Notes under the pieces: generated by a model
What the model was told of the DNA's origin: nothing
Seen by the model: only the letters and a program-made list of their open reading frames with translations
Database searches by the model: none
Part shown: piece by piece, positions 1 through 64,000 of the stretch
Position numbering within the stretch: position 1 is the first letter of the stretch
Layout of the letters: each line of letters begins with the position of its first letter
Program-made: the position numbers and the translations under genes
NCBI GenBank assembly: GCA_963922205.1
Contig: CAWUHX010000065.1
Coordinates: 1,178,001-1,242,000, forward strand
Source: Romanomermis culicivorax
Lineage: Eukaryota > Nematoda > Enoplea > Mermithida > Mermithidae
Reading direction: 5' to 3'
Length of the DNA stretch: 64,000 nt

Positions 1-271
1 TCAGGGAAACTCAGGGGAAAAACCAACTTAAGAAGGGTTCCCCAAAATATATCTCACAACAACAATAATCCCCTGAGAAGACTCACATAGTCCTGTTTCT
101 CAAAAATGATTCGACGAAGGGCGACAGGTCCCTGGGTTTCAATTTTGGTCGATGAACAGGAGGGGTGGTCCACTCGGTTCTTTGATTGGTAAATGTTGGA
201 GGTCGGGACTGACACGTAATGGGTAAATGCATTGCCATCGTAACCATCGCCAAACACTGTTCGAAAAATAA

Positions 272-344
272 TGCTTGACCGGGATTCGAACCTGGGTCTC
301 TATGACTATAGTGCAGCATTCTTCCGATTAAACTACCGAGCCAG
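272..344 (-). tRNA. tRNA-like sequence, degenerate, copy 1
   Basis: Read on the minus strand, an A-box-like TAGTTTAATCG and a consensus B-box GGTTCGAATCC are spaced as in a tRNA gene. The acceptor, D and T arms pair only partly (the T stem has an A-C mismatch). The anticodon arm is poor, with a loop CTATAGT whose triplet would be ATA. The internal Pol III promoter looks intact while the cloverleaf is not, so a tRNA-derived repeat or pseudo-tRNA is more likely than a working tRNA. Confidence 0.4.
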
Positions 345-541
345 TGTTGCGATTGTTACGAAGGGGTGATGTACGGCCATGTGACAGGTGACATTCCCCC
401 CTTGAAAGAAGGACGACCTCGTCCGTTGAAGATGCAGGTTCTGCGGCCCACCAATGTGGGACCAATCCAAGCCTCGCCATGACACGTAATGGGTAAACGC
501 GTTGCCATCGTAACCATCGCCAAACACTGTTCGAAAAATAA

Positions 542-614
542 TGCTCGACTGGGATTCGAACCCGGGTCTCTATGACTATAGTGCAGCGTTCTTCCAATTG
601 AACTACCGAGCCAG
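542..614 (-). tRNA. tRNA-like sequence, degenerate, copy 2
   Basis: Second copy of the element at 272-344. The D stem (GTTT/GAAC) and T stem (4 of 5 pairs) are better here, and about 6 of 7 acceptor pairs form. The anticodon stem CTGCA/CATAG still pairs at only 3 of 5 positions. The B-box GGTTCGAATCC is kept. Loop triplet ATA, not a standard animal anticodon. If either copy is a real tRNA gene it is this one. Confidence 0.45.
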
Positions 615-669
615 TGTTGCGATTGTTACGAAGGGGTGATGTACGGCCGTGCGACATGTGACAGGACGA

Positions 670-3600
670 GTCTCTTTACTCGGCATGTATACGGGTGGTG
701 ACCTGGCACAAGGTAGGCGACGGGTGGCTTTTATGCAAATTCGGGAGGCAAATGCAGTGAAGATTAGGAATATTCAAATTTATTAAAAATAAAGCAAGGT
801 GTCAGATATGTGCCAGAAGACAAAACTGGATACAGGGGTAAAACCCAAGAATGAGCCAAAAACTAAAGAAACAAGTCCTTTTAAGGACTTTGTTGGCTAC
901 AGCACCAGCCTGGGTGGAGTTTTCGACGCCCAAGCTAACTTCTGCAGCTAGACGGATGCAGAAGATGCCTATGAGCACATAGACATTTTTCGTTCACATG
1001 CATTTAGCACTGAGGCCGACTGAGTGCCTATGCTAAGCATACAAACGTCTTTAGCTAAACTTCTTAGCTAGTCGTTTTTGCGTAACAAAAACAACGCTAA
1101 TTTAGGTGATAAGAGGTGCATGGAATGCACCTAAAATAGCCATATGTCCATAAAGCACGTTTTGGCGAAAGTTTTAGCTAAAGGGTGTACTGTAGCCCAT
1201 GTGCATAAAAAGAAACAAAATAAACGAAAATACAATAAAACGACACATAAAAATGCATGTGCAAAAACAGAAACAAAACGAACATAAAGTAAATGATTGT
1301 AGAAACAAAAAAGTGACGGAGAAAATAAAGTATCAACATGATGAGAATCAGGTGACGTTGGAGAATTTGAGCGGCATGTGACGCCATGAATAGATATACT
1401 TAATAAAAAGTTAAATCTCTCCACTAATGTCACCCTAAAGTCTTCTAGATCCTGAGAAATCTTTGCAGAAGCAAAAAGAAAAAATTCAAAAATTGAAGTA
1501 TGAGTGTATCTGCATGCATCTGGAGCAAAGAAAATCATGCGGAGGTCATTCAATCTTCAGCTCTGTGAAAACTGAATGGACACAATTTCAAGAAACGATT
1601 TCTGAGAGATTCTACTCTCTACTTCATTGACCTATGATAAGTTGAAAATTAATAATATCTGGAAAAGAGATGTCTTGAGTAGTTTTACACGCTGAGTATC
1701 GTGACAGCATTTTTCCCGCATAAAAATCAAAATTGGCAAAGCTACAGTACTCCAAAGTTTGGAATTTTTTATTTTTTGGCGTTTTTCGGTCTGTACATGT
1801 GTATCGAAATATCATAGCTCAGAAAAGACGTGACTCTGAAGCCAAATGTTTATTGCATGCAGAAGACCATGCTCTATATGCGGGTATGAAGTACATTTTG
1901 TAATCTCTTACTTTACACTTTTTATTCCGTTTTAAAGTGTCAAAACGGAAGTCAAAGTACACCAAAAAAGTTCTTTGAGGCATTTTTTGGGCACCTTCCC
2001 GTAGGATGCCGCAAATTTTTTTTGATTTCTGTAGCCACTAATGTCAAACATTCTGTGTTAAACTGTCAATCAAATTCATGTACCGTCTTGGGAGCTGCAG
2101 GTGTCTGCACATTCTGAAAGTTGATACAAAAATGCTTATTAATGCCACTAAATATGCCATCTACGAGATGCAGAAAAAATTAAAAACGTTCAGATTAGAC
2201 GATCAAAAAGAAAAGATGTGAGTCGAATCACTGGTAAAATTTCGTCGATCAATTCACTATGGTTGCGCAACAAAGTGCCTCAGAAAAAAATATAACAAGA
2301 ATGCCTCTCCTCAGGTGTTTGATTAAAAAAAATCGAAGCTGTGATTTGCTACACAATAAATGTCGGCTGTCTGACTCCGACCCATGTTATATGCTGTGAG
2401 AAAGTGTTCTACAGTTGAAAGCACCCTGTTTGACTTCACGTGATGTTAGCCAAACGAATATAGAGCAAATGATAGTAGATTGCATTACATTTCCATAGTA
2501 AAGCAAAGAGTATCCGAATAACTTTTGTCGTTTTTCTGTAAATTGATTTCAAACAATCACCCGATTTCTGAAATTTGATGAAAATTTTTGAAAGCATCAA
2601 TTTTTTCATTTGAAGCACTTCGTTCAGAAACCATCAAACCTAGATCAATGAAAATTTATCAGCACTTCGAGCCACATAATTTCTTATAATGTATTGAGTA
2701 AAGACGCATCCTGTGTTCCCAGAACTTTACTGATTGGGCATTTATCGAGATTCAAAAACAAATTTGAATGCCCGGGCAGTGTATGCAAATCTCTACATCT
2801 ACCAGAAAGGTGCGCGAGGATGAGATGTTACTTTTGCAGCTATTCAAGGAATGTATGAACGAAAGAATAAAAAGATAAAACTCCTTGGCATCATAGTTGG
2901 AGATTCTGTCGAGTGCCCACAAAACAGGATTTTTCTTTTTTTGCTTCTCATTTTCGACAGTTTAAACTTTTTTGCAGAATGTAAAATGTTTGTTTGTGAA
3001 ACAATTAGTACAGCAAACTATAGTCTGCTAGTTATTTGATAATTCTATAGTATAGATAATGAACGTATCACATGTGGTAGACAAGAGTCACCCGGAAAGT
3101 GCAGTGACTTCTAAACGATTTTCATGAGTATGCCTTCTTCAGAACTCTGCAGCTCCACAAAAGGTGCAAACATTTTAATGAAAATTTTACCAACACAAAA
3201 TAATGAAATAAAATTCTGCGGCAACCGATGGGAAGGTGCTCGGGAATGCCCATAAACAAAATTTCCCTGATTTTGACAGCTCCTTTTTAGCACTTCAAAT
3301 TCTTTTAAAAGGCGCAATGTGCAGTTATTTACACTGAATGTTACACCAAAAGATAACCTATTCTCTCCTGCGTAAAACAAATATTCATTTATCGAATAAG
3401 ATCACTCCAATTTGGAAATATTGCTTGGCTAGCAAGACCACTGAAAAATGCCAAAAATATGAGCCAAAAAAGGCGACCGGTACTGACCTTTATAGCTTTC
3501 AAATGGGTGAAGCTTTTTTAATGCAGTTTCCTGCCGTCGATAGACAAACCTTCTGGCATAAAAATTGCAAAGTTTCAGCCAGATTGCTCGAATATTGATT

Positions 3601-5210
3601 GACTAGAATCAAAAATACTAAACGTCGATTTTTGCCAAATAATTTTTTGAAAATTGACATAAATTGACAAAATCAACATGTTTTATAACAGGAAAGTACA
3701 ATAGATCCAATCATGAGAACCGTAACAGCTGGAAACCACATGAGAGCCGTTTTAGTGTGTCGTACTTTCTGTTTCACCAATACTTTTGATCGTTTTTTTT
3801 CTGGTCAATGACTGAATTGATTTTGCTTTGATTTTGCTTTCTTTCCAATTTTAATTTTGCCCATATTGAAACAAGAAGGATGATGACTTTAAATTTGAAT
3901 TAAATCTGGGTGATTGTGTGTAAACAGTTTTACAAAAATTTTTCCACAGTAGAACAACTTTTACATTGATTTCAGGACTTTTACTTTGTAAAAAATGACC
4001 ATTTTACTAAATTTTCGTTTGTACAGTAACCATAAATGCTAGGAGCATAAAATTTGGCTCTTGTAACAAAGACAAGTAGGACATTCTAATGCAGCTATTC
4101 GCATTAAAATAGTTACATCCGTTCGAATGTTATGAAAGTCAGCACCACGTCAATTTTTAAGCTTTGGCATACTGTAGCGGTGTGAATTTTTGTTTTCAAG
4201 CAAAACCAGTGATACCATGAAACTTAGCGCACGAAACTGCCCAAAATATCTCATTTTCAGGATTAATTTTCAACTTATCATAGAGAAGGTAGAACCTCTC
4301 AGAAATCGTGTCTTAAATCATGTTTTTAAATAGATTTCAACAGGATCTATCGATGGATACCCAATTTGTTGTCTTTTAGAAGGAAATCATTCATGATGGC
4401 CATGAGTCACATTTAGGTGATGTCAAAATACCTAAAATCCTCCACGGCATTCTGTTTTTGTCCATTTAGTATGAAACAAAAGATCGGAAGAAAAAATTTA
4501 TCATATACTGTCAACAGGCGTCTTTTTTTCTCATCAAGAACGTCAACATTATCTTCACTGCATATTTCAAAGAAAATGGATTGTGTTACTTGCACATCAA
4601 ATGAGTTCCATTCTGGAGTTCACATTCCTATACTGATGCACAAAAGCTTAGGAATTTGGTAATAATTTTTATCACTCAGTATTGGTCATGTATCTTCTAT
4701 TGTTAATTATATGTATGACTAAGCGTCATATCTGAAGTTCCCGAGACGTGTAAATCAGACAGAGCAAGTCAAAAATTAAGGATTTTTCGGAGAACTTTTG
4801 AATATTTCATGTTATGTGGAAAAAATGAAAACTCACATCTTGAAAATCTTATAGGGATCACAAAAACTTTTGAAAGTCAGTTTGTAGTCAATACAGAATC
4901 ACTCGATCTGAATTTAAGATTGCATCTTGATTCTTTTCAGGAGGCCGTCATTTATAGGAAAATGTTCAACGAACAGGCATTTTCTTTTGAAAATTAATTC
5001 ATCAACCTTACCGTTTTTATTGTCCTAAGAATTTGCTGTTCGCTGTTATGCGATTTTAAATCAATTATCTATAGAGAAAATTTTGCGGCGATGTCATTCA
5101 GACTTGAGCATGCTTTATTGGAAAAATCACAATCTTCCTCTGAAATGTGAAAATAAAAGAAGTGAAATTCACAGGTTTTACGAACTTACGATTCAATTAT
5201 TAATTTTTAG
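670..5210. other. Gene-free stretch upstream of IFT140
   Basis: No reading frame here has exon-like composition, splice sites or family similarity that I recognise; the longest open frame (about 140 codons, minus strand, 1131-1553) looks like low-complexity AT-rich antisense. A perfect short hairpin (aggtgcatggaatgcacct) lies near 1115. Two blocks near 1590-1700 and 4200-4313 are similar in inverted orientation, and the sequence just right of the second (about 4313-4385) resembles part of the element in IFT140 intron 9. Old transposon remnants are the likely content. Confidence 0.5.
1590..4313. repeat. Diverged inverted repeat, possible old DNA transposon
   Basis: The block at about 1590-1700 (acgatttctgagagattcta, then tatgataagttgaaaattaat) reappears in reverse complement at about 4200-4313. 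The arms are diverged with small indels. The outer flank at 4313-4385 (aatcatgtttttaaatagat) resembles 11145-11215 inside the TIR-bearing element of IFT140 intron 9, tying both to one family. No intact transposase is seen between the arms. Confidence 0.4.
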
Positions 5211-5304
5211 GCCCAGTTGTCATAGTAACAATCTTGAACATCGTATCATGCCACCACTTCAAAAACCACGACTATCTGATGCGCTCATATAAAACTGAGC
5301 AAGC
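5201..5304 (+). promoter_or_regulatory. Putative 5' splice or trans-splice acceptor, 5' UTR and uORF of IFT140
   Basis: The pyrimidine-rich attaatttttag ending at 5210 is a strong acceptor 94 bases before the IFT140 start codon and could receive a spliced leader or a non-coding 5' exon. Inside the implied leader is a 14-codon upstream ORF, ATG at 5248 to TAA at 5290-5292, ending 12 bases before the main ATG. The uORF could dampen translation, but that is inference. Confidence 0.4.
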
Positions 5305-8300
5305 ATGTCTGCTTATTTCGCCTATCAAGTTCAATTAGCCGACGCGCCTTCCGTTCGGCATAAAGTGATTAAATGGCACCCGAAATTCAAGGACATTTTC
5401 GCCGTCGGATCTTGCGACGAACGTGGCGACGGCGGTGAAATTAATTTATTCGATGATGAAGTAAATGGAAGAAAATTCTCCCGAGTTTTTACTAGTTTTT
5501 TCGAGGATCTATTTTTTGACGTTTGCAGGAGACAGCTTTGCATACTACAGTCTGTTTTTTCTGGTAAATCTTAAAGGTGAGAAGCAAGCACTATGTTTCA
5601 TACTTTTACTTTTTCCTGCTCAACTCCACTTCAATTTGTGAGCCTGCTCAACTATACTCCATTCATTTTGAATAATCGATGCAGCGGAGTCGCAGCCCAA
5701 CTTTTATTCAAAATTATTAAAGGCATTTTGAATCTATTCAATAGATTTTTCCTTCATGAAATAGACTTCTTGATTATCACTCCTTTCAACAATTTCAAGA
5801 TTATCGATATCAATTTTCTATCTCTAATAAGGCTGCATTTGCCGAAACGCCGAGTGCTACATTGATCATTTCAGAACGAATGGAGCAGCATAGCCATTAC
5901 TCTATTTGAGATACAGTAAAAGCTTAGTGTAAACGACTTCTTGAGGAAAAATAGACTACACTTCCGATCAATCGATGGAAAATTAATTTTTTTGATCCCC
6001 ATAACGTCATCGAAAAGGAAGATGAAATATTTCGAGCAGTATTTCCGAATAGATCTTAATAAGACGCGTTGATTTGAAAAATAAGCGAATGTTGTTTCAT
6101 TTTTTTACCTAAAACATTTTTTACTGACATGAACGGAGTATAAAACCTGAATACCGAAATATACTGGGGCTCGTTCATTTTCACATAGGGTCAAAAAGTC
6201 AAAGGCTCGAATAATTCGTTGAAAAAACCCACTGCCAAACCTTTACAATTGGCTTGGCATCCTACCAAAAAAATCTTGGCCGTCGCCTGGTCCACCGGTC
6301 TGATCAACGTTTGGAATTGTGCGAAGAATAAAGGTGGACAATTTTTTATCTTGAAAATGTTACTCTTTCTAGCCCATAATGTTGGCAGACGCAACGACAA
6401 CCAAAAAAGTTGGTTCAATTTGGGACGTTATTTTCATGGTGTAGAAGACTTTGTAATGTGGAGAAAAGCTAAATTTTTCCGATATCATTAGAGGGCCAAA
6501 ATCAAAGAGCCATCACGATGCTTATCAACTTTTGATCAGAATATAACTTTTCTGTGTTTGACATCTGATACTTACTCGAGAAATTTACCATTTTACGAGG
6601 TTTTGGGTTGAAATTTTTGACTGCTCTGCTTACCGCTTATGGACAAGCAATTCTCTATCCTGCTTTTCCGCGTTGAACATACTTTCATGGTATGGCTGCA
6701 TCGATCATCTTAAAATAAATGGAGTGTAATTCACAAAACAAATTTTCCGGTAAAACTCATTATTTTGGATTTTTTATTTTTCGAAATTTGTTAGGATTAT
6801 ATTCTCTATGTAGTAGAAATGAATTTTCACAAGTTTAACCCTAATGACGATAAGAACGACATAAATTCGGCCAGCGTCCGTTGATTTCTAAATATTAAAA
6901 TGAAATATTTTTTCACTGAAATCATCACGTCAAAATCTACAAAATAATAGCAGCTCAAATTGACTACATTTTCTTTGCGTTTTTAGATGAGGTATATGTT
7001 ATATCCGGTGCTGTGGATCTGGAAATCAACAATGTCCAGTGGAGTTCGGAAGGATCGAAACTACTAGTTACCGACAGAGTAATTAAATATTGTGTGTGTT
7101 ACAGTAACTTTATAGCAATTATTCTATTCTAAGTTTAATCATCGACTCGAAAAATGATTCAATAGTTCTATTTATTTGATGGGAAAGTTTTCATCATTGA
7201 TTACTGTAATAAGCCTAGAAATTTCTCGAATAGCATCGAAAATTAAAATAAAACTTTTTTTGTTTGAGAAACATTCCAAATGAGATAAACGAGAAACTAC
7301 AGTAATATTCAGAAACGGTTTTATAGCCTTCTTGTCTACTTTTTTCAGGCTGGAGATGTTTTCTTACATAAAATTGACCTCAAAGGCCGTCCAGTGGACA
7401 ATGGCACAACGAAGACCAAACTTAAAGAACCGATCAGCTGCGTGTTGCTCAAACCGCCGTTCGATGTTCACAAGGACTCCGGGTATGCCGAGAGCAAGTT
7501 TAGCGGTGATTCGTCTGCTGATGGGAAACCATATAGAAATTTGTATACTCACAGCTCAACTGAACTTTCTCTTCTCTTATTCACCTATATGTGCTCGGAT
7601 TCAAATTTGCAGAAACGCTGCTCCACCTGAAGATGCCCTAAACGAGTTTAGAACGAAACGCGCCGTCATAGCACCCGCCGAAAGCAGTACATTTTTCCTC
7701 GGTGGCGAAACAGGTAAAAAGGCTGTCTTACTGTATCTGGTATTCGTAACATTTACCCCTTTTCATACTGTAGGCGGAATCTACTTCGTCAAAGAAAATG
7801 GTCAAGTTAACGAAATGTTCACATTGAACAAATGCGTCATGTTTTTAACCTTTTCGGCAAAAAATAACATTTTAATTTGCATATCCAATGATTTAATGTT
7901 GAGTAGGCATCAAATAAGTGCTTCTTCATCCAGCGATGCTACAGAAATGTCCAAAGTGAAAATTAATGCTAAATTGGAAAAATTAAACATTCTTCCGATT
8001 CGGGACAATGTATTGGCAATTTCGTGTGGTGAATTGAGTGTCAGGTAATCTTTAATCTGTTTTTTTGTGCATCCCTGCATATCATGAAAATGACTTAAGT
8101 GCGCGTTGAATTGGTGCCAATTTTTGTGATAAATGAAATGATTTGGTACAGAGCTTATTGCAGGAAGTTTCCGAGTAGCACACTGATGGAGCATATGCAC
8201 AAATTTGTTTTACTGTAATATGGCACTGTTTGCGCGCTTGGTCATTTGTGCACGAGCAAAACTGTTCAGAATGCTGGACATAGAACACGAAGAAAATGTT

Positions 8301-11300
8301 TTGCTGGCTTTGACCGCGGACAAAGGATACTCAGGCAGTGACTCGATCAACTGCATAGCATACTGTAGCACTAGTGGTATCGTAGCCGCGGGTACACAAT
8401 TGGGAAAATTGGCCCTGTGGAAGCCAGTTGCGAGAAATTCTCACAATCAAAGCTACACATTGATCAGCGCATCCGCTTTTCAACACAGTATCAGTTCAAT
8501 TCAGGTATAAAAAGGTCCAAAACTTGAAATCAAAGCATGCTTGACGTTTTTTACAGTGGTCGTGCGGCTTCAACTGTCTCAGTGCCTATGCCATGAATGA
8601 CATTTTCGTGTTGAAAGAACGGTCCTTATTGACGCAATTCGCCGAAAACGTGAGAAATTCGTGTAAAAGTGGAATTGAAAATTTTTGAGAAAAATCCCAT
8701 AGTAAAAATATTTTGAAATCATCTTAATTTTCCTATCATACTATAGTTTGTTTTTTATAAAATGCTTCTAAATTGAAAAAAGACAAAAATCAACTGTGCA
8801 GTCAAAATCGCGTATACAAGGCTCTCACAGTAAGATTTTTCACTCTAAAAATTGTTAAAAGTTGTTAAGCTCACAAATTTTCAATCTCACGTGACGAATG
8901 GTCCAGCTGAAAATTGTAAAAATCTAAAATAATACTTGCTTTCCACTTTTATAATTTAGAAGCATTTCAAGAAAAACAGACTATATACATATTAGTTGAA
9001 AAGTATCTTAGCCGATTCTCCATAAAAATTATGTCGTTTACCGCGTTCAACTTGCAAGGTTTTGCGCTGAAAGTTTCTGAATCATATAGATTTATGCTGG
9101 AAAATCAAAATTGGCTGCGTTCCCTTAACCCGATTATCTTGCTACTCCGATTAATACACAAAATTTTTATCAACCTGACCAATGAAAACTTTTTAGATAG
9201 TATTCTCGCTTTCCAACGGTATCGACTGTGCAGTATTATTATAGGTAGATGAATGATATTGAGTCTACAGTAAGACAATTTTGATTTGCAAGTGCATCAA
9301 AATGACAAATTACTTCTAATTTCAGGATATAAACATTGTTACTTGCTAGAAAAACTTCGTCTTACCAGATTTTTTCAGTGATGAAATGAGATGTTATTTT
9401 CATAATCAACCTACGGTAAGGCCTTAGTGATCTGATTTGCATGTGTAAGAAAAATCGACGGTACGACAGAAACGGCCTAATCCCGAAGCACAAAAACTGT
9501 ATAATTTTTCACATAAAATACAATTGCATCCAGAAGCCAGTTTTTAAACGGCGACTTAAAACATTACTATATGTCCTAAGACGCAGCTTTATCATGGAAA
9601 AGTTTTGTCTCAAGACACACACGGATATGTCCAGAGACACTGTTTAGAAAGTGTTCAAAAAGTTGAAAGTATAGTGTAATTACTGTTGCTCCAACAGTCT
9701 ATCAAATGACTGCAGCATTCTGATTCTTACCCGAACATGCCCATGAATGTGCTGATGGTTTCATGTGTGGAGATGCCCCATTTAACATTCCCAAAGGCTA
9801 TAGTTTGCTTGTTGAGGTATGAAACCATAGTTAAGCAAAACTACTCCCGTCCCTTCCATCAGGCCATATATTTGTGCAATCTGTCCTGTCCGTATAACAA
9901 TTTAAAGTCAGGCCTATCCTTTGTCTTTTCCGGCTCTAACAGTCCCGTCACTGAGGACCACTGTCTATGCTTAACCATCGCACCCTATGCTCATATCCTT
10001 AACTGATGCACCCTGTACCCCTTTGCACAGACACTATTGTTGAGGGTAACTCTTGCTCCTGCCCTCAACCATTGCACCCCAGACTCCGAGCGAGAACTCT
10101 CTCGTTGAGTAAAACTCTTACTCTATCCTTAACATTGTATACTTCCAGCCTTTTTCGGGTCTTACAGACTCATAGGTGAGGACAACTTTAGTCTATGCTC
10201 GACTATTGCACACCACTCTCCCAGACCATCTCACGGACTCCATAGCTGAGGAAAACTCTATATCTTCACATACCCTGGCCCGGGCGTGAATACAATATGT
10301 GTTTTTTGATGCAACTAAAGAAAATGTAGCATGCATAGAAATCGGCTCAGGCTCATGCATAGACTTAGATTTAGGCTTAGGCTCAGATTTAGGCTCACTT
10401 TGAATTTTCAAGAACTTTTTTATATGCAGTCGAGGTAAAGAGACGGTCCATGTAAGAGGATGGTCGAGGTAAAGGGACGGTTGATAATAGAAATTTTTCA
10501 TTTTTCATTTTAAACATTAGTCGAGGTGATGGTATGGTCGAGGTAACGAAACACAACCGACACATGTCCGTATAACAATTTCAAATTAACAAACGAAAAT
10601 ATCGTATACTTTGAAACTCTTATTTTTAGCATTTGGTTGTCCAGTCGGACCAGCACACTTTGCAATTGACCAGACTAGAACCACCGACCACTGTCGAATG
10701 CAAAATAACCGACCATCCACCCAAAGCCCTCCGAATTTGGCCTCCGTTTGTAGCATGCTTCGACGGTGGACGTTTCTCCGTCTACGAGATGACCGATTCG
10801 ATGGACGGCGGAATCGTGGTCGTCGGATCTTTCGATGTGCTCGTTGGTCAACAACAGCAATCCGATCGGGAATTGAAACTTTCAAGGGACGAAGATGATG
10901 TGCATAATGAAAGTGGTCAGTTGGCAGATTTTGCGTTGCACAGCAGTGGATTGTATTTGACGGACAAGGCTCGGATACAGGTCAAGACTTTCCAAGTAAA
11001 AATGAAAAAATGTGCATACAGGGTGTCCGAAAAATGACCGGACTACCGACCATACGTTACAGTAGCAAGGAAAGTCATGGAAGTCAACCAAATTGTCGCA
11101 AAACTTTTACCACGCATAACTCCGTCAAAGATGGACAAACACCATTTTTAATCATGTTTTTGGATAGATTTCGAGAAGAGCTTATCGATTGATCGATTTG
11201 TTGTATTTTGAAAAGCAAAAATTTTTGCTCCCCCTAGATAATAACCACCAGCGTTTTGTTGAATTATTCTGTTTCAAAATACTCTTTTTGGTGTGTTATC

Positions 11301-14300
11301 ATGATAATGTAACCAAGTTCGAAATTGATTGGCTGAAATTGTAATCTATTTTTCGGTCCGAGAATAAAATTGGATTTCCCGGGGAAAAATGTATAAAAAC
11401 CTTTCCTTTTCACTTTAAACGAGCAAATCTCAAATCTAGTTTTCCTGCATTGAATGTGAAAATCATTTTCTTATCATCGATTTTTTTGTGTTCTAAATCC
11501 ATTTCTAAAAATCTTCTTTGCGATTTTTCATGGATCTTGATACACTCAGGAAGAGTTATCAAATTTGAATTGAAAATGACGAGGAAATCACAAGTTTTGC
11601 AGAATAATTTTTCTCTGTTTCCGCTCTTCAGAATCATAATAGACGACTACAGCTGCAAAATCAGGGATTTTATTGTAGCATTTCAGCTGGATTTTCATTC
11701 TGTTGTAAGAATTTTTACTATACAGCCGAATACTGTTGAATTTCGAAACAATAATGCGGTGCCTAACAAAACAAAAAAGGGTGCAGTTAGCTCCGTAGAA
11801 TTTGCTAGGTTTCAAAGGGAGAAAATACTATAGCTTCTCTTGCTGGTGTACTGTATAAGTTTTTTGGCACGGGTAATTCAAAATAATGATCACTTCTGGA
11901 CAAGCAAATCTGCTTACGAACTGTGAAAATGTACACATTCGGACACCCTGTTGACCAAACCAACGTCGAAACTTATTCCTGATAATTAGGGCACACTAAA
12001 ACAATCTTTGCCTTTGGCCGATGAAGAAAAAGATCCGTGTTTGCTCAACGTGCACGGACATTTTTTAGTAGTTGCAACGATCAGCGGATTTTTAAGAATT
12101 TACGATCTGAGTCGACGAGAAGCCAAAAGTATTTGCAGTACGAAATTTGCAGCGGAAAATATTTCCCATTTCGCCGCATTCGCCACACTAAAAATAAATT
12201 GCAACGGTACAAAAGTCACATTCACTGTGAAAAAAGTGAGTTCTAATGAAATATGGACGCAGACCTGGGCAATGTACTCATGTGTTGATTTTTTTCAATT
12301 GGATAGAAAAGCAAAAGATCGACTTGAAATCAACCTTTTTTCTGACAGAGTTGATCAGGAAGGCAAAAATTGAATCAATTTCAAGCTGACACCTGGCAAC
12401 CAGAAGTGAAAAATTAGGCAACTCGGCTAACTTTTTTTGTAAAGTTGATCCAAAAAACAAAATTTGGACAAATTTTTGAGCTGAAAGCTGACAAAAAGAA
12501 TTGAAAAATTAGACAACCAACCAAAAAAAGTCAACTACGAATCAACTATTCTGGACAAAGTCGATCAAGAACGCTAAAATTTTGTCAATTTTGAGCTGAA
12601 AACTGGCAGTCGTATTCCAAAAATCAGGTAAGCGATCAAAGAATCAGTTGTAAATCAACAATTTTTCAAAAAGTTTTATCAAAAAAGCAACAGCTGAAAA
12701 CTAGCAACCAAAATTCAAAGATCAGGCCGGCGACCAACCAAAAAATTGGATTTTTCAGCCTACATATATCTTCTGCCATTGTTCATAACCTTGGATGGAT
12801 TTTGTTTTGTTCAACTACAACAATTGAACTTCCCTTTAGATTGAAGGAATACTGGATCAAAGTTTGTATGCTTGGGATGTGGAAAATGATCAGATACTGG
12901 AATACAACTTTAAAGAATCAATGCCTGACCTGTATGCCAAAAATCACTTTTGGGACTTGGAAGATCCTCGTTATTTAGTCGCAGAAGCGGCATATATTTC
13001 TGAAGAAGTGAGGTTGATCTATACTGTGAAGATGGCAGTTACTGATAATTTAAAAGATTTCAGATCAACGATTGTTCGACAATTGCAACATTTTTTGTAA
13101 CTAACGATTCGTCTATTCTACTACACGATTCGTTCAGGATGAGTTCGATTTGCGATAGACTTATGGGTTTAGCTGTACCGTTTATGTACTTTCTCAAAAC
13201 GGTAAGGCATCACGCAGTCTATTTTTACATTAAGCACGGAATGATTAATAAATTCTAAAAAAGTCTGAAAACTGATAGACTCACCTGAATGTTCAGATTA
13301 CAAGCGGTAGATTTACTGTAGCTCATTGTCCAGAATTTCAAACCCATTGTCGATTTTGTGCTTTACATGTGGATCTTTAGTGAGCAGAGCACTCCAGGTG
13401 ATAATCAACTGCCGAAAAAGTAATCTAAGCAAATCCATAATCAGAAAGAATTCATTAAACAGGATTATTGATGAGAAAACTCATTTCGCTATCAAAGTTG
13501 CATTTAAAATTTCTGACACTCAAAATGATCCTTACATTGTTTTAAAATTCTGACCAGAATTGTATGCAAATTTTTCAGACTGTCGGACTTTTGTAAAAAT
13601 CTTTTTACTGAGATTGACTCACACTTTCCTAAGCATTTTATAACTGAATGCGAAAACTTTGTCGAGCTAACAACTTTTTGGACGTGTATCACTAAAGTCC
13701 ATTTAACTGCCAAAATTAGGTTCGATTTGACACGCAATTTTTACTCGGTAGAAATTTTTATGCTGCAGAAAAACACAAAAATTTTTTCATGATGATTGGA
13801 AAGGTCAAAACTATTGAAAAAATATCATGCATATCCTGTGTCGACCTTGACAAAACTGCATCTGAGTGCTACTCGAGAAATTTCGGCCACTTAAGGGCCA
13901 TCTATACTTTTTTCGCTAAAATACATACGCAAGCGATTTACTCTTCAAGTATTAGAGCAATTTCAGCATATAATACATCGCAAGGTAGACGATGAAATTT
14001 CCAATCGAAAGATACCAAACACGCTCAACAAATATCTACTGTGTGCTTTAAATCTAGCTTTGACGCAAGAAACGTAAGAAACGCAAGATGCTTACAAAAT
14101 AGTCGATTTCTGCCACCCAATGCATATTTTTTTGCAAAATATAGTTCACTGGATAGAACTCGTCAAGATCTTTCTTGCGCACAGAAAAAATTAGGGATTC
14201 GTTCGATTTTAATCAGTGCAATCACTTGCAACAAATTTTCGAGAAAAAAGTATAGATGGGCCTTTAGCCAGATTACTGATAGAAATTTTCAGTTGTTCTG

Positions 14301-17300
14301 TTTGCCGCACATTGACGAAAAATTTTTAAACTGATTACAGGAATAAACTTACTATTTTTTTATTGAATTTACTTTTATTTAATTGTTCCATCGATCATTT
14401 AAAAATGAAGGACTATAGTTTGTTAAAAGATATAGGCAAAAATGATCATTTTACAAGATTTTTACAGAGTGATCACAGCTCCACCGGCGACTGCAGTTCC
14501 ATCGATGGAAGTAGCACCAATAATCGTGCATCGATGTTGGAAATGAGCGATTTAGAGCGTCTTTCGACAAAACACGTCGTTAGAAGAACCTGCCGGGATT
14601 TCATCGGTTTAGAAGACATGAATAAAGAAATGAAGACAGCCATGTTAGATTTCAGTTATCATTTGACAGTCGGAAATATGGACGAAGCTTTTAAGGCTGT
14701 GAAATTGATAAAGAGGTAAAAATTTGTGTGATTTTTACTTTGCATGGAGGATATAGGGAAATCTTCATAGTGCCTAAAGCAATAGTTTTAGTTGACATCT
14801 TGCTCTCATTCAGTCACTTTTTGCTTTGTAATATCGAAATTTCGTTGAATATAATTTGAACTTTATCCAAAAAGTTCAGATAGTTATAACTCTGTCAGGA
14901 ATTGAGATCCAATGTTTTTCTCGACGATACTTTTATTGGTTTTCAAGCGAGAAAGGTATGTATACTTTCATCGTTTATGACTTCTGAATGAAGAAAATGG
15001 GGAAATTCCGGGGTGATTGGAATTTATGCAATAGAATTCAGACACTGAAATCACACATGAATAGGTGTAACAAGTCTCCTTCTATCTTGAACTTTTCAGT
15101 TAAAAAGTACCAGACTCCAGAATCACATAAGTTCTGAAGATGAAAAATTGCAATCGAATTATCGGCGCGATGAGTAAAATTCACTAAACTCACATGTTTG
15201 GGAAGTTAAAAATTTACTCTAGTCCTATTCACGTTGAAATTATTATAGATCTAATTCGACTTTGAAGTAAATAACTATTGCAGAGCTTTTTCAGATGACG
15301 AAAAAAAAATTTGAAAAAATATCACCATTGTTAATAATCTGAGCGGGACATATTATCGATTTCAAAATCTGCATTTTTCATACTTCTCCCAAAAAAGACA
15401 AATACAATATTCCACTTTCAGTGAATCCGTATGGGAAAACATGGCCCAAATGTGCGTGAAAACTGGTCGTTTAGATGTGGCGGCCATTTGTCTAGGAAAT
15501 ATGGGCAATGCCAGAGCCGCCAGAAATTTGAGGAAAGGTTTAATGAACCAGAATCCAAATAATTTGTCCGAAAACGCTAAAAACGAAATTTTAGGCAGAT
15601 TAGCCGTGGATTTAGGGATGAAAGTATGGTTTTTTCTTTTTCATATGATTAACAAATGATTAAAAATATTTTTTATTTAGGAGGATGCTTTCAGGATTTA
15701 TTCCACTTCTTCTAATCCACATCTTGTGAACAAACTTTACCGAGCTCAAAATGATTGGAAAAAAGTTGTCACTATACTGTAATAGTGTAAAGATGCGAAA
15801 AAGTACCAATATTTCTAGGCAATTTCCATAGCTGAGTCAGAAGATCGGATTCATCTACGTAATACGTTTAATGAATACGCCAGATACTTGGAATCAGTAG
15901 GATCAATTGAAGAAGCCATGAAATAGTGAGTAGTACTTGAGGCAGCTTATCGGCATGGATAATCCTGGGGTTTTTGATTAAAGCCCAAATACCCAAATAG
16001 TGACCTTCCAGGCTGATCAATAATTTTTCCTTCAAAATCGTAGCAAATCGGATATCAGTTGATTGCTATTATTTAGATCTATTGAAAAAATATAGATCAA
16101 AACGGTTTGTCTTTATTTTAACGGAATTATGGTTTCTTATAGTTTAGCTAAAATTTGACCAACCTCACCCTGGGTTTCCTTGCTGTCCATAATCTGATAC
16201 GTATATTTCAGTCTGTTCATTTTAGCTATGAAAAAGCTGAAACTCATTCCTACAACGTACCACTGATGCTATTGAACAATATAGAAGCTTTGCGTCGTTA
16301 CGTCGACGAAAAAAAAGACAAGTGAAATCAAAATGGATATGACTGAATACCATAATTTTGATACATGTGAAATACACTGCAGAAAGTTGTACAAATGGTG
16401 GGCTCAGTATTGCGAAAGCTTACAAGAATTGGAGCAAGCCAAAAAGTACTACAATTTGGCCAAAGATTACCTTTCCATCGTCAGATTATTGTGCTTTACT
16501 GGCGAGATTTCTGAGGTATATACCGTAGTCGAATTCTAAGGTATACTGTAATGGTTGAATTCTCATATTTTTCTTTTTTAAAGGCCACTAAAGTTGCAAA
16601 CGAAAGCAACGATAAAGCTGCTTGTTACCATTTGGCACGCCAATGTGAAAATAAAGGTCAATACAAAGAAGCAGTGCATTATTTCACAAAAGCTTGCGCA
16701 TACGGCAGTGCCATAAGACTGTGCAAGGTCTGCATAGTCTTGAACTTACATTCCATTTGATCTTCATCTGCTTCATTTTGAACTGAAATTGTATTTGATC
16801 TTCATCTGATTTCTGGATCATTTCAAGCTGACATTCGATTCGATCTTGATATAAGCATTTTGGACTGACGTTATCTGTCATTTTGAATGGACTTTCGGTT
16901 TCGTCGTCATCTGCATCATTTTTAACTAACATTCGATTTTATCTTCATCTGCTTCGTTTTGAACTGACGTTCTGCATCATTTCAAAGTGATATTTGATTT
17001 AGTCTTCATCCGCATCATTTTGGCACGTCATTCCATTTTATTTCCATCAAGATCATGTTTTCAGGAGCATGAAATGCACGAAAGAATCGCTCAATTGGCC
17101 TTATTAGGAACCGATTCTGATATGATCGAAGCTGCCAAGTTTTACGAAAATAGGCCTGGTCACACCGACAAGGCTGTTATGCTATTTCACAAGGTGATAC
17201 GTTCATGTGCTTGAACAGCGCATTTTTGGCAACATTCTCCAACTTTTAGGTGGGCATGTACGGCAGAGCTCTGGATTTGGCATTTCGAACTGAACAATTT

Positions 17301-19407
17301 TCAGCTTTGGATCTCATAGTAGCCGATTTGAACGAAAAATCTGATCCACGCGTTCTGGAAAGATGTGCTGAATTTTTCGCTCAAAATCAACAGTATACCA
17401 AAGCTGTGCAGTTTCTAGGTTATGCCAAGAAAGTAATTTATAACCTGTTTTTGATGCGGAAAGCGCGAAAATCGCAATATTTTAGTTTAACGAAGCAATA
17501 GAACTTTGTACGAAGAAAAATGTCCCTATTACAGAAGATTTTGCCGAACTTTTGACCCCAACTAAAGGTTAGAAATAGAATTTTTCGTGTGTTCGAACCA
17601 TGATAAGTGAAACGACTTTTAGAGGACATTCCTGATGCAGCTACAAGATCTAAAACTCTGGAGAGACTGGCCGAAATTTGCACAAGCCAGAGACTGTACC
17701 ATTATGCCGCGAAAAAGTATACTCAAGCTGGTAACAAAATACAGGTATGAAAAATGGTAGATTTCATAACATCCTCCTGCACTATCTGCACAGTAAATTG
17801 TGAATAAATTTTCGTACCTTGGTCTACGAAGGCTGGTCAACTTTCAGAACAAATTTATGAAATTCGGAAATTCAAATCCGATCAGAATCAAGTGAAAAAA
17901 GAAGAAAAAAATACATGTTAATGGAAAATTACTTGAATCTAAATTCACGAAAGAGCAATGAATATCCATTTTTTAATTATTATGAAGTTTTAGGCCATGA
18001 AAGCATTGCTAAAGTCGGGTGACACGTCGAAAATCATATTTTTCGCTAATACGGCCAGACAAAAAGAGATCTATTTGATGGCCGGAAATTACTTGCAAAG
18101 TTTAGATTGGAAAAACGATGCTCAAGTCATGAAAAACATAGTACAATTTTATACCAAAGGTCAAGCGCCGCGATCACTATCCGGATTTTATGATGCTTGC
18201 GCTCAGGTACGAGTTACAGGGCTATTGTATTTCATATAGGGCAAAGGATTACGTGACGATTCAATTTTTGAGGTGGAAATCGATGAATACAAAGATTACG
18301 ATAAAGCGCTTGTTGCAATGCAGGAAGCTGCCAAGTGCCTGGCAACGTTGAAATCGGAAAACCTTGATGATCAATCTAGTCCGCTCAACAAGAGGATTGA
18401 TACGATTAAAAGATTTTTGAACATTAGGAGGTGATTTCTGAGAAATGCGTATGTTTTTTATCGAATGCCGTAGGTCACGTGATCCATGACATAACGGAAT
18501 CAATTTTTTATCTACAGTCACATGCTGACTTTTCAGAATTTACGACACTGATCCTGTTGAAGCAGTAAATCAACTTCAACAAATGACACAAGAAACCGAT
18601 GTGGATAGCGCAGTCAGACTCGGTGATTTGTTTTCAGTGCTCATAATTCACAATGTCAAAAAGGATAACTACAAAAAGGTGAGTGAATACTTTTTATTGC
18701 TAATGGTCTCTTTGAAATCTGTCGGTCAATGATACGAGATTAAGAATCCGCTTTATGTAAAAAAATTGATTAAAGAGCATTGCAGGATCTGTCTAAATAG
18801 CTCGAAATTTTGTCACGGGCTTTGTGAATTTTATGAATGACGTTATATACTAATCGATAGAAATTGTTGAGGTCTATTCAAAAATACGACTTCATTCATT
18901 AAAAAACCCGTGACAAAATTTCCAGGCATTCCTGTAGAGAGCATTCTCAAAATTCGCACTTGATTGTACTCAAACTTGTAACTTTCTGATTTAGTCAGGT
19001 CTTTCATAATTAATTTCGTCATTACTTATATTTACAGAAGACACTTCAGCTTTGTATTATGTTATTGACAAAAAATTCACCAGAAGTTAGGATGAAGTTC
19101 TGCACCCGGAATTACATCTCCCACTTACAACTACAAAATTCATTTTTTTGGAAACCACTTTTAGGCCATGTCGTATTTGCAAGAGTTGAAAAAACGAGCG
19201 CCTAACCTCGATTTGAGCAAATATTTGAAAAAACAACTGATCGAAAAAATTTACGATAAAAATGAAACGAAATTTGGCGATGAAAATGTTGCAACGAAAT
19301 CGTCGATTTTGGAGACGGACACTGACAGCTTAGAAGCAACAACAGTGCCAGAATCAAAAGTGCTCCAAAGGAGAAAATACGATGATCTTGATCTTGACAA
19401 TTTTTGA
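5305..19407 (+). CDS. IFT140: Intraflagellar transport protein 140 (IFT-A subunit), complete spliced gene
   Basis: Core IFT-A component for retrograde transport in cilia and ciliary entry of membrane proteins (che-11 in C. elegans). Coding exons: 5305-5460, 6189-6333, 6987-7078, 7349-7482, 7613-7713, 7774-8044, 8270-8504, 8557-8649, 10630-10995, 11990-12235, 12840-13007, 13064-13201, 14468-14715, 15422-15623, 15681-15764, 15819-15925, 16226-16321, 16383-16515, 16584-16727, 17065-17193, 17250-17432, 17486-17567, 17623-17744, 17994-18206, 18273-18430, 18537-18678, 19165-19407. All introns are GT-AG and all phases agree, giving 1,476 aa (human about 1,462). Residues 1 to about 715 form the WD40 half ([41 protein letters not shown]). 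The rest is the TPR-like solenoid, with family-typical runs such as [41 protein letters not shown]-like YHLARQCE, and [14 protein letters not shown] across two exons. Several introns hold transposons (see separate entries). Looks intact and functional. Confidence 0.96.
5650..5895. repeat. MITE-like inverted-repeat element in IFT140 intron 1
   Basis: Left end tatactccattcattttgaa-taatcgatgcagcggagtcgcagcc; right end, reverse-complemented, is similar (tgatcatttcagaacgaatggag). Related ends occur near 6690-6730, 23340-23400, 35125-35165, 36690-36735 and 55370-55395, so this is a dispersed non-autonomous DNA-transposon family. No coding content. Confidence 0.55.
8742..8985. mobile_element. 250-bp MITE, copy 1 (IFT140 intron 8)
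   Basis: Terminal inverted repeats tatagtttgttttttataaa and, at the other end, agcatttcaagaaaaacagactata. Two further copies sit at 50356-50605 (opposite orientation) and 52848-53095. All three share the ends, an internal tttttcactc...aaaattg stretch and a tacttgctttccactttcat-like subterminal motif. TA dinucleotides at both ends suggest a Tc1/mariner-type TA target site. Confidence 0.8.
9885..10270. repeat. Degenerate tandem repeat in IFT140 intron 8
   Basis: A phrase like gactccatagctgaggaaaactct followed by ctatgcttaaccattgcacc recurs every 70-90 bases, about four to five times with many substitutions. It is followed by a second small tandem array (10430-10550) of tggtcgaggtaaagggacgg units. 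The phrase ccgtataacaattt brackets the region near 9890 and 10567. No coding signal. Confidence 0.55.
10355..10396 (+). repeat. Short telomere-like TTAGGC tract
   Basis: Two tandem TTAGGC hexamers (10371-10382) lie within degenerate ttaggct/gctcagattt variants. TTAGGC is the nematode telomere repeat. The tract is too short to prove a telomeric origin. Similar tracts occur near 50735-50760 and 58090-58125. Confidence 0.4.
11019..11951. mobile_element. DNA transposon remnant with 13-bp TIRs (IFT140 intron 9)
   Basis: Begins cagggtgtccgaa and ends ttcggacaccctg, exact inverted repeats. It fills almost the whole intron between exons 9 and 10. No transposase reading frame is recognisable, so it is non-autonomous or decayed. 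The internal segment 11145-11215 resembles 4313-4385. A related TIR (cagggtgttc...aggacaccctg) marks the element around 58134-59720. Confidence 0.65.
12280..12780. repeat. Degenerate repeat region in IFT140 intron 10
   Basis: The phrase ttgagctgaaaactggcaacc followed by aaaaattaggcaacc recurs about every 100 bases, four to five times. The same phrases occur near 20390-20540 and 21920-22280, so this is a dispersed repeat that has expanded locally. No coding signal. Confidence 0.55.
13202..14467. other. Large IFT140 intron 12
   Basis: AT-rich, with no exon-like frame that fits the phases of the neighbouring exons. A competing acceptor near 14340 would break the frame, whereas the acceptor at 14465-14467 keeps it. 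Nothing else recognised. Confidence 0.5.
16750..17055. repeat. Minisatellite in IFT140 intron 19
   Basis: About seven to eight copies of a unit of roughly 40 bases with the core ttttgaactgacattcgattt followed by gatcttcatctgcatc. Copies are diverged. The array fills the intron between exons 19 and 20. Confidence 0.75.
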
Positions 19408-19412
19408 ATAAA
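19407..19412 (+). terminator. Poly(A) signal overlapping the IFT140 stop codon
   Basis: AATAAA begins with the last base of the TGA stop (19405-19407). If used, the 3' UTR would be only some 15-30 bases. A later AATAAA near 19668 is an alternative but would run into the convergent gene on the other strand. Confidence 0.5.
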
Positions 19413-19766
19413 GCAAAATTGATTTGAAATATTTTCACACGACGTAATGCTACAGTAGGCAAGATTCCGATACACAGGTTTCGTACTTTTCTGCGCTTGT
19501 TTTTAAAGTTTGCCGACGTCAGTTCGCTTTTACGATTACAAAAAGTCCCTTGCAACAATTTATTTTTGAAAAACTCCAAGTCTGAAAAATTAGTTTTACA
19601 AAATATATAGTATTCAAAAAAATAATATCGCAACTAGCGCAAATTACGTTTCGTATACATAAGCTACAAATAAAAACGTTGTCGATCACAAGGACGACAA
19701 AAACTGAATTTTATAAAATATCGGACAATTTTTCCGCTAAAAAGTCGTTACCGTTTACAACACTTC

Positions 19767-22464
19767 TTAGCGGGTTACGATGATGTAAATAGCGTAAATC
19801 AACCCGGGAATGTAGAGGCAAAAAATGGTCAGTAGAAGGCATATCCAGAATTCGTATCCACAGCCGACTTGGAAGAATACGCCCAACGGCTGAAAAAAAG
19901 ATACACTCAATAGAATTGGGATGGATCATGTTTTCCGTAGGATTCAGTTTTCTATGCTCAAAGCTGCTAATCCAGTGCTTTGACGATTTCACGTTCTTTG
20001 ATACGAAGTCTGGAAGCATTTAGTATACAACATTGAATCAATATTTCGCGACCACATTCCTGCACAGCTGGAATTTACAACATTGTTGCAGTAGACTCGA
20101 TAATATTCTGCACTGCATTACATTGCACTGCATTGCTGCATTGTCCTGCACTGCATTTTATTGCTGCACTACGTTGCTCCACTGCATTACTGAGCAGCAC
20201 AACATTGCTGTACTGCTCTGCACTGCATTGCTGCAAAGCACTGCATTGTTACGATGCTCCACACGGCACTGCTGCACTGAACGTTTTTAAATCGTCTTGA
20301 TGCATTTCGCAGCATTGCTGCATTGCACAGCATGCACCTAAGCAGTGGCGAATGTGTTGATTTTCAGATAGATAATGTCGTCAACCAGTTGTAAAATTAT
20401 AAAAATCAGCTAGAAATCAACCATTTTGGATAAATTTCGGCCAAATAGCAACAACCATATGGTTTTCGAGCTGAAAACAGACAACCAAAATTCCAAACTC
20501 AGGAAATCAATCAAAAATCTGAATTGTTCAACCAGCAAGAAATTATGGCATTGTCCGGCCTCACTGACTGCAGGGTTGCAGGGCAGTGCATAATAAATGA
20601 AATTCTGTCTTAAAATATCACTTATTGATCGAAGACATTTTATCACCTGTGGACGTACGGTATGTAAAATTTGGATTGTAACGGAAATAGGTTGAACGAA
20701 GTGTACGATTTTATGTTCTTTTTTATCTTTACGTTATGTTGTTCAAAAGAGTAGTGGAGCCAGGCCCGTATTTAGAGGGGGAAGGGGAGGGGGAATTCCC
20801 CCCTAAATTTTTTTTAGCAATATCATTGTACTTAATACATCACAATTCCCAAATTAAATTATTATATTTATACATCTTTTCCTCAAACATCCACTAATCC
20901 AAGCACACATAAACTAACTGAAAATAAGTCGTCTTTATTGCAAAAAATTTTCTTTTTACTCAGTAAATTCTAAAAAAATTTTGAAAAATTCCCTACCCTT
21001 TTTTAAAAATCCTGAATACGGGTAAGGTCACAGCAATCAAAAATCGAATGCGACAGTTAAATCAGAAGATCAGCTCTTATAGTGTTCTAGCGGAAGACAT
21101 TTTTCATAGGTTGTATAAACGTATTGTTCTACAGTTACAGTAAGCTGCTTTTTACCGTAGATATTCATCACATCGAAGAATTTAGCTCGAAAAGCCGAAA
21201 TTCATTAAAATTATGTGAATGGTTTTTGTTTCTTTAATTTTTTTATTTTTCCAGTGACATATCTATGAATGCGAAAATTGAAAGCGATTGCACGTAATTT
21301 TTTGGATAATATTTTTAACGCATACATCAGGAGGAAGGAAAATCTGATAATACAAATTTGAACAGAACAGAAACTCATGACCCAACTAAAAATGCGGAGA
21401 CGCCATTTTAAACCATATTCTTCGATAGATGTGAACAAGATTTACCCACTGATGCCCAATCTATCACGTTCAGGGAACAAAAGCTCGCCATAAAGTCTCA
21501 CTTGGGTGGTATAAAACATTAAACGCGTGAGATCTAAAACTCCCAGCTGAGATTATAAATTTTAATTTGAGATTGAGAAAGTTAAAAAAATTAATCAATA
21601 ATGGTATTGTTCTTGATCCCAGTTCAATTCAGGACGATGTGAATTCTTGTGGGTACCAGAAATTATAGAAATTATAAATCATTAAATTAATTACATTAAA
21701 TTAATTACATTAAATAAATTATAAATATCACTAATTTGTGCTATTTGGTGGTCGAAAATTAAAATATTGATCATTATTGATTTGAAAAGGGTGGATCAAA
21801 ATTGAGACTAGGAAAGTAGTGATTTACTGGTGATGATCAGAGTGTTATAAGAAGACCACAGTGAGCATCAGACCTATACCATGAGCTGTGACTCTTCTAT
21901 CAGTTTGACAGTGCCGTCAATCAGTTGGAAAGCTAGAATTACTAAAAAATTTGAGCAAAATAGCAAAAATTGTATTGAAGTTGAAATCAAAATTTAAAAA
22001 TCAGACAACTAATCAAAACACTTGATCTTTCAACCTGTAAAAATTGGTTGAGTGTTCGCGAAACAAAGCCTTTTTGTCATTGGAATACCTTGTTTGCTGA
22101 TCAATTAACGTGAATATTATGCTATTGGTGTGCCTCATAAAGAATATTTCTTCGTATGGAATTAAACATAGCGAAACAGTGGAGCTTCGAGAAACATGAA
22201 AAAATTGTACTGAATTTGAAATCAAAATTTTAAAATCAGACAATTAATCGAAAGAATTTTAATCTTTCAGCCAGTAACATTTGGTTCTGGTTGACTGTTC
22301 GCGAAAACCCTGTTTGCAAATCAATCAAATTCAATGCTATGCTACCGGGGTGCCTCGCAAACAATATACATTCAGGGGGAATCAAAAATAATAAGCTTCG
22401 AGGAACGTACCGGAATGATGGCGCTGCAAATAATTCTGGGTATATCCATGCACGTGATCGACAT
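19767..22464 (-). CDS. Pmp3/UPF0057 family small membrane proteolipid, two exons
   Basis: Exon 1 22411-22464 (18 codons from ATG at 22464), intron 19890-22410 (gtacgt...tttttttcag), exon 2 19767-19889 (40 codons plus TAA). Phase 0 at the junction; product 58 aa, the usual size for the family. The join gives an AIIPPLGVFFQVGCGYEF core, followed by a Leu/Ile-rich second segment ending IPGLIYAIYIIV. This is the hallmark Pmp3 pattern of two membrane helices, a GCG motif and a PG turn. Family members sit in the plasma membrane and affect membrane potential and salt or cold tolerance in yeast and plants; the animal role is poorly known. Tail-to-tail with IFT140, 359 bases between stops. A possible minus-strand poly(A) signal lies at 19559-19564. 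Confidence 0.88.
20045..20340. repeat. TGCTGCA/CACTGCATTG microsatellite-like region in Pmp3 intron
   Basis: Impure repeats of ctgcactgcattgctgcattg over about 290 bases. It lies within the Pmp3 intron. No coding value. Confidence 0.7.
20757..21030. mobile_element. Possible short hAT-like element in Pmp3 intron
   Basis: Starts with caggcccgtatttagagggg and a G-rich then C-rich stretch. About 260 bases later, ttttaaaaatcctgaatacggg gives an imperfect inverted partner. The layout (conserved CAGG..CGTATTTAG end next to a G-tract) matches other elements here with clear 8-bp duplications, but I could not find one for this copy. Confidence 0.4.
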
Positions 22465-24989
22465 TTTGACGGGATTCTAAAATTCTAATAATATCGTTGA
22501 CGCCTGCTATAAATTAAAGTTGATCCAGATCTGCAACAGTAAAAAATATCAACAACACATTAATAATGATACATCCTGCCGTAAGCAAAACAGGTAGCTA
22601 CGGAATAAACGGAGTGTATAAGAATGAAAAACTAGAATGTGTTTAGAATGGCAATGCTGATGCTTCACTCTAACATTATACTATAGGTTACTATAGAGAA
22701 ACGCGAAGCCCTATACGAAAATAGAATGTATTCCTATGGACAACGTATCGTTTTTGGACTTTTTCTACGAAATGTGCTTTCTTCTACGTTTCGCAGGAGA
22801 AGTTTGAGAAAGAAAAGTTCGTTTTAGAATAGAGTCAGGAAGAAACCAAGTTTACCACCAGCCGAAGACTATACCTTTTTGCACGAATGTTTGACGATGA
22901 AGTTGTAGATGGAAAGAATGACGCCCAACAAAAATTTATCCGGTTTTGTACAGAGTGCGCCGCGGTTCCAAATGCCATAGTTATATTATTGAACGTACAA
23001 TAAAATTTTGGTTGCCAAGATACAATCCGGTGTGTATTGGTAGCTTTTGTATTTTTGCGTCATTATTATTGTTCAAAAAATTGATTCGCAAATACTTTTA
23101 ATGTTGAAAAATGCAGGTGTTCAAAAAACTCTGAATAATCATTTGTCGAAAAGATAGATAAGAAAAAGCACCAACAAGAAAATTCTGACGAGAAAAAAGC
23201 AAAATAGAGTAATGTTGCACAGCAAAATGGAGTAATGTTGCATTGACCGTTTTCCTGTGGGACTTGTTGGTAGACAATGGAAAATTTGCCTATGCATGAT
23301 CATCAAGAACCCTGTATCATGAAGGAAAAATTTATTGATTAGAGTCAGCGAGCCTTCCATAATATTGAATAAAACTATGGCTGCGACCTCGCTGCATCGA
23401 TCGGTGTATCATAATCGACCTCTAATAGTTTCTGGAATATATTTCGTCGAAGTTTCAATGTCTATTGCTCCTTAGCAACGTAAAGTCAGTCTTTCGTCAC
23501 CATGAAGTACGTTCTATATTAGCTGATTCTAACGACTATAGTCAATTCATTTTCAAATGAGCCGTGAAATCTAAAATGACTGATATGACTAACTGATATG
23601 ACTAACTAAAAAAATGACTCACTGATACAGTCATTTCGAGAAAAAGGTGTCCGTGTATACGCACGTTCTTTATTATGTGCATGAACATCATTCTGCGCTC
23701 CGATAGTCATTTGCAAAAATAACTATAGTCACATATTTATATTTTTGGTGATTTCTTAGATTAGGTATAGGTATTTTACACTTTTACGCAAATTTCTACG
23801 TAAAGAAGACAAACAGGGAGAGACGTCAGTGTAACATACTTCATTTGATGTGAACTATCAAATGAACTATGGCATGCTCAGTTTCAGAAATTGTAGTCAG
23901 ATACGTTCCCTCGTTAGTCATGTTCACTATTGAAGTGACCCACGCACATGACGAAAATCCTGCGGGAAGTTTGAGAAGAAATTTTCGCAGTTTTCTATAT
24001 ATAGTAGATATAACTTCGATGGGAATATCAGTGAATGGAGAAAATTTCTATCAATAATTTCAGCAACTCATAAGATTGACGACGATCTTTTGCGTTTGAT
24101 ACGCAGCAAAAAAAGAAATAGAGAAATTAAATGAATGCCAGATTAACCCTCGAATGCACTGTCGCGACCTACGCGTCAATCCCGTCTTGATGAACTATAG
24201 ATATTTTCTTGAAATTAGCTTTCTGAAATTTACAAAATGACACACATATATTCTGAGCGAAAATTTCTTTCATATTTGCAACAAAAAATAACAAGAACAG
24301 CCAATTGTCACAATATTTTCCGGCGCATTGTGCCAAATACTCCTTTAGTATTCCTTCAGTAGTATTGAAATTTGTATAATTAAAATCATTGGAGCATCAA
24401 AAAAATATTAAAAATTTCAGAAAGCTGCAAGTATTCCTGGAAACAATGCCTTTGCCAATCAATCTCATTCACGACCGTAGCTCAAAAACTGTTATGTTTA
24501 TTTTGGTCAAAATTTCCGTCATTGTTAAAATTAAGCGACGAAAACTGGAGATAACATATTTTTTCTCGTGTTGAACGTGAAGAAGCGTTACGGATCGAGC
24601 AGCACGTTAACCAAGACAAAGAACTTACCACAATTTTTTTTTGATGCAGTATGTAGTTTGCATAAACTAAACAGATTTGACGTCCCCTAAAAGCTCAAAA
24701 AACAAGTAGGATGATAGGCAAAAAGCATAGAAACTTTCTTTTTACTGAATAAAAGAACATTTTCATTTGAAAGGATAAATTTCTGAAATTGTCTCATAGG
24801 AAATACAGGAATGAAACCTCAAAAGACTATCCGAAATGATTGACTTTGCTTATAATCCTTTCAACGCTCATTGTATCTTTTTACTGTAAATGTTAAATAC
24901 TCCTAGACAAAAAAGATCAATACAGCATAGAGCTGCAGCTACTCAGAATCTTTCTATACTTCATTTGCTTATGTAGAGACAACAACAAG
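22465..24989. other. Intergenic stretch, Pmp3 to unknown gene
   Basis: No supported gene. Contains a fragment of the MITE family with the ggctgcgacctcgctgcatcgatc end (about 23370-23405). Otherwise featureless AT-rich DNA. Confidence 0.45.
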
Positions 24990-25543
24990 ATGAGTGGGGT
25001 TAATTTGGTGAGCAACTTTGACGGATTGAAAAGCTCTGTAGAGAAGAAATCTGATTTTTTTGGGATAGGGACGGAAATCAAACAAACATGTTTATCAACT
25101 TTTGATTTGGATGGAACTGTCGACGCCTCTAAGACCATTACCAAGTTATCGATTGTAAAAACTATCAGTCGGTGTGTTTATGCTGATGGGCAATTTTTTT
25201 CCATTACATGTAACAAGCATTACCATTTCCCGAGTTGAACTTGTGCCAAAAGAAAATCTTTTGATGCCGGCAACATTTATCTCAAACTTCATCCAAGATT
25301 ATGGAAGTGCTTATCCACTGATGCAGTGCTTATCCACTGATGCAAGTGCTATATCATATTGCAGCAAATCAGCGGAGAAATTACAGACTTGTACTGTGGT
25401 CAATGAAAAAAATTTTCTCGCCCACGAACATAGAACCTGACAAACTGATAATTTTCTTCGATAATATTACTCAAAATAGTGCTAAAGTTGACAAAGAAGA
25501 AAACATAGAAGGATGTGAAGGTTTGACGTCACTTAATGAATAA
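24990..25543 (+). pseudogene. Unrecognised two-exon gene, frameshifted by a 19-bp tandem duplication
   Basis: ATG at 24990 opens a 60-codon frame (begins MSGVNLVSNFDG). A short intron 25172-25217 (gtgtgt...aacaag) keeps phase into a second frame containing PKENLLMPATFISNF. That frame is interrupted at 25306-25343, where agtgcttatccactgatgc is present twice in exact tandem. The extra 19 bases shift the frame, which would otherwise continue to a stop at 25541-25543 through IEPDKLIIFFDNITQ. I do not recognise the family. The intron lacks a pyrimidine-rich acceptor, so the model is tentative. Either a recent break, or an alternative ending at the TGA near 25440. Confidence 0.35.
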
Positions 25544-26019
25544 ATTGCTACATTACTGTAGCGAACAATATTTAGTAACATATCGGATATCAAGCTTTTT
25601 TTCTTTCTGCTTTCGTATTTTTTACCGTTAGATCTCTTTTAATACGAGCAGTGATGAATCATAATGAAGATGATGTCCAAATGTTTGTTGTTGCATGCAT
25701 GTTGTAGACATTCTTTACTGTAGCTAAATTGCAGAATCGATCAATTTCGTATCCACCCCACCTCTATCTTTTTCACTTCGCTCGATAACATTGATTTTTT
25801 TTCAGGTTACTTACCCCTCTATTTAGCTAGCAGTCTATGTAAATTTCAAAACAACACATATTCATTGATTTTGACGAACACGTGCTGTGAATTTTTGGCT
25901 TCTTCTATTGCACTGCGCAACACAAAATTTCACTTTCATTTTTAAGAAGGCACATATTGTTCACATTTGCCGTGTCGCGTTCGTTTTTTATAATTTAATT
26001 GAATTATAAAAAGTGTACG

Positions 26020-29000
26020 ATGAAAAACGACGAAATCGATATTTCTCCTGTTTGTCCGTCGTCGACGAATCTGTTATGCTCCTCGCCTTTGCCCGTCGCT
26101 ACTTCAAAAAATTTTGCCGTTGTTGGCTCCATTACCGACGCCGAAAAAAGTGATTCACTATTTTGTTTGATTGTTGCTATCTATTTTCCTATAGAACAAC
26201 ACGCCGGTATTGTATTTTTCAGAAAGTCAAGAAAAAGTATCGAAAAAATTTGTGCACGAAAATCGATCGAAATTGATTCAAGAGCGTATGGAATTAGAAA
26301 AGCAGAGGTTAGTTTGCAACATAAAAAATATTACGAGCCTTCTGGTGTAAACTTTATGGCTCTAGAGTAAGGTAAGGCCGGGGCAAGCCTTTTTATCCGG
26401 ACCTGTGTTTAGGCATGAAAATTACACCGACCGGATCGTGAGCCTGATCTTCATATCACTATATTCGTCAATTATCAATTATAAATGAAATGATATCAAT
26501 TGTGTAAAATTCGTCAGCATGTATAATCAGGTTTATTTTGAACAAACAACCGAATATGCAGTCTGGTCTATAAATGCTTGCGAGTAACAAAGTTGAGAAG
26601 GAATTACTTCGACAATTCCAACATCAAATGTTTATCAGTAGGTAGCTGCTTTAGTAATCAAAACTAAATCACAACGATTCCGTTATTTAAGTCTATTACT
26701 ACCAAAGTGACTCTAGATATATCCACGCCCATTAGTGTGCCCTAACTGGCTACCTATCCCCATCTGTAAGATGACTGAGGCGAAAGGCATCGATGAATTT
26801 TTAACTTTATTAAGTTTTGCCTTTACATGCTTGACCCATTTTTTTTAGAGTAAAGTAGTGGGCATAACTTTTTATGCTGTTCAAACACAAAATTGTAAAT
26901 TATTTGAAGAGAGGTATTAACGCCATTTTTGCCATTTGACATTAGATTTGAATCTGAAGTAAATTTGCAATTTTCATTCTTAGTTTTAACAGCATTTTTT
27001 GTGGTTTTAATCAAGCCTGTTTTTCTTTTATAGTTTGCATGGCATACTCGTGCTATAGCCAACGAAATTTTTAGCTAATGAGTATCCAAATCGAAAAATC
27101 ACCAATTTTCGATGGATTATTCTCACATTTGAAGAAATAATTTGGAACTAGTTTCATAAAAAAAGATGGAAAATACTCAGTGAAGAGACTTGTAACTGAG
27201 TGTGATCATTTTCATCTTTTTTTATCGATCAGTGCTCCAAATCTTCAATTTTATAATTTCCAGGCTATTTTTAGAAAATACAGTTGCCGTGGATTTTCGG
27301 CATCCCCGGCTTTCCTATTAGACCGGCAGTTCCCCACTCTATTTCTTCGCCAAATTGATTTTTTTTGCCGAAAAAATCTTTGAAAATGCGAAGAAAATTT
27401 GGGGTGTTCGATGTCAAAAAGATTCATCGTGGTTCATTTTTAGAAAGTCTGTCGCATCTCTATTTTTTCATCAGGAATATATTGTTCGTAATTTTTACGA
27501 AAATTAAGATTTTCATTTTCGATGATTAAATTTTTCCGCTGGCTTTGAAGATTCTCAAATTCTACGTTGTGAACTAAGAAATTACATTGTGAACTAAGAA
27601 ATTAAATCTTTAACATTGGAATGGGTGTTGAAACATTTAGAGAATCAAAAGTCGAAAATTTTTGCGGCGCTCCGCACGGGTAAAAAGGATTAATAAATTA
27701 CATGCCATAGTCTTTCCTTAACCTCTGGATGACCACAATGTTAGTGGTTGAATTTTTTGACTATCTAGCTTTTATATGCTTCAGATCGTTTGAGTGAGTA
27801 TCATTAATTTTGGCGTTTCCTTGTTATAATCTGACATATGACTGTTGAACTTGGGTTTTCCTTCACTTCTTGGGCCTAAATCTCGTTAAAGTTTCAAGTT
27901 ACTTAGACTTTTAAACGAAATCAAAATGTCCGAAGAAAAAGCCGAAAAGAAAAGACGTTTGCTCGACGAAGAACGTTCTCGCCGATCGTCGGCGTTGCGA
28001 GAACGCGAGCAGCAGCGCATAGCGTCGGCCGCCGAACGCCGGCGTCAATTGGAACAAGAAAAATTGGCGGCGAAGAAAATCGCAGCGAACGACTTATCGA
28101 CAGTGACCGGGGCGCCGCCTTCGACGGCTAGAAAACCTTCGGCCAATTTGATGTCGACGTCAATGATCGTTACGCCTTTTACGCCGCGTTTTTCGGCGAA
28201 AACATCTCACGACCAAAAACCTGGCGGGTAAAATTTATCGTAAAAATTATTAAAATAATTTTTAAACAGTGTTCTTAATCAAGTGCGGATTTAGGGGGAC
28301 GGGGGGGGGGGGGGCGGCCGCCTCTCCGAAACTTTTGAAATACGATTTTTTTCTGTATATCTATTGGCAAATTTGAAAAAAATTTTCAATTTTTTTTTGA
28401 AAAATACTTAATTTTGAGCACCGCCCCCCGAAAAAAATTTCTGGATCCGCCACTGTTCTTAATATGAATCATTCAAAAAATTCCCATTTTCTCAAATTTT
28501 AAATTTTAACTCTGATTCCAGGTTTGCTTTTGGTAGTTCGACGCCTCGCGGTTTGACTTTCTTGGCCAACGGCCAGTTGAAGTCGAAAATGTCCGTCGAC
28601 AATTTGAATGTTTCGTCGACGACTCAAACGGCGTCAGCGGCTGCCGTTGTTGCGAAAGTTTCCTCGCCAGGGCATCGTCAAACGAAAAGTTCCCGGAATC
28701 GCGATTCTATGGTAGCGTCGATGTACGTAGCTCCGGCTAAAAATCCGCCGTCACGTAGATCCGTTTTGACGGCTAAAGAATCCGTTAACAATGTGGAAAG
28801 TGGTACGATGTTCGTCTATAATTTTTGGAGTCTAAATCCACATAATGTTTTCCTGGAATTCTAGAAATTTTTTCAAAAAAGTATACTTAAATTTTCCGTG
28901 TTCCTATTTGCATAAACTTTTTTCGTTATAAAGTAAGTGTTTCCTTTTGTTTTTTAAATATGCGAATTGAATTTTAGCATCGAAGAACTCGACGCATAAG

Positions 29001-32000
29001 CTATCCCGTCCATCAACTACGGCCAATACAAAATCAATGAAAAGTGAGCGAAGCTTAACTTTTGTTAGACTGTATTATGTTTGATTTTCCAATTTTCAGG
29101 TCCGAAATCGAGTCAACAGTTGAAGGTCGACGATGGATCATCAAAAGTTGTAAATTCTGAAAATTCCACTGGAATTACTGAAAAGTCGACGATAATCGAT
29201 GCAAATTTTTCGCCACATACTTCTAAAGTTGGAAATTTATCATGTGAGATTGATATCAATCTCCTCGATGCAAAAGTTGAAATTGGCGAAAGTTTGCAAT
29301 CGACAGAAACCGCGCCGGATAATAACGAAATGTTGCAATTAAAATCGTCAGATTCTGCCGGTAAATTGATTGAAAATGATAACGGCGCTTCGTCTAAAAA
29401 GTCGGCCGTCATGACGGAAGACGAAGCTCGACAAGCGTTAGCCGAGCGAAGGAGATTAGCTAGAGAGCAAGCGGAACGAGAAAAAGAATCGGAAAGGCAA
29501 CGTTTAGAGGCTGAGAAGTAGGAAGTCCTTACACAGTTGTGTGAAAATGAAGGCTTTTTGGAGTGTCGTTTTTGAGAAGTTTAAAGGAAAGAGGAGGTGC
29601 TTCTGTGAAAGAATTGAAGTTATTCGTTCAGGTTTTTCTCGAGTTTTATGGTTTCAGGTTTGGTTTTACAATTTGCCAGTTCATGTTTTCGGTTTTACTC
29701 ATTTAAAAATTAAAAACGCAAATAACCAAATCGAATTTTTCGTGCGAGAATTGGAGAGTTAGACTCTATGCTTGACTCAATATGAAATCTCGTTCTAAGA
29801 AATGTTCAGTCAAGAAGTCCCTCATTTGTGCGTCTAAAGGTACAATACCTGTAGAGAGCCCAGAATCAATGAATGATTCTCCATTGTATCAGGATGAGAG
29901 CACTAACTTTTAAGAACTGCTATTGGTCATTTTTTTGAGAGTGCGTGGTCAGTTTGAAATAAATATGTTTACCGTGTCCACAGGTTTGAAAATGTAGTTA
30001 CTGCATCTTGATGTGTGAAAGAGGTAGAACTGACAGCTGTACAGAATCACTGGTTTTTGTAGCAAAGATTGTTGGCTCCATACGAAGATTTCTGTTGTAT
30101 CTTTCTAGACATTTTGTCGAGATAACAGTTTTCTTGCGCTTAGCACAGGAGTCTAATGTTGTAATTCTTGGGATTAATCAATCCATCGTTTTCTCCCACA
30201 TTGTGCTTCTTTTGGATGTTGATTATTCGACGCACCAAAAACAATTTTGCTGCGTTTTATAAGGTGAACATGTGGCCAAACTGTATCAAGGAAGTCACGG
30301 AAATGTATCCCTCCATGACCTAACACAGCGAGTAAAAAAAGTTCCTCATGCCGGCTTGGGAAAAGTACTAACCGCACCATATACGATTTTACTCCTACGT
30401 AAATTTTCAACCTTGGGGACGTCTGGCTTGATTCAAATTTGGATCTACCTTGTTACTTTATGGAAATTTAAAGTTGGAAACTTTCACCTATTCGTCTTTA
30501 AAGCGAAATACAGAGGAGGGAGGTTGGAATCAATGAGTCTCTGATTCAGGATGAAAACGTGAACTTTTTTGAGAAAGGTTTGATTAAAAATGTGGATTCA
30601 CTCTGTTGACTTTCGCTTTTCTAGGGCCGCTGAAGAAGCCGAATTTAAGCGTCAAGAAGAAGAAGAATTGCGATTGTTGCGGGAAGCTCAACAAGCCGAA
30701 GTGGAACGTTTACGCGAAGCGCATGAAAAACAAAAAGTAAAAATGGAGGAAGAGCAATTGGAGAAGCAAAGAGTCGAAATGGAAAAAATAAAAGTGAAAA
30801 TAAACAGTTATATGAATGAGAGGGGAAGCCGAATTTCTCATACGATTTTTAATTTTTAGTCGATCGAAATTGATCGAAAAAACAAAGAATTAGCTGAAAA
30901 ACAGGAAAAAGAACGCGAAGAGAAAATGAAGCAAGATGAATTGGATCGTTTAGAACGTAAAAAGGTTAGTCTTCGACGACTGTTATTTGCTTTTTGGACA
31001 TGTCACTAGGTTAATTCTTCACAAATTTCATTTTGACGTTATGTATCAAATTTCGTATTTATTCATCATATTTTGCAAGTTTCTTCTTAAATTGGAAAAT
31101 TTTCGTGGCAAAAACTAGACTTGTTAGTTTTGAAACTGCCATCAATAAAAATTTTCGATAAATTTCCCGGTTTTTTGCTCACATAGAAATTGGACGAAAT
31201 TCGACGCCGAACTCGAATAAACCAAACACCGTCTTATAATTCATTATCTTCGTCTGTAGCGCCACTGACGAACGGCGATGAAGTTGTTGTTAGTAGTCAC
31301 GATAATGTCAATAATAATAATAATAATAACAACAATGGTATAGAAAATCGAAGTAATATCGCCGTTCATCAATCTGATTCGATAATAAATGGCGAAAAAT
31401 TGAATTCATCGACGTCGATGAACATCGAGGCGGATAATTTAGCCTTGCACGACGATATCGTGAATGCGAATCAGTCAGTTAATATTGAAGGATTCTCTAA
31501 CGCAGAAAAGTAAGATTTTTAAATTATGAGAATTTGAAATTTTTGAAAAAAGCTCGAGAAATCGTTTTTAGGATGAATTTAATTTCAAAAAAATGATTTA
31601 GTTCATTGGGACATCATCCGTTATTCTTTTGAATTATCGATTCACAGAATCGGAGCTTTGAATCGATTTTCTAGAAGTTTTTTTTTCGAATTCTCGAAGA
31701 TCTGAAGAATTCAGAAACTTTCAATCAGTTCTGAAAATGAATAAATTTTTGCTGAAGCGAAAGTATTCTTCCTAAAAAGTTTCGTATCTTCTCGAACAAA
31801 AGTCCGCCAGAAATCTAAAAACAAAAAATGTACATAATTGAACATAAACATAAAAAGTAAGGAAACATCAAACTGTTTTTTGGGAAAATTTTCTTTTAAT
31901 GATGACTTTTCTTTTTTAGCGTTGATTTTTCCACATTTTTCGAAAAAGTTCAATCGTTTACACCGTAGATTTCTTTTTATGCAATATTTTTTTCCTACAG

Positions 32001-32289
32001 TGTGATAAAAGTTACGACTAATCGCGACCACGTTACCCAGAAGGATAATTGTTGTTCCCCTTCTTCAACCGATGATGAAGAGGATATTTTACGACAAAAG
32101 TTTGACAATACGAATTTGTCGCAAAATTCTACTACAGCCACGTCGGAGACGGATAGAAAAGACGCTAATTTAAATGATATAGTTACCGGCCTTAATAATG
32201 TAACTTTGCAACAACGTCAAAACGACCAACTCAAAAAAGAATCTTACTTAGCCGACGATTCGCCCAATCAAACGCTCATTGAATTTTGA
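26020..32289 (+). CDS. MAP7/ensconsin-family microtubule-associated protein
   Basis: MAP7 proteins bind microtubules and recruit or activate kinesin-1. Exons: 26020-26149, 26223-26307, 27907-28227, 28522-28802, 28978-29043, 29100-29517, 30625-30793, 30860-30964, 31187-31509, 32001-32289. All GT-AG with consistent phases; 728 aa. Residues about 50-145 form a charged helix (ELEKQR, then KKRRLLDEERSRRSSALRE), the MAP7 microtubule-binding type. A Ser/Thr/Lys-rich linker follows with FAFGSSTPRG. The C-terminal helix starts DEARQALAERRRLAREQAER and ends LERKKLDEIRRRTRINQ, the diagnostic MAP7-family block (kinesin-binding part). An Asn-rich, acidic tail closes the protein. An internal ATG at 27926 would give a 650-aa form; the two upstream exons join in frame and extend the first helix, so I prefer the start at 26020. 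A hAT-like element lies in intron 3. Confidence 0.87.
28280..28455. mobile_element. Non-autonomous hAT-like element, 176 bp, with perfect 8-bp TSD
   Basis: Left end caagtgcggatttaggggg runs into a long G-tract; right end ctggatccgccactg. Target duplication ttcttaat at 28272-28279 and 28456-28463, exact. Lies in intron 3 of the MAP7-like gene. An 8-bp duplication and CAGTGGCGGAT-type ends are typical of hAT MITEs. No coding content. Confidence 0.85.
29518..30624. other. Large intron 6 of the MAP7-like gene
   Basis: About 1.1 kb. Open frames here lack the composition of the flanking exons and conserved helix pattern. No transposon ends recognised. Confidence 0.4.
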
Positions 32290-34068
32290 CCCGTGTAAGA
32301 ATAAAAAATGTGGTGCATTGTTCGAAAATGTGATTGCCTCGCGTGTTAACTCCAAAGATTATCGCGCAGTATTGTTGTAAACTGCGATAATTTTCTAAAA
32401 TGCTGTGTAAAGCGCTTTTCGCGTCATCGTCGTAAGCCCGTTTTGATTGAAATTTCATAGAATTTAAAGAATCGCTTTTGATATTAAGTTTATAATATCA
32501 TTTTTTATTGATGTATTTTTCCAACTTTTTAGTATAAGTTTTTCATGCCTGAAACACGTTTGTTTTTTCGCCGAGTTTCGCTAGTAAAACACGTCTGTTT
32601 TCGTTTTGATTATTTTTCTGACATATACCGTTGTTTGGAATAATAAATATTTTTTACTTTCACGCTTGTGGCCGAAAAGTATAAGTCTATCGGAAGACTA
32701 ATTATTTCGAATTAGTCTTGTATGAGCGACGTGGGATTCGTCAAGCATCATCGACCAATGTTCTGGATGAATACTCTTTGATTTTGACTGCCAGAGAGTG
32801 AATTTCGAACGCAAAAGTCCGAGTCTAGCGCTTATGTAGCAAGCGGGTTGCTTGAGTCGTAACCTCGGACAGAAACACTTTTTCCAAATGGATGTTGCAA
32901 ACTAATATAAAATGAATGTGATTTTAAAATTAGTCAGTACTCTTTGAAGACTTGAAAATTTCATGTGAAAATATTGAAAATTATCAGGAAAAAAGTTCAA
33001 TTTTTTGTTGGAACTGAAGGAGCATCAACTTTGAGTTCTTGGCCCTTCTTAAAAAATTAGATCTTACCTAACCCACCCAAATTTTCTATGTTGTAACATG
33101 TATGGTTGCAACCGTTAAATGTGAAAAGAAATTAAAAATATAGGTAAATTTGAACATTGTTCACAACTGAAATAGAAAATCTACACTCGGTAGCCCAATT
33201 GCGCCCTTTTATGGTTTCTTCGAAGCAAGTCCTAAAAAAAGTTGGAGTACTTTGGAACACATAATGTTGAAGAGTACAACTTCAAGTTTCTAATTTTGAG
33301 TTTTTCATGTATATCAAGTTCAATTTTTCTATTATCAGAATTTGATCAATTATCACATATCAGAAAATTATGAACTTCGTCAACCAAAAAAGGTGATTTC
33401 TTAGGAAGTTGGATTTTTTCAATCAAATCAGAATCAACGTCATAATACGAAATTTTAAATTCATTGTAATTGATTTTTCCAAATGAAAAAAATAGTTTTC
33501 CGTTTCCTCTGGAAATTTTTGACTGTTGTGAGAAGAAGTTCTTGAAGAAAATCACGGCGTGTGGCATGCGTCTCGACTTTAATCATCAGCCTGTTTTTTT
33601 AGATTTGCTTTTTGACCTACAGTACGACAAAATATTAAGTTTTTAAAGTTTCTTCTCTATTTGAATAAATATTTTTAAAATCAAATCAAGAAGTCGCAAG
33701 TTAAATTTGACCGTAACAATGGAAAAAATTATAGGAAGCTCAACACGCAAACTATCCCCATAAATCTATCAAAAATCAAAACAGAAAAATTTTAACAGAA
33801 TTTTTGAATTCGTAATAACGAGACCGACCGATTGGTGCCTAATGTACCGGACTTCGAATTAGAACTTTTTGGTTGTCTGAGACAAGGTGTCTGAAAGCTT
33901 AAACTCAAAACGAATTAATGAAGAATATCAAAAAATTCATCTACTTTGAAGCTTCATCATGTTGTTTCTGTATTTCTGCTAAAATGAATGCGGAAAATAC
34001 AAATTCATTGTTTTCACATGAGAATTTAACCTCAATCCCGCTTAGAAGTCAAGTTTTTCATTTCAGAT
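32290..34068. other. Intergenic stretch, MAP7-like to EXOSC7
   Basis: A likely MAP7-like poly(A) signal AATAAA lies near 32642. A hairpin (agactaattatttcgaattagtct, near 32695) follows. The remainder is AT-rich with no supported gene. Confidence 0.45.
34060..34068 (+). promoter_or_regulatory. Putative spliced-leader acceptor at EXOSC7 start
   Basis: The sequence tttttcatttcag ends two bases before the EXOSC7 ATG (34069). An acceptor with no exon before it and an essentially absent leader is what nematode spliced-leader trans-splicing sites look like. A non-coding upstream exon would be the alternative. Confidence 0.5.
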
Positions 34069-37000
34069 ATGGATTTGAAACTCAGCGAGGCTGAAAAAAT
34101 TTTCATTCAACATGGAGTCGAGTCCAATTTTAGAAACGACGGACGGAAGTAAAATAAATTTTCAAGTTTGAAATTTGCTTCTGGTCGATGAATAAAGATT
34201 TTTTTCTTTTTTGAAGCAATGAAGATTATCGACCAATTTTGATCGAAACGGACGTCGTTCAAAACGCTAACGGGTCGGCTCGCGTGTTACTCGGCCAAAC
34301 GGATATTTTAGTCGGCGTCAAAGCCGAAATAGACGTTCCAGAAGCTGCTAGGCCCAAAACAGGGAGAATCAAATTTTTCGTCGATTGTTCTGCAAACGCT
34401 AGTCCCGAATTTGAAGGTAAAAATGCGCTCAGTTTGATTCACTGCAGCCCAACAGGATAAAAACCGCCTTCTTTTGCTTAGCACTGTAATTTTTCAGTAG
34501 TATCTCATAAATTAAGTTACAATAAAATTAAACTTTTCTTTGGAAAACTAGAATGAAGACGCTATTTATCCGATCAACTAAATAAAAGACATCTTACTGT
34601 ATAAACATTTTCAATAATTTTGAAAAATTAATAACCTAGTGAGAAAATTTTTGTTTCAATTCGCTCATAAAACATAATTTTTCGGATAATCGTCGATTTT
34701 TCTCGAGATTCACTAGAAATAATTGTATAAACTGTAATTGTACTAACAAGAACAGGGGGGGAATCAAATTTTGAATACAATCTTAAATTTTATTTATTTT
34801 CAAAATCTATATGTTAACCCGAAAGAACCAATTTGTAATTATTCTATTTTCGTACATTTTTGGTGAAAGTCCACCAATTTTGAAGGAATTCATCAATTTT
34901 ATGATTTGTCAAGATACTAAAAGTTAACAGTGTCTAAATATTGCAAATTTCACCGTAGAGCAAGTTTACTGTAACCTCGAATTGATTGCAAATCATTTTT
35001 ACAGCAAGATGTGCAACACATTACTCCTACATTTCAGTCGAAACATCATATATTCATTGAAAACAATAGTGGTTCAGTGCAGATAAGTGTTCAGAAATTA
35101 CCAGAATTATGTATATAAGATTTTAATACTCTATTCCATTCGTTTTGAAATGATCGACTAGAGATCAGGAAATCAATGTCGATAATCTTGAGTGATCACC
35201 GAGAACCACGAAAGAAAAATTTGTAGATTAGATTCAGGGTTTTTTTAAATTTTTTCTCGACAGGCCATTTGGCGCCTAAGGTCAAAATTTTACAGGCCAA
35301 TAGAAATTTCAACAAGCCAAAACTAAAAAGTTTGTAAATAAATGTGGTAGTAAAAAACAATGTTTTTTTCAACAAATTTCGTCAAAAACAGTCTCCGAAA
35401 TCACTGTAGAAGTCCGCATAGCAGATCAATCATTTTGAATACATTCTTAATCACACACAGAATAATAAGGCCCACGAATCAGATCAGCTATTATTCAAAT
35501 CAATCATCAGGGTTTTTTTCGCACTAGCCAGGTTGATCTGCAACTTGGGGAAAAATTTGGTTGCACGGATTATTTTTTAGTTGCTCACTCTAACATTGAT
35601 AAATTCTCTTTTCATCAGAAAAATGATTAAAAGTTACTTCCCTTGCATTTCATTCACATCGCGTCAGTTCCTGACTTTTAAAATTGAGTTTCTTGAGTTT
35701 TGGATGAGAAATCAAAAGTCAGGCTAAAGTAATTCGTTTGGTGCCTAGCACCGAAAAATTTTGATTTCGGTGCCTCTAAAATGTCGCAAAATGCATTTTT
35801 TAGCACATTCTACCGCGACTGGCGATGACCGATATTTTCACCATTTGATTCGCGGAAGAGGTCAAATATTTTACCTCCATTTTGGATCTTATATATCTGG
35901 AGTCAGTAATTTACCAATCACAATTATTTATCAAAAGCGATTGTCTTCACATGATCTATAACATAAAAAAGCGCGATAGGTATTTTACTTCGGACATGAA
36001 TATTTTCGACGCTTTGCAGTGGAAGAAAATTTTAGGTTATGATATTCTATAGCATTGGAAAATGAATACTTATAATATCTTTTTCCTGCATGAAGGGTCT
36101 ATTTCTTGTGTGAATTCAATGTGTTTTCAGTGGTGCAAACTAAAATTTAAAAATTAGGCAAGCAACAATGAATCTAAATGGCTTCTTCAGATAGCAAGAA
36201 CCTCTGCCATTTTCTCATGCTGATGATGATTTAATAATTTTCCAAATGCAAAAATTTGTGTTCACCAAAGCCAAAAATTCTTAAGTGCCGCAAAACGATT
36301 TTTTAAAAATAATCTAAAAAAATCTTGATTGTTGTCAAATACGTGGAAAAAAACAATACAAGGTCAAACATTCATCCATAATATGCTGGTTTCTGAAAGC
36401 TATAAGCGTAGGCTAGGATGAAATTTTCTAACCGCACAACGGAAATTATACCAAGAATCATAAATGAATTCAAATCCGGTGCCAAGCGCCGGAAAGTTTT
36501 CGGCATTTTTCTTTTCAAAATGCATAAAGATGCATCTCTGCACAGGAAGCCCTAAAGCCTAAAAGGGTGGTTAGGCTCTCATTTTTACAAGCCAATTGTG
36601 CCCCTAAATTTTTAGGAGCTATGGCTCCAAATTGGCCTAAGAACCCTGATTAGATCCAAAGAATCTTGCATAATTTTGAATAAAAGTTTGGCTGCGACCT
36701 CGCTGCATCGATCATTTCAAAATGAATGGAGTAAAGAGCTACTGTGTTCGATCATCTTAAGTCGAAAATTTAGATGTATGAAAAAAGATCAATTTTCAAA
36801 TTCACTGCAAACATAGTGTTTTGGTTACTGCAATTTATGACATTTCAAAGCTTCCTCTGTTTAACAATTTATGTTGTTTTATATTTTGCCTCATTCTTGT
36901 AAATTATTTCTCTTTTTCCGAGGTCGAGGCGGAGAATCTTTCGCCAACGAAATTTCTGAAGCCCTATATTCTGCTTATAACAATAAATATACAGAAGAAG

Positions 37001-40000
37001 CCATACTAAAAAAGCTTTTATTGCTCGAGAATCAACTTTGCTGGCTATTGTACGTCGATGTCGTAGTCCTTGAATGTCAAGTAAGCTTCCAAGTCGAAAT
37101 GGGAGTATTTTGATACCAGCTAAAAATTTACATCGATTAAAACAGTGTATATCTGTTCCAGACCAGAAATCATCAAATCAAAAGTCCTCAAAACCAGAAA
37201 TGACCTGTGTATGCCAAACAGACTTTTTTAGTTATTTAAGTGGCCTGGACCCCTAAAAATTTGGAAATGGCTCCTAAAATTTCTAGTCTAGGAGCCATTT
37301 TGGCTCCTGAAAATTTTGATTTATATATTTATGTCTTAGTGAATAATGCTTGTTTCCATTCAATTTCAGATTTAAAGTATGTGTTGTGCATGCACTAAAA
37401 ACAGAAAACCCTGAAAAAATTTTCCGGTGCTTCGCACCGCATTTCACTGCATACTTTTTCGCATTGGTCTGTTAACTGTTTTTTCACAGATAATACATTT
37501 TTGAGAAAAAATTTTGAAAAAGATAAAATGTTGGGAGTTCGACATGAAAAAGATGAATTTGGTGCTTTTTAGAAGTCAAAATCTCAAATTTTCCAACATT
37601 GTGTGACTATAATTTCAAACTTAAACCTTAAACATGAACATGGAACATAAGCATCATGGAAGTGATTTTCAGAAATATCAAGTTTAATCCTGAAGGTTTT
37701 CAAATTCATGAACGTATGGGTATATTTTTTAATTCATAAAATAATAAAGACATGCTTCTAAACAGAATATTTGAAACCTATGTTTATTGAATAAGCTATC
37801 TTTAAATTGATTTTCAGCACTTTAAAATGACAGAACCTAAAAATTTACGCGCCGGAAAGATGAGAGACAATAGAAGGAATAATAACAGAAGCTGCATTTT
37901 TCAATAGACGGTACTTTGTGCCAGATATGAAGGAAATGAACTCAAGTGCTATCTGAAAGAAGGTTTGTGCAAAAATACTCAAAAAATCGTGTTTTTTTGT
38001 GTACAAAAAAATGTTCTTCGTACAAAGATTTTTTGGTCAATCTTATAGGTATAGGCTTATTAAAAAACCATCATTGGGTTTGAGTAATCGTTTTTTAACG
38101 CATATCAATATCACATGATTGAATATTCAAATAATTTAGTTACATTAAACAATGCGTTACAAGCCTGTACTTCGATACTCTTCAATAATAGATTTTTGGC
38201 CCCTAGAATTTCAATTTGATTTTTAAAAATTTAGGCCTAGGAGCCATTTGGCACGTGGTTTTCAAACCAAAAATAAGCCTGATGCCAACTGAAATCATTT
38301 TAGTCTTTTGTCCCGGAAAGACAAAAATTTTATGCTATAAAAGCTGAATATTTTTATCACATTTAAAATATCATTCCAACTTTTAATTGGGAGAACAGAA
38401 ATTGCCAAATTATATTCGAAAAATTAGCGAAATTTTCATAATCTTTTAGAAAATCGATTGAATTAAACAGACAAAATTCTTGAAATTTTGTTTGTTTTTC
38501 CAGATGTTTGTATTTCCTTAAATGTGTCGCTTCCACGATACTTTTTTCTTTGGTTTTTTTCTGAATGCTGTATTGACAATTTCGGGTGTAGACCACCAAT
38601 TCTGGTATTACATAGCTTTATTTCACACAATTTTAATTCAAAATCGTTATCCGCTCATATCGCCTCCAAAGAAGACGAATTATAGCTTTCGTGTTTACTG
38701 TGAAAAATTTGCTTTCTAATATACACGCGGGAAAAACTGCGTAATTTGTAATACCTTAATCTGACCAACAGTGTTTTTTTCTGCACCGGGCTTTCTGCTC
38801 AATGCAGAAAAATCAAAAAAAAGTTTCTGCGCTGCGGTTTTCTCCTGTTACCACGGTTTTTTCCCCTGCCTTTTCCCCAAATGGGGGAAGGGGTCAAAGT
38901 TTGTTTCCCCATTTACCCGAAGTCGTTTTTCGTTTAAAAATGCTTTTAGACGCTTTATTCATGTATTTTTGAGCTTTTTCAAACCTCTTAATGTTTTCAA
39001 AGCCTTCAATTTCTCAAAATTGAGGAAACATTTGAAATTTTTGAGTTTGATCGATGTCTAATCTACAAGCATTGTGGAACCAATTTTCCACCAAACTATC
39101 CAAAAGCACAATGACTTTGAATTACATGAGAAATCGACGGTCAAGTCCTTTATGATGACAAGTGAGAACCCATAAAAGATATTGATCTTTATGGTGCGGA
39201 GCGCCGGAAAATTTCTCAGGTATTGACATTCTGCGACGCTGGAAAATCAATTTTCTAAACATTTATTTCAAGAATTAGATTCGAGTTTTGTGTTTAAAAG
39301 TCGTAATTTCTAGAATTTATATTTTAAAAATTTTAAAGCCAGATTTTATTAAATTTATTAAATTTATTCCCAAACTCTCATGATCTTGGCCGAAAAGGTA
39401 TGAGTAAGCAGAGTAGAAACTTCTGAAAATTACTTCGATGAAGGTTTTCGATTGATTTTATGTTAAGAGAAGAATAATCGTTTCAAAAAGTTTACAGAAT
39501 GATCTTTCTCAAAAAAATGTATCAAGGAAAAAGTGTGAATCTTTATTAAATATCAAGATAAAATATTGAAGATTACCAATTAAAACATGAGATAATACGT
39601 TTAAGATGATAAAAACTATTAAAGATTAAATGATAAGTGAAGTTAGACATGCTAGAAGCTGCACCTGAGCTAGGAAATAAATAATAATGCTTATTAAAGT
39701 TATAACCGGCGCTAAGCGCCGGAAAATTTTGAGAGTATGATCTTCTAAAATGCACCAAAATGCATCTTTTCTGTATCCGATGGGATCAAACACACGACTC
39801 AAAAAAATCTGCACCAGTGCATAAATCACCAAAAAAATTTCTGCACGAAGCCTAAATAGTCTGCACTGTGCAGAAAAAAACAGTGCTGACCAAAATTTTT
39901 ACGAAAATTTGATCTTCGGAATTAATCAGTATATCAACTCAAAAAATAGAATATATGAATATAGAAGACGACAAAGCATGGTAAAACTGCTAGTTTTAGA

Positions 40001-40557
40001 GCATTCTTCATTCGAATTCAAATGACATATTTGATCAGGGTGGAAATGCTTTCGATTGTGCGTCATTAGCTGTCAAATGTGCCTTGTACGACTTGAAAAT
40101 TCCGAAGGCTACAGTATCTTACAACGAAAACGGTAGAGCCGACGTGGAATTGACGTCGAAAAACGATGACTACGACGATATTTGGCGATTGGACGTTCGA
40201 TCGGCCCCCATTTTATTGACGAGCGGGAAATTAGGCCGAGCGACATTGTTACTCGACGCTACGAGGGAAGAAGAAGCGTGTCTGAAATCCACCCTCATTT
40301 TAGGAGTTTTGGGCCAAGAAGTAAGAGGTGAAAATTTTGTACAAATTTGAGTTGAAAATTTGGAACTTTTTAAGCCTAAAGAAGCCAAAATAACGTTAAT
40401 GAAACAGTTATCCGGCGGAACATTGGATCCAGAATCTCTAACCGAAATGACCGAACGGGTTTTATTGATCGGTTGTAAGCTTAACGATGGTCTTTTAGAA
40501 AAACTAAGAATCGAAGAACTGGGTGAAAAGCCCAAAATCCGTGGTTTTTTATTGTAA
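34069..40557 (+). CDS. EXOSC7: Exosome complex component RRP42 (EXOSC7)
   Basis: RNase PH-like subunit of the nine-subunit exosome ring; catalytically inert itself, it helps form the RNA channel for 3'-5' processing and decay in nucleus and cytoplasm. Exons: 34069-34148, 34217-34416, 36923-37080, 40039-40320, 40375-40557; phases consistent; 300 aa (human 291). Family signatures in order: LSEAEKIFIQHGVESNFRNDGR near the N-terminus, VETDVV-like IETDVVQNANGSARV, LGQTDILVGVKAEI, FFVDCSANASPEFEG, CWLLYVDVVVLECQGGNAFD spanning exons 3-4, the EEEACLKSTLILGV strand and SGGTLDPESLTEM near the C-terminus. Introns 2 and 3 (2.5 and 3.0 kb) are largely transposons, while intron 4 is only 54 bp. AATAAA lies 12 bases after the stop (40569-40574). 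Appears intact. Confidence 0.95.
35129..36733. mobile_element. MITE interrupted by a nested element (EXOSC7 intron 2)
   Basis: Outer ends tattccattcgttttgaaatgatcga and, inverted, tcgatcatttcaaaatgaatgga belong to the family seen at 5650-5895. Its interior is split by the hAT-like insertion at 35235-36648. Removing that insertion leaves an element of roughly 190 bases. Confidence 0.65.
35235..36648. mobile_element. hAT-like element nested inside a MITE (EXOSC7 intron 2)
   Basis: Starts cagggttttttt and ends aagaaccctg. Flanks attagatt (35227-35234) and attagatc (36649-36656) match at 7 of 8 bases, an 8-bp target duplication. Inside are gccatttggcgcc/ggagc-type repeats, a second cagggtttttttcgcac end at about 35508 and a GC-rich hairpin at 36476-36492. 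No transposase is recognised. Confidence 0.7.
37220..37440. repeat. Repeat fragment related to the nested intron-2 element
   Basis: Contains the ggcccctaaaaattt / aggagccattttggctcc phrases also seen inside 35235-36648 and at about 38195-38260. It ends at a perfect hairpin cggtgcttcgcaccg (37425-37439). It lies in EXOSC7 intron 3. Confidence 0.5.
38769..39885. mobile_element. Non-autonomous hAT-like element, 1.1 kb, perfect 8-bp TSD (EXOSC7 intron 3)
   Basis: Left end cagtgtttttttctgcac; right end gtgcagaaaaaaacagtg, inverted apart from one base. Target duplication ctgaccaa at 38761-38768 and 39886-39893, exact. Two GC-rich hairpins of the dispersed family lie inside (39194-39206 region and 39706-39722). 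No transposase frame. Confidence 0.85.
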
Positions 40558-40639
40558 GATTGTTGCGGAATAAAGTTTTATACCAACGAATTCAAAGGAA
40601 TAACTTAGTATTTGTTGCCTACTCAAAGCTAAAGGGCTC

Positions 40640-41160
40640 ACTGTCACTTATCGCGCGAAGCTATCCGCGCTTCGCGCGAGCGAAGGTAGCGAGTATAGAA
40701 TCTAGCGATGGCGCGATATCCCCAGCGACTACTGTTACAATTTTAATTTTTTGAGAAATGGTAATTTTTCATTAGTTTAAAGTGGAAAATGTTAATTAGC
40801 GCAAAATTCAAAACAGCTATTTTCTTTTAAAAATTCTTTCAAAATTGAGATTTTCAAAAATCCTAAATTTTAAAAGAATTTTCAAACAAAATCAGTCGGG
40901 CAGATGCAGATCAGCAATAAATTTGATTAAAATCTCCAAATAAACATTAATATTACAGAAAACCGGGATGAAAATGGACAGAAATTTAAAATTTGGCCTT
41001 CTTCGCTCGGCACGATATCGCTAATTTAGAAAATTTTCTATCGAAACGATGAGCGAAACGCGATACAGTAAACTTTATTTTACATCGCGCGCGATATGGC
41101 TTGCGATCTCATCTCAAGGTATATGTTAGTTCACGCTTCGCGCCAGCGAAGCTAGCGTGT
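40640..41160. repeat. Palindrome-rich CGCG repeat between EXOSC7 and the 13-kb element
   Basis: Clusters such as tatcgcgcgaagctatccgcgcttcgcgcgagcgaag (start) and cacgcttcgcgccagcgaagctagcg (end) are rich in short inverted repeats built on gcttcgcg. The interior repeats cgatatcgc motifs. It looks like a non-autonomous element with hairpin ends. No target duplication seen. Confidence 0.4.
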
Positions 41161-41169
41161 TTCTGATTG

Positions 41170-41178
41170 GTCAGTTCC
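41170..41178 (+). repeat. Left 9-bp target-site duplication of the 13.3-kb element
   Basis: gtcagttcc, identical to 54492-54500, directly abutting the first base of the terminal inverted repeat. Confidence 0.9.
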
Positions 41179-41449
41179 GGGTAGCACTAAAACCCGGATC
41201 GGGTCCACGGATCCGGATCGGGTGCCTAAAACCCGGATCACCACGGATCCGCGGATCGGCGGATCGGGGGTTTGGCTCGCTAAACCATGGTTTTAGGTGC
41301 CTAAAACCCGGATCACCACGGATCATGGCGGATCAGTCCGGTGATCCGGATCCGTGGAAAATACGTCTAAAACCCGGATTTTCATCACGGATCACCCCCA
41401 CGGATCGGGGTCCAATATATAAATTTTTGATCCGGAACCCAAATTTTTG

Positions 41450-42530
41450 ATCCGGACTAACTTTTTTTGATCCGGATCAAATTTTTTTGATCTAGATCAA
41501 ATTTTTTCGAAATTTTTCGTCGTGATGAGTATTTTCACGCCACATGTTCAGATTTTGATCCAGATCGATATTTTTGATCCGGATCAATTTTTTAATTTTT
41601 ATCTAGATTAAATTTTTTCGAATTTTTTCGTCGTGATGAGTATTTTCACGCTACATAATCAGATTTTGATCCAGATCAATATTTTTGATCCGGATCAAAT
41701 TTTTTTCAAATTTTCACCTAGATTAAATTTTTTCGAATTTTTCCGTCGTGATGAGTAAATTGACGCCATGTATTCAGATTTTGATCCAGATCAATATTTT
41801 TGATCCCGATCAAATTTTTTTTCAATTCCTCTAGATTGGATTTTCTCGGAATTTTCCGTCGTGATAAGTATACTCACGCCACATATTCAGATTTTGATCC
41901 AGATCAATATTTTTGATCCGGATCATTTTTTTTCTTCAAATTTTCACCTAGATTAAATTTTTCGAATTTTTTCGTCAAGATGAGTATTTTTGCATCACGT
42001 ATTCAGTTTTTGATCCAGATCAAATTTTTTGATCTAGATCAAAATTTTTCGAATTTTTCCGTCATGATGAGTATTTTCGTGCCACGTATTCAGTCTTTGA
42101 TCCAGAAATTTTTTTCAAATTTTCACCTGCATTAAATTTTTTCGAATTTTTCCGTCGAGATGAGTAAATTGACGTCACATATTCAGATTTTAATCCGGAT
42201 CAATATTTTTGATCCCGATCAAATTTTTTTCAATTTTTCATCTAGATTAAATTTTTTCGAATTTTTCCGTCGTGATGAGTCCGCGCCACGTATTCAGTCT
42301 TTGATCCAGATCTTTTTTTTGATCTGGATCAACTTTTTTTGACCCACACTGAAATTTTTCGAATTATTTCATCGTGATGCATATTATTGCTTCACGTCTT
42401 CAATTTTTGATCCACATCACATTTTTTGATCCGAATCAATGGTTTTTTATATTTTTTGACCAGACTGCAATTTTTCGTCATCATGGCACATATGTTGGCA
42501 TCACGTATTCAGATCCGATTTTCTTTAGTG
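41450..42530. repeat. Tandem array inside the left arm
   Basis: About nine to ten units of roughly 110 bases. Each carries a gatcc(a/g)gatcaa pair, an a/t run, a tagattaaattttttcgaatt segment and a ttccgtcgtgatgagtatttt segment. The mirror array is at about 53270-54180. Confidence 0.85.
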
Positions 42531-42719
42531 CATTTTTGGCTCAAAGTTTGAGTGATCGGACCCGGATCACTCGAAAACGGTTACAATACATGCTTGTATC
42601 AATTTGTATGGTCAAAAGAAGTTGAATGTTTTCCAGCATGGCCGAAAATGTCCACTCACTTTTGGTCTTAGAATTCTAGTCATACTCAGTTATCAGTGGA
42701 TCTATATGGAATTTGAAAC

Positions 42720-42925
42720 TTATTTATTTTACTTGAAAGAAAAATTACAGTAAAATAAGTATGTACAAGTAATAAAATACAATTCAAAACGGCATGCGGA
42801 ACACTAGCAAACTAGTAACATAAATAAAAACAAAAAAATATATCAGGGGGTACACAAAGACCCCGACGACCGGCTTTGACCACCAATTCATCGTCCCGCT
42901 TCCTCGCATCTTTATTTTTACTAAA
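42720..42925 (-). other. Possible 3'-terminal exon or UTR inside the 13-kb element
   Basis: On the minus strand, less AT-rich sequence around 42850-42910 is followed by an AT-rich tail with AATAAA near 42720. It could be the 3' end of the spliced fragment at 44954-45331 or of an unrelated transcript. The frame is ambiguous and no family is recognised. Confidence 0.25.
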
Positions 42926-43484
42926 ATAATAAAGAAGTTTAAACACAATATTCATGCAATTTTCCTATAAATTGTTTTATATTTCAAGTGACCCAACACT
43001 TAACCTCAATGGATCAATCCAGTATTAGAGGTTGGAACCTTAAAAAATTTGAAAACTTGTTTGTATCACTTCCTATCACCAGAACATTTACAAATGAAAA
43101 ATTTGATATTTTGGATACTTTTAAGTACCTTAAGATTTTCTTTTAATTTTTTTAAAACCACTTTAGTATTGTCAGTGATATTTAAAAACGTAGGAAAACA
43201 AGTTTCCTAAACCTTGTACATGCAATTTGAATCTAAAATTTTCAGATCCGTCGAAGTGAATCTGTGTTTTTTCCTAAAATTTTCAAAGTCAAACACCTTA
43301 AAAATACTTCGGAAACTTGTTTGCATCACTTCCTATCATCAGCAAAACATTTACAAACCGAAATTTAAAAAATTTGAGTATTTTTTGATGTTCAGAATTT
43401 TTCAAATTTTTTTTACATTTTTCAAAACTAAGTTAGAGATGTCGGACATGCTTGAAAACGTAGGAAAACTAGTTTCCTAAACCT

Positions 43485-44930
43485 AAAACCTGGATCGGCC
43501 CCCCACGGATCACCCAATTTTCAAATTCAAAAACCTTAAAAATACTTTGGAAACTTGCTAGCAGCACTTCCTATGATCACTGGAATAGCTACAAACCGAA
43601 AGTTTGAGGTTTTGAAATCTTTTAAAATTAAATTATTTATTTTTAATTTTTTAAAATTTAAATTTTTTTTAATTTCCTGATTTTTCCGAAACTGTGTATC
43701 TAACAGGAAGAGCTACAAATTGGAAGCTTAGGGTTTTAAATTTTTTTGAAATTTGAAATTTATTTCTAAATTTTTTTAAAATTTAAATTTTTTTCAAAAC
43801 TTAAATTTTTTTTAAAATTTTCGAATTTTTCGGAAACTAGTTTAGAAATGTCGGGCATGCTTGAAAATGTGGGGAAACAAGTTTCCCAACCTTTGAACAC
43901 ACTTTTCGGGAAGAAAATATGCCTGATCCGTGGAAAAGTGATCCGGGTTTTAGACGTGCACGACTAAAACCCGGATCGGCCCCTCACGGATCACCCAATT
44001 TTCAAACTCAAAAAACCTGAAAAATACTTTGGAAACTTGCTAGAAGCACTTCCTATGATCACTGGAATAGCTACAAACCGGAAGTTTAAGGTTTTGAAAT
44101 CTTTTAAAATTTGTTTAAAATTTAAAATTTTTTTTTAAATTTTTTTAAAATTTAAATTTTTTTTTAAAATTTTCTAATTTTTCCGAAACTGTGATCTAAG
44201 AGGAAAAGCTACAAACCGGAAGTTTAAGACTTTGAAATTTTTTAAAATTTGGAATTTATTTTGAAATTTTTTTTTAAATTTAAATTTTTTTTCAAATTTT
44301 CGAGTTTTTCCGAAACTAGTTTAGAAATGTCGGGCATGCTTGAAAATGCGGGAAAACAAGTTTCCTAACCTTTGAACACACTTTTCGGGAAGAAAATATG
44401 CCCGATCCGTGGAAAAGTGATCCGGGTTTTAGTCGTGCACGACTAAAACCCGGATCGGCCCCCCACGGATCACTCAATTTTCAAACTCAAAAACCTTAAA
44501 AATACTTTGGAAACTTGCTAGCAGCACTTCCTATGATCACTGGAATAGCTACAAACCGTAAGTTTAAGGTTTTGAAATTTTTAAAATTTTTTTTAAAATT
44601 TGAATTTTTTTAAAATTTAAATTTTTTTAAAATTTAAATTTTTTTAAAATTTAAAATTTTTTTTAAAATTTCCTAATTTTTCCGAAACTGGGATCTAAGA
44701 GGAAAAGCTACAAACCGGAAGTTAAAGGTTTTGAAACTTTTTAAAATTGTTTTAAAATTAAAAATTTTTTTTTAATTTTTTTAAAATTTAAATTATTCTC
44801 AAAAATTTTCTAATTTTTCCAAAACTAGTTTAGAAATGTCGGGCATGCTTGAAAACGTAGGAAAACATGTTTTCTAAACTTTTTACATGCAATTTGGGTC
44901 TAAAAATTTCCAGATCCATCAGAATGTTTT
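43485..44930. repeat. Three 480-bp tandem repeats inside the 13-kb element
   Basis: Units begin ggatcggccccccacggatcac near 43493, 43973 and 44453. Each continues through gaaacttgctagcagcacttcctatgatcactgg, long a/t runs and a gtcgggcatgcttgaaaa stretch. The unit start repeats the acccggatc motif of the TIRs, so the array probably grew from TIR sequence. A more diverged half-unit lies at about 43020-43480. Confidence 0.8.
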
Positions 44931-44953
44931 AGTTGCCAGTTCAACCTTACCGA

Positions 44954-45331
44954 TTAGTTTTCGCCCTTCGTAATTTTATCCGTAACTTCAGTCGGTTCTT
45001 TGGCGTAGGGTACATTCAACGCTTTAAACTGAAAGGTAAAAAATGAATTTTACACTTTACACTTGAATGGAAAATTATGTTCAAGGTGCGAAGAGTAAAA
45101 ACAACATATTTTTGACTGTTTTTGTTTTAAAATTACTATTTTCTAACCAAATGTCAAAAATCTACGGCTAAAAGCACAAATTTTTGAATTATACTTGGCG
45201 GCGCATCGATCATTGGCACTTATTTAACGTAAGCAGCTTCGGCGGCTCTGAGACGCGACGCCATGTTGGCAATTTTGACGATATCGATCGTTCCACGGGC
45301 TAAACGTTTGGCGGCCTTGGCTTTTCCAAGG
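44954..45331 (-). pseudogene. Two spliced exons of a host-like gene inside the 13-kb element
   Basis: Minus-strand exon 45229-45331 (acceptor gactacag, donor gttaaa) encodes 34 residues starting LGKAKAAKRLARGTID and containing ANMASRLRAAEAAY. After a 200-bp intron (acceptor cctttcag), exon 44954-45028 continues FKALNVPYAKEPTEV and stops at TAA. The junction is in phase. The base composition is that of the window's real genes and unlike the surrounding repeat DNA. No upstream exon could be followed, so it looks like the 3' part of a gene carried by the transposon. I do not recognise the family. Confidence 0.45.
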
Positions 45332-46658
45332 CTGTAGTCACAGGTTCCAGAATTACGATTAAAGTTTTTGCGAACTTAAAAAAAATTTTATATAGTTCCT
45401 GAACGAAATTTTTTGAAAAAAACGCGATAAATTGAATGCCAATCTATAGATATCGTTGAGATCTATTCGAAGACAGGATTCGAAATTATGTAACAACAGT
45501 TTTGACGGAGTTTTCGGTGGCTGAAGCAGGTTATATTAGTAATTTGGGTTTTTTCTGTTTCTGTTTTACTGTTAAAAGCAGAGCTAACAAAATTAAAAAT
45601 CTTAGTGTAGCTTAGTGTATATATTTAGAATATTAAACTTTATCATTATTTCATTAAGTTTCGTTGATGATTTGGATTGGAACACACTCTACAAGAGATT
45701 TAGCGCCTAATTTTATTGTTTTTGAACAAACTATAGAAATTCATCCTGTTTACTAAATGTGTGCTTGCATGATTAATACATAGAATCAGTGTTTTTTATT
45801 CTGAAAACTTTTTGCTCAATTTGAGGAAAAATCTATTTTTTTAGTTTCTGTGCTTAATAATCGCTCAAAATCATTTCTGATTTGTTTTTTGAACGTTTCC
45901 GATTAACTTGTATCTTCATTCGCGAAAAAACCCGAAAGTTTTTTGCAAAGAGGTTCGACCTATGACCTGTTTGTTTGTAAATAAATATTCAAGTGAGTTT
46001 ACATGAGCCAAGCAAAAGAATAATTAAATGCTATTACCATTTCTGTGGTTCCGATTAGAATCATCCAATTTTAGTTAGTTCTTGGTCCGGCGCACAGCGC
46101 CGAAAAATTTTTGGAATTTTATATTCTAAAACGCTGGAAAATGAATCTCTTCAATGGATATTCGCGAACAGAAGTTCTAAAATCACAGTCTAGAATGATG
46201 TCTTCAATTTCCATTTTCAATAAGCCCAAAAGTTCGTGTTAAAAATGTTGGAAAAATTCCAAGTATTGACGGAAAAAATCGAGAGAATGGATGAAAAATC
46301 AGAGTTTTTTTTGTGCCAAAACGTGGTTTTTGACACACAAAAAAATTGGAATGGCACAAAAAATTCTGAGCGTTTGTGCCAATCGACAAAAATTTTTTGA
46401 CTGATCTTAGACTGAATTTTCTTGATTTTGGTAATTTTAGAGGCTGAAAACGCAAATTTTTCTCGGCACTTCGTGCCGAGCCGAGTCAGTGAGTATAATG
46501 TTAACTACTTTTATTTGTATCGAAGGCGAGCGATATTCCATTCGTATAGTATATTTGTATTACCGCAACAGATTGAAATTGTCAATGACTGGTGAGAAGA
46601 TGAAAATTGTTAACTTCTCCTTTTCATTCAGAGGAATTCGGAATCGAACTTTTTATTT

Positions 46659-46779
46659 TTGGTGTTTGATTCGAAGACTATTCTTTCAAATTTTTTCAGA
46701 GGTTTTCAGCATGTTATCAGGGTGTTTGATTCGAACAGACTATTCTTTCAAATTTTTTCAGAGATTTTCAGCATGTTAA
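46659..46779. repeat. 61-bp tandem duplication
   Basis: ggtgtttgattcgaagactattctttcaaattttttcag... occurs twice in tandem (46659-46718 and 46719-46779) with three or four differences. It abuts a C-tract element fragment (46785-46927) whose right end gaggtcttacaggtatg equals that of the element at 56891-57125. Confidence 0.7.
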
Positions 46780-47359
46780 TATCAACCCCCCCCCAACCTC
46801 CTCCCCCCCACTTTGGAAAAAATTAAAAAAATTTGCAAAAAAGTGTATGTTTTTTGGTCTTTTTTGGGAAACATGTCGACTTTTTTCTACCCCCCCCCCC
46901 CAACTGGTCGGAGGTCTTACAGGTATGACCAGTTCCTATCAATTGAATTACTTCATCTCTTTTTTACTAATTTAGTCAAGAGTCAATAATTTGCTGATAA
47001 TTCAGATTTTTCATCACTTCTCAGAATTTTATTCTCTCGCTTCGTTTGGAGTTTTCCAAGGTTTTGAAACGTGAACCTTCCCAATCTTCCATTGAAAGAC
47101 GATAAAAACATCATTATAAGACTGTAAATTTAGACCTTCTATCCAGGAATAATTGTTGGGAACATACAAATTTTAATTTTCATGTGATTAAAGTACAATT
47201 AAAGTCCATACAAATTTTAATTTTCATGTGATTAAAGCATTTTGAGAGTAAGACTATGCTAGAAATTCTTGCCGGTTGAAAGATCCAAATTCTTAGTCGC
47301 TTGCCTAGTTTTTGAATTTAAGTTTGTCTGACTGAAAATTCATTTAGTTCACTGAAAAA

Positions 47360-48707
47360 CAGGGTTGGCAAGGCTTTGGTTTTTTGGTTTTTGGTTTTTT
47401 TGGTTTTTAAAAAAAACCAAAAAATTGGAAAATCTCTGGTTTTTTGGTTTTTTTGGTTTTTTTCCAAAATCATTGGAAAACTGTTCTTTCACATTAGTCG
47501 ATCTTCTAGGCATGTATTGGTGTCTATCTAAATCAACAAAGCAATTAATTTAGTTGAATTGATTTCATTACAAAGTAGAAAAAAATCGTATTTTTATGAT
47601 ACATTTCGTACTCTCTCTTGCAACCTCCATCTTGCAACCACACATTTAGTATATGAGTCAACTTTTCTATAATTTGCTCACAAAAAAGTAGACACTAAAT
47701 CTTTCGTGGAGTGTACTCCGACCATACGGGGCGGGGTGACATCCATTGATCCATATCATCTTCAAAATGTTATAAAATATGATTGAGTTTAATATACTGA
47801 ATTTATTGTTACGGTAAGCTTTTTAATTTTCTTAGCTCGAAATTTTAAAACATAAATGAGACAACAATAATAAAATTTTATACAGATCAGTTAAGCATAC
47901 TGTAGGTTAACAAAGAGAGGAGCTTTTGAGTGGTTCATTTTTATGGGACTTGACGTCGCTATCAAGTAGAAAAAATCGTACAAAAATATGTATCTATCAT
48001 GCAAGCGAGAATTGTATATATATAATAAGACCCATTTGCTGTAGTTATAGCTCGCAGACAGGTTTGGAAAGCAAAAGTTTGGAAACACCTGAAATGTCTA
48101 TGTGTGACCTTCAACTGCAGTTTGTAATATTAATAACATATGTAATAATCTATCAATTTAAAACCCTCTTATCGAAAACGGTATACCTAAAAATTGTGTC
48201 ATTTCAACTTCTCTGTGCATTGATACAATTCTGTAGTTGATTTCTTTTGAGTTTTGATTACGTACATTGTGTATTGTATATTTCTCTTTATTTGTAGTTT
48301 TTTTCTTTTCCTTGAATTTGCCCCTTACATATCGCATGCTCTGTTCCATTTTTACTTTTCTTGTGTTCCTCACTCATAGTTCCTTTTTTATGTACCCACT
48401 ATTACTGTGTTTCTATTGCTAAATAGGAATTTCCTATAGCATAAAATAATGACACTTCTGATAAGATTAATACTTCTAGCTGCCATTTTACGGCTCCCTA
48501 ACTAGTCTTAGATGATACAATGAGCTTCCAGAACTTTTTTACATAGTTATTTTGATGTAACCAAACATTCTAAAGAATTAAACCAGAAAAAAACCACTAA
48601 AAAACCATAGAAAAACCAAAAAAACCATTAAAAAACCATAAAAAACCACTAAAAAACCAAAAAACCAAAAAGTCGAAATTTCAAAAGTTTGGTTTTTGCC
48701 AACCCTG
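47360..48707. mobile_element. Non-autonomous hAT-like element with ggttttt/aaaaacc arms, perfect 8-bp TSD
   Basis: Starts cagggttggcaaggctttgg and ends gtttttgccaaccctg. Target duplication ctgaaaaa at 47352-47359 and 48708-48715, exact. Subterminal arrays of tttttggttt (left) and aaaccactaaaaaaccata (right) extend the inverted repeat over 100 bases. It is inserted within the 13.3-kb element. No transposase recognised in its 1.35 kb. Confidence 0.88.
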
Positions 48708-49525
48708 CTGAAAAATCGAACCTTCTGTCTGTCTGGGAAATAAAAGGTGGAAAGATTCATTTTCCAGCGTTCTGAAATATTGGAACTCAGAAAAAATTTT
48801 CGGCGCTAGGCGCCGAAAAAATTACTCTAATGCAGTCATGTGAATCTGTTCATTTTCTCTCCATATAACTCTGAAAATTGGATTTGGAATGTCTAAAACC
48901 GACGCGGATCGAATGAAATACAGGAAAACTGATTTGCGATGGTTTTTCCGATTATTTTACGCAAATTTATCTATTTGAGAGTGAGAAACTAAAAATTTAT
49001 CTGTGCAACCAAAATTTTTCTCCAAGTGCACATTGCAACCTGGCCAGTGCAAAAAAAACCCTGACTCGCCCGCCGCCGCCGCGCGCGCCCATAAAAATTT
49101 AGATGATCGATACTACAGTAAGGAAAGCAGTTGCTATGTAGCTAACGGGAAAAACTTGATTACTGACCTGTAATTTTCTGATAATTTGAATCCACTCACA
49201 ATAATAATGAAATACCGTAAAAATTTGTATAAATGCAGCTGTTTTATAGGTTCATTGATGCACCATTTATTAGGGGCGCCATCATTTCGGGGGCACCGTT
49301 TATTGAAATTTTGCACTTCATGTCTTTATTCCATTATGTTTTCCATTCCCTCACGAGTACTGCACTCGTAGCATTTCTCAGCTTTGACCTTTTTACCGCC
49401 ATTTTCTTATCTGTATAATTTTCTCATGAAATAACATACCTTTCTTACATCAAGGAAAGAAAAGAAAACAAAGAAAGAACAAATAAATGTAACCAAGGGA
49501 AAACAAGAGAAAAAACAAATGAACA

Positions 49526-51321
49526 CCTTGGAGCAACAACATGTGCCCTTCTGACCGAAATGGAGTTATGTACATTTTTGACCTCATAACATAGTAAAAG
49601 ATCGTCATACAATAAAACGCAATATTGATAAAGTTAGCCAGAGTATAAAGGTGTCATGCGCCATAAGATATAATGCAACAAGGTGTTATGTACACTTTTT
49701 GGACAACAATGTGTTATGTGCACAAAACTCATATATATAACATCTTTTTACACTTTGGAGTTTGTGTTGGATATTTTCCATTTTGACAAAACACTATATT
49801 ACATTTAGTTTCCGCACATTTCACATTACTCTTCTGCAATTCTCTGTGGAAAGTTGGGCGTTCTTGTTGAAAACGAAACCAATGCCTCAGAATCAAGCTT
49901 ATGATTTAATGGTTAGAAATTAGTACAACTCATCATCTGATGATGAATTATTGTCTCTGCTAAAAAAACCAGCCTTTTTGCTGAAAATAACAAAGTCGCA
50001 AAATCACAAGACTGGTGGTTATTCAGAGTGGGAATGAATATCCGTTTATTATTGAGAAATCAAAATCGTTTTTTTGCTTCAAAGTAATATTTCTGATGGT
50101 TTAATCTCAGCCAAGAAATATTGTCTGTTGCAAAGTGTTCAGACAAAAAGGTTAAATATGCCAATGGTGAGAAAATTCCATTTGATCATATTTATATTGG
50201 CTACGTGTTATTGAGTTTGAATTGTTTGAATACTCAAAGAGTGGAAGCAAGTGAACATACAGGATCATTTTTCCATGTCCTCTATTTAATTTCTATCATC
50301 CCAACGGGTCGACCAGTGATACAAGCATCATATTCTTAGACATAGAAACTCTAAGTATAGCCTGTTTTTTGTGAAAAGCTTCTAAATAATGAAAGTGGAA
50401 AGCAAGTATTATTTCAGTTTTCCACGATTTTATGGTAAACAATATATCATGTAGGACTGGAGATTTGTGGGCATACTTATCAAACCTTTAACAATTTTTA
50501 GAGTGAAAAATTTCATAGCAAGAGCCCTATGTAAGCGATTTTGACGACAGTACTGATTTGTGTCACCTTTCTATTTGGAAGCATTTTATAGAAAACAGGC
50601 TATAGATCGGTTGTCCCAGTAAGTTGACCATCTTAGTAAGATGACTGTCCCACAAAGTCGACTATACTGATAAACCTAAAGTCTGTGACAGGTTTATTAT
50701 CCAAATTTGAAATATCAGATTGCTTTCAGGGCCCAGGCGTAGGCTTAGGGTTGGGCTTGTGTAAAAGAGATGTGCAGGTGACCTTCTGGAACAGGGACCC
50801 TACTGAGATGATCAACTTATTGGAACGATCGACATATTGGGACAATCAACCTACTAGCACATAATCATTCACGTTGATTTGAAGTTGATGTAGAAGGCAT
50901 CCAGACATCCTATCAATGAAAAGGAAATTTTGAAACAATTGAAACATACTCGAAGAGTCTACCAAAGCCTCTATGAAAGTCTAATGGTTGGCCATGCTGA
51001 TAGTGATAGCTTCAGTGAAGAACAATTTTAACTGTTCTCTTGGTTTTGAAATGTATCTGAAATGTGTGATTATTTTGCATGTGTTATGTGACTTTGAGTT
51101 GAATTTTTATAATGCAACAAAGTGCTTTGTGTTCTTAATTACGAAAATGAGAGGAACGTCCGTGATGAAATTCTGGCGGTACATTGTCCATCTTATACTT
51201 CTACTGTAACAGGAGACAAGGTCAAGATACATCAAACAGGCAAAAAATGACAAACTTGTGACTTCATTTGCTATTTACTCAAAATGCACTTTTTGTTACA
51301 TAACACCTTGTTGCCCCAAGG
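49526..51321. mobile_element. Decayed DNA transposon with CCTTGG..GCAACAA ends
   Basis: Left end ccttggagcaacaa, right end ttgttgccccaagg, inverted apart from one base. Subterminal copies of gttatgtacacttttt occur at both ends and once more at about 49685. Broken open frames between (for example an acidic SSDDELLSLLKK stretch near 49930) hint at an old piggyBac-like transposase, but that is weak and no TTAA target duplication is visible. Confidence 0.5.
50356..50605. mobile_element. 250-bp MITE, copy 2 (reverse orientation)
   Basis: Ends tatagcctgttttttgtgaaaa and ttttatagaaaacaggctatag. Same family as 8742-8985 and 52848-53095. It is inserted inside the decayed element at 49526-51321. Confidence 0.8.
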
Positions 51322-51419
51322 TATTCAAATGATGAACTGAAAAGAAAAGAAAACAGAATAGAACTACTTTTGAGGCATCTGACAATGGGTCGGTTTCCTT
51401 ATTTTTCAGCCTGCAATAG

Positions 51420-51560
51420 TCCTAGAGATTAAATGGGGTACCCAGATCCGCATTACCCGGAACTTTTCAGGATCCAGATCTGGAAGAAGCATTTTCAATT
51501 ACCCGGATCCGGATCCAGAAAAATGCATTTCAACTACACAGATCCAGAACCGGATAATTC
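51420..51560. repeat. acccggatccggatc repeat fragment
   Basis: Several ttacccggatccggatccag phrases, shared with about 52750-52845. They resemble the palindromic vocabulary of the 13-kb element's arms but are not part of them. Confidence 0.5.
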
Positions 51561-52847
51561 CAAATGCAGTTTGGACATAACTGATACTAATTAAGTGGAA
51601 GTGTACTGTCTGACTATAAATATATTTTGACACTAAGGTAACGTTACAAGGTAAGGTAACAAACATTTCTTTGATTGATTTAATAATAACAGTCAATATT
51701 TAAAATTGATTTTAAATTGTATTTCAAAAACAAAAGTTTTTCAGCAATTTCAACTAGGGTTTTTTTGTGCACTGAGCACAGTTTTGGAGTTCGTGCGCAA
51801 ATTTTTAGGAAGTTTTGTGCACAGGGCAGAAGTCAATTTTCATATCATATGGGCTTTCAGTGCGGTTCATATGCTGTTGTTTTAGCCGATTCTTTTGTAA
51901 CTTGAAATGTTTCACTTTATGTTTAGTCTATGATTTTTGCTATTTTAGTCTATGATCTTCATCTTGGTATTTAACCAAAATCAAAATTTGAAGAATCTAA
52001 ATTTTTGGTCGCTAGTTTGATTTTTGAGTCGCACTTGCCATTCAATATGATTTCTACATTCTGTTCTGGTATGCAATTTATTAAACATCATTTGCTTCAA
52101 GCCGATTTTCTAGCTGGTTAGCTGATGAAAGTATCATCTCGTTGCTCAAGTCAGAACATCATTCTAGACTTGAAAATTAAACCTTAGCCATGAAATAAGT
52201 CTTGAAGACATTTACCAGCGTCCTAGAGTATAATACTCCAAAAAATTTCCGGGCGTTTCACGCCAGAATGAAAGATAAATTAAATGTAGTTCATAGTTTT
52301 TAACTCTGACTAATCACAAAGATGTCGTCAGTGGAATTTCTAGGCAATTTAGGATTTTTTGCCTCAGTTTTTGGCTCCAGCAAAATCTGTTATTTTAAAG
52401 CTGACGTTAGAACAGTTTCCAGTCTCATAGCCTCTCATTCAAATTTCAGCAACAGTGATGCTGCATCACATGAATTTATGTTATGAAAACGCAGATTTTT
52501 TTCTCGCAGTATAGATTAGACTTGAAGGAGGATGAAGTTTTTGTTCTTTTCACCATTGAAGATTGCATTATGTAGATTGCTTTAGTAATCTAAATTGCTG
52601 AACTTGTGCACCTTTACACAGCAGATTTAATACATCTGATAAACACTTCAACAGAATCATTTAAAGACGCATGAATTAGAAGGCCTGCATAATCACGATA
52701 CCTGTATAATAGATTATTACTACCTGAATCTGGATACGTATGTAGTGGGCCTGATTACCCAGATCCGGATCCGTGAAACTCATTTCCGATTACCCATATC
52801 AGGATCAGAAACCCGGAGATTGAAAATCTTGGATCCGTTTCATCTCA

Positions 52848-53095
52848 ATAGTCTGTTTTTTATAAAATGCTTCCAAATAGAAAAGTGACACAAATCAGTA
52901 CTGTCGTCAAAATCGTTCACATAAAGTTCTTTTTGTAAAATTTTTCACTCGAAAAATTGCTAAAAATTAGGTCAGTATGCTTGCAAATTTCCAGTCCTAC
53001 ATAATATTTCGTTTGTCAGAAAATCGCAAAAATCTGAAATACTACTTGCTTTCCACTTTCATTATTTGGAAGCATTTTAAGAAAAACAGACTATA
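52848..53095. mobile_element. 250-bp MITE, copy 3
   Basis: Ends tagtctgttttttataaaatgc and gcattttaagaaaaacagactata. Closely matches copy 1 at 8742-8985 in the same orientation. It lies just inside the right arm of the 13-kb element. Confidence 0.8.
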
Positions 53096-54689
53096 AGTAG
53101 TCCAGAGCTTGAAACCCAAATTCACTTCTTTCTGCAGCCCTGACTCGTAACTCTGATTCATCTAAATCTGAATCTAAAACTTAATCCAAAATGGCCCCAA
53201 CATTTATTAGCAGGCACATTTATTATTCTGTGAGTGACAAAAAAAATCGAAAAATTGTAGTCTGGGATTGGATCAACAAATGTCATGTAGATCAAAAATT
53301 GAATGCGTGGAGCGAAAATACTCATCATGACGAAAAAACTCCAAAAATTTTGATCTAGATCAAAAAAACTTGATCTAGATCAAAAAATTTTGATCTGTAT
53401 CAAAAAATGTGATCTGGATCGAAAACTGAATACGTGATGCAAAAATACTTAACTTGACGAAAAAATTCGACAAATTTATGTGTGAGTCAAAAAAAGTTGA
53501 TCCAGATCAAAAAATAAGATCTGGATCAAAGATTTAATACGTGGCACGAAAATACTCATCATGACGGAAAAATTCGAAAAATTTTGATCTATATCAAAAA
53601 ATTTGATCTAGATCAAAAAATTTGATCTGGATCAAAAACTGAATACGTGATGCAAAAATACTCATCTTGACGAAAAAATTCGAAAAATTTAATCTAGGTG
53701 AAAATTTGAAGAAAAAAAATGATCCGGATCAAAAATATTGATCTGGATCAAAATCTGAATATGTGGCGTGAGTATACTTATCACGACGGAAAATTCCGAG
53801 AAAATCCAATCTAGAGGAATTGAAAAAAAATTTGATCGGGATCAAAAATATTGATCTGGATCAAAATCTGAATACATGGCGTCAATTTACTCATCACGAC
53901 GGAAAAATTCGAAAAAATTTAATCTAGGTGAAAATTTGAAAAAAATTTGATCCGGATCAAAAATATTGATCTGGATCAAAATCTGATTATGTAGCGTGAA
54001 AATACTCATCACGACGAAAAAATTCGAAAAAATTTAATCTAGATAAAAATTAAAAAACTGATCCGGATCAAAAATATCGATCCGGATCAAAAATATCGAT
54101 CTGGATCAAAATCTGAACATGTGGCGTGAAAATACTCATCACGACGAAAAATTTCGAAAAAATTTGATCTAGATCAAAAAAATTTGATCCGGATCAAAAA
54201 AAGTTAGTCCGGATCAAAAATTTGGGTTCCGGATCAAAAATTTATATATTGGACCCCGATCCGTGGGGGTGATCCGTGATGAAAATCCGGGTTTTAGACG
54301 TATTTTCCACGGATCCGGATCACCGGACTGATCCGCCATGATCCGTGGTGATCCGGGTTTTAGGCACCTAAAACCATGGTTTAGCGAGCCAAACCCCCGA
54401 TCCGCCGATCCGCGGATCCGTGGTGATCCGGGTTTTAGGCACCCGATCCGGATCCGGATCCGTGGACCCGATCCGGGTTTTAGTGCTACCCGTCAGTTCC
54501 CCCTAATTACTGTACGCGTTAGCGAAAAGTGACAGTTCGCCCGAAGACCTATTCAAGAGTGAAGTCACTGACTCTCGCTGATTCCTAGGATTAAATCGGG
54601 CGAAAGTCCTGAAAATTAGAACATAGTGTTCAATTTCCCCAATTTCATCCTGGGATCAAAATCGGCGATCGTTGCCGACCATAATCCAA

Positions 54690-54990
54690 GGATTTTTCAC
54701 TTCTGAATTATGAACAAAAAATCGGGAGAATCGCCGATAAAATCCTAAGAATTGGCGACTGTCCCAGACAAAAATCCTAGGTTTTTCCACTTCTGAATTA
54801 TGAATAAAAGATCGGGAGAATCGCCGATAAAATCGTAAGAATTGGTGACTGTCTCAGACAAAAATCCTAGGTTTTTCCACTTCTGATTTGGTAGAATCGG
54901 GAACAATCGCCGACTAAATTCCACAGAATCGGCAGCAATCCTGTAAAATCGGCGACTGTCGCTGATCAAAAATCCTGTAGCATTTTTTCA
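54690..54990. repeat. Tandem repeat with cacttctgaattatgaa/atcgggagaatcgccgataaaat
   Basis: Three to four units of about 90 bases, diverging towards the right. It lies just outside the right target duplication of the 13-kb element, so it belongs to the host site. Confidence 0.7.
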
Positions 54991-55075
54991 CTTCTGAATA
55001 AGGTTTAACCATTGAAAATTTTTTGGATAATCTGTAGTCCACTTGATTAAAGGCCAGCGAAAGCCAAAAAGTTAG

Positions 55076-55240
55076 ACCCAATTCGAAACGTTTCTCATTT
55101 GGTGGGAAACATTTACAGCAGAAAGAATTTCTTCGGGAGATGCCATCAAAATCATTGAAGAAACATCTGCTCATCCACTGTCGATTCAAAAAGAACTGCG
55201 TCGATATCTGATTGCTATTCAAGAAGTTTCGAAAAGTTGA
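55076..55240 (+). CDS. Candidate terminal exon, unrecognised
   Basis: After an acceptor-like aaagttag, a 54-codon frame (TQFETFLIWWETF..., ending LIAIQEVSKS) runs to TGA. It has balanced, amphipathic composition unlike the surrounding AT-rich noise. No upstream exon identified (the 13-kb element lies in front). Could be a coding fragment of an old gene; no family recognised. Confidence 0.3.
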   Translation, partial: TQFETFLIWWETFTAERISSGDAIKIIEETSAHPLSIQKELRRYLIAIQEVSKS

Positions 55241-55441
55241 CAAGGTTATCCAAGGAAATTTTCAGCCGTTCTGTTTGAAGCTCACTGACAAAAAATTCTC
55301 TCCTTGATTACAGTAATAAGTTTAGTTGTATTTTCCGTATTGAACCCTACTTTCGTGGAAATCGCTGCGTCATTTCAAAATAAATGGAGTATAAACAAAC
55401 AACACATTTTGAATAAAATACTATTGCGTTTCATTCTTCAG

Positions 55442-56126
55442 ACCTCCAGTTTAACCGAAGTCAACAACCATCGATTGGGGCAGATAGCCAAGAAAGTTTT
55501 AGTCAGAGTAGTGTAACGTTGGTCACCAGGCAGTAGCAGTGCGCTTCCACCAACTGCACAGCCCTGCACCGCTTGACCGAGTGCAGCAGTGCCCGTCGTA
55601 ATTACGCAGGTTTGGAACCGTGGCTTGTTGTGAAACATTAAGTTTACGGGTTCAGAGGAAAACGCACGATGGCAGCGTGTGCGCATCGTGACAATAGTTA
55701 CGGTTTTTGAATGAATACCATTAGGGTCAATTGGTCATCCTAATGAGGAACATGGTCGAGATCTTTGCCGTCTAATTCAGTCGTCTTTATGCTGACGATG
55801 CTGGTGAGAAAGCCGTATGCGACTTCTGGTCATTTTTCTGTCTAGTTACGCGTGTAACTTGACACGTTTGTACGGTGATACATTTTTACCTATTCACAAT
55901 AAATTTACTGTGAACTTCATCCCCGGCACCGTTTTTTCCTCAAATGATGGGGTCTTTTGAGGAAAAAAATTGGAAATGAGGAAAAAAATTTTGTGTATGG
56001 TTCTCATTGTGGAAAAAAGGAATTTTTGCAGAGTACGGTGGCGGTGGTCCTAGCACTTGCAAAGTGGATTTTCGGTGTTTTTATGGTACCGGCAACAAAC
56101 TGCAACCAAAAAAACCAGGTGCTCAA
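55442..56126 (+). CDS. Candidate exon pair encoding a hydrophobic segment, unrecognised
   Basis: Exon 55442-55512 (acceptor attcttcag, donor gtaacg) reads LQFNRSQQPSIGADSQESFS. A second exon from about 56031 (acceptor tttttgcag) joins in phase and reads STVAVVLALAKWIFGVFM, likely a membrane helix, to a gtgctc donor near 56119. A similar block lies inverted at 56222-56320. The model is weak because the intron is AT-rich and no family match is known to me. Confidence 0.28.
55515..55690. other. GC-rich island, unexplained
   Basis: A stretch of about 175 bases that is clearly richer in G+C than its neighbours, with tgcagcagtgcccg-type phrases. It is open on the minus strand (82 codons, 55438-55686). 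It could be an RNA gene, a SINE or a coding exon; I see no decisive signature. Confidence 0.3.
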
Positions 56127-56221
56127 GGACAGGGAGGGAGATACACTAATTTGCATAATTCATATGCAAATTAAGTAAAATGGGCAAAAATATGGACTTT
56201 GTGGAAAGCAGAAGTTGCATT

Positions 56222-56320
56222 TTTGGCACCTGGTATTATGATTGCTGTTAGTATAGCCATAGCCCCATAAAAACCCCCAAACTCCACTTTGCAAGTGCCA
56301 GGGCCACCAAAATTGTTGAC
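56222..56320 (-). repeat. Inverted copy of the hydrophobic exon at about 56035
   Basis: On the minus strand, gtggccctggcacttgcaaagtgg matches the plus-strand block gtggtcctagcacttgcaaagtgg. In the frame VALALAKWSLGVFM most differences fall at third codon positions. That suggests the sequence was coding when duplicated. Confidence 0.5.
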
Positions 56321-56324
56321 TCAC

Positions 56325-56411
56325 CTTACAAAGTCGGTTTCTTTGGTAAAGGTGCCTCGTCGTCGTCTGTTGAACTACTGCTTGGCGATGTGGCATTGTA
56401 AAGCTGGATTC
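56325..56411 (-). CDS. Candidate 3'-terminal exon, minus strand, unrecognised
   Basis: After the acceptor ttttgattag the frame reads IQLYNATSPSSSSTDDDEAP then LPKKPTL and stops at TAA. The Ser/Asp/Pro/Lys-rich composition is typical of a cytoplasmic C-terminal tail. A gtgagt donor just after the stop is an alternative exon end. Upstream exons would lie at higher coordinates. Confidence 0.35.
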
Positions 56412-56451
56412 CTAATCAAAACAAACGCCCCACAATAAAACTGAGAGTTTT

Positions 56452-56605
56452 TACAGATGACGGTGGCCACGCCGAAGTTGGCAGTGGCCACGCCGAACCA
56501 CTTAAATATGATCACACGCGTCTAGCATCAGCTACATCAATTACTATAGCGACTGCTACAGCATTACCTTTGTCAACAGTGACTACGTCTATTTTATTCT
56601 GCAGG
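56452..56605 (+). CDS. Candidate internal exon, plus strand, unrecognised
   Basis: Acceptor gagtttttacag and donor ctgcag/gtacgt are both strong. In between, one frame reads DDGGHAEVGSGHAEPLKYDH and then a Thr/Ser/Ala-rich run. The duplicated ggccacgccgaa phrase is repetitive, so this may be coincidental. Its relation to the neighbouring candidate exons is unresolved. Confidence 0.28.
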
Positions 56606-56786
56606 TACGTACTTATACAACAAAAGACGCAGTTTACTGTAGGGTATAAAAAATCACTGTTCTTCGCATTGGCCCCAGCCGCCGCTGCTCGTTTTTGCGC
56701 ACCGCTTCGCTCCGTCTGCAGCCATCGGTAGTGACGAGCGCCCCCTAAAGTAAAAAAATTATGAATGTGGCGGTTCCGTTGTAGGT

Positions 56787-56836
56787 AAAATGCTGAGTGC
56801 GGTGGCGGCCTTCGGCCGCCTCCGCACTCAGCGTTT
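56787..56836. repeat. Long near-perfect hairpin
   Basis: aaaatgctgagtgcggtggcggcc, loop ttc, then its reverse complement with one mismatch and one G-T pair, giving arms of about 22 bases. It sits next to gccggaaaaaaatttgggg, like the GC hairpins elsewhere in the window, and just before the C-tract element. Confidence 0.85.
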
Positions 56837-56890
56837 TAGCCGGAAAAAAATTTGGGGAATTAAAAATCGAAAAAATCTCAAAATTTTCAG

Positions 56891-57125
56891 CATACCTGTA
56901 CCTGGGGGGGTTGGGGGGGACCCCCCCCAACTCGGCCAACCCTATACCCAAAATCATTTCTCCCCCCCCCCAACCCCCCCCCCCCCCCCCCAGTTTGGAA
57001 AAAAAAAATTTTTTTTTCAAAAAAGTGTATGTTTTTTGGGAAAAATTTCGACTTTTTCCTACCCCCCCCCCCCAAAATTTCGGATTTACCCCCCCCCCCA
57101 ACTGGTCGGAGGTCTTACAGGTATG
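56891..57125. mobile_element. Poly-C/poly-G hAT-like element, 235 bp, perfect 8-bp TSD
   Basis: Ends catacctgtacctggggggg and gaggtcttacaggtatg share the TIR CATACCTGTA. Target duplication attttcag at 56883-56890 and 57126-57133, exact. The interior is made of long C-tracts, with a gtgtatgttttttggg segment also present at 46845-46870. Open frames across it are low-complexity artefacts. Confidence 0.85.
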
Positions 57126-57399
57126 ATTTTCAGGGTATAATAATCATTATTTTCTATCAGGCGCGGCCGTCGTTAGCATATATACTTCCACTTACTATTT
57201 AATTTCCAACATTTTCTATCAATCAAGTTAGCTCATCTCATTTTCTAATCGTTAACAGTCAGTATTTCGCTGAAAAAAAGTAATTTTTCATCAATGCTCT
57301 CAATTTTTTCTCTCGATGCTTGGAATTTTTCTAGCATTTTTAACATGAACTTTTGGGTTTATTGAAAATGGAAATTGAAGACATCACCCTAGACTGTGA

Positions 57400-57590
57400 T
57401 TTTACATTTTCCAGCGTTTTAGAATATAAAAACTGAAAAATTTTTCCCGCGCTTCGCTCCGGAACGGGGTACAAATTATACTTCATCAGTCGGATTTCAA
57501 TTTATTTCCCAACGCTGTGAAGGTTCAATTTCCAGCGTTTTAGAAAGTGAAAATCCAAAAATTTTTCCGGTGCTCCACACCGGAACAAAA
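57400..57590. repeat. Two copies of the motif-spacer-hairpin module
   Basis: ttccagcgttttagaatat, an a/t spacer and cccgcgcttcgctccgg (57410-57462), then ttccagcgttttagaaagtg, spacer and the perfect hairpin ccggtgctccacaccgg (57530-57583). See the finding on this dispersed module. Confidence 0.7.
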
Positions 57591-58089
57591 ATTAAATAAA
57601 ATTGGATAATTCTAATTGGAACCACTGAAATATTAATAAAGGATAAATTCGTGATCTCTGTCGTTAAAATGCTTGCTCTGCTCTTGTAGAACACCAATAT
57701 ATTCTCCATGAGCTCATCATTTTGACTAACATAACCAGAATTTTCTCAATTTTTTCCCAATTTTTGCAGGTTTCTGAATCCAAAAGCATCAAAATGCTTG
57801 GTTACGCTCCTAATATGCATAAAAAAGCATCCGTAGGCACATTATAAACGTTTTTAAAAATGTGGAAAATTTTTGGAAAATGAGGAAAAAAATTTTGGGT
57901 CCGGTTCTCATATGGAAAAAATCTTCGAGGAAAAAAACGGTGATCACCGCGCAATTTGCCCATACGGTGCGCGCGTCACAAAGCATTAGGGAGCGAGATC
58001 TGTCATCAATTTGATTAGTGGAAAAATTTCATTACCTTCAATTTGATTGGTCGAAAAGTTGTAGTCTACTTTTTTCTAACCGTGAGTCC

Positions 58090-58125
58090 AAGCCTAAGCC
58101 CAGGCCTAAGCTTAAGCCTAACCTA
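58090..58125. repeat. Short telomere-like GCCTAA tract
   Basis: GCCTAA occurs three times at 12- and 11-base steps within aagcctaagcccaggcctaagcttaagcctaac. Compatible with a degraded nematode-type telomere tract or simple chance; it abuts the left end of the element at 58134. Confidence 0.4.
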
Positions 58126-58133
58126 AGACTAAA

Positions 58134-59720
58134 CGGCACTTGTGTATAGTTTAGGGGGTACGGAATTTTTTTTTTCTTCAAAATTTGCATATTTACGACT
58201 AAAATGATGATGCTGATTACGAATATGTCAATGGTTTTCCCTAAAAGCGAATATTTTGACTGGAAACAGGGTGTTCTATGGCAATTTTTTTCAAATTTGC
58301 ATATTTTTGATTGTTACGAAGTAAATCTATGATGCTGATCACGAATATGCCAGTGGTTCACCGTGCTATCAGATATATTGACCAGGAAATATTTGCTGTG
58401 AGGTTTGAATTTTTATCAACCTATATTTTATTGTATAAAAACCATCAGTTTACACTTTACAAAATTACAATAGTCAATAATTCACTTCGAGTGAGTGTAG
58501 TGTGCATTATTTCGTCGCTTTTGTTGTTCTATTTTTAATATGGCCAATGTTATACGTGCTTTTCCCGATCTTTCTGACTTTCGGCTCAAAAATTTATATT
58601 TGGCCATGGCCAGGGGCGTAGCCAGGATTTTTCTAAGGAGGGGGCGGAAATTTTTTTTAAATCAAAAATGGTAAAAAGTGTAATGCCACCATGAGAGATT
58701 ATTTCTGCACTTTAACTTGGTCGGAACGCCGCCCAGCTTGCTGTCGTTCAAACAACACCCAAGCCTAATAATGTTTTATAATACTATCGAAACAGTCTAT
58801 TTTTCTAATCAGGAAAATACCTTGCAGAATAAACCTTCTTTTTCCTCACTATACGCCAACCAAGGATACATATTTAATATTATTTAAACCTGAATTGAAC
58901 AGTAAAAATTTTCTTATGAGCGTTGTGTCACTGAGTAAAAGTAAATATGTATATCGTGTAAGTGGAAACAAAAATGTTCAAGCTAAATGTACACAAAAAA
59001 TTTATGTTCGCGAAACCTTCTTTGAAAATAATTATGGGCATCAATACAGTACCTATCTACACCAATGCTAAAATGAATCAAATGACAGCTGAGGTAAGCA
59101 AAGCAGTAAGCACCTATAGGCTCTTAAGCGCAAATGATATTCATTTTACGAAAAAAATTTGGATTGTCCAAGGAGGGGGCGGCCGCCCCCACCCCGCCCC
59201 CTCTCCCTAGGCCCCTGGTCATGGCAACAGTTCCCGAAGCTATTAGATGGGCACAAGATCACGGTCTTTTGAAACGTGTTATTTTATATGTTTATCGGTA
59301 TATTACAATATATACATGTGACATAATTTATGTTTAATAGATTTACCAAATTTCAATGGAAAAAATCGATCCTGTCATAATTCCCAAAAAAATGCCTATT
59401 TTGGAAGCTATGCTACACAGCATCAGCAAACTACAGGCTGATAAAAATGCAAACCACACAGTCAACATATTTGATAGTATGACATCTACTGACATTATTC
59501 GTGTTCAGCATCATCGATTTACCTGTAACATGCAATCAAAGATATATACAAATCTGGAAAAAAGATTTTGTCATAGGACACCCTGTTTCCAGTCAAAATA
59601 TTTGGTTTTAGGGAAAACCATTGACATATTCGTAATCAGCATCCTCATTTTAGTCGGAAATATTCGAATTTGGGAAAATTTTGAAAAAAATTCCGTACCC
59701 CCTAAACTACACAAGTGCCG
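58134..59720. mobile_element. DNA transposon with about 140-bp TIRs, containing a second transposon
   Basis: The left arm cggcacttgtgtatagtttagggggtacgg through aacagggtgttctatggcaa is mirrored at about 59573-59720. A direct duplication of gatgctgattacgaatatgtcaatgg lies at 58210 and 58332. The interior frame from ATG 58540 (MANVIRAFPDLSDFRLKN) is cut by the hAT-like insertion at 58611 and resumes after it (VPEAIRWAQDHGLL). That resembles the start of ISXO2/Merlin-type transposases, but this is a weak match from memory of the family. Later frames are decayed. Confidence 0.6.
58611..59217. mobile_element. hAT-like element nested in the 58-kb transposon, 607 bp
   Basis: Starts caggggcgtagccaggattt next to a G-rich stretch and ends with a C-rich stretch and aggcccctg. 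Flanks gccatggc (58603-58610) and gtcatggc (59218-59225) match at 7 of 8. Short coding-like frames inside (MFKLNVHKKF...) are unrecognised. Confidence 0.75.
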
Positions 59721-61688
59721 ACACGTCAACGTTCTGAACTTTTTGAACCGTTTGTTCCTTTCTTAACGTATACTCAATTCAAAAGCTTCATCGAAGTATA
59801 TGTTCGAAAAATTTCTACGCTTCTATTCTGAGAGTCATAGCTTTTCGGCCAAATTTATGAAAGGTTACGAACAAATAAATGGTTTTGAAATTTTTCGAAT
59901 GATAAATTTCTAGAAATTACGATTTATAAACACAGAATTCAAATCTAATTTTTGAGATATATGTTCAGAATAATTATCAGAATGCTTTAAAAAGCTCAAA
60001 AACACTTGCAGCGTTTATGAGCATTTTCACGAAAAAACGAGGATTTTAAGACGAAAACTTGTCGTCAAAGAATTTTCCACATGTGGAAAAAAATTTGACT
60101 TCTTTCCACATTTGTGGCAAAAAGTTCCTGGAAAAAAACGGTGGCGCGCATTTTGCGGCGCCCGGTTTTCTTATACCAAACCAAAACATGGTTATCAGCA
60201 CAAAAATGTGAGCGTTTGTTCTAATTGACAAAAATTTTTTTTGAATGGTCAGAGGCTAAATTTCCTTGATTTTTAGGAATTTTGGGCGCTGAAAATGCAA
60301 TATTTTTTTGCGCTTTTGATTATTGTTTGCTCGAATCCAACATAGGTGCGACCGTAAGCATATCTAGTTCGCTCACTCGTCATAATTCAATAGTTTTTAC
60401 CACCTACGGTGCGTCTAAGTACAGCGACAGTTCCTGCTAGTTGAAAAATCCAAATTTTTGGGTTCTTGTCTGCTTTTCAACTTTAGTCGAATGCTTTCAA
60501 TATGATTTTTTGCATTTTGTATACGACTATCAAAAAAGATTGAATTAACCGCAAAATTAGAACACTTATCCTGGAAGCAAATGTTGAAAATATTCATTTT
60601 CCATCATTCTAGAATATTTAAAATTAAAAAAAAAATCGGCGGAAATCTATTTATAGATTTATACTTCCAACGTTCTAGAGTATCAAGAGAATGATTCGAA
60701 TGCAGTCTATGATTCTTCATTTTGGCTAGGCATAGACATATCAGCAGTCGGATTTCTATGCAATTTAGGTTTTCTTCGTCTTGGCTTTTTGTCACTTTTA
60801 ATTTTGATATAAAAGTTTTGTTTTAATTTTTGGTTAATACTGACTGCAGAAGCATAAACATGTTCTGAAAAGCTCAAAAATGCATAAATAAAGCATGTGG
60901 TAGCATTTTAAAGTGTTTCTTAATATAGTTTCTTAATACGCACCAAAAATAAACAATAATGTGAAATCCGGCGCCAAGCGCATGAACATGTTTTCAATTT
61001 AAGAACGCATAAAAATGCGTCTCTACGCAGGAAACCCCATAACCTATCACTTTTTTCCCCAACCTTCTTTTGACATTTGTGAAAAGACCTTACCAAGTGG
61101 AAAAATTTTTGCATTGTGCGCAAAAAAATGTAGCAACTTTTTGCAAAATTCTGTACATTTTGCATTATTTCAGCACTCCAAAACACAACTTAATCATATT
61201 TTATAGAGACATCCATAAAAGTGATGATGGTGAGGATACTCATGATGAATGAGTATAATGATAGCTGTTTATTTGGAGAATAAATGTTGTGGCAGACCTC
61301 CATTCTTTCTCTGATCCATAAATCTAGATTTTTAATTAAAAAGACCTCGTCAGGAGTCGGAAAAATTTGTTCCACTTTTGTGGAAAGACCCTAAATTTTT
61401 TTCTTACATTCTGAAATTTTTTCCACATATAGGTTCATTTGCGGAAAAACGGCCGTCAGGCTCTTAGTTATGCAGCTGTGCAAAACGCCCTGCGTTTGGT
61501 CCCCAAAAAAAGTTGGAAAAAGCTGAAAATTCCGGAAATTTACTCCAAAACAGGTCACGAAAAGCTTTTTTTGGCCAATTTTTCGAGTTATGGGGTGTCC
61601 CAACATTTGGGTTCTATGTTCAACCTAGTTGGGGATGGGTCTCCCCAATCCCCTCTCAATTACAGATAGTATCAGGTATGGTAAGTAT

Positions 61689-61844
61689 CAGGGCCGTGCG
61701 CAGGATTTTTTCATGGGGGACGAACTAAATTTTTCTACTGAATAGCCCCAGAAAATGTTAATTTTACGCAATACACTGTTTGCATGCTGCCTCAACGGGG
61801 GGGGGGGGGGCGGCCGCCCCCCGCCCCCCTTGTGCATGGCCCTG
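61689..61844. mobile_element. Short hAT-like element, 156 bp
   Basis: Starts cagggccgtgcgcaggattt; a G-run flips to a C-run through ggcggccgccc; ends tgtgcatggccctg. Flanks gtaagtat and gttggtat match at 6 of 8 positions, a decayed target duplication. Confidence 0.7.
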
Positions 61845-61907
61845 GTTGGTATACTATGTACTACATAGCGACACTGAATATTCTAAAAAGCTTTTGAACG
61901 TTTAAAA

Positions 61908-61998
61908 GATATACAGAGTGTATGTAAATAAAAGGCAATGCACGTGAAGTAAAGGGATATACAGAGTGTATGTAAATAAAAGGCAATGCACGTGAAGT
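61908..61998. repeat. 43-bp direct repeat
   Basis: gatatacagagtgtatgtaa through cacgtgaagt occurs at 61908-61950 and 61956-61998 with no differences, 5 bases apart. Exact identity suggests a recent duplication. Confidence 0.85.
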
Positions 61999-62603
61999 TT
62001 AACTTTCTAACACGCATCAAAATTGCACTTTTTCAATTTCTCTGAATTTTCATGCTTCCAGAGGCATATTTTTCCCCAACCTTACAGGTCAGAGGTCCCC
62101 AAGGTCCAAAATTTAGGTAGGGGTAAAATCGTAATTTGTAAGGGTAGTAATTATGCCCCGTCATGCCGTGACCTTTTTTTTTGCTCTCAACTTTTTTGCG
62201 GAGGGGAGTGGTGTACTACTTTCAACACAAAGCAATTCTCACTTACAACTTACAAACATGAATAATGCCCCTACTTTCAAAAAAAAACTTTCAAAGGTCA
62301 AAGACCATTTACTATTTCAACCCCCTTTTTCCAGCTCGCAACTTGAATGTACTAATTATACGCCGAGAATAGTAAGACTTTGATGTTAACTGATTCCTGC
62401 ACATTTCAAGAATCGGGCACAACATACTTTCGGAAACATTATTTGAACCAGCATCTTCAGGAGTATGAGCTTATTCCATCACTGATATGGGTTGTAACAG
62501 TGCTTCTAATTGAAAGTGTTGCTGCCGAATGTGGATCCCATTAGATTATAAACCACGAGTTTGAAGCTAGGTACCACTCCTGATCCGCGTCAACGGACCT
62601 CGC

Positions 62604-62760
62604 ATGTCTCAACTCATAGCAGGAAAGTATGCCACAGCATGGGTGGAGGAATATAACCATATGCGCACAGAAGACCCAACGCAGAAGCATGAAAAAGGAA
62701 ATCAGAGCATGAAGAGGAAGAATTTTAAGAACAAAATGTTTTTCTTCTCAAGGGGCGATT
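62604..62760 (+). other. Weak coding-like frame
   Basis: A frame from ATG 62604 begins MSQLIAGKYATAWVEEYNHM and stays hydrophilic for about 45 codons before turning into AT-rich noise. No splice context that convinces me; no family recognised. Confidence 0.2.
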
Positions 62761-63262
62761 TTTTAATAAATCACATAATACATAACTCATTATTTGATCT
62801 CCCAATTATATATATATATAATGATTTCGTACAAGTACTATATATTAATGTGCTGATATCCTTTCCTAAAAATCGCTATGTGGCACAGAAGTTGCATATT
62901 TTACCATTATCATCTGCTCAGTAAATGTGTCAAAAAGACCAGTGTGTAATTCCTCTCAAGCACACATTGTGCAATTTTCCTCGAATTACTGTAACCTACT
63001 GAGGAGAGGATGAGGTCTACCAAAATTTTTTGCTATAGTGAGCTGCTTTTATGGGGGTAGTAAATGAATTTCCAAATCTAAGACCGGGGTAATACCCCCC
63101 ATACCCCCCCCCCATGGGGTGCTCTGTTACAGGCTTTCTATTTTCGCTATGCTAGATACACTGACACGCCCTAAACAGCGTGTAGACTCTGAGATAAGCT
63201 TGAAAATCAACTTCGACTGCATTGTGCCTATTAGAAAAATGTACTAACGCCAGGTTCCCTAC

Positions 63263-63468
63263 CTTTGCTTGACTTGCCAACCACCAAATCCATTCGACAA
63301 CCAACCCAATTTTTTGTCTGACTGATACCAGATGAACCGATAGGAATTTTTCAGGTAAGCGTACAAATCACAGTTTGTTTTCGAAGGCTTTTTCTGCACG
63401 TGGTTTTGAACCATACCCACAATTTTCTCCGCATTTTCGGAATTTTTCACAATTTTAAAAACGTTCAT
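63263..63468 (-). CDS. First coding exon of an unrecognised gene, partial
   Basis: ATG at 63468 starts MNVFKIVKNSENAEKIVGMV; the exon runs 68 codons through YRFIWYQSDKKLGWLSNGFG to a good donor caaag/gtaggg (phase 2). Composition is clearly coding. The rest of the gene should lie at lower coordinates on the same strand. The candidate terminal exon at 56325-56411 is on that strand, but intermediate exons linking them were not found. Family not recognised. Confidence 0.5.
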
Positions 63469-63639
63469 GTTGTGACAACAGATGCTTTATTTATTCATTT
63501 AGGAGCATAATCAAACATTCTGATGCTCTCGCAGTCAGTAACTCTTAAAAATGAGGATCAAACAATAGTCAGGTCAGCCAAATTGTGCTGATTAATTAAA
63601 AACATAATAACGACGGTTTTCCAAAAATTCAGAAACTAC

Positions 63640-64000
63640 TGACATTCCTGTCGGTTGCATCCGGTCGCTTGGGGTATAGTGAACCCAAATTCATAGAGTG
63701 GGGTACCCGTTTTTCCCAAAATTTAGGGGGATGATAGCCAAAAAACCGAAAATTTCGAAATTGTTCCCAAAAAGGCAAAAGAATTATATTTCTTGTCCAA
63801 ATTTTTCCAGTTGGGGGCGGATTCCGACTATTGAGTACTACGTCCAACAGAGTTAGGGGATCTCCCCAATCGTAGATATATTTGGTTGAGTGAGGTTTGG
63901 GGTACCCAACTTTCCCAAAATCTCAAGGGGCTAAAAAATGATCCCAAGAAGTCGACAAAAAGCCGAAAATTTCGAAAATGTATCCAAAAAAGCCAAAAAA
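63640..64000. repeat. Tandem repeat running off the window end
   Basis: ggggtacccgtttttcccaaaatttagggg (63700) and ggggtacccaactttcccaaaatctcaagg (63899) head two similar units of about 200 bases, each continuing with gccgaaaatttcgaaa...cccaaaaaggc. A related stretch lies near 61580-61680. The second unit is truncated by the window edge. Confidence 0.65.

Follow-up and report, generated by a model that had tools for sequence, protein, structure and literature searches.

Organisation of the element

The DNA analysed here (the window) is a 64,000-nucleotide stretch of the Romanomermis culicivorax genome. It contains an element of 13,313 bp, at 41179-54491, which has inverted minisatellite arms and perfect 9-bp duplications, GTCAGTTCC, directly outside. 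The initial annotation had proposed a complete element with exact inverted termini. This description holds, with the terminus GGGTAGCACTAAAACCC found exactly, and inverted, at 41179 and 54491, and the claimed 9-bp duplication is present on either side. The features are as follows.

41170..41178, + strand: left target-site duplication GTCAGTTCC; present once at each of 10 related empty sites, five of which have it exactly
41179..42306, + strand: left terminal inverted repeat, beginning GGGTAGCACTAAAACCC; 90.5% identity to the reverse complement of the right arm
41485..42057, + strand: minisatellite in the left arm, units of about 115 bp, 5.0 copies, with GATC palindromes (TRF; GATC density)
42833..42991, - strand: exon relic of 53 aa, 36% identity, two stops (tblastn); larger relatives have this exon close to one of their ends
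43483..44882, + strand: internal tandem repeat of 479 bp, 2.9 copies, with a consensus that begins with the terminal motif CTAAAACCCGGATC (TRF)
47360..48707, no strand assigned: nested hAT-like insert with ends CAGGGTTGGCAA, between two CTGAAAAA; missing from the C440 copy
53290..54491, - strand: right terminal inverted repeat (alignment with the left arm)
53596..54092, - strand: minisatellite in the right arm, units of about 115 bp, 4.4 copies (TRF)
54492..54500, + strand: right target-site duplication GTCAGTTCC

The arms are arrays of GATC-dense units, as had been described, with 40-47 GATC per kb compared to 5 in the element body and 3.5 in window positions 1-41178. They had also been called almost identical, which overstates their likeness: the 90.5% identity between the left (41179-42306) and right (53290-54491) arms extends over 1,205 columns, with 24 gap openings.

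As for the interior, the tandem repeat at 43483..44882 resembles subterminal DNA of an element with TAGTAC ends (C214), at about 69% similarity. The exon relic gave a tblastn E-value of 7.6e-06 when compared with the element alone and of 2e-4 with a wider set of loci. The window element yielded no transposase, in line with the earlier suggestion that it is presumably moved in trans, and a candidate partner gene is located inside elements with the same ends.

Insertion of the window copy

A near-identical second copy, C440, differs from the window element by 38 substitutions in 11,933 aligned bases (0.32% divergence) and by small indels, and has its own target duplication, TTATCAGGG. The sole large internal difference is the 1,348-bp hAT-like insert, present in the window copy only, and an interior full of nested insertions, as first described, was not confirmed. 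Nor is the interior older than the arms, with arms and body equally matched between the two copies, at 99.3% where aligned.

Furthermore, 10 related uninterrupted target sites were found for the window insertion, against 0 in the control. These empty sites confirm that the window element inserted, and its recent mobility is supported by the divergence of only 0.32% from the C440 copy.

Recent mobility or arm-to-arm conversion had been offered as alternatives in the initial annotation. Ongoing gene conversion could keep the arms alike in an element that is otherwise an old resident, and the arms are indeed long inverted repeats with minisatellite units alike both within one arm and between arms. 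However, the arms are about 9.5% apart, yet match those of C440 at the same 99.3% as the body, and the low divergence of the whole element does not suit an old resident. We regard conversion as very improbable, and only the mobility part of the proposal stands. Our preferred reading of the window copy is that of a non-autonomous family member which moved recently.

Related elements across the genome

The terminal 22-mer has 187 occurrences genome-wide, and its reversed control has 0. The group has two end types, GGGTAGCAC and GGGTAGTAC (TAGCAC and TAGTAC). Pairing rests on the 145 ends that were typed out of the 187 counted, and gave at least 43 elements, with sizes of 0.7-49 kb. Long minisatellite arms are present in both gene-bearing and gene-less copies.

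Flanks were available for 40 of the 43 pairs (C10:1342879, C17:1025640 and C379 were left out). Target duplications are exact in 23 of these, near-exact in 5 and absent in 12. The size is 9 bp in 23 of the 40 pairs, and one pair has 8 bp. Pairs with a TAGCAC end have an exact 9-bp duplication in 10 of 11 tested. The arm ends had been expected to recur in the genome with 9-bp duplications, and copies lacking these were to count against the proposal. The ends did recur, with exact duplications at many pairs and not at all of them, and every pair without one is of the TAGTAC type (12 of 29, 10 of these gene-bearing).

These 12 pairs would also be compatible with the window inverted repeat, or the pairing of its ends, being an assembly artefact. 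The same can be said of four duplications shared across contigs, as mis-joins within near-identical long copies would give. Three of them are exact and common to ends on different contigs (C92/C472, C51/C154 and C44/C172), and the fourth, C86/C115, joins two "-" ends. Against an artefact, window-type pairs, with TAGCAC at both ends, are exact in 8 of 9 tested, with a one-base shift in the remaining pair, and the window copy is backed by its empty sites. We consider such an artefact extremely improbable. A real transposed element of Mutator-like or foldback build, as first suggested, is supported.

At two places, duplications are shared over longer distances. At C45 (559575-708804), two elements have TCCTCAAGA in common at outer ends separated by 149 kb, and at C105 (357589-432454) GAAACGTAG is shared by ends at a distance of 75 kb. 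The inner ends read at these places do not match, so the two elements and the intervening host DNA may have moved as a unit. These shared outer duplications may reflect macrotransposons or assembly errors, and we find it doubtful that paired giant elements act jointly in this way. A partner search with one inner flank of C45 gave one weak match, on C11, with 1 mismatch in the flank, and the other inner flank gave no partner match. No empty site was found for C45. The donor of the inner flank is untraceable because this flank is a common repeat (at least 40 scored matches, 1,284 candidates).

The candidate transposase gene

The exon search produced 168 candidates, with 150 matches listed, and the best 54, all near-full, were used. 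Between paired ends (0.28% of the genome) lie 27 of these 54 transposase-like copies, a further 21 lie inward of an unpaired end, no more than 45 kb from it, and 6 are in neither position. No stop is present in 43 of the 54. Some of the other 96 matches are also inside elements (e.g. C45:573646, C11:1612175 and C379:107098). The search also picked up relatives with roughly 40% identity. At least 25 pairs are gene-bearing, with 17-49 kb between ends, and 12 of the 25 fall at 21-24 kb. Exact duplications flank 10 of the 25 (18.4-39.7 kb), and two gene-bearing pairs with exact duplications have one TAGCAC end (C1:1560405-1582964 and C51:560784-579213). No relatives were found in viral contigs.

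We read the window element, with a probability of about 0.8, as a recently inserted non-autonomous cut-and-paste transposon from a group in which two types of end occur and larger relatives (17-49 kb) carry an intron-split gene, apparently for a Mutator/Rehavkus-like DDE transposase. The product of this gene would be the transposase, with the terminal motif and the GATC-rich units as its recognition sites, a 9-bp stagger between its cuts, and action in trans on the window element and similar copies. What links the window copy to the large TAGTAC copies is limited to the arms, repeats of about 70% similarity in 4 of 8 copies examined, and a single exon relic, so that its movement by the same transposase is inferred.

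An autonomous partner with a MULE transposase had been anticipated, and the candidate gene does lie in same-ended elements. A Pfam-detectable MULE as partner was rejected, with 0 of 122 PF10551 places located between paired ends. At 30 PF10551 loci, no terminal motif was found within 1.5 kb on each side. The exon itself had no match in a Pfam search at E-values up to 10, and was absent among the 150 scored of 248 candidates in a genome-wide PF10551 profile search.

In terms of protein sequence, the 275-aa open frame carries the MULE-like motifs YDTTF, ITDREF and CWRHLLDNV. Compared by hhalign with the Pfam-MULE proteins of this genome, its profile lines up at the second D and at the CxxH that follows this residue in MULEs. 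The score was 26.7 (0 of 100 column shuffles as high), with a probability of only 6.8% and an aligned part that misses the first D. The third catalytic residue was not located in the candidate protein. Many MULEs have a SWIM zinc finger downstream; here, a CxC-x4-CxH motif was recognised by eye, with no Pfam SWIM match. A weak PHD-like finger covers positions 1-47 of 47 of PF00628 at E-values of 0.16 and 0.072, below the cut-off, with a fourth cysteine not visible by eye. The AlphaFold single-sequence model had a mean pLDDT of 39.1, too low for a fold search.

The mobilising enzyme could instead come from a different superfamily (hAT-, P- or Merlin-like), with the MULE resemblance reflecting a shared RNase H-type fold. 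The nearest solved-structure sequence is that of Hermes, a hAT transposase, at an E-value of 0.17, and Pfam gave no match. However, hAT elements duplicate 8 bp of target, which is not the size found here, and the CxC-x4-CxH motif, the PHD-like finger and the minisatellite arms fit published MULE/Rehavkus descriptions. We judge another superfamily unlikely. MULE-type duplications measure 8-11 bp, usually 9, as in the window element and the 23 exact pairs, and the 115-bp units of both arms agree with the Rehavkus trait of a minisatellite in or beside the termini. Together, protein, duplications and arms suggest a candidate member of the Mutator superfamily, at its Rehavkus end.

Rehavkus-1_TC from Tribolium, of the Mutator superfamily or an outgroup, is described in the cited passages as having a 9-bp duplication and inverted termini that contain a short array of tandem satellite units, each 164 bp long in the beetle. 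Its transposase has a PHD finger, whereas the candidate here has only a weak PHD match (PMC10218199, PMC6446971). This likeness is one of description, not of sequence, and Rehavkus-1_TC measures 9.5 kb against 17-49 kb for the gene-bearing pairs; the window copy differs further in that no transposase was found in it. Tm1 of root-knot nematodes (Mutator/Foldback, Phantom-like) has, according to the cited sections, composite TIRs that vary in length and contain repeated motifs, together with 9-bp duplications, and its copies without a transposase occur alongside a transposase gene that is presumed to have introns. It differs in its size (2.5 kb for Tm1-A), its Pfam-detectable MULE domain and its asymmetric 7-bp end motifs outside the inverted repeat (PMC3169594). 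Arthropod MULEs (Phantom and others) have a DDE transposase, as the candidate protein may also be, and TIRs of up to 1,193 bp (text) or 1,527 bp (table), but the complete elements reported in the cited parts of this large survey are 1.4-10.0 kb, unlike the 17-49 kb here, which have no Pfam MULE match (PMC13359780). Finally, the foldback element Tetris of Drosophila virilis resembles the window copy in its transposase-less middle, tandem arrays in inverted termini and 8-10 bp duplications. In the cited sections its autonomous partner was not found, whereas a candidate is present here (PMC4079207).

The suggestion of an undescribed family is plausible, the element not being named in the literature searched, with Repbase outside the search. 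If our reading is true, the gene-bearing pairs would widen the known size range of Mutator-like elements and the family would be a natural system for studying Rehavkus-type transposition. Very few Rehavkus elements had been described as of 2019, according to the cited passage (PMC6446971).

Lastly, the canonical nematode SL1 22-mer was absent at 2 mismatches (the reversed control gave 1). IFT140 exons are present, consistent with a ciliated eukaryote.

Window element, insertion site and age

The window (C65:1178001-1242000 of the 359-Mb genome; C plus a number denotes a contig) holds at 41179-54491 a real element of 13,313 bp, the window copy, which has moved recently and in which no transposase was detected. 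It belongs to a large family with two terminal-motif types, TAGCAC (as here) and TAGTAC.

Features of the window copy
41179 and 54491: ends, exact inverted repeats starting GGGTAGCACTAAAACCC
Flanking both outer ends: target-site duplication GTCAGTTCC
41179-42306: left arm
53290-54491: right arm
42833-42991: pseudogene-like relic of one exon that the large TAGTAC copies carry
47360-48707: nested insert (1,348 bp) bounded by the 8-bp duplication CTGAAAAA, starting CAGGGTTGGCAA on both strands

The inverted termini and 9-bp duplication of the initial annotation were borne out. A query of both flanks joined by a single GTCAGTTCC (up to 3 mismatches) found the uninterrupted site at 10 genomic places (reversed query, 0), with the exact 9-mer kept in five and varying in the other five. 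These uninterrupted, single 9-mer sites show that the element lies within a dispersed repeat older than itself and that GTCAGTTCC is genuinely duplicated. Both arms contain, much as described, GATC-dense arrays, of about 115-bp units (40 and 47 GATC per kb vs 3.5 in 1-41178). At 90.5% identity over 1,205 alignment columns, they resemble each other but are not, as had been claimed, almost identical.

A near-identical copy on C440 has its own duplication TTATCAGGG. Across 11,933 aligned bases, 38 substitutions separate it from the window copy (small indels not counted), which supports recent mobility. Identity is 99.3% for arms and body alike, so the description of an old interior full of nested insertions does not hold. 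Fourteen further TAGCAC copies were compared, most of them over about 5 kb at one end. Twelve matched the body at 84.8-96.7% where covered; the copy at C9:165126 had no body match within the stretch compared, and that on C547, 0.7 kb long, had next to none. These matches show that the interior is mostly family sequence. The insert at 47360-48707, absent from the C440 copy, looks hAT-like from its ends and 8-bp duplication.

A dispersed repeat of about 250 bp lies at 50356-50603, 52848-53095 and 8741-8985; the first two, inverted inside the element, are 84% alike. Open frames at 7284-8045 and 10630-11034 match beta-propellers of the ciliary gene IFT140, the latter below the curated cut-off.

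Paired ends and shared duplications

Allowing at most 2 mismatches, the 22-mer at the termini has 89 + 98 genomic occurrences (control, 0), and the TAGTAC form is likewise common. Among 145 ends listed (71 plus, 74 minus), joining facing neighbours up to 60 kb apart gave 43 pairs, with about 0.9 expected by chance, spanning 694 bp to 49 kb. The 9-bp duplications anticipated at other copies were found in part: of 40 pairs with flanks examined, window pair included, 23 have an exact one, five a near-exact one (two with one mismatch, two shifted by one base, one of 8 bp) and 12, all TAGTAC pairs, none. Examined pairs with a TAGCAC end have it exact in 10 of 11 cases and shifted in the remaining one. 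A TAGCAC element on C18 (stretch L046-L047) contains nested long open frames with, by eye, reverse-transcriptase-like sequence.

Non-neighbouring plus/minus ends share exact 9-mers in 5 of 2,867 combinations; shuffled 9-mers predict 0.055 in 2,907.

Exact 9-bp duplications shared by distant ends
C45:559575/708804: outer plus/minus ends, 149 kb apart
C105:357589/432454: outer plus/minus ends, 75 kb apart
C92:625167/C472:110516: plus/minus ends
C51:792279/C154:557809: plus/minus ends
C44:776733/C172:18319: plus/minus ends
C86:16870/C115:834791: two minus ends

The cross-contig cases suggest mis-joins or ectopic exchange within near-identical copies. At C45 and C105, the inner ends examined do not match, and the 145 ends listed include no left end for the second C105 element. 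Both loci would fit mis-assembly or exchange within near-identical copies, and would also fit a macrotransposon, in which two elements travel jointly with the intervening DNA. Such joint movement would resemble that of maize Ac macrotransposons, which PMC9910405 describes at sizes up to 28 kb.

Candidate transposase and proposed movement in trans

The window element yielded no transposase exon, in line with the initial annotation. For its autonomous partner, the same genome offers a strong candidate, a gene carried by a TAGTAC element on C214. This gene is apparently split into exons (borders predicted), comprising a basic N-terminal part, a DDE-like exon, a CxC-x4-CxH part and a PHD-like finger with weak PF00628 matches (E 0.16 and 0.072). 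The C214 frame is broken by a stop; the C92 copy keeps an open 275-aa frame with YDTTF, ITDREF and CWRHLLDNV.

Among the matches listed, 43 of 54 near-full exon copies are stop-free. Paired ends, covering 0.28% of the genome, enclose 27; another 21 lie inward of an unpaired end, at most 45 kb from it, and six in neither position. Exactly equal scores in 11 copies suggest recent spread, a score being no proof of identity. The 25 gene-bearing pairs span 17-49 kb (12 at 21.4-24.2 kb, nine above 33 kb), and three (C1, C51, C17) have one or two TAGCAC ends. Of the 24 with flanks examined, ten have exact duplications (18.4, 21.4, 21.6, 22.6, 24.2, 26.4, 33.4, 36.2, 36.5 and 39.7 kb), four near-exact and ten none.

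As for the MULE affiliation proposed for this partner, Pfam does not recognise the exon, and its top match among sequences of solved structure is Hermes (E 0.17). Profile alignment with the genome's own Pfam-MULE proteins scored 26.7, with a stated probability of just 6.8%; none of 100 column shuffles reached this score, and the reversed control gave 18.7. The second D and CxxH line up in register, the first D falling outside the aligned part. Together with the duplications of 9 bp, the minisatellite arms and the weak PHD-like finger, this alignment makes Rehavkus, as described in PMC6446971 and PMC10218199, the nearest description, without a claim of proven membership. The kind of element is already known; the family and the size of its gene-bearing copies are new.

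Since the window copy shares termini and duplication size with the large copies, it would have been moved in trans, as the initial annotation proposed. In partial stretches of eight TAGTAC copies, arms shared with the window copy are 76-92% identical where aligned, and its repeats are matched at 69-72% in four. Lastly, a second conserved frame, with no Pfam family, is 95-98% identical in three TAGTAC copies (L060:5012-5458, L061:4791-5177, L064:4450-4878), and its relic is present in the window element.
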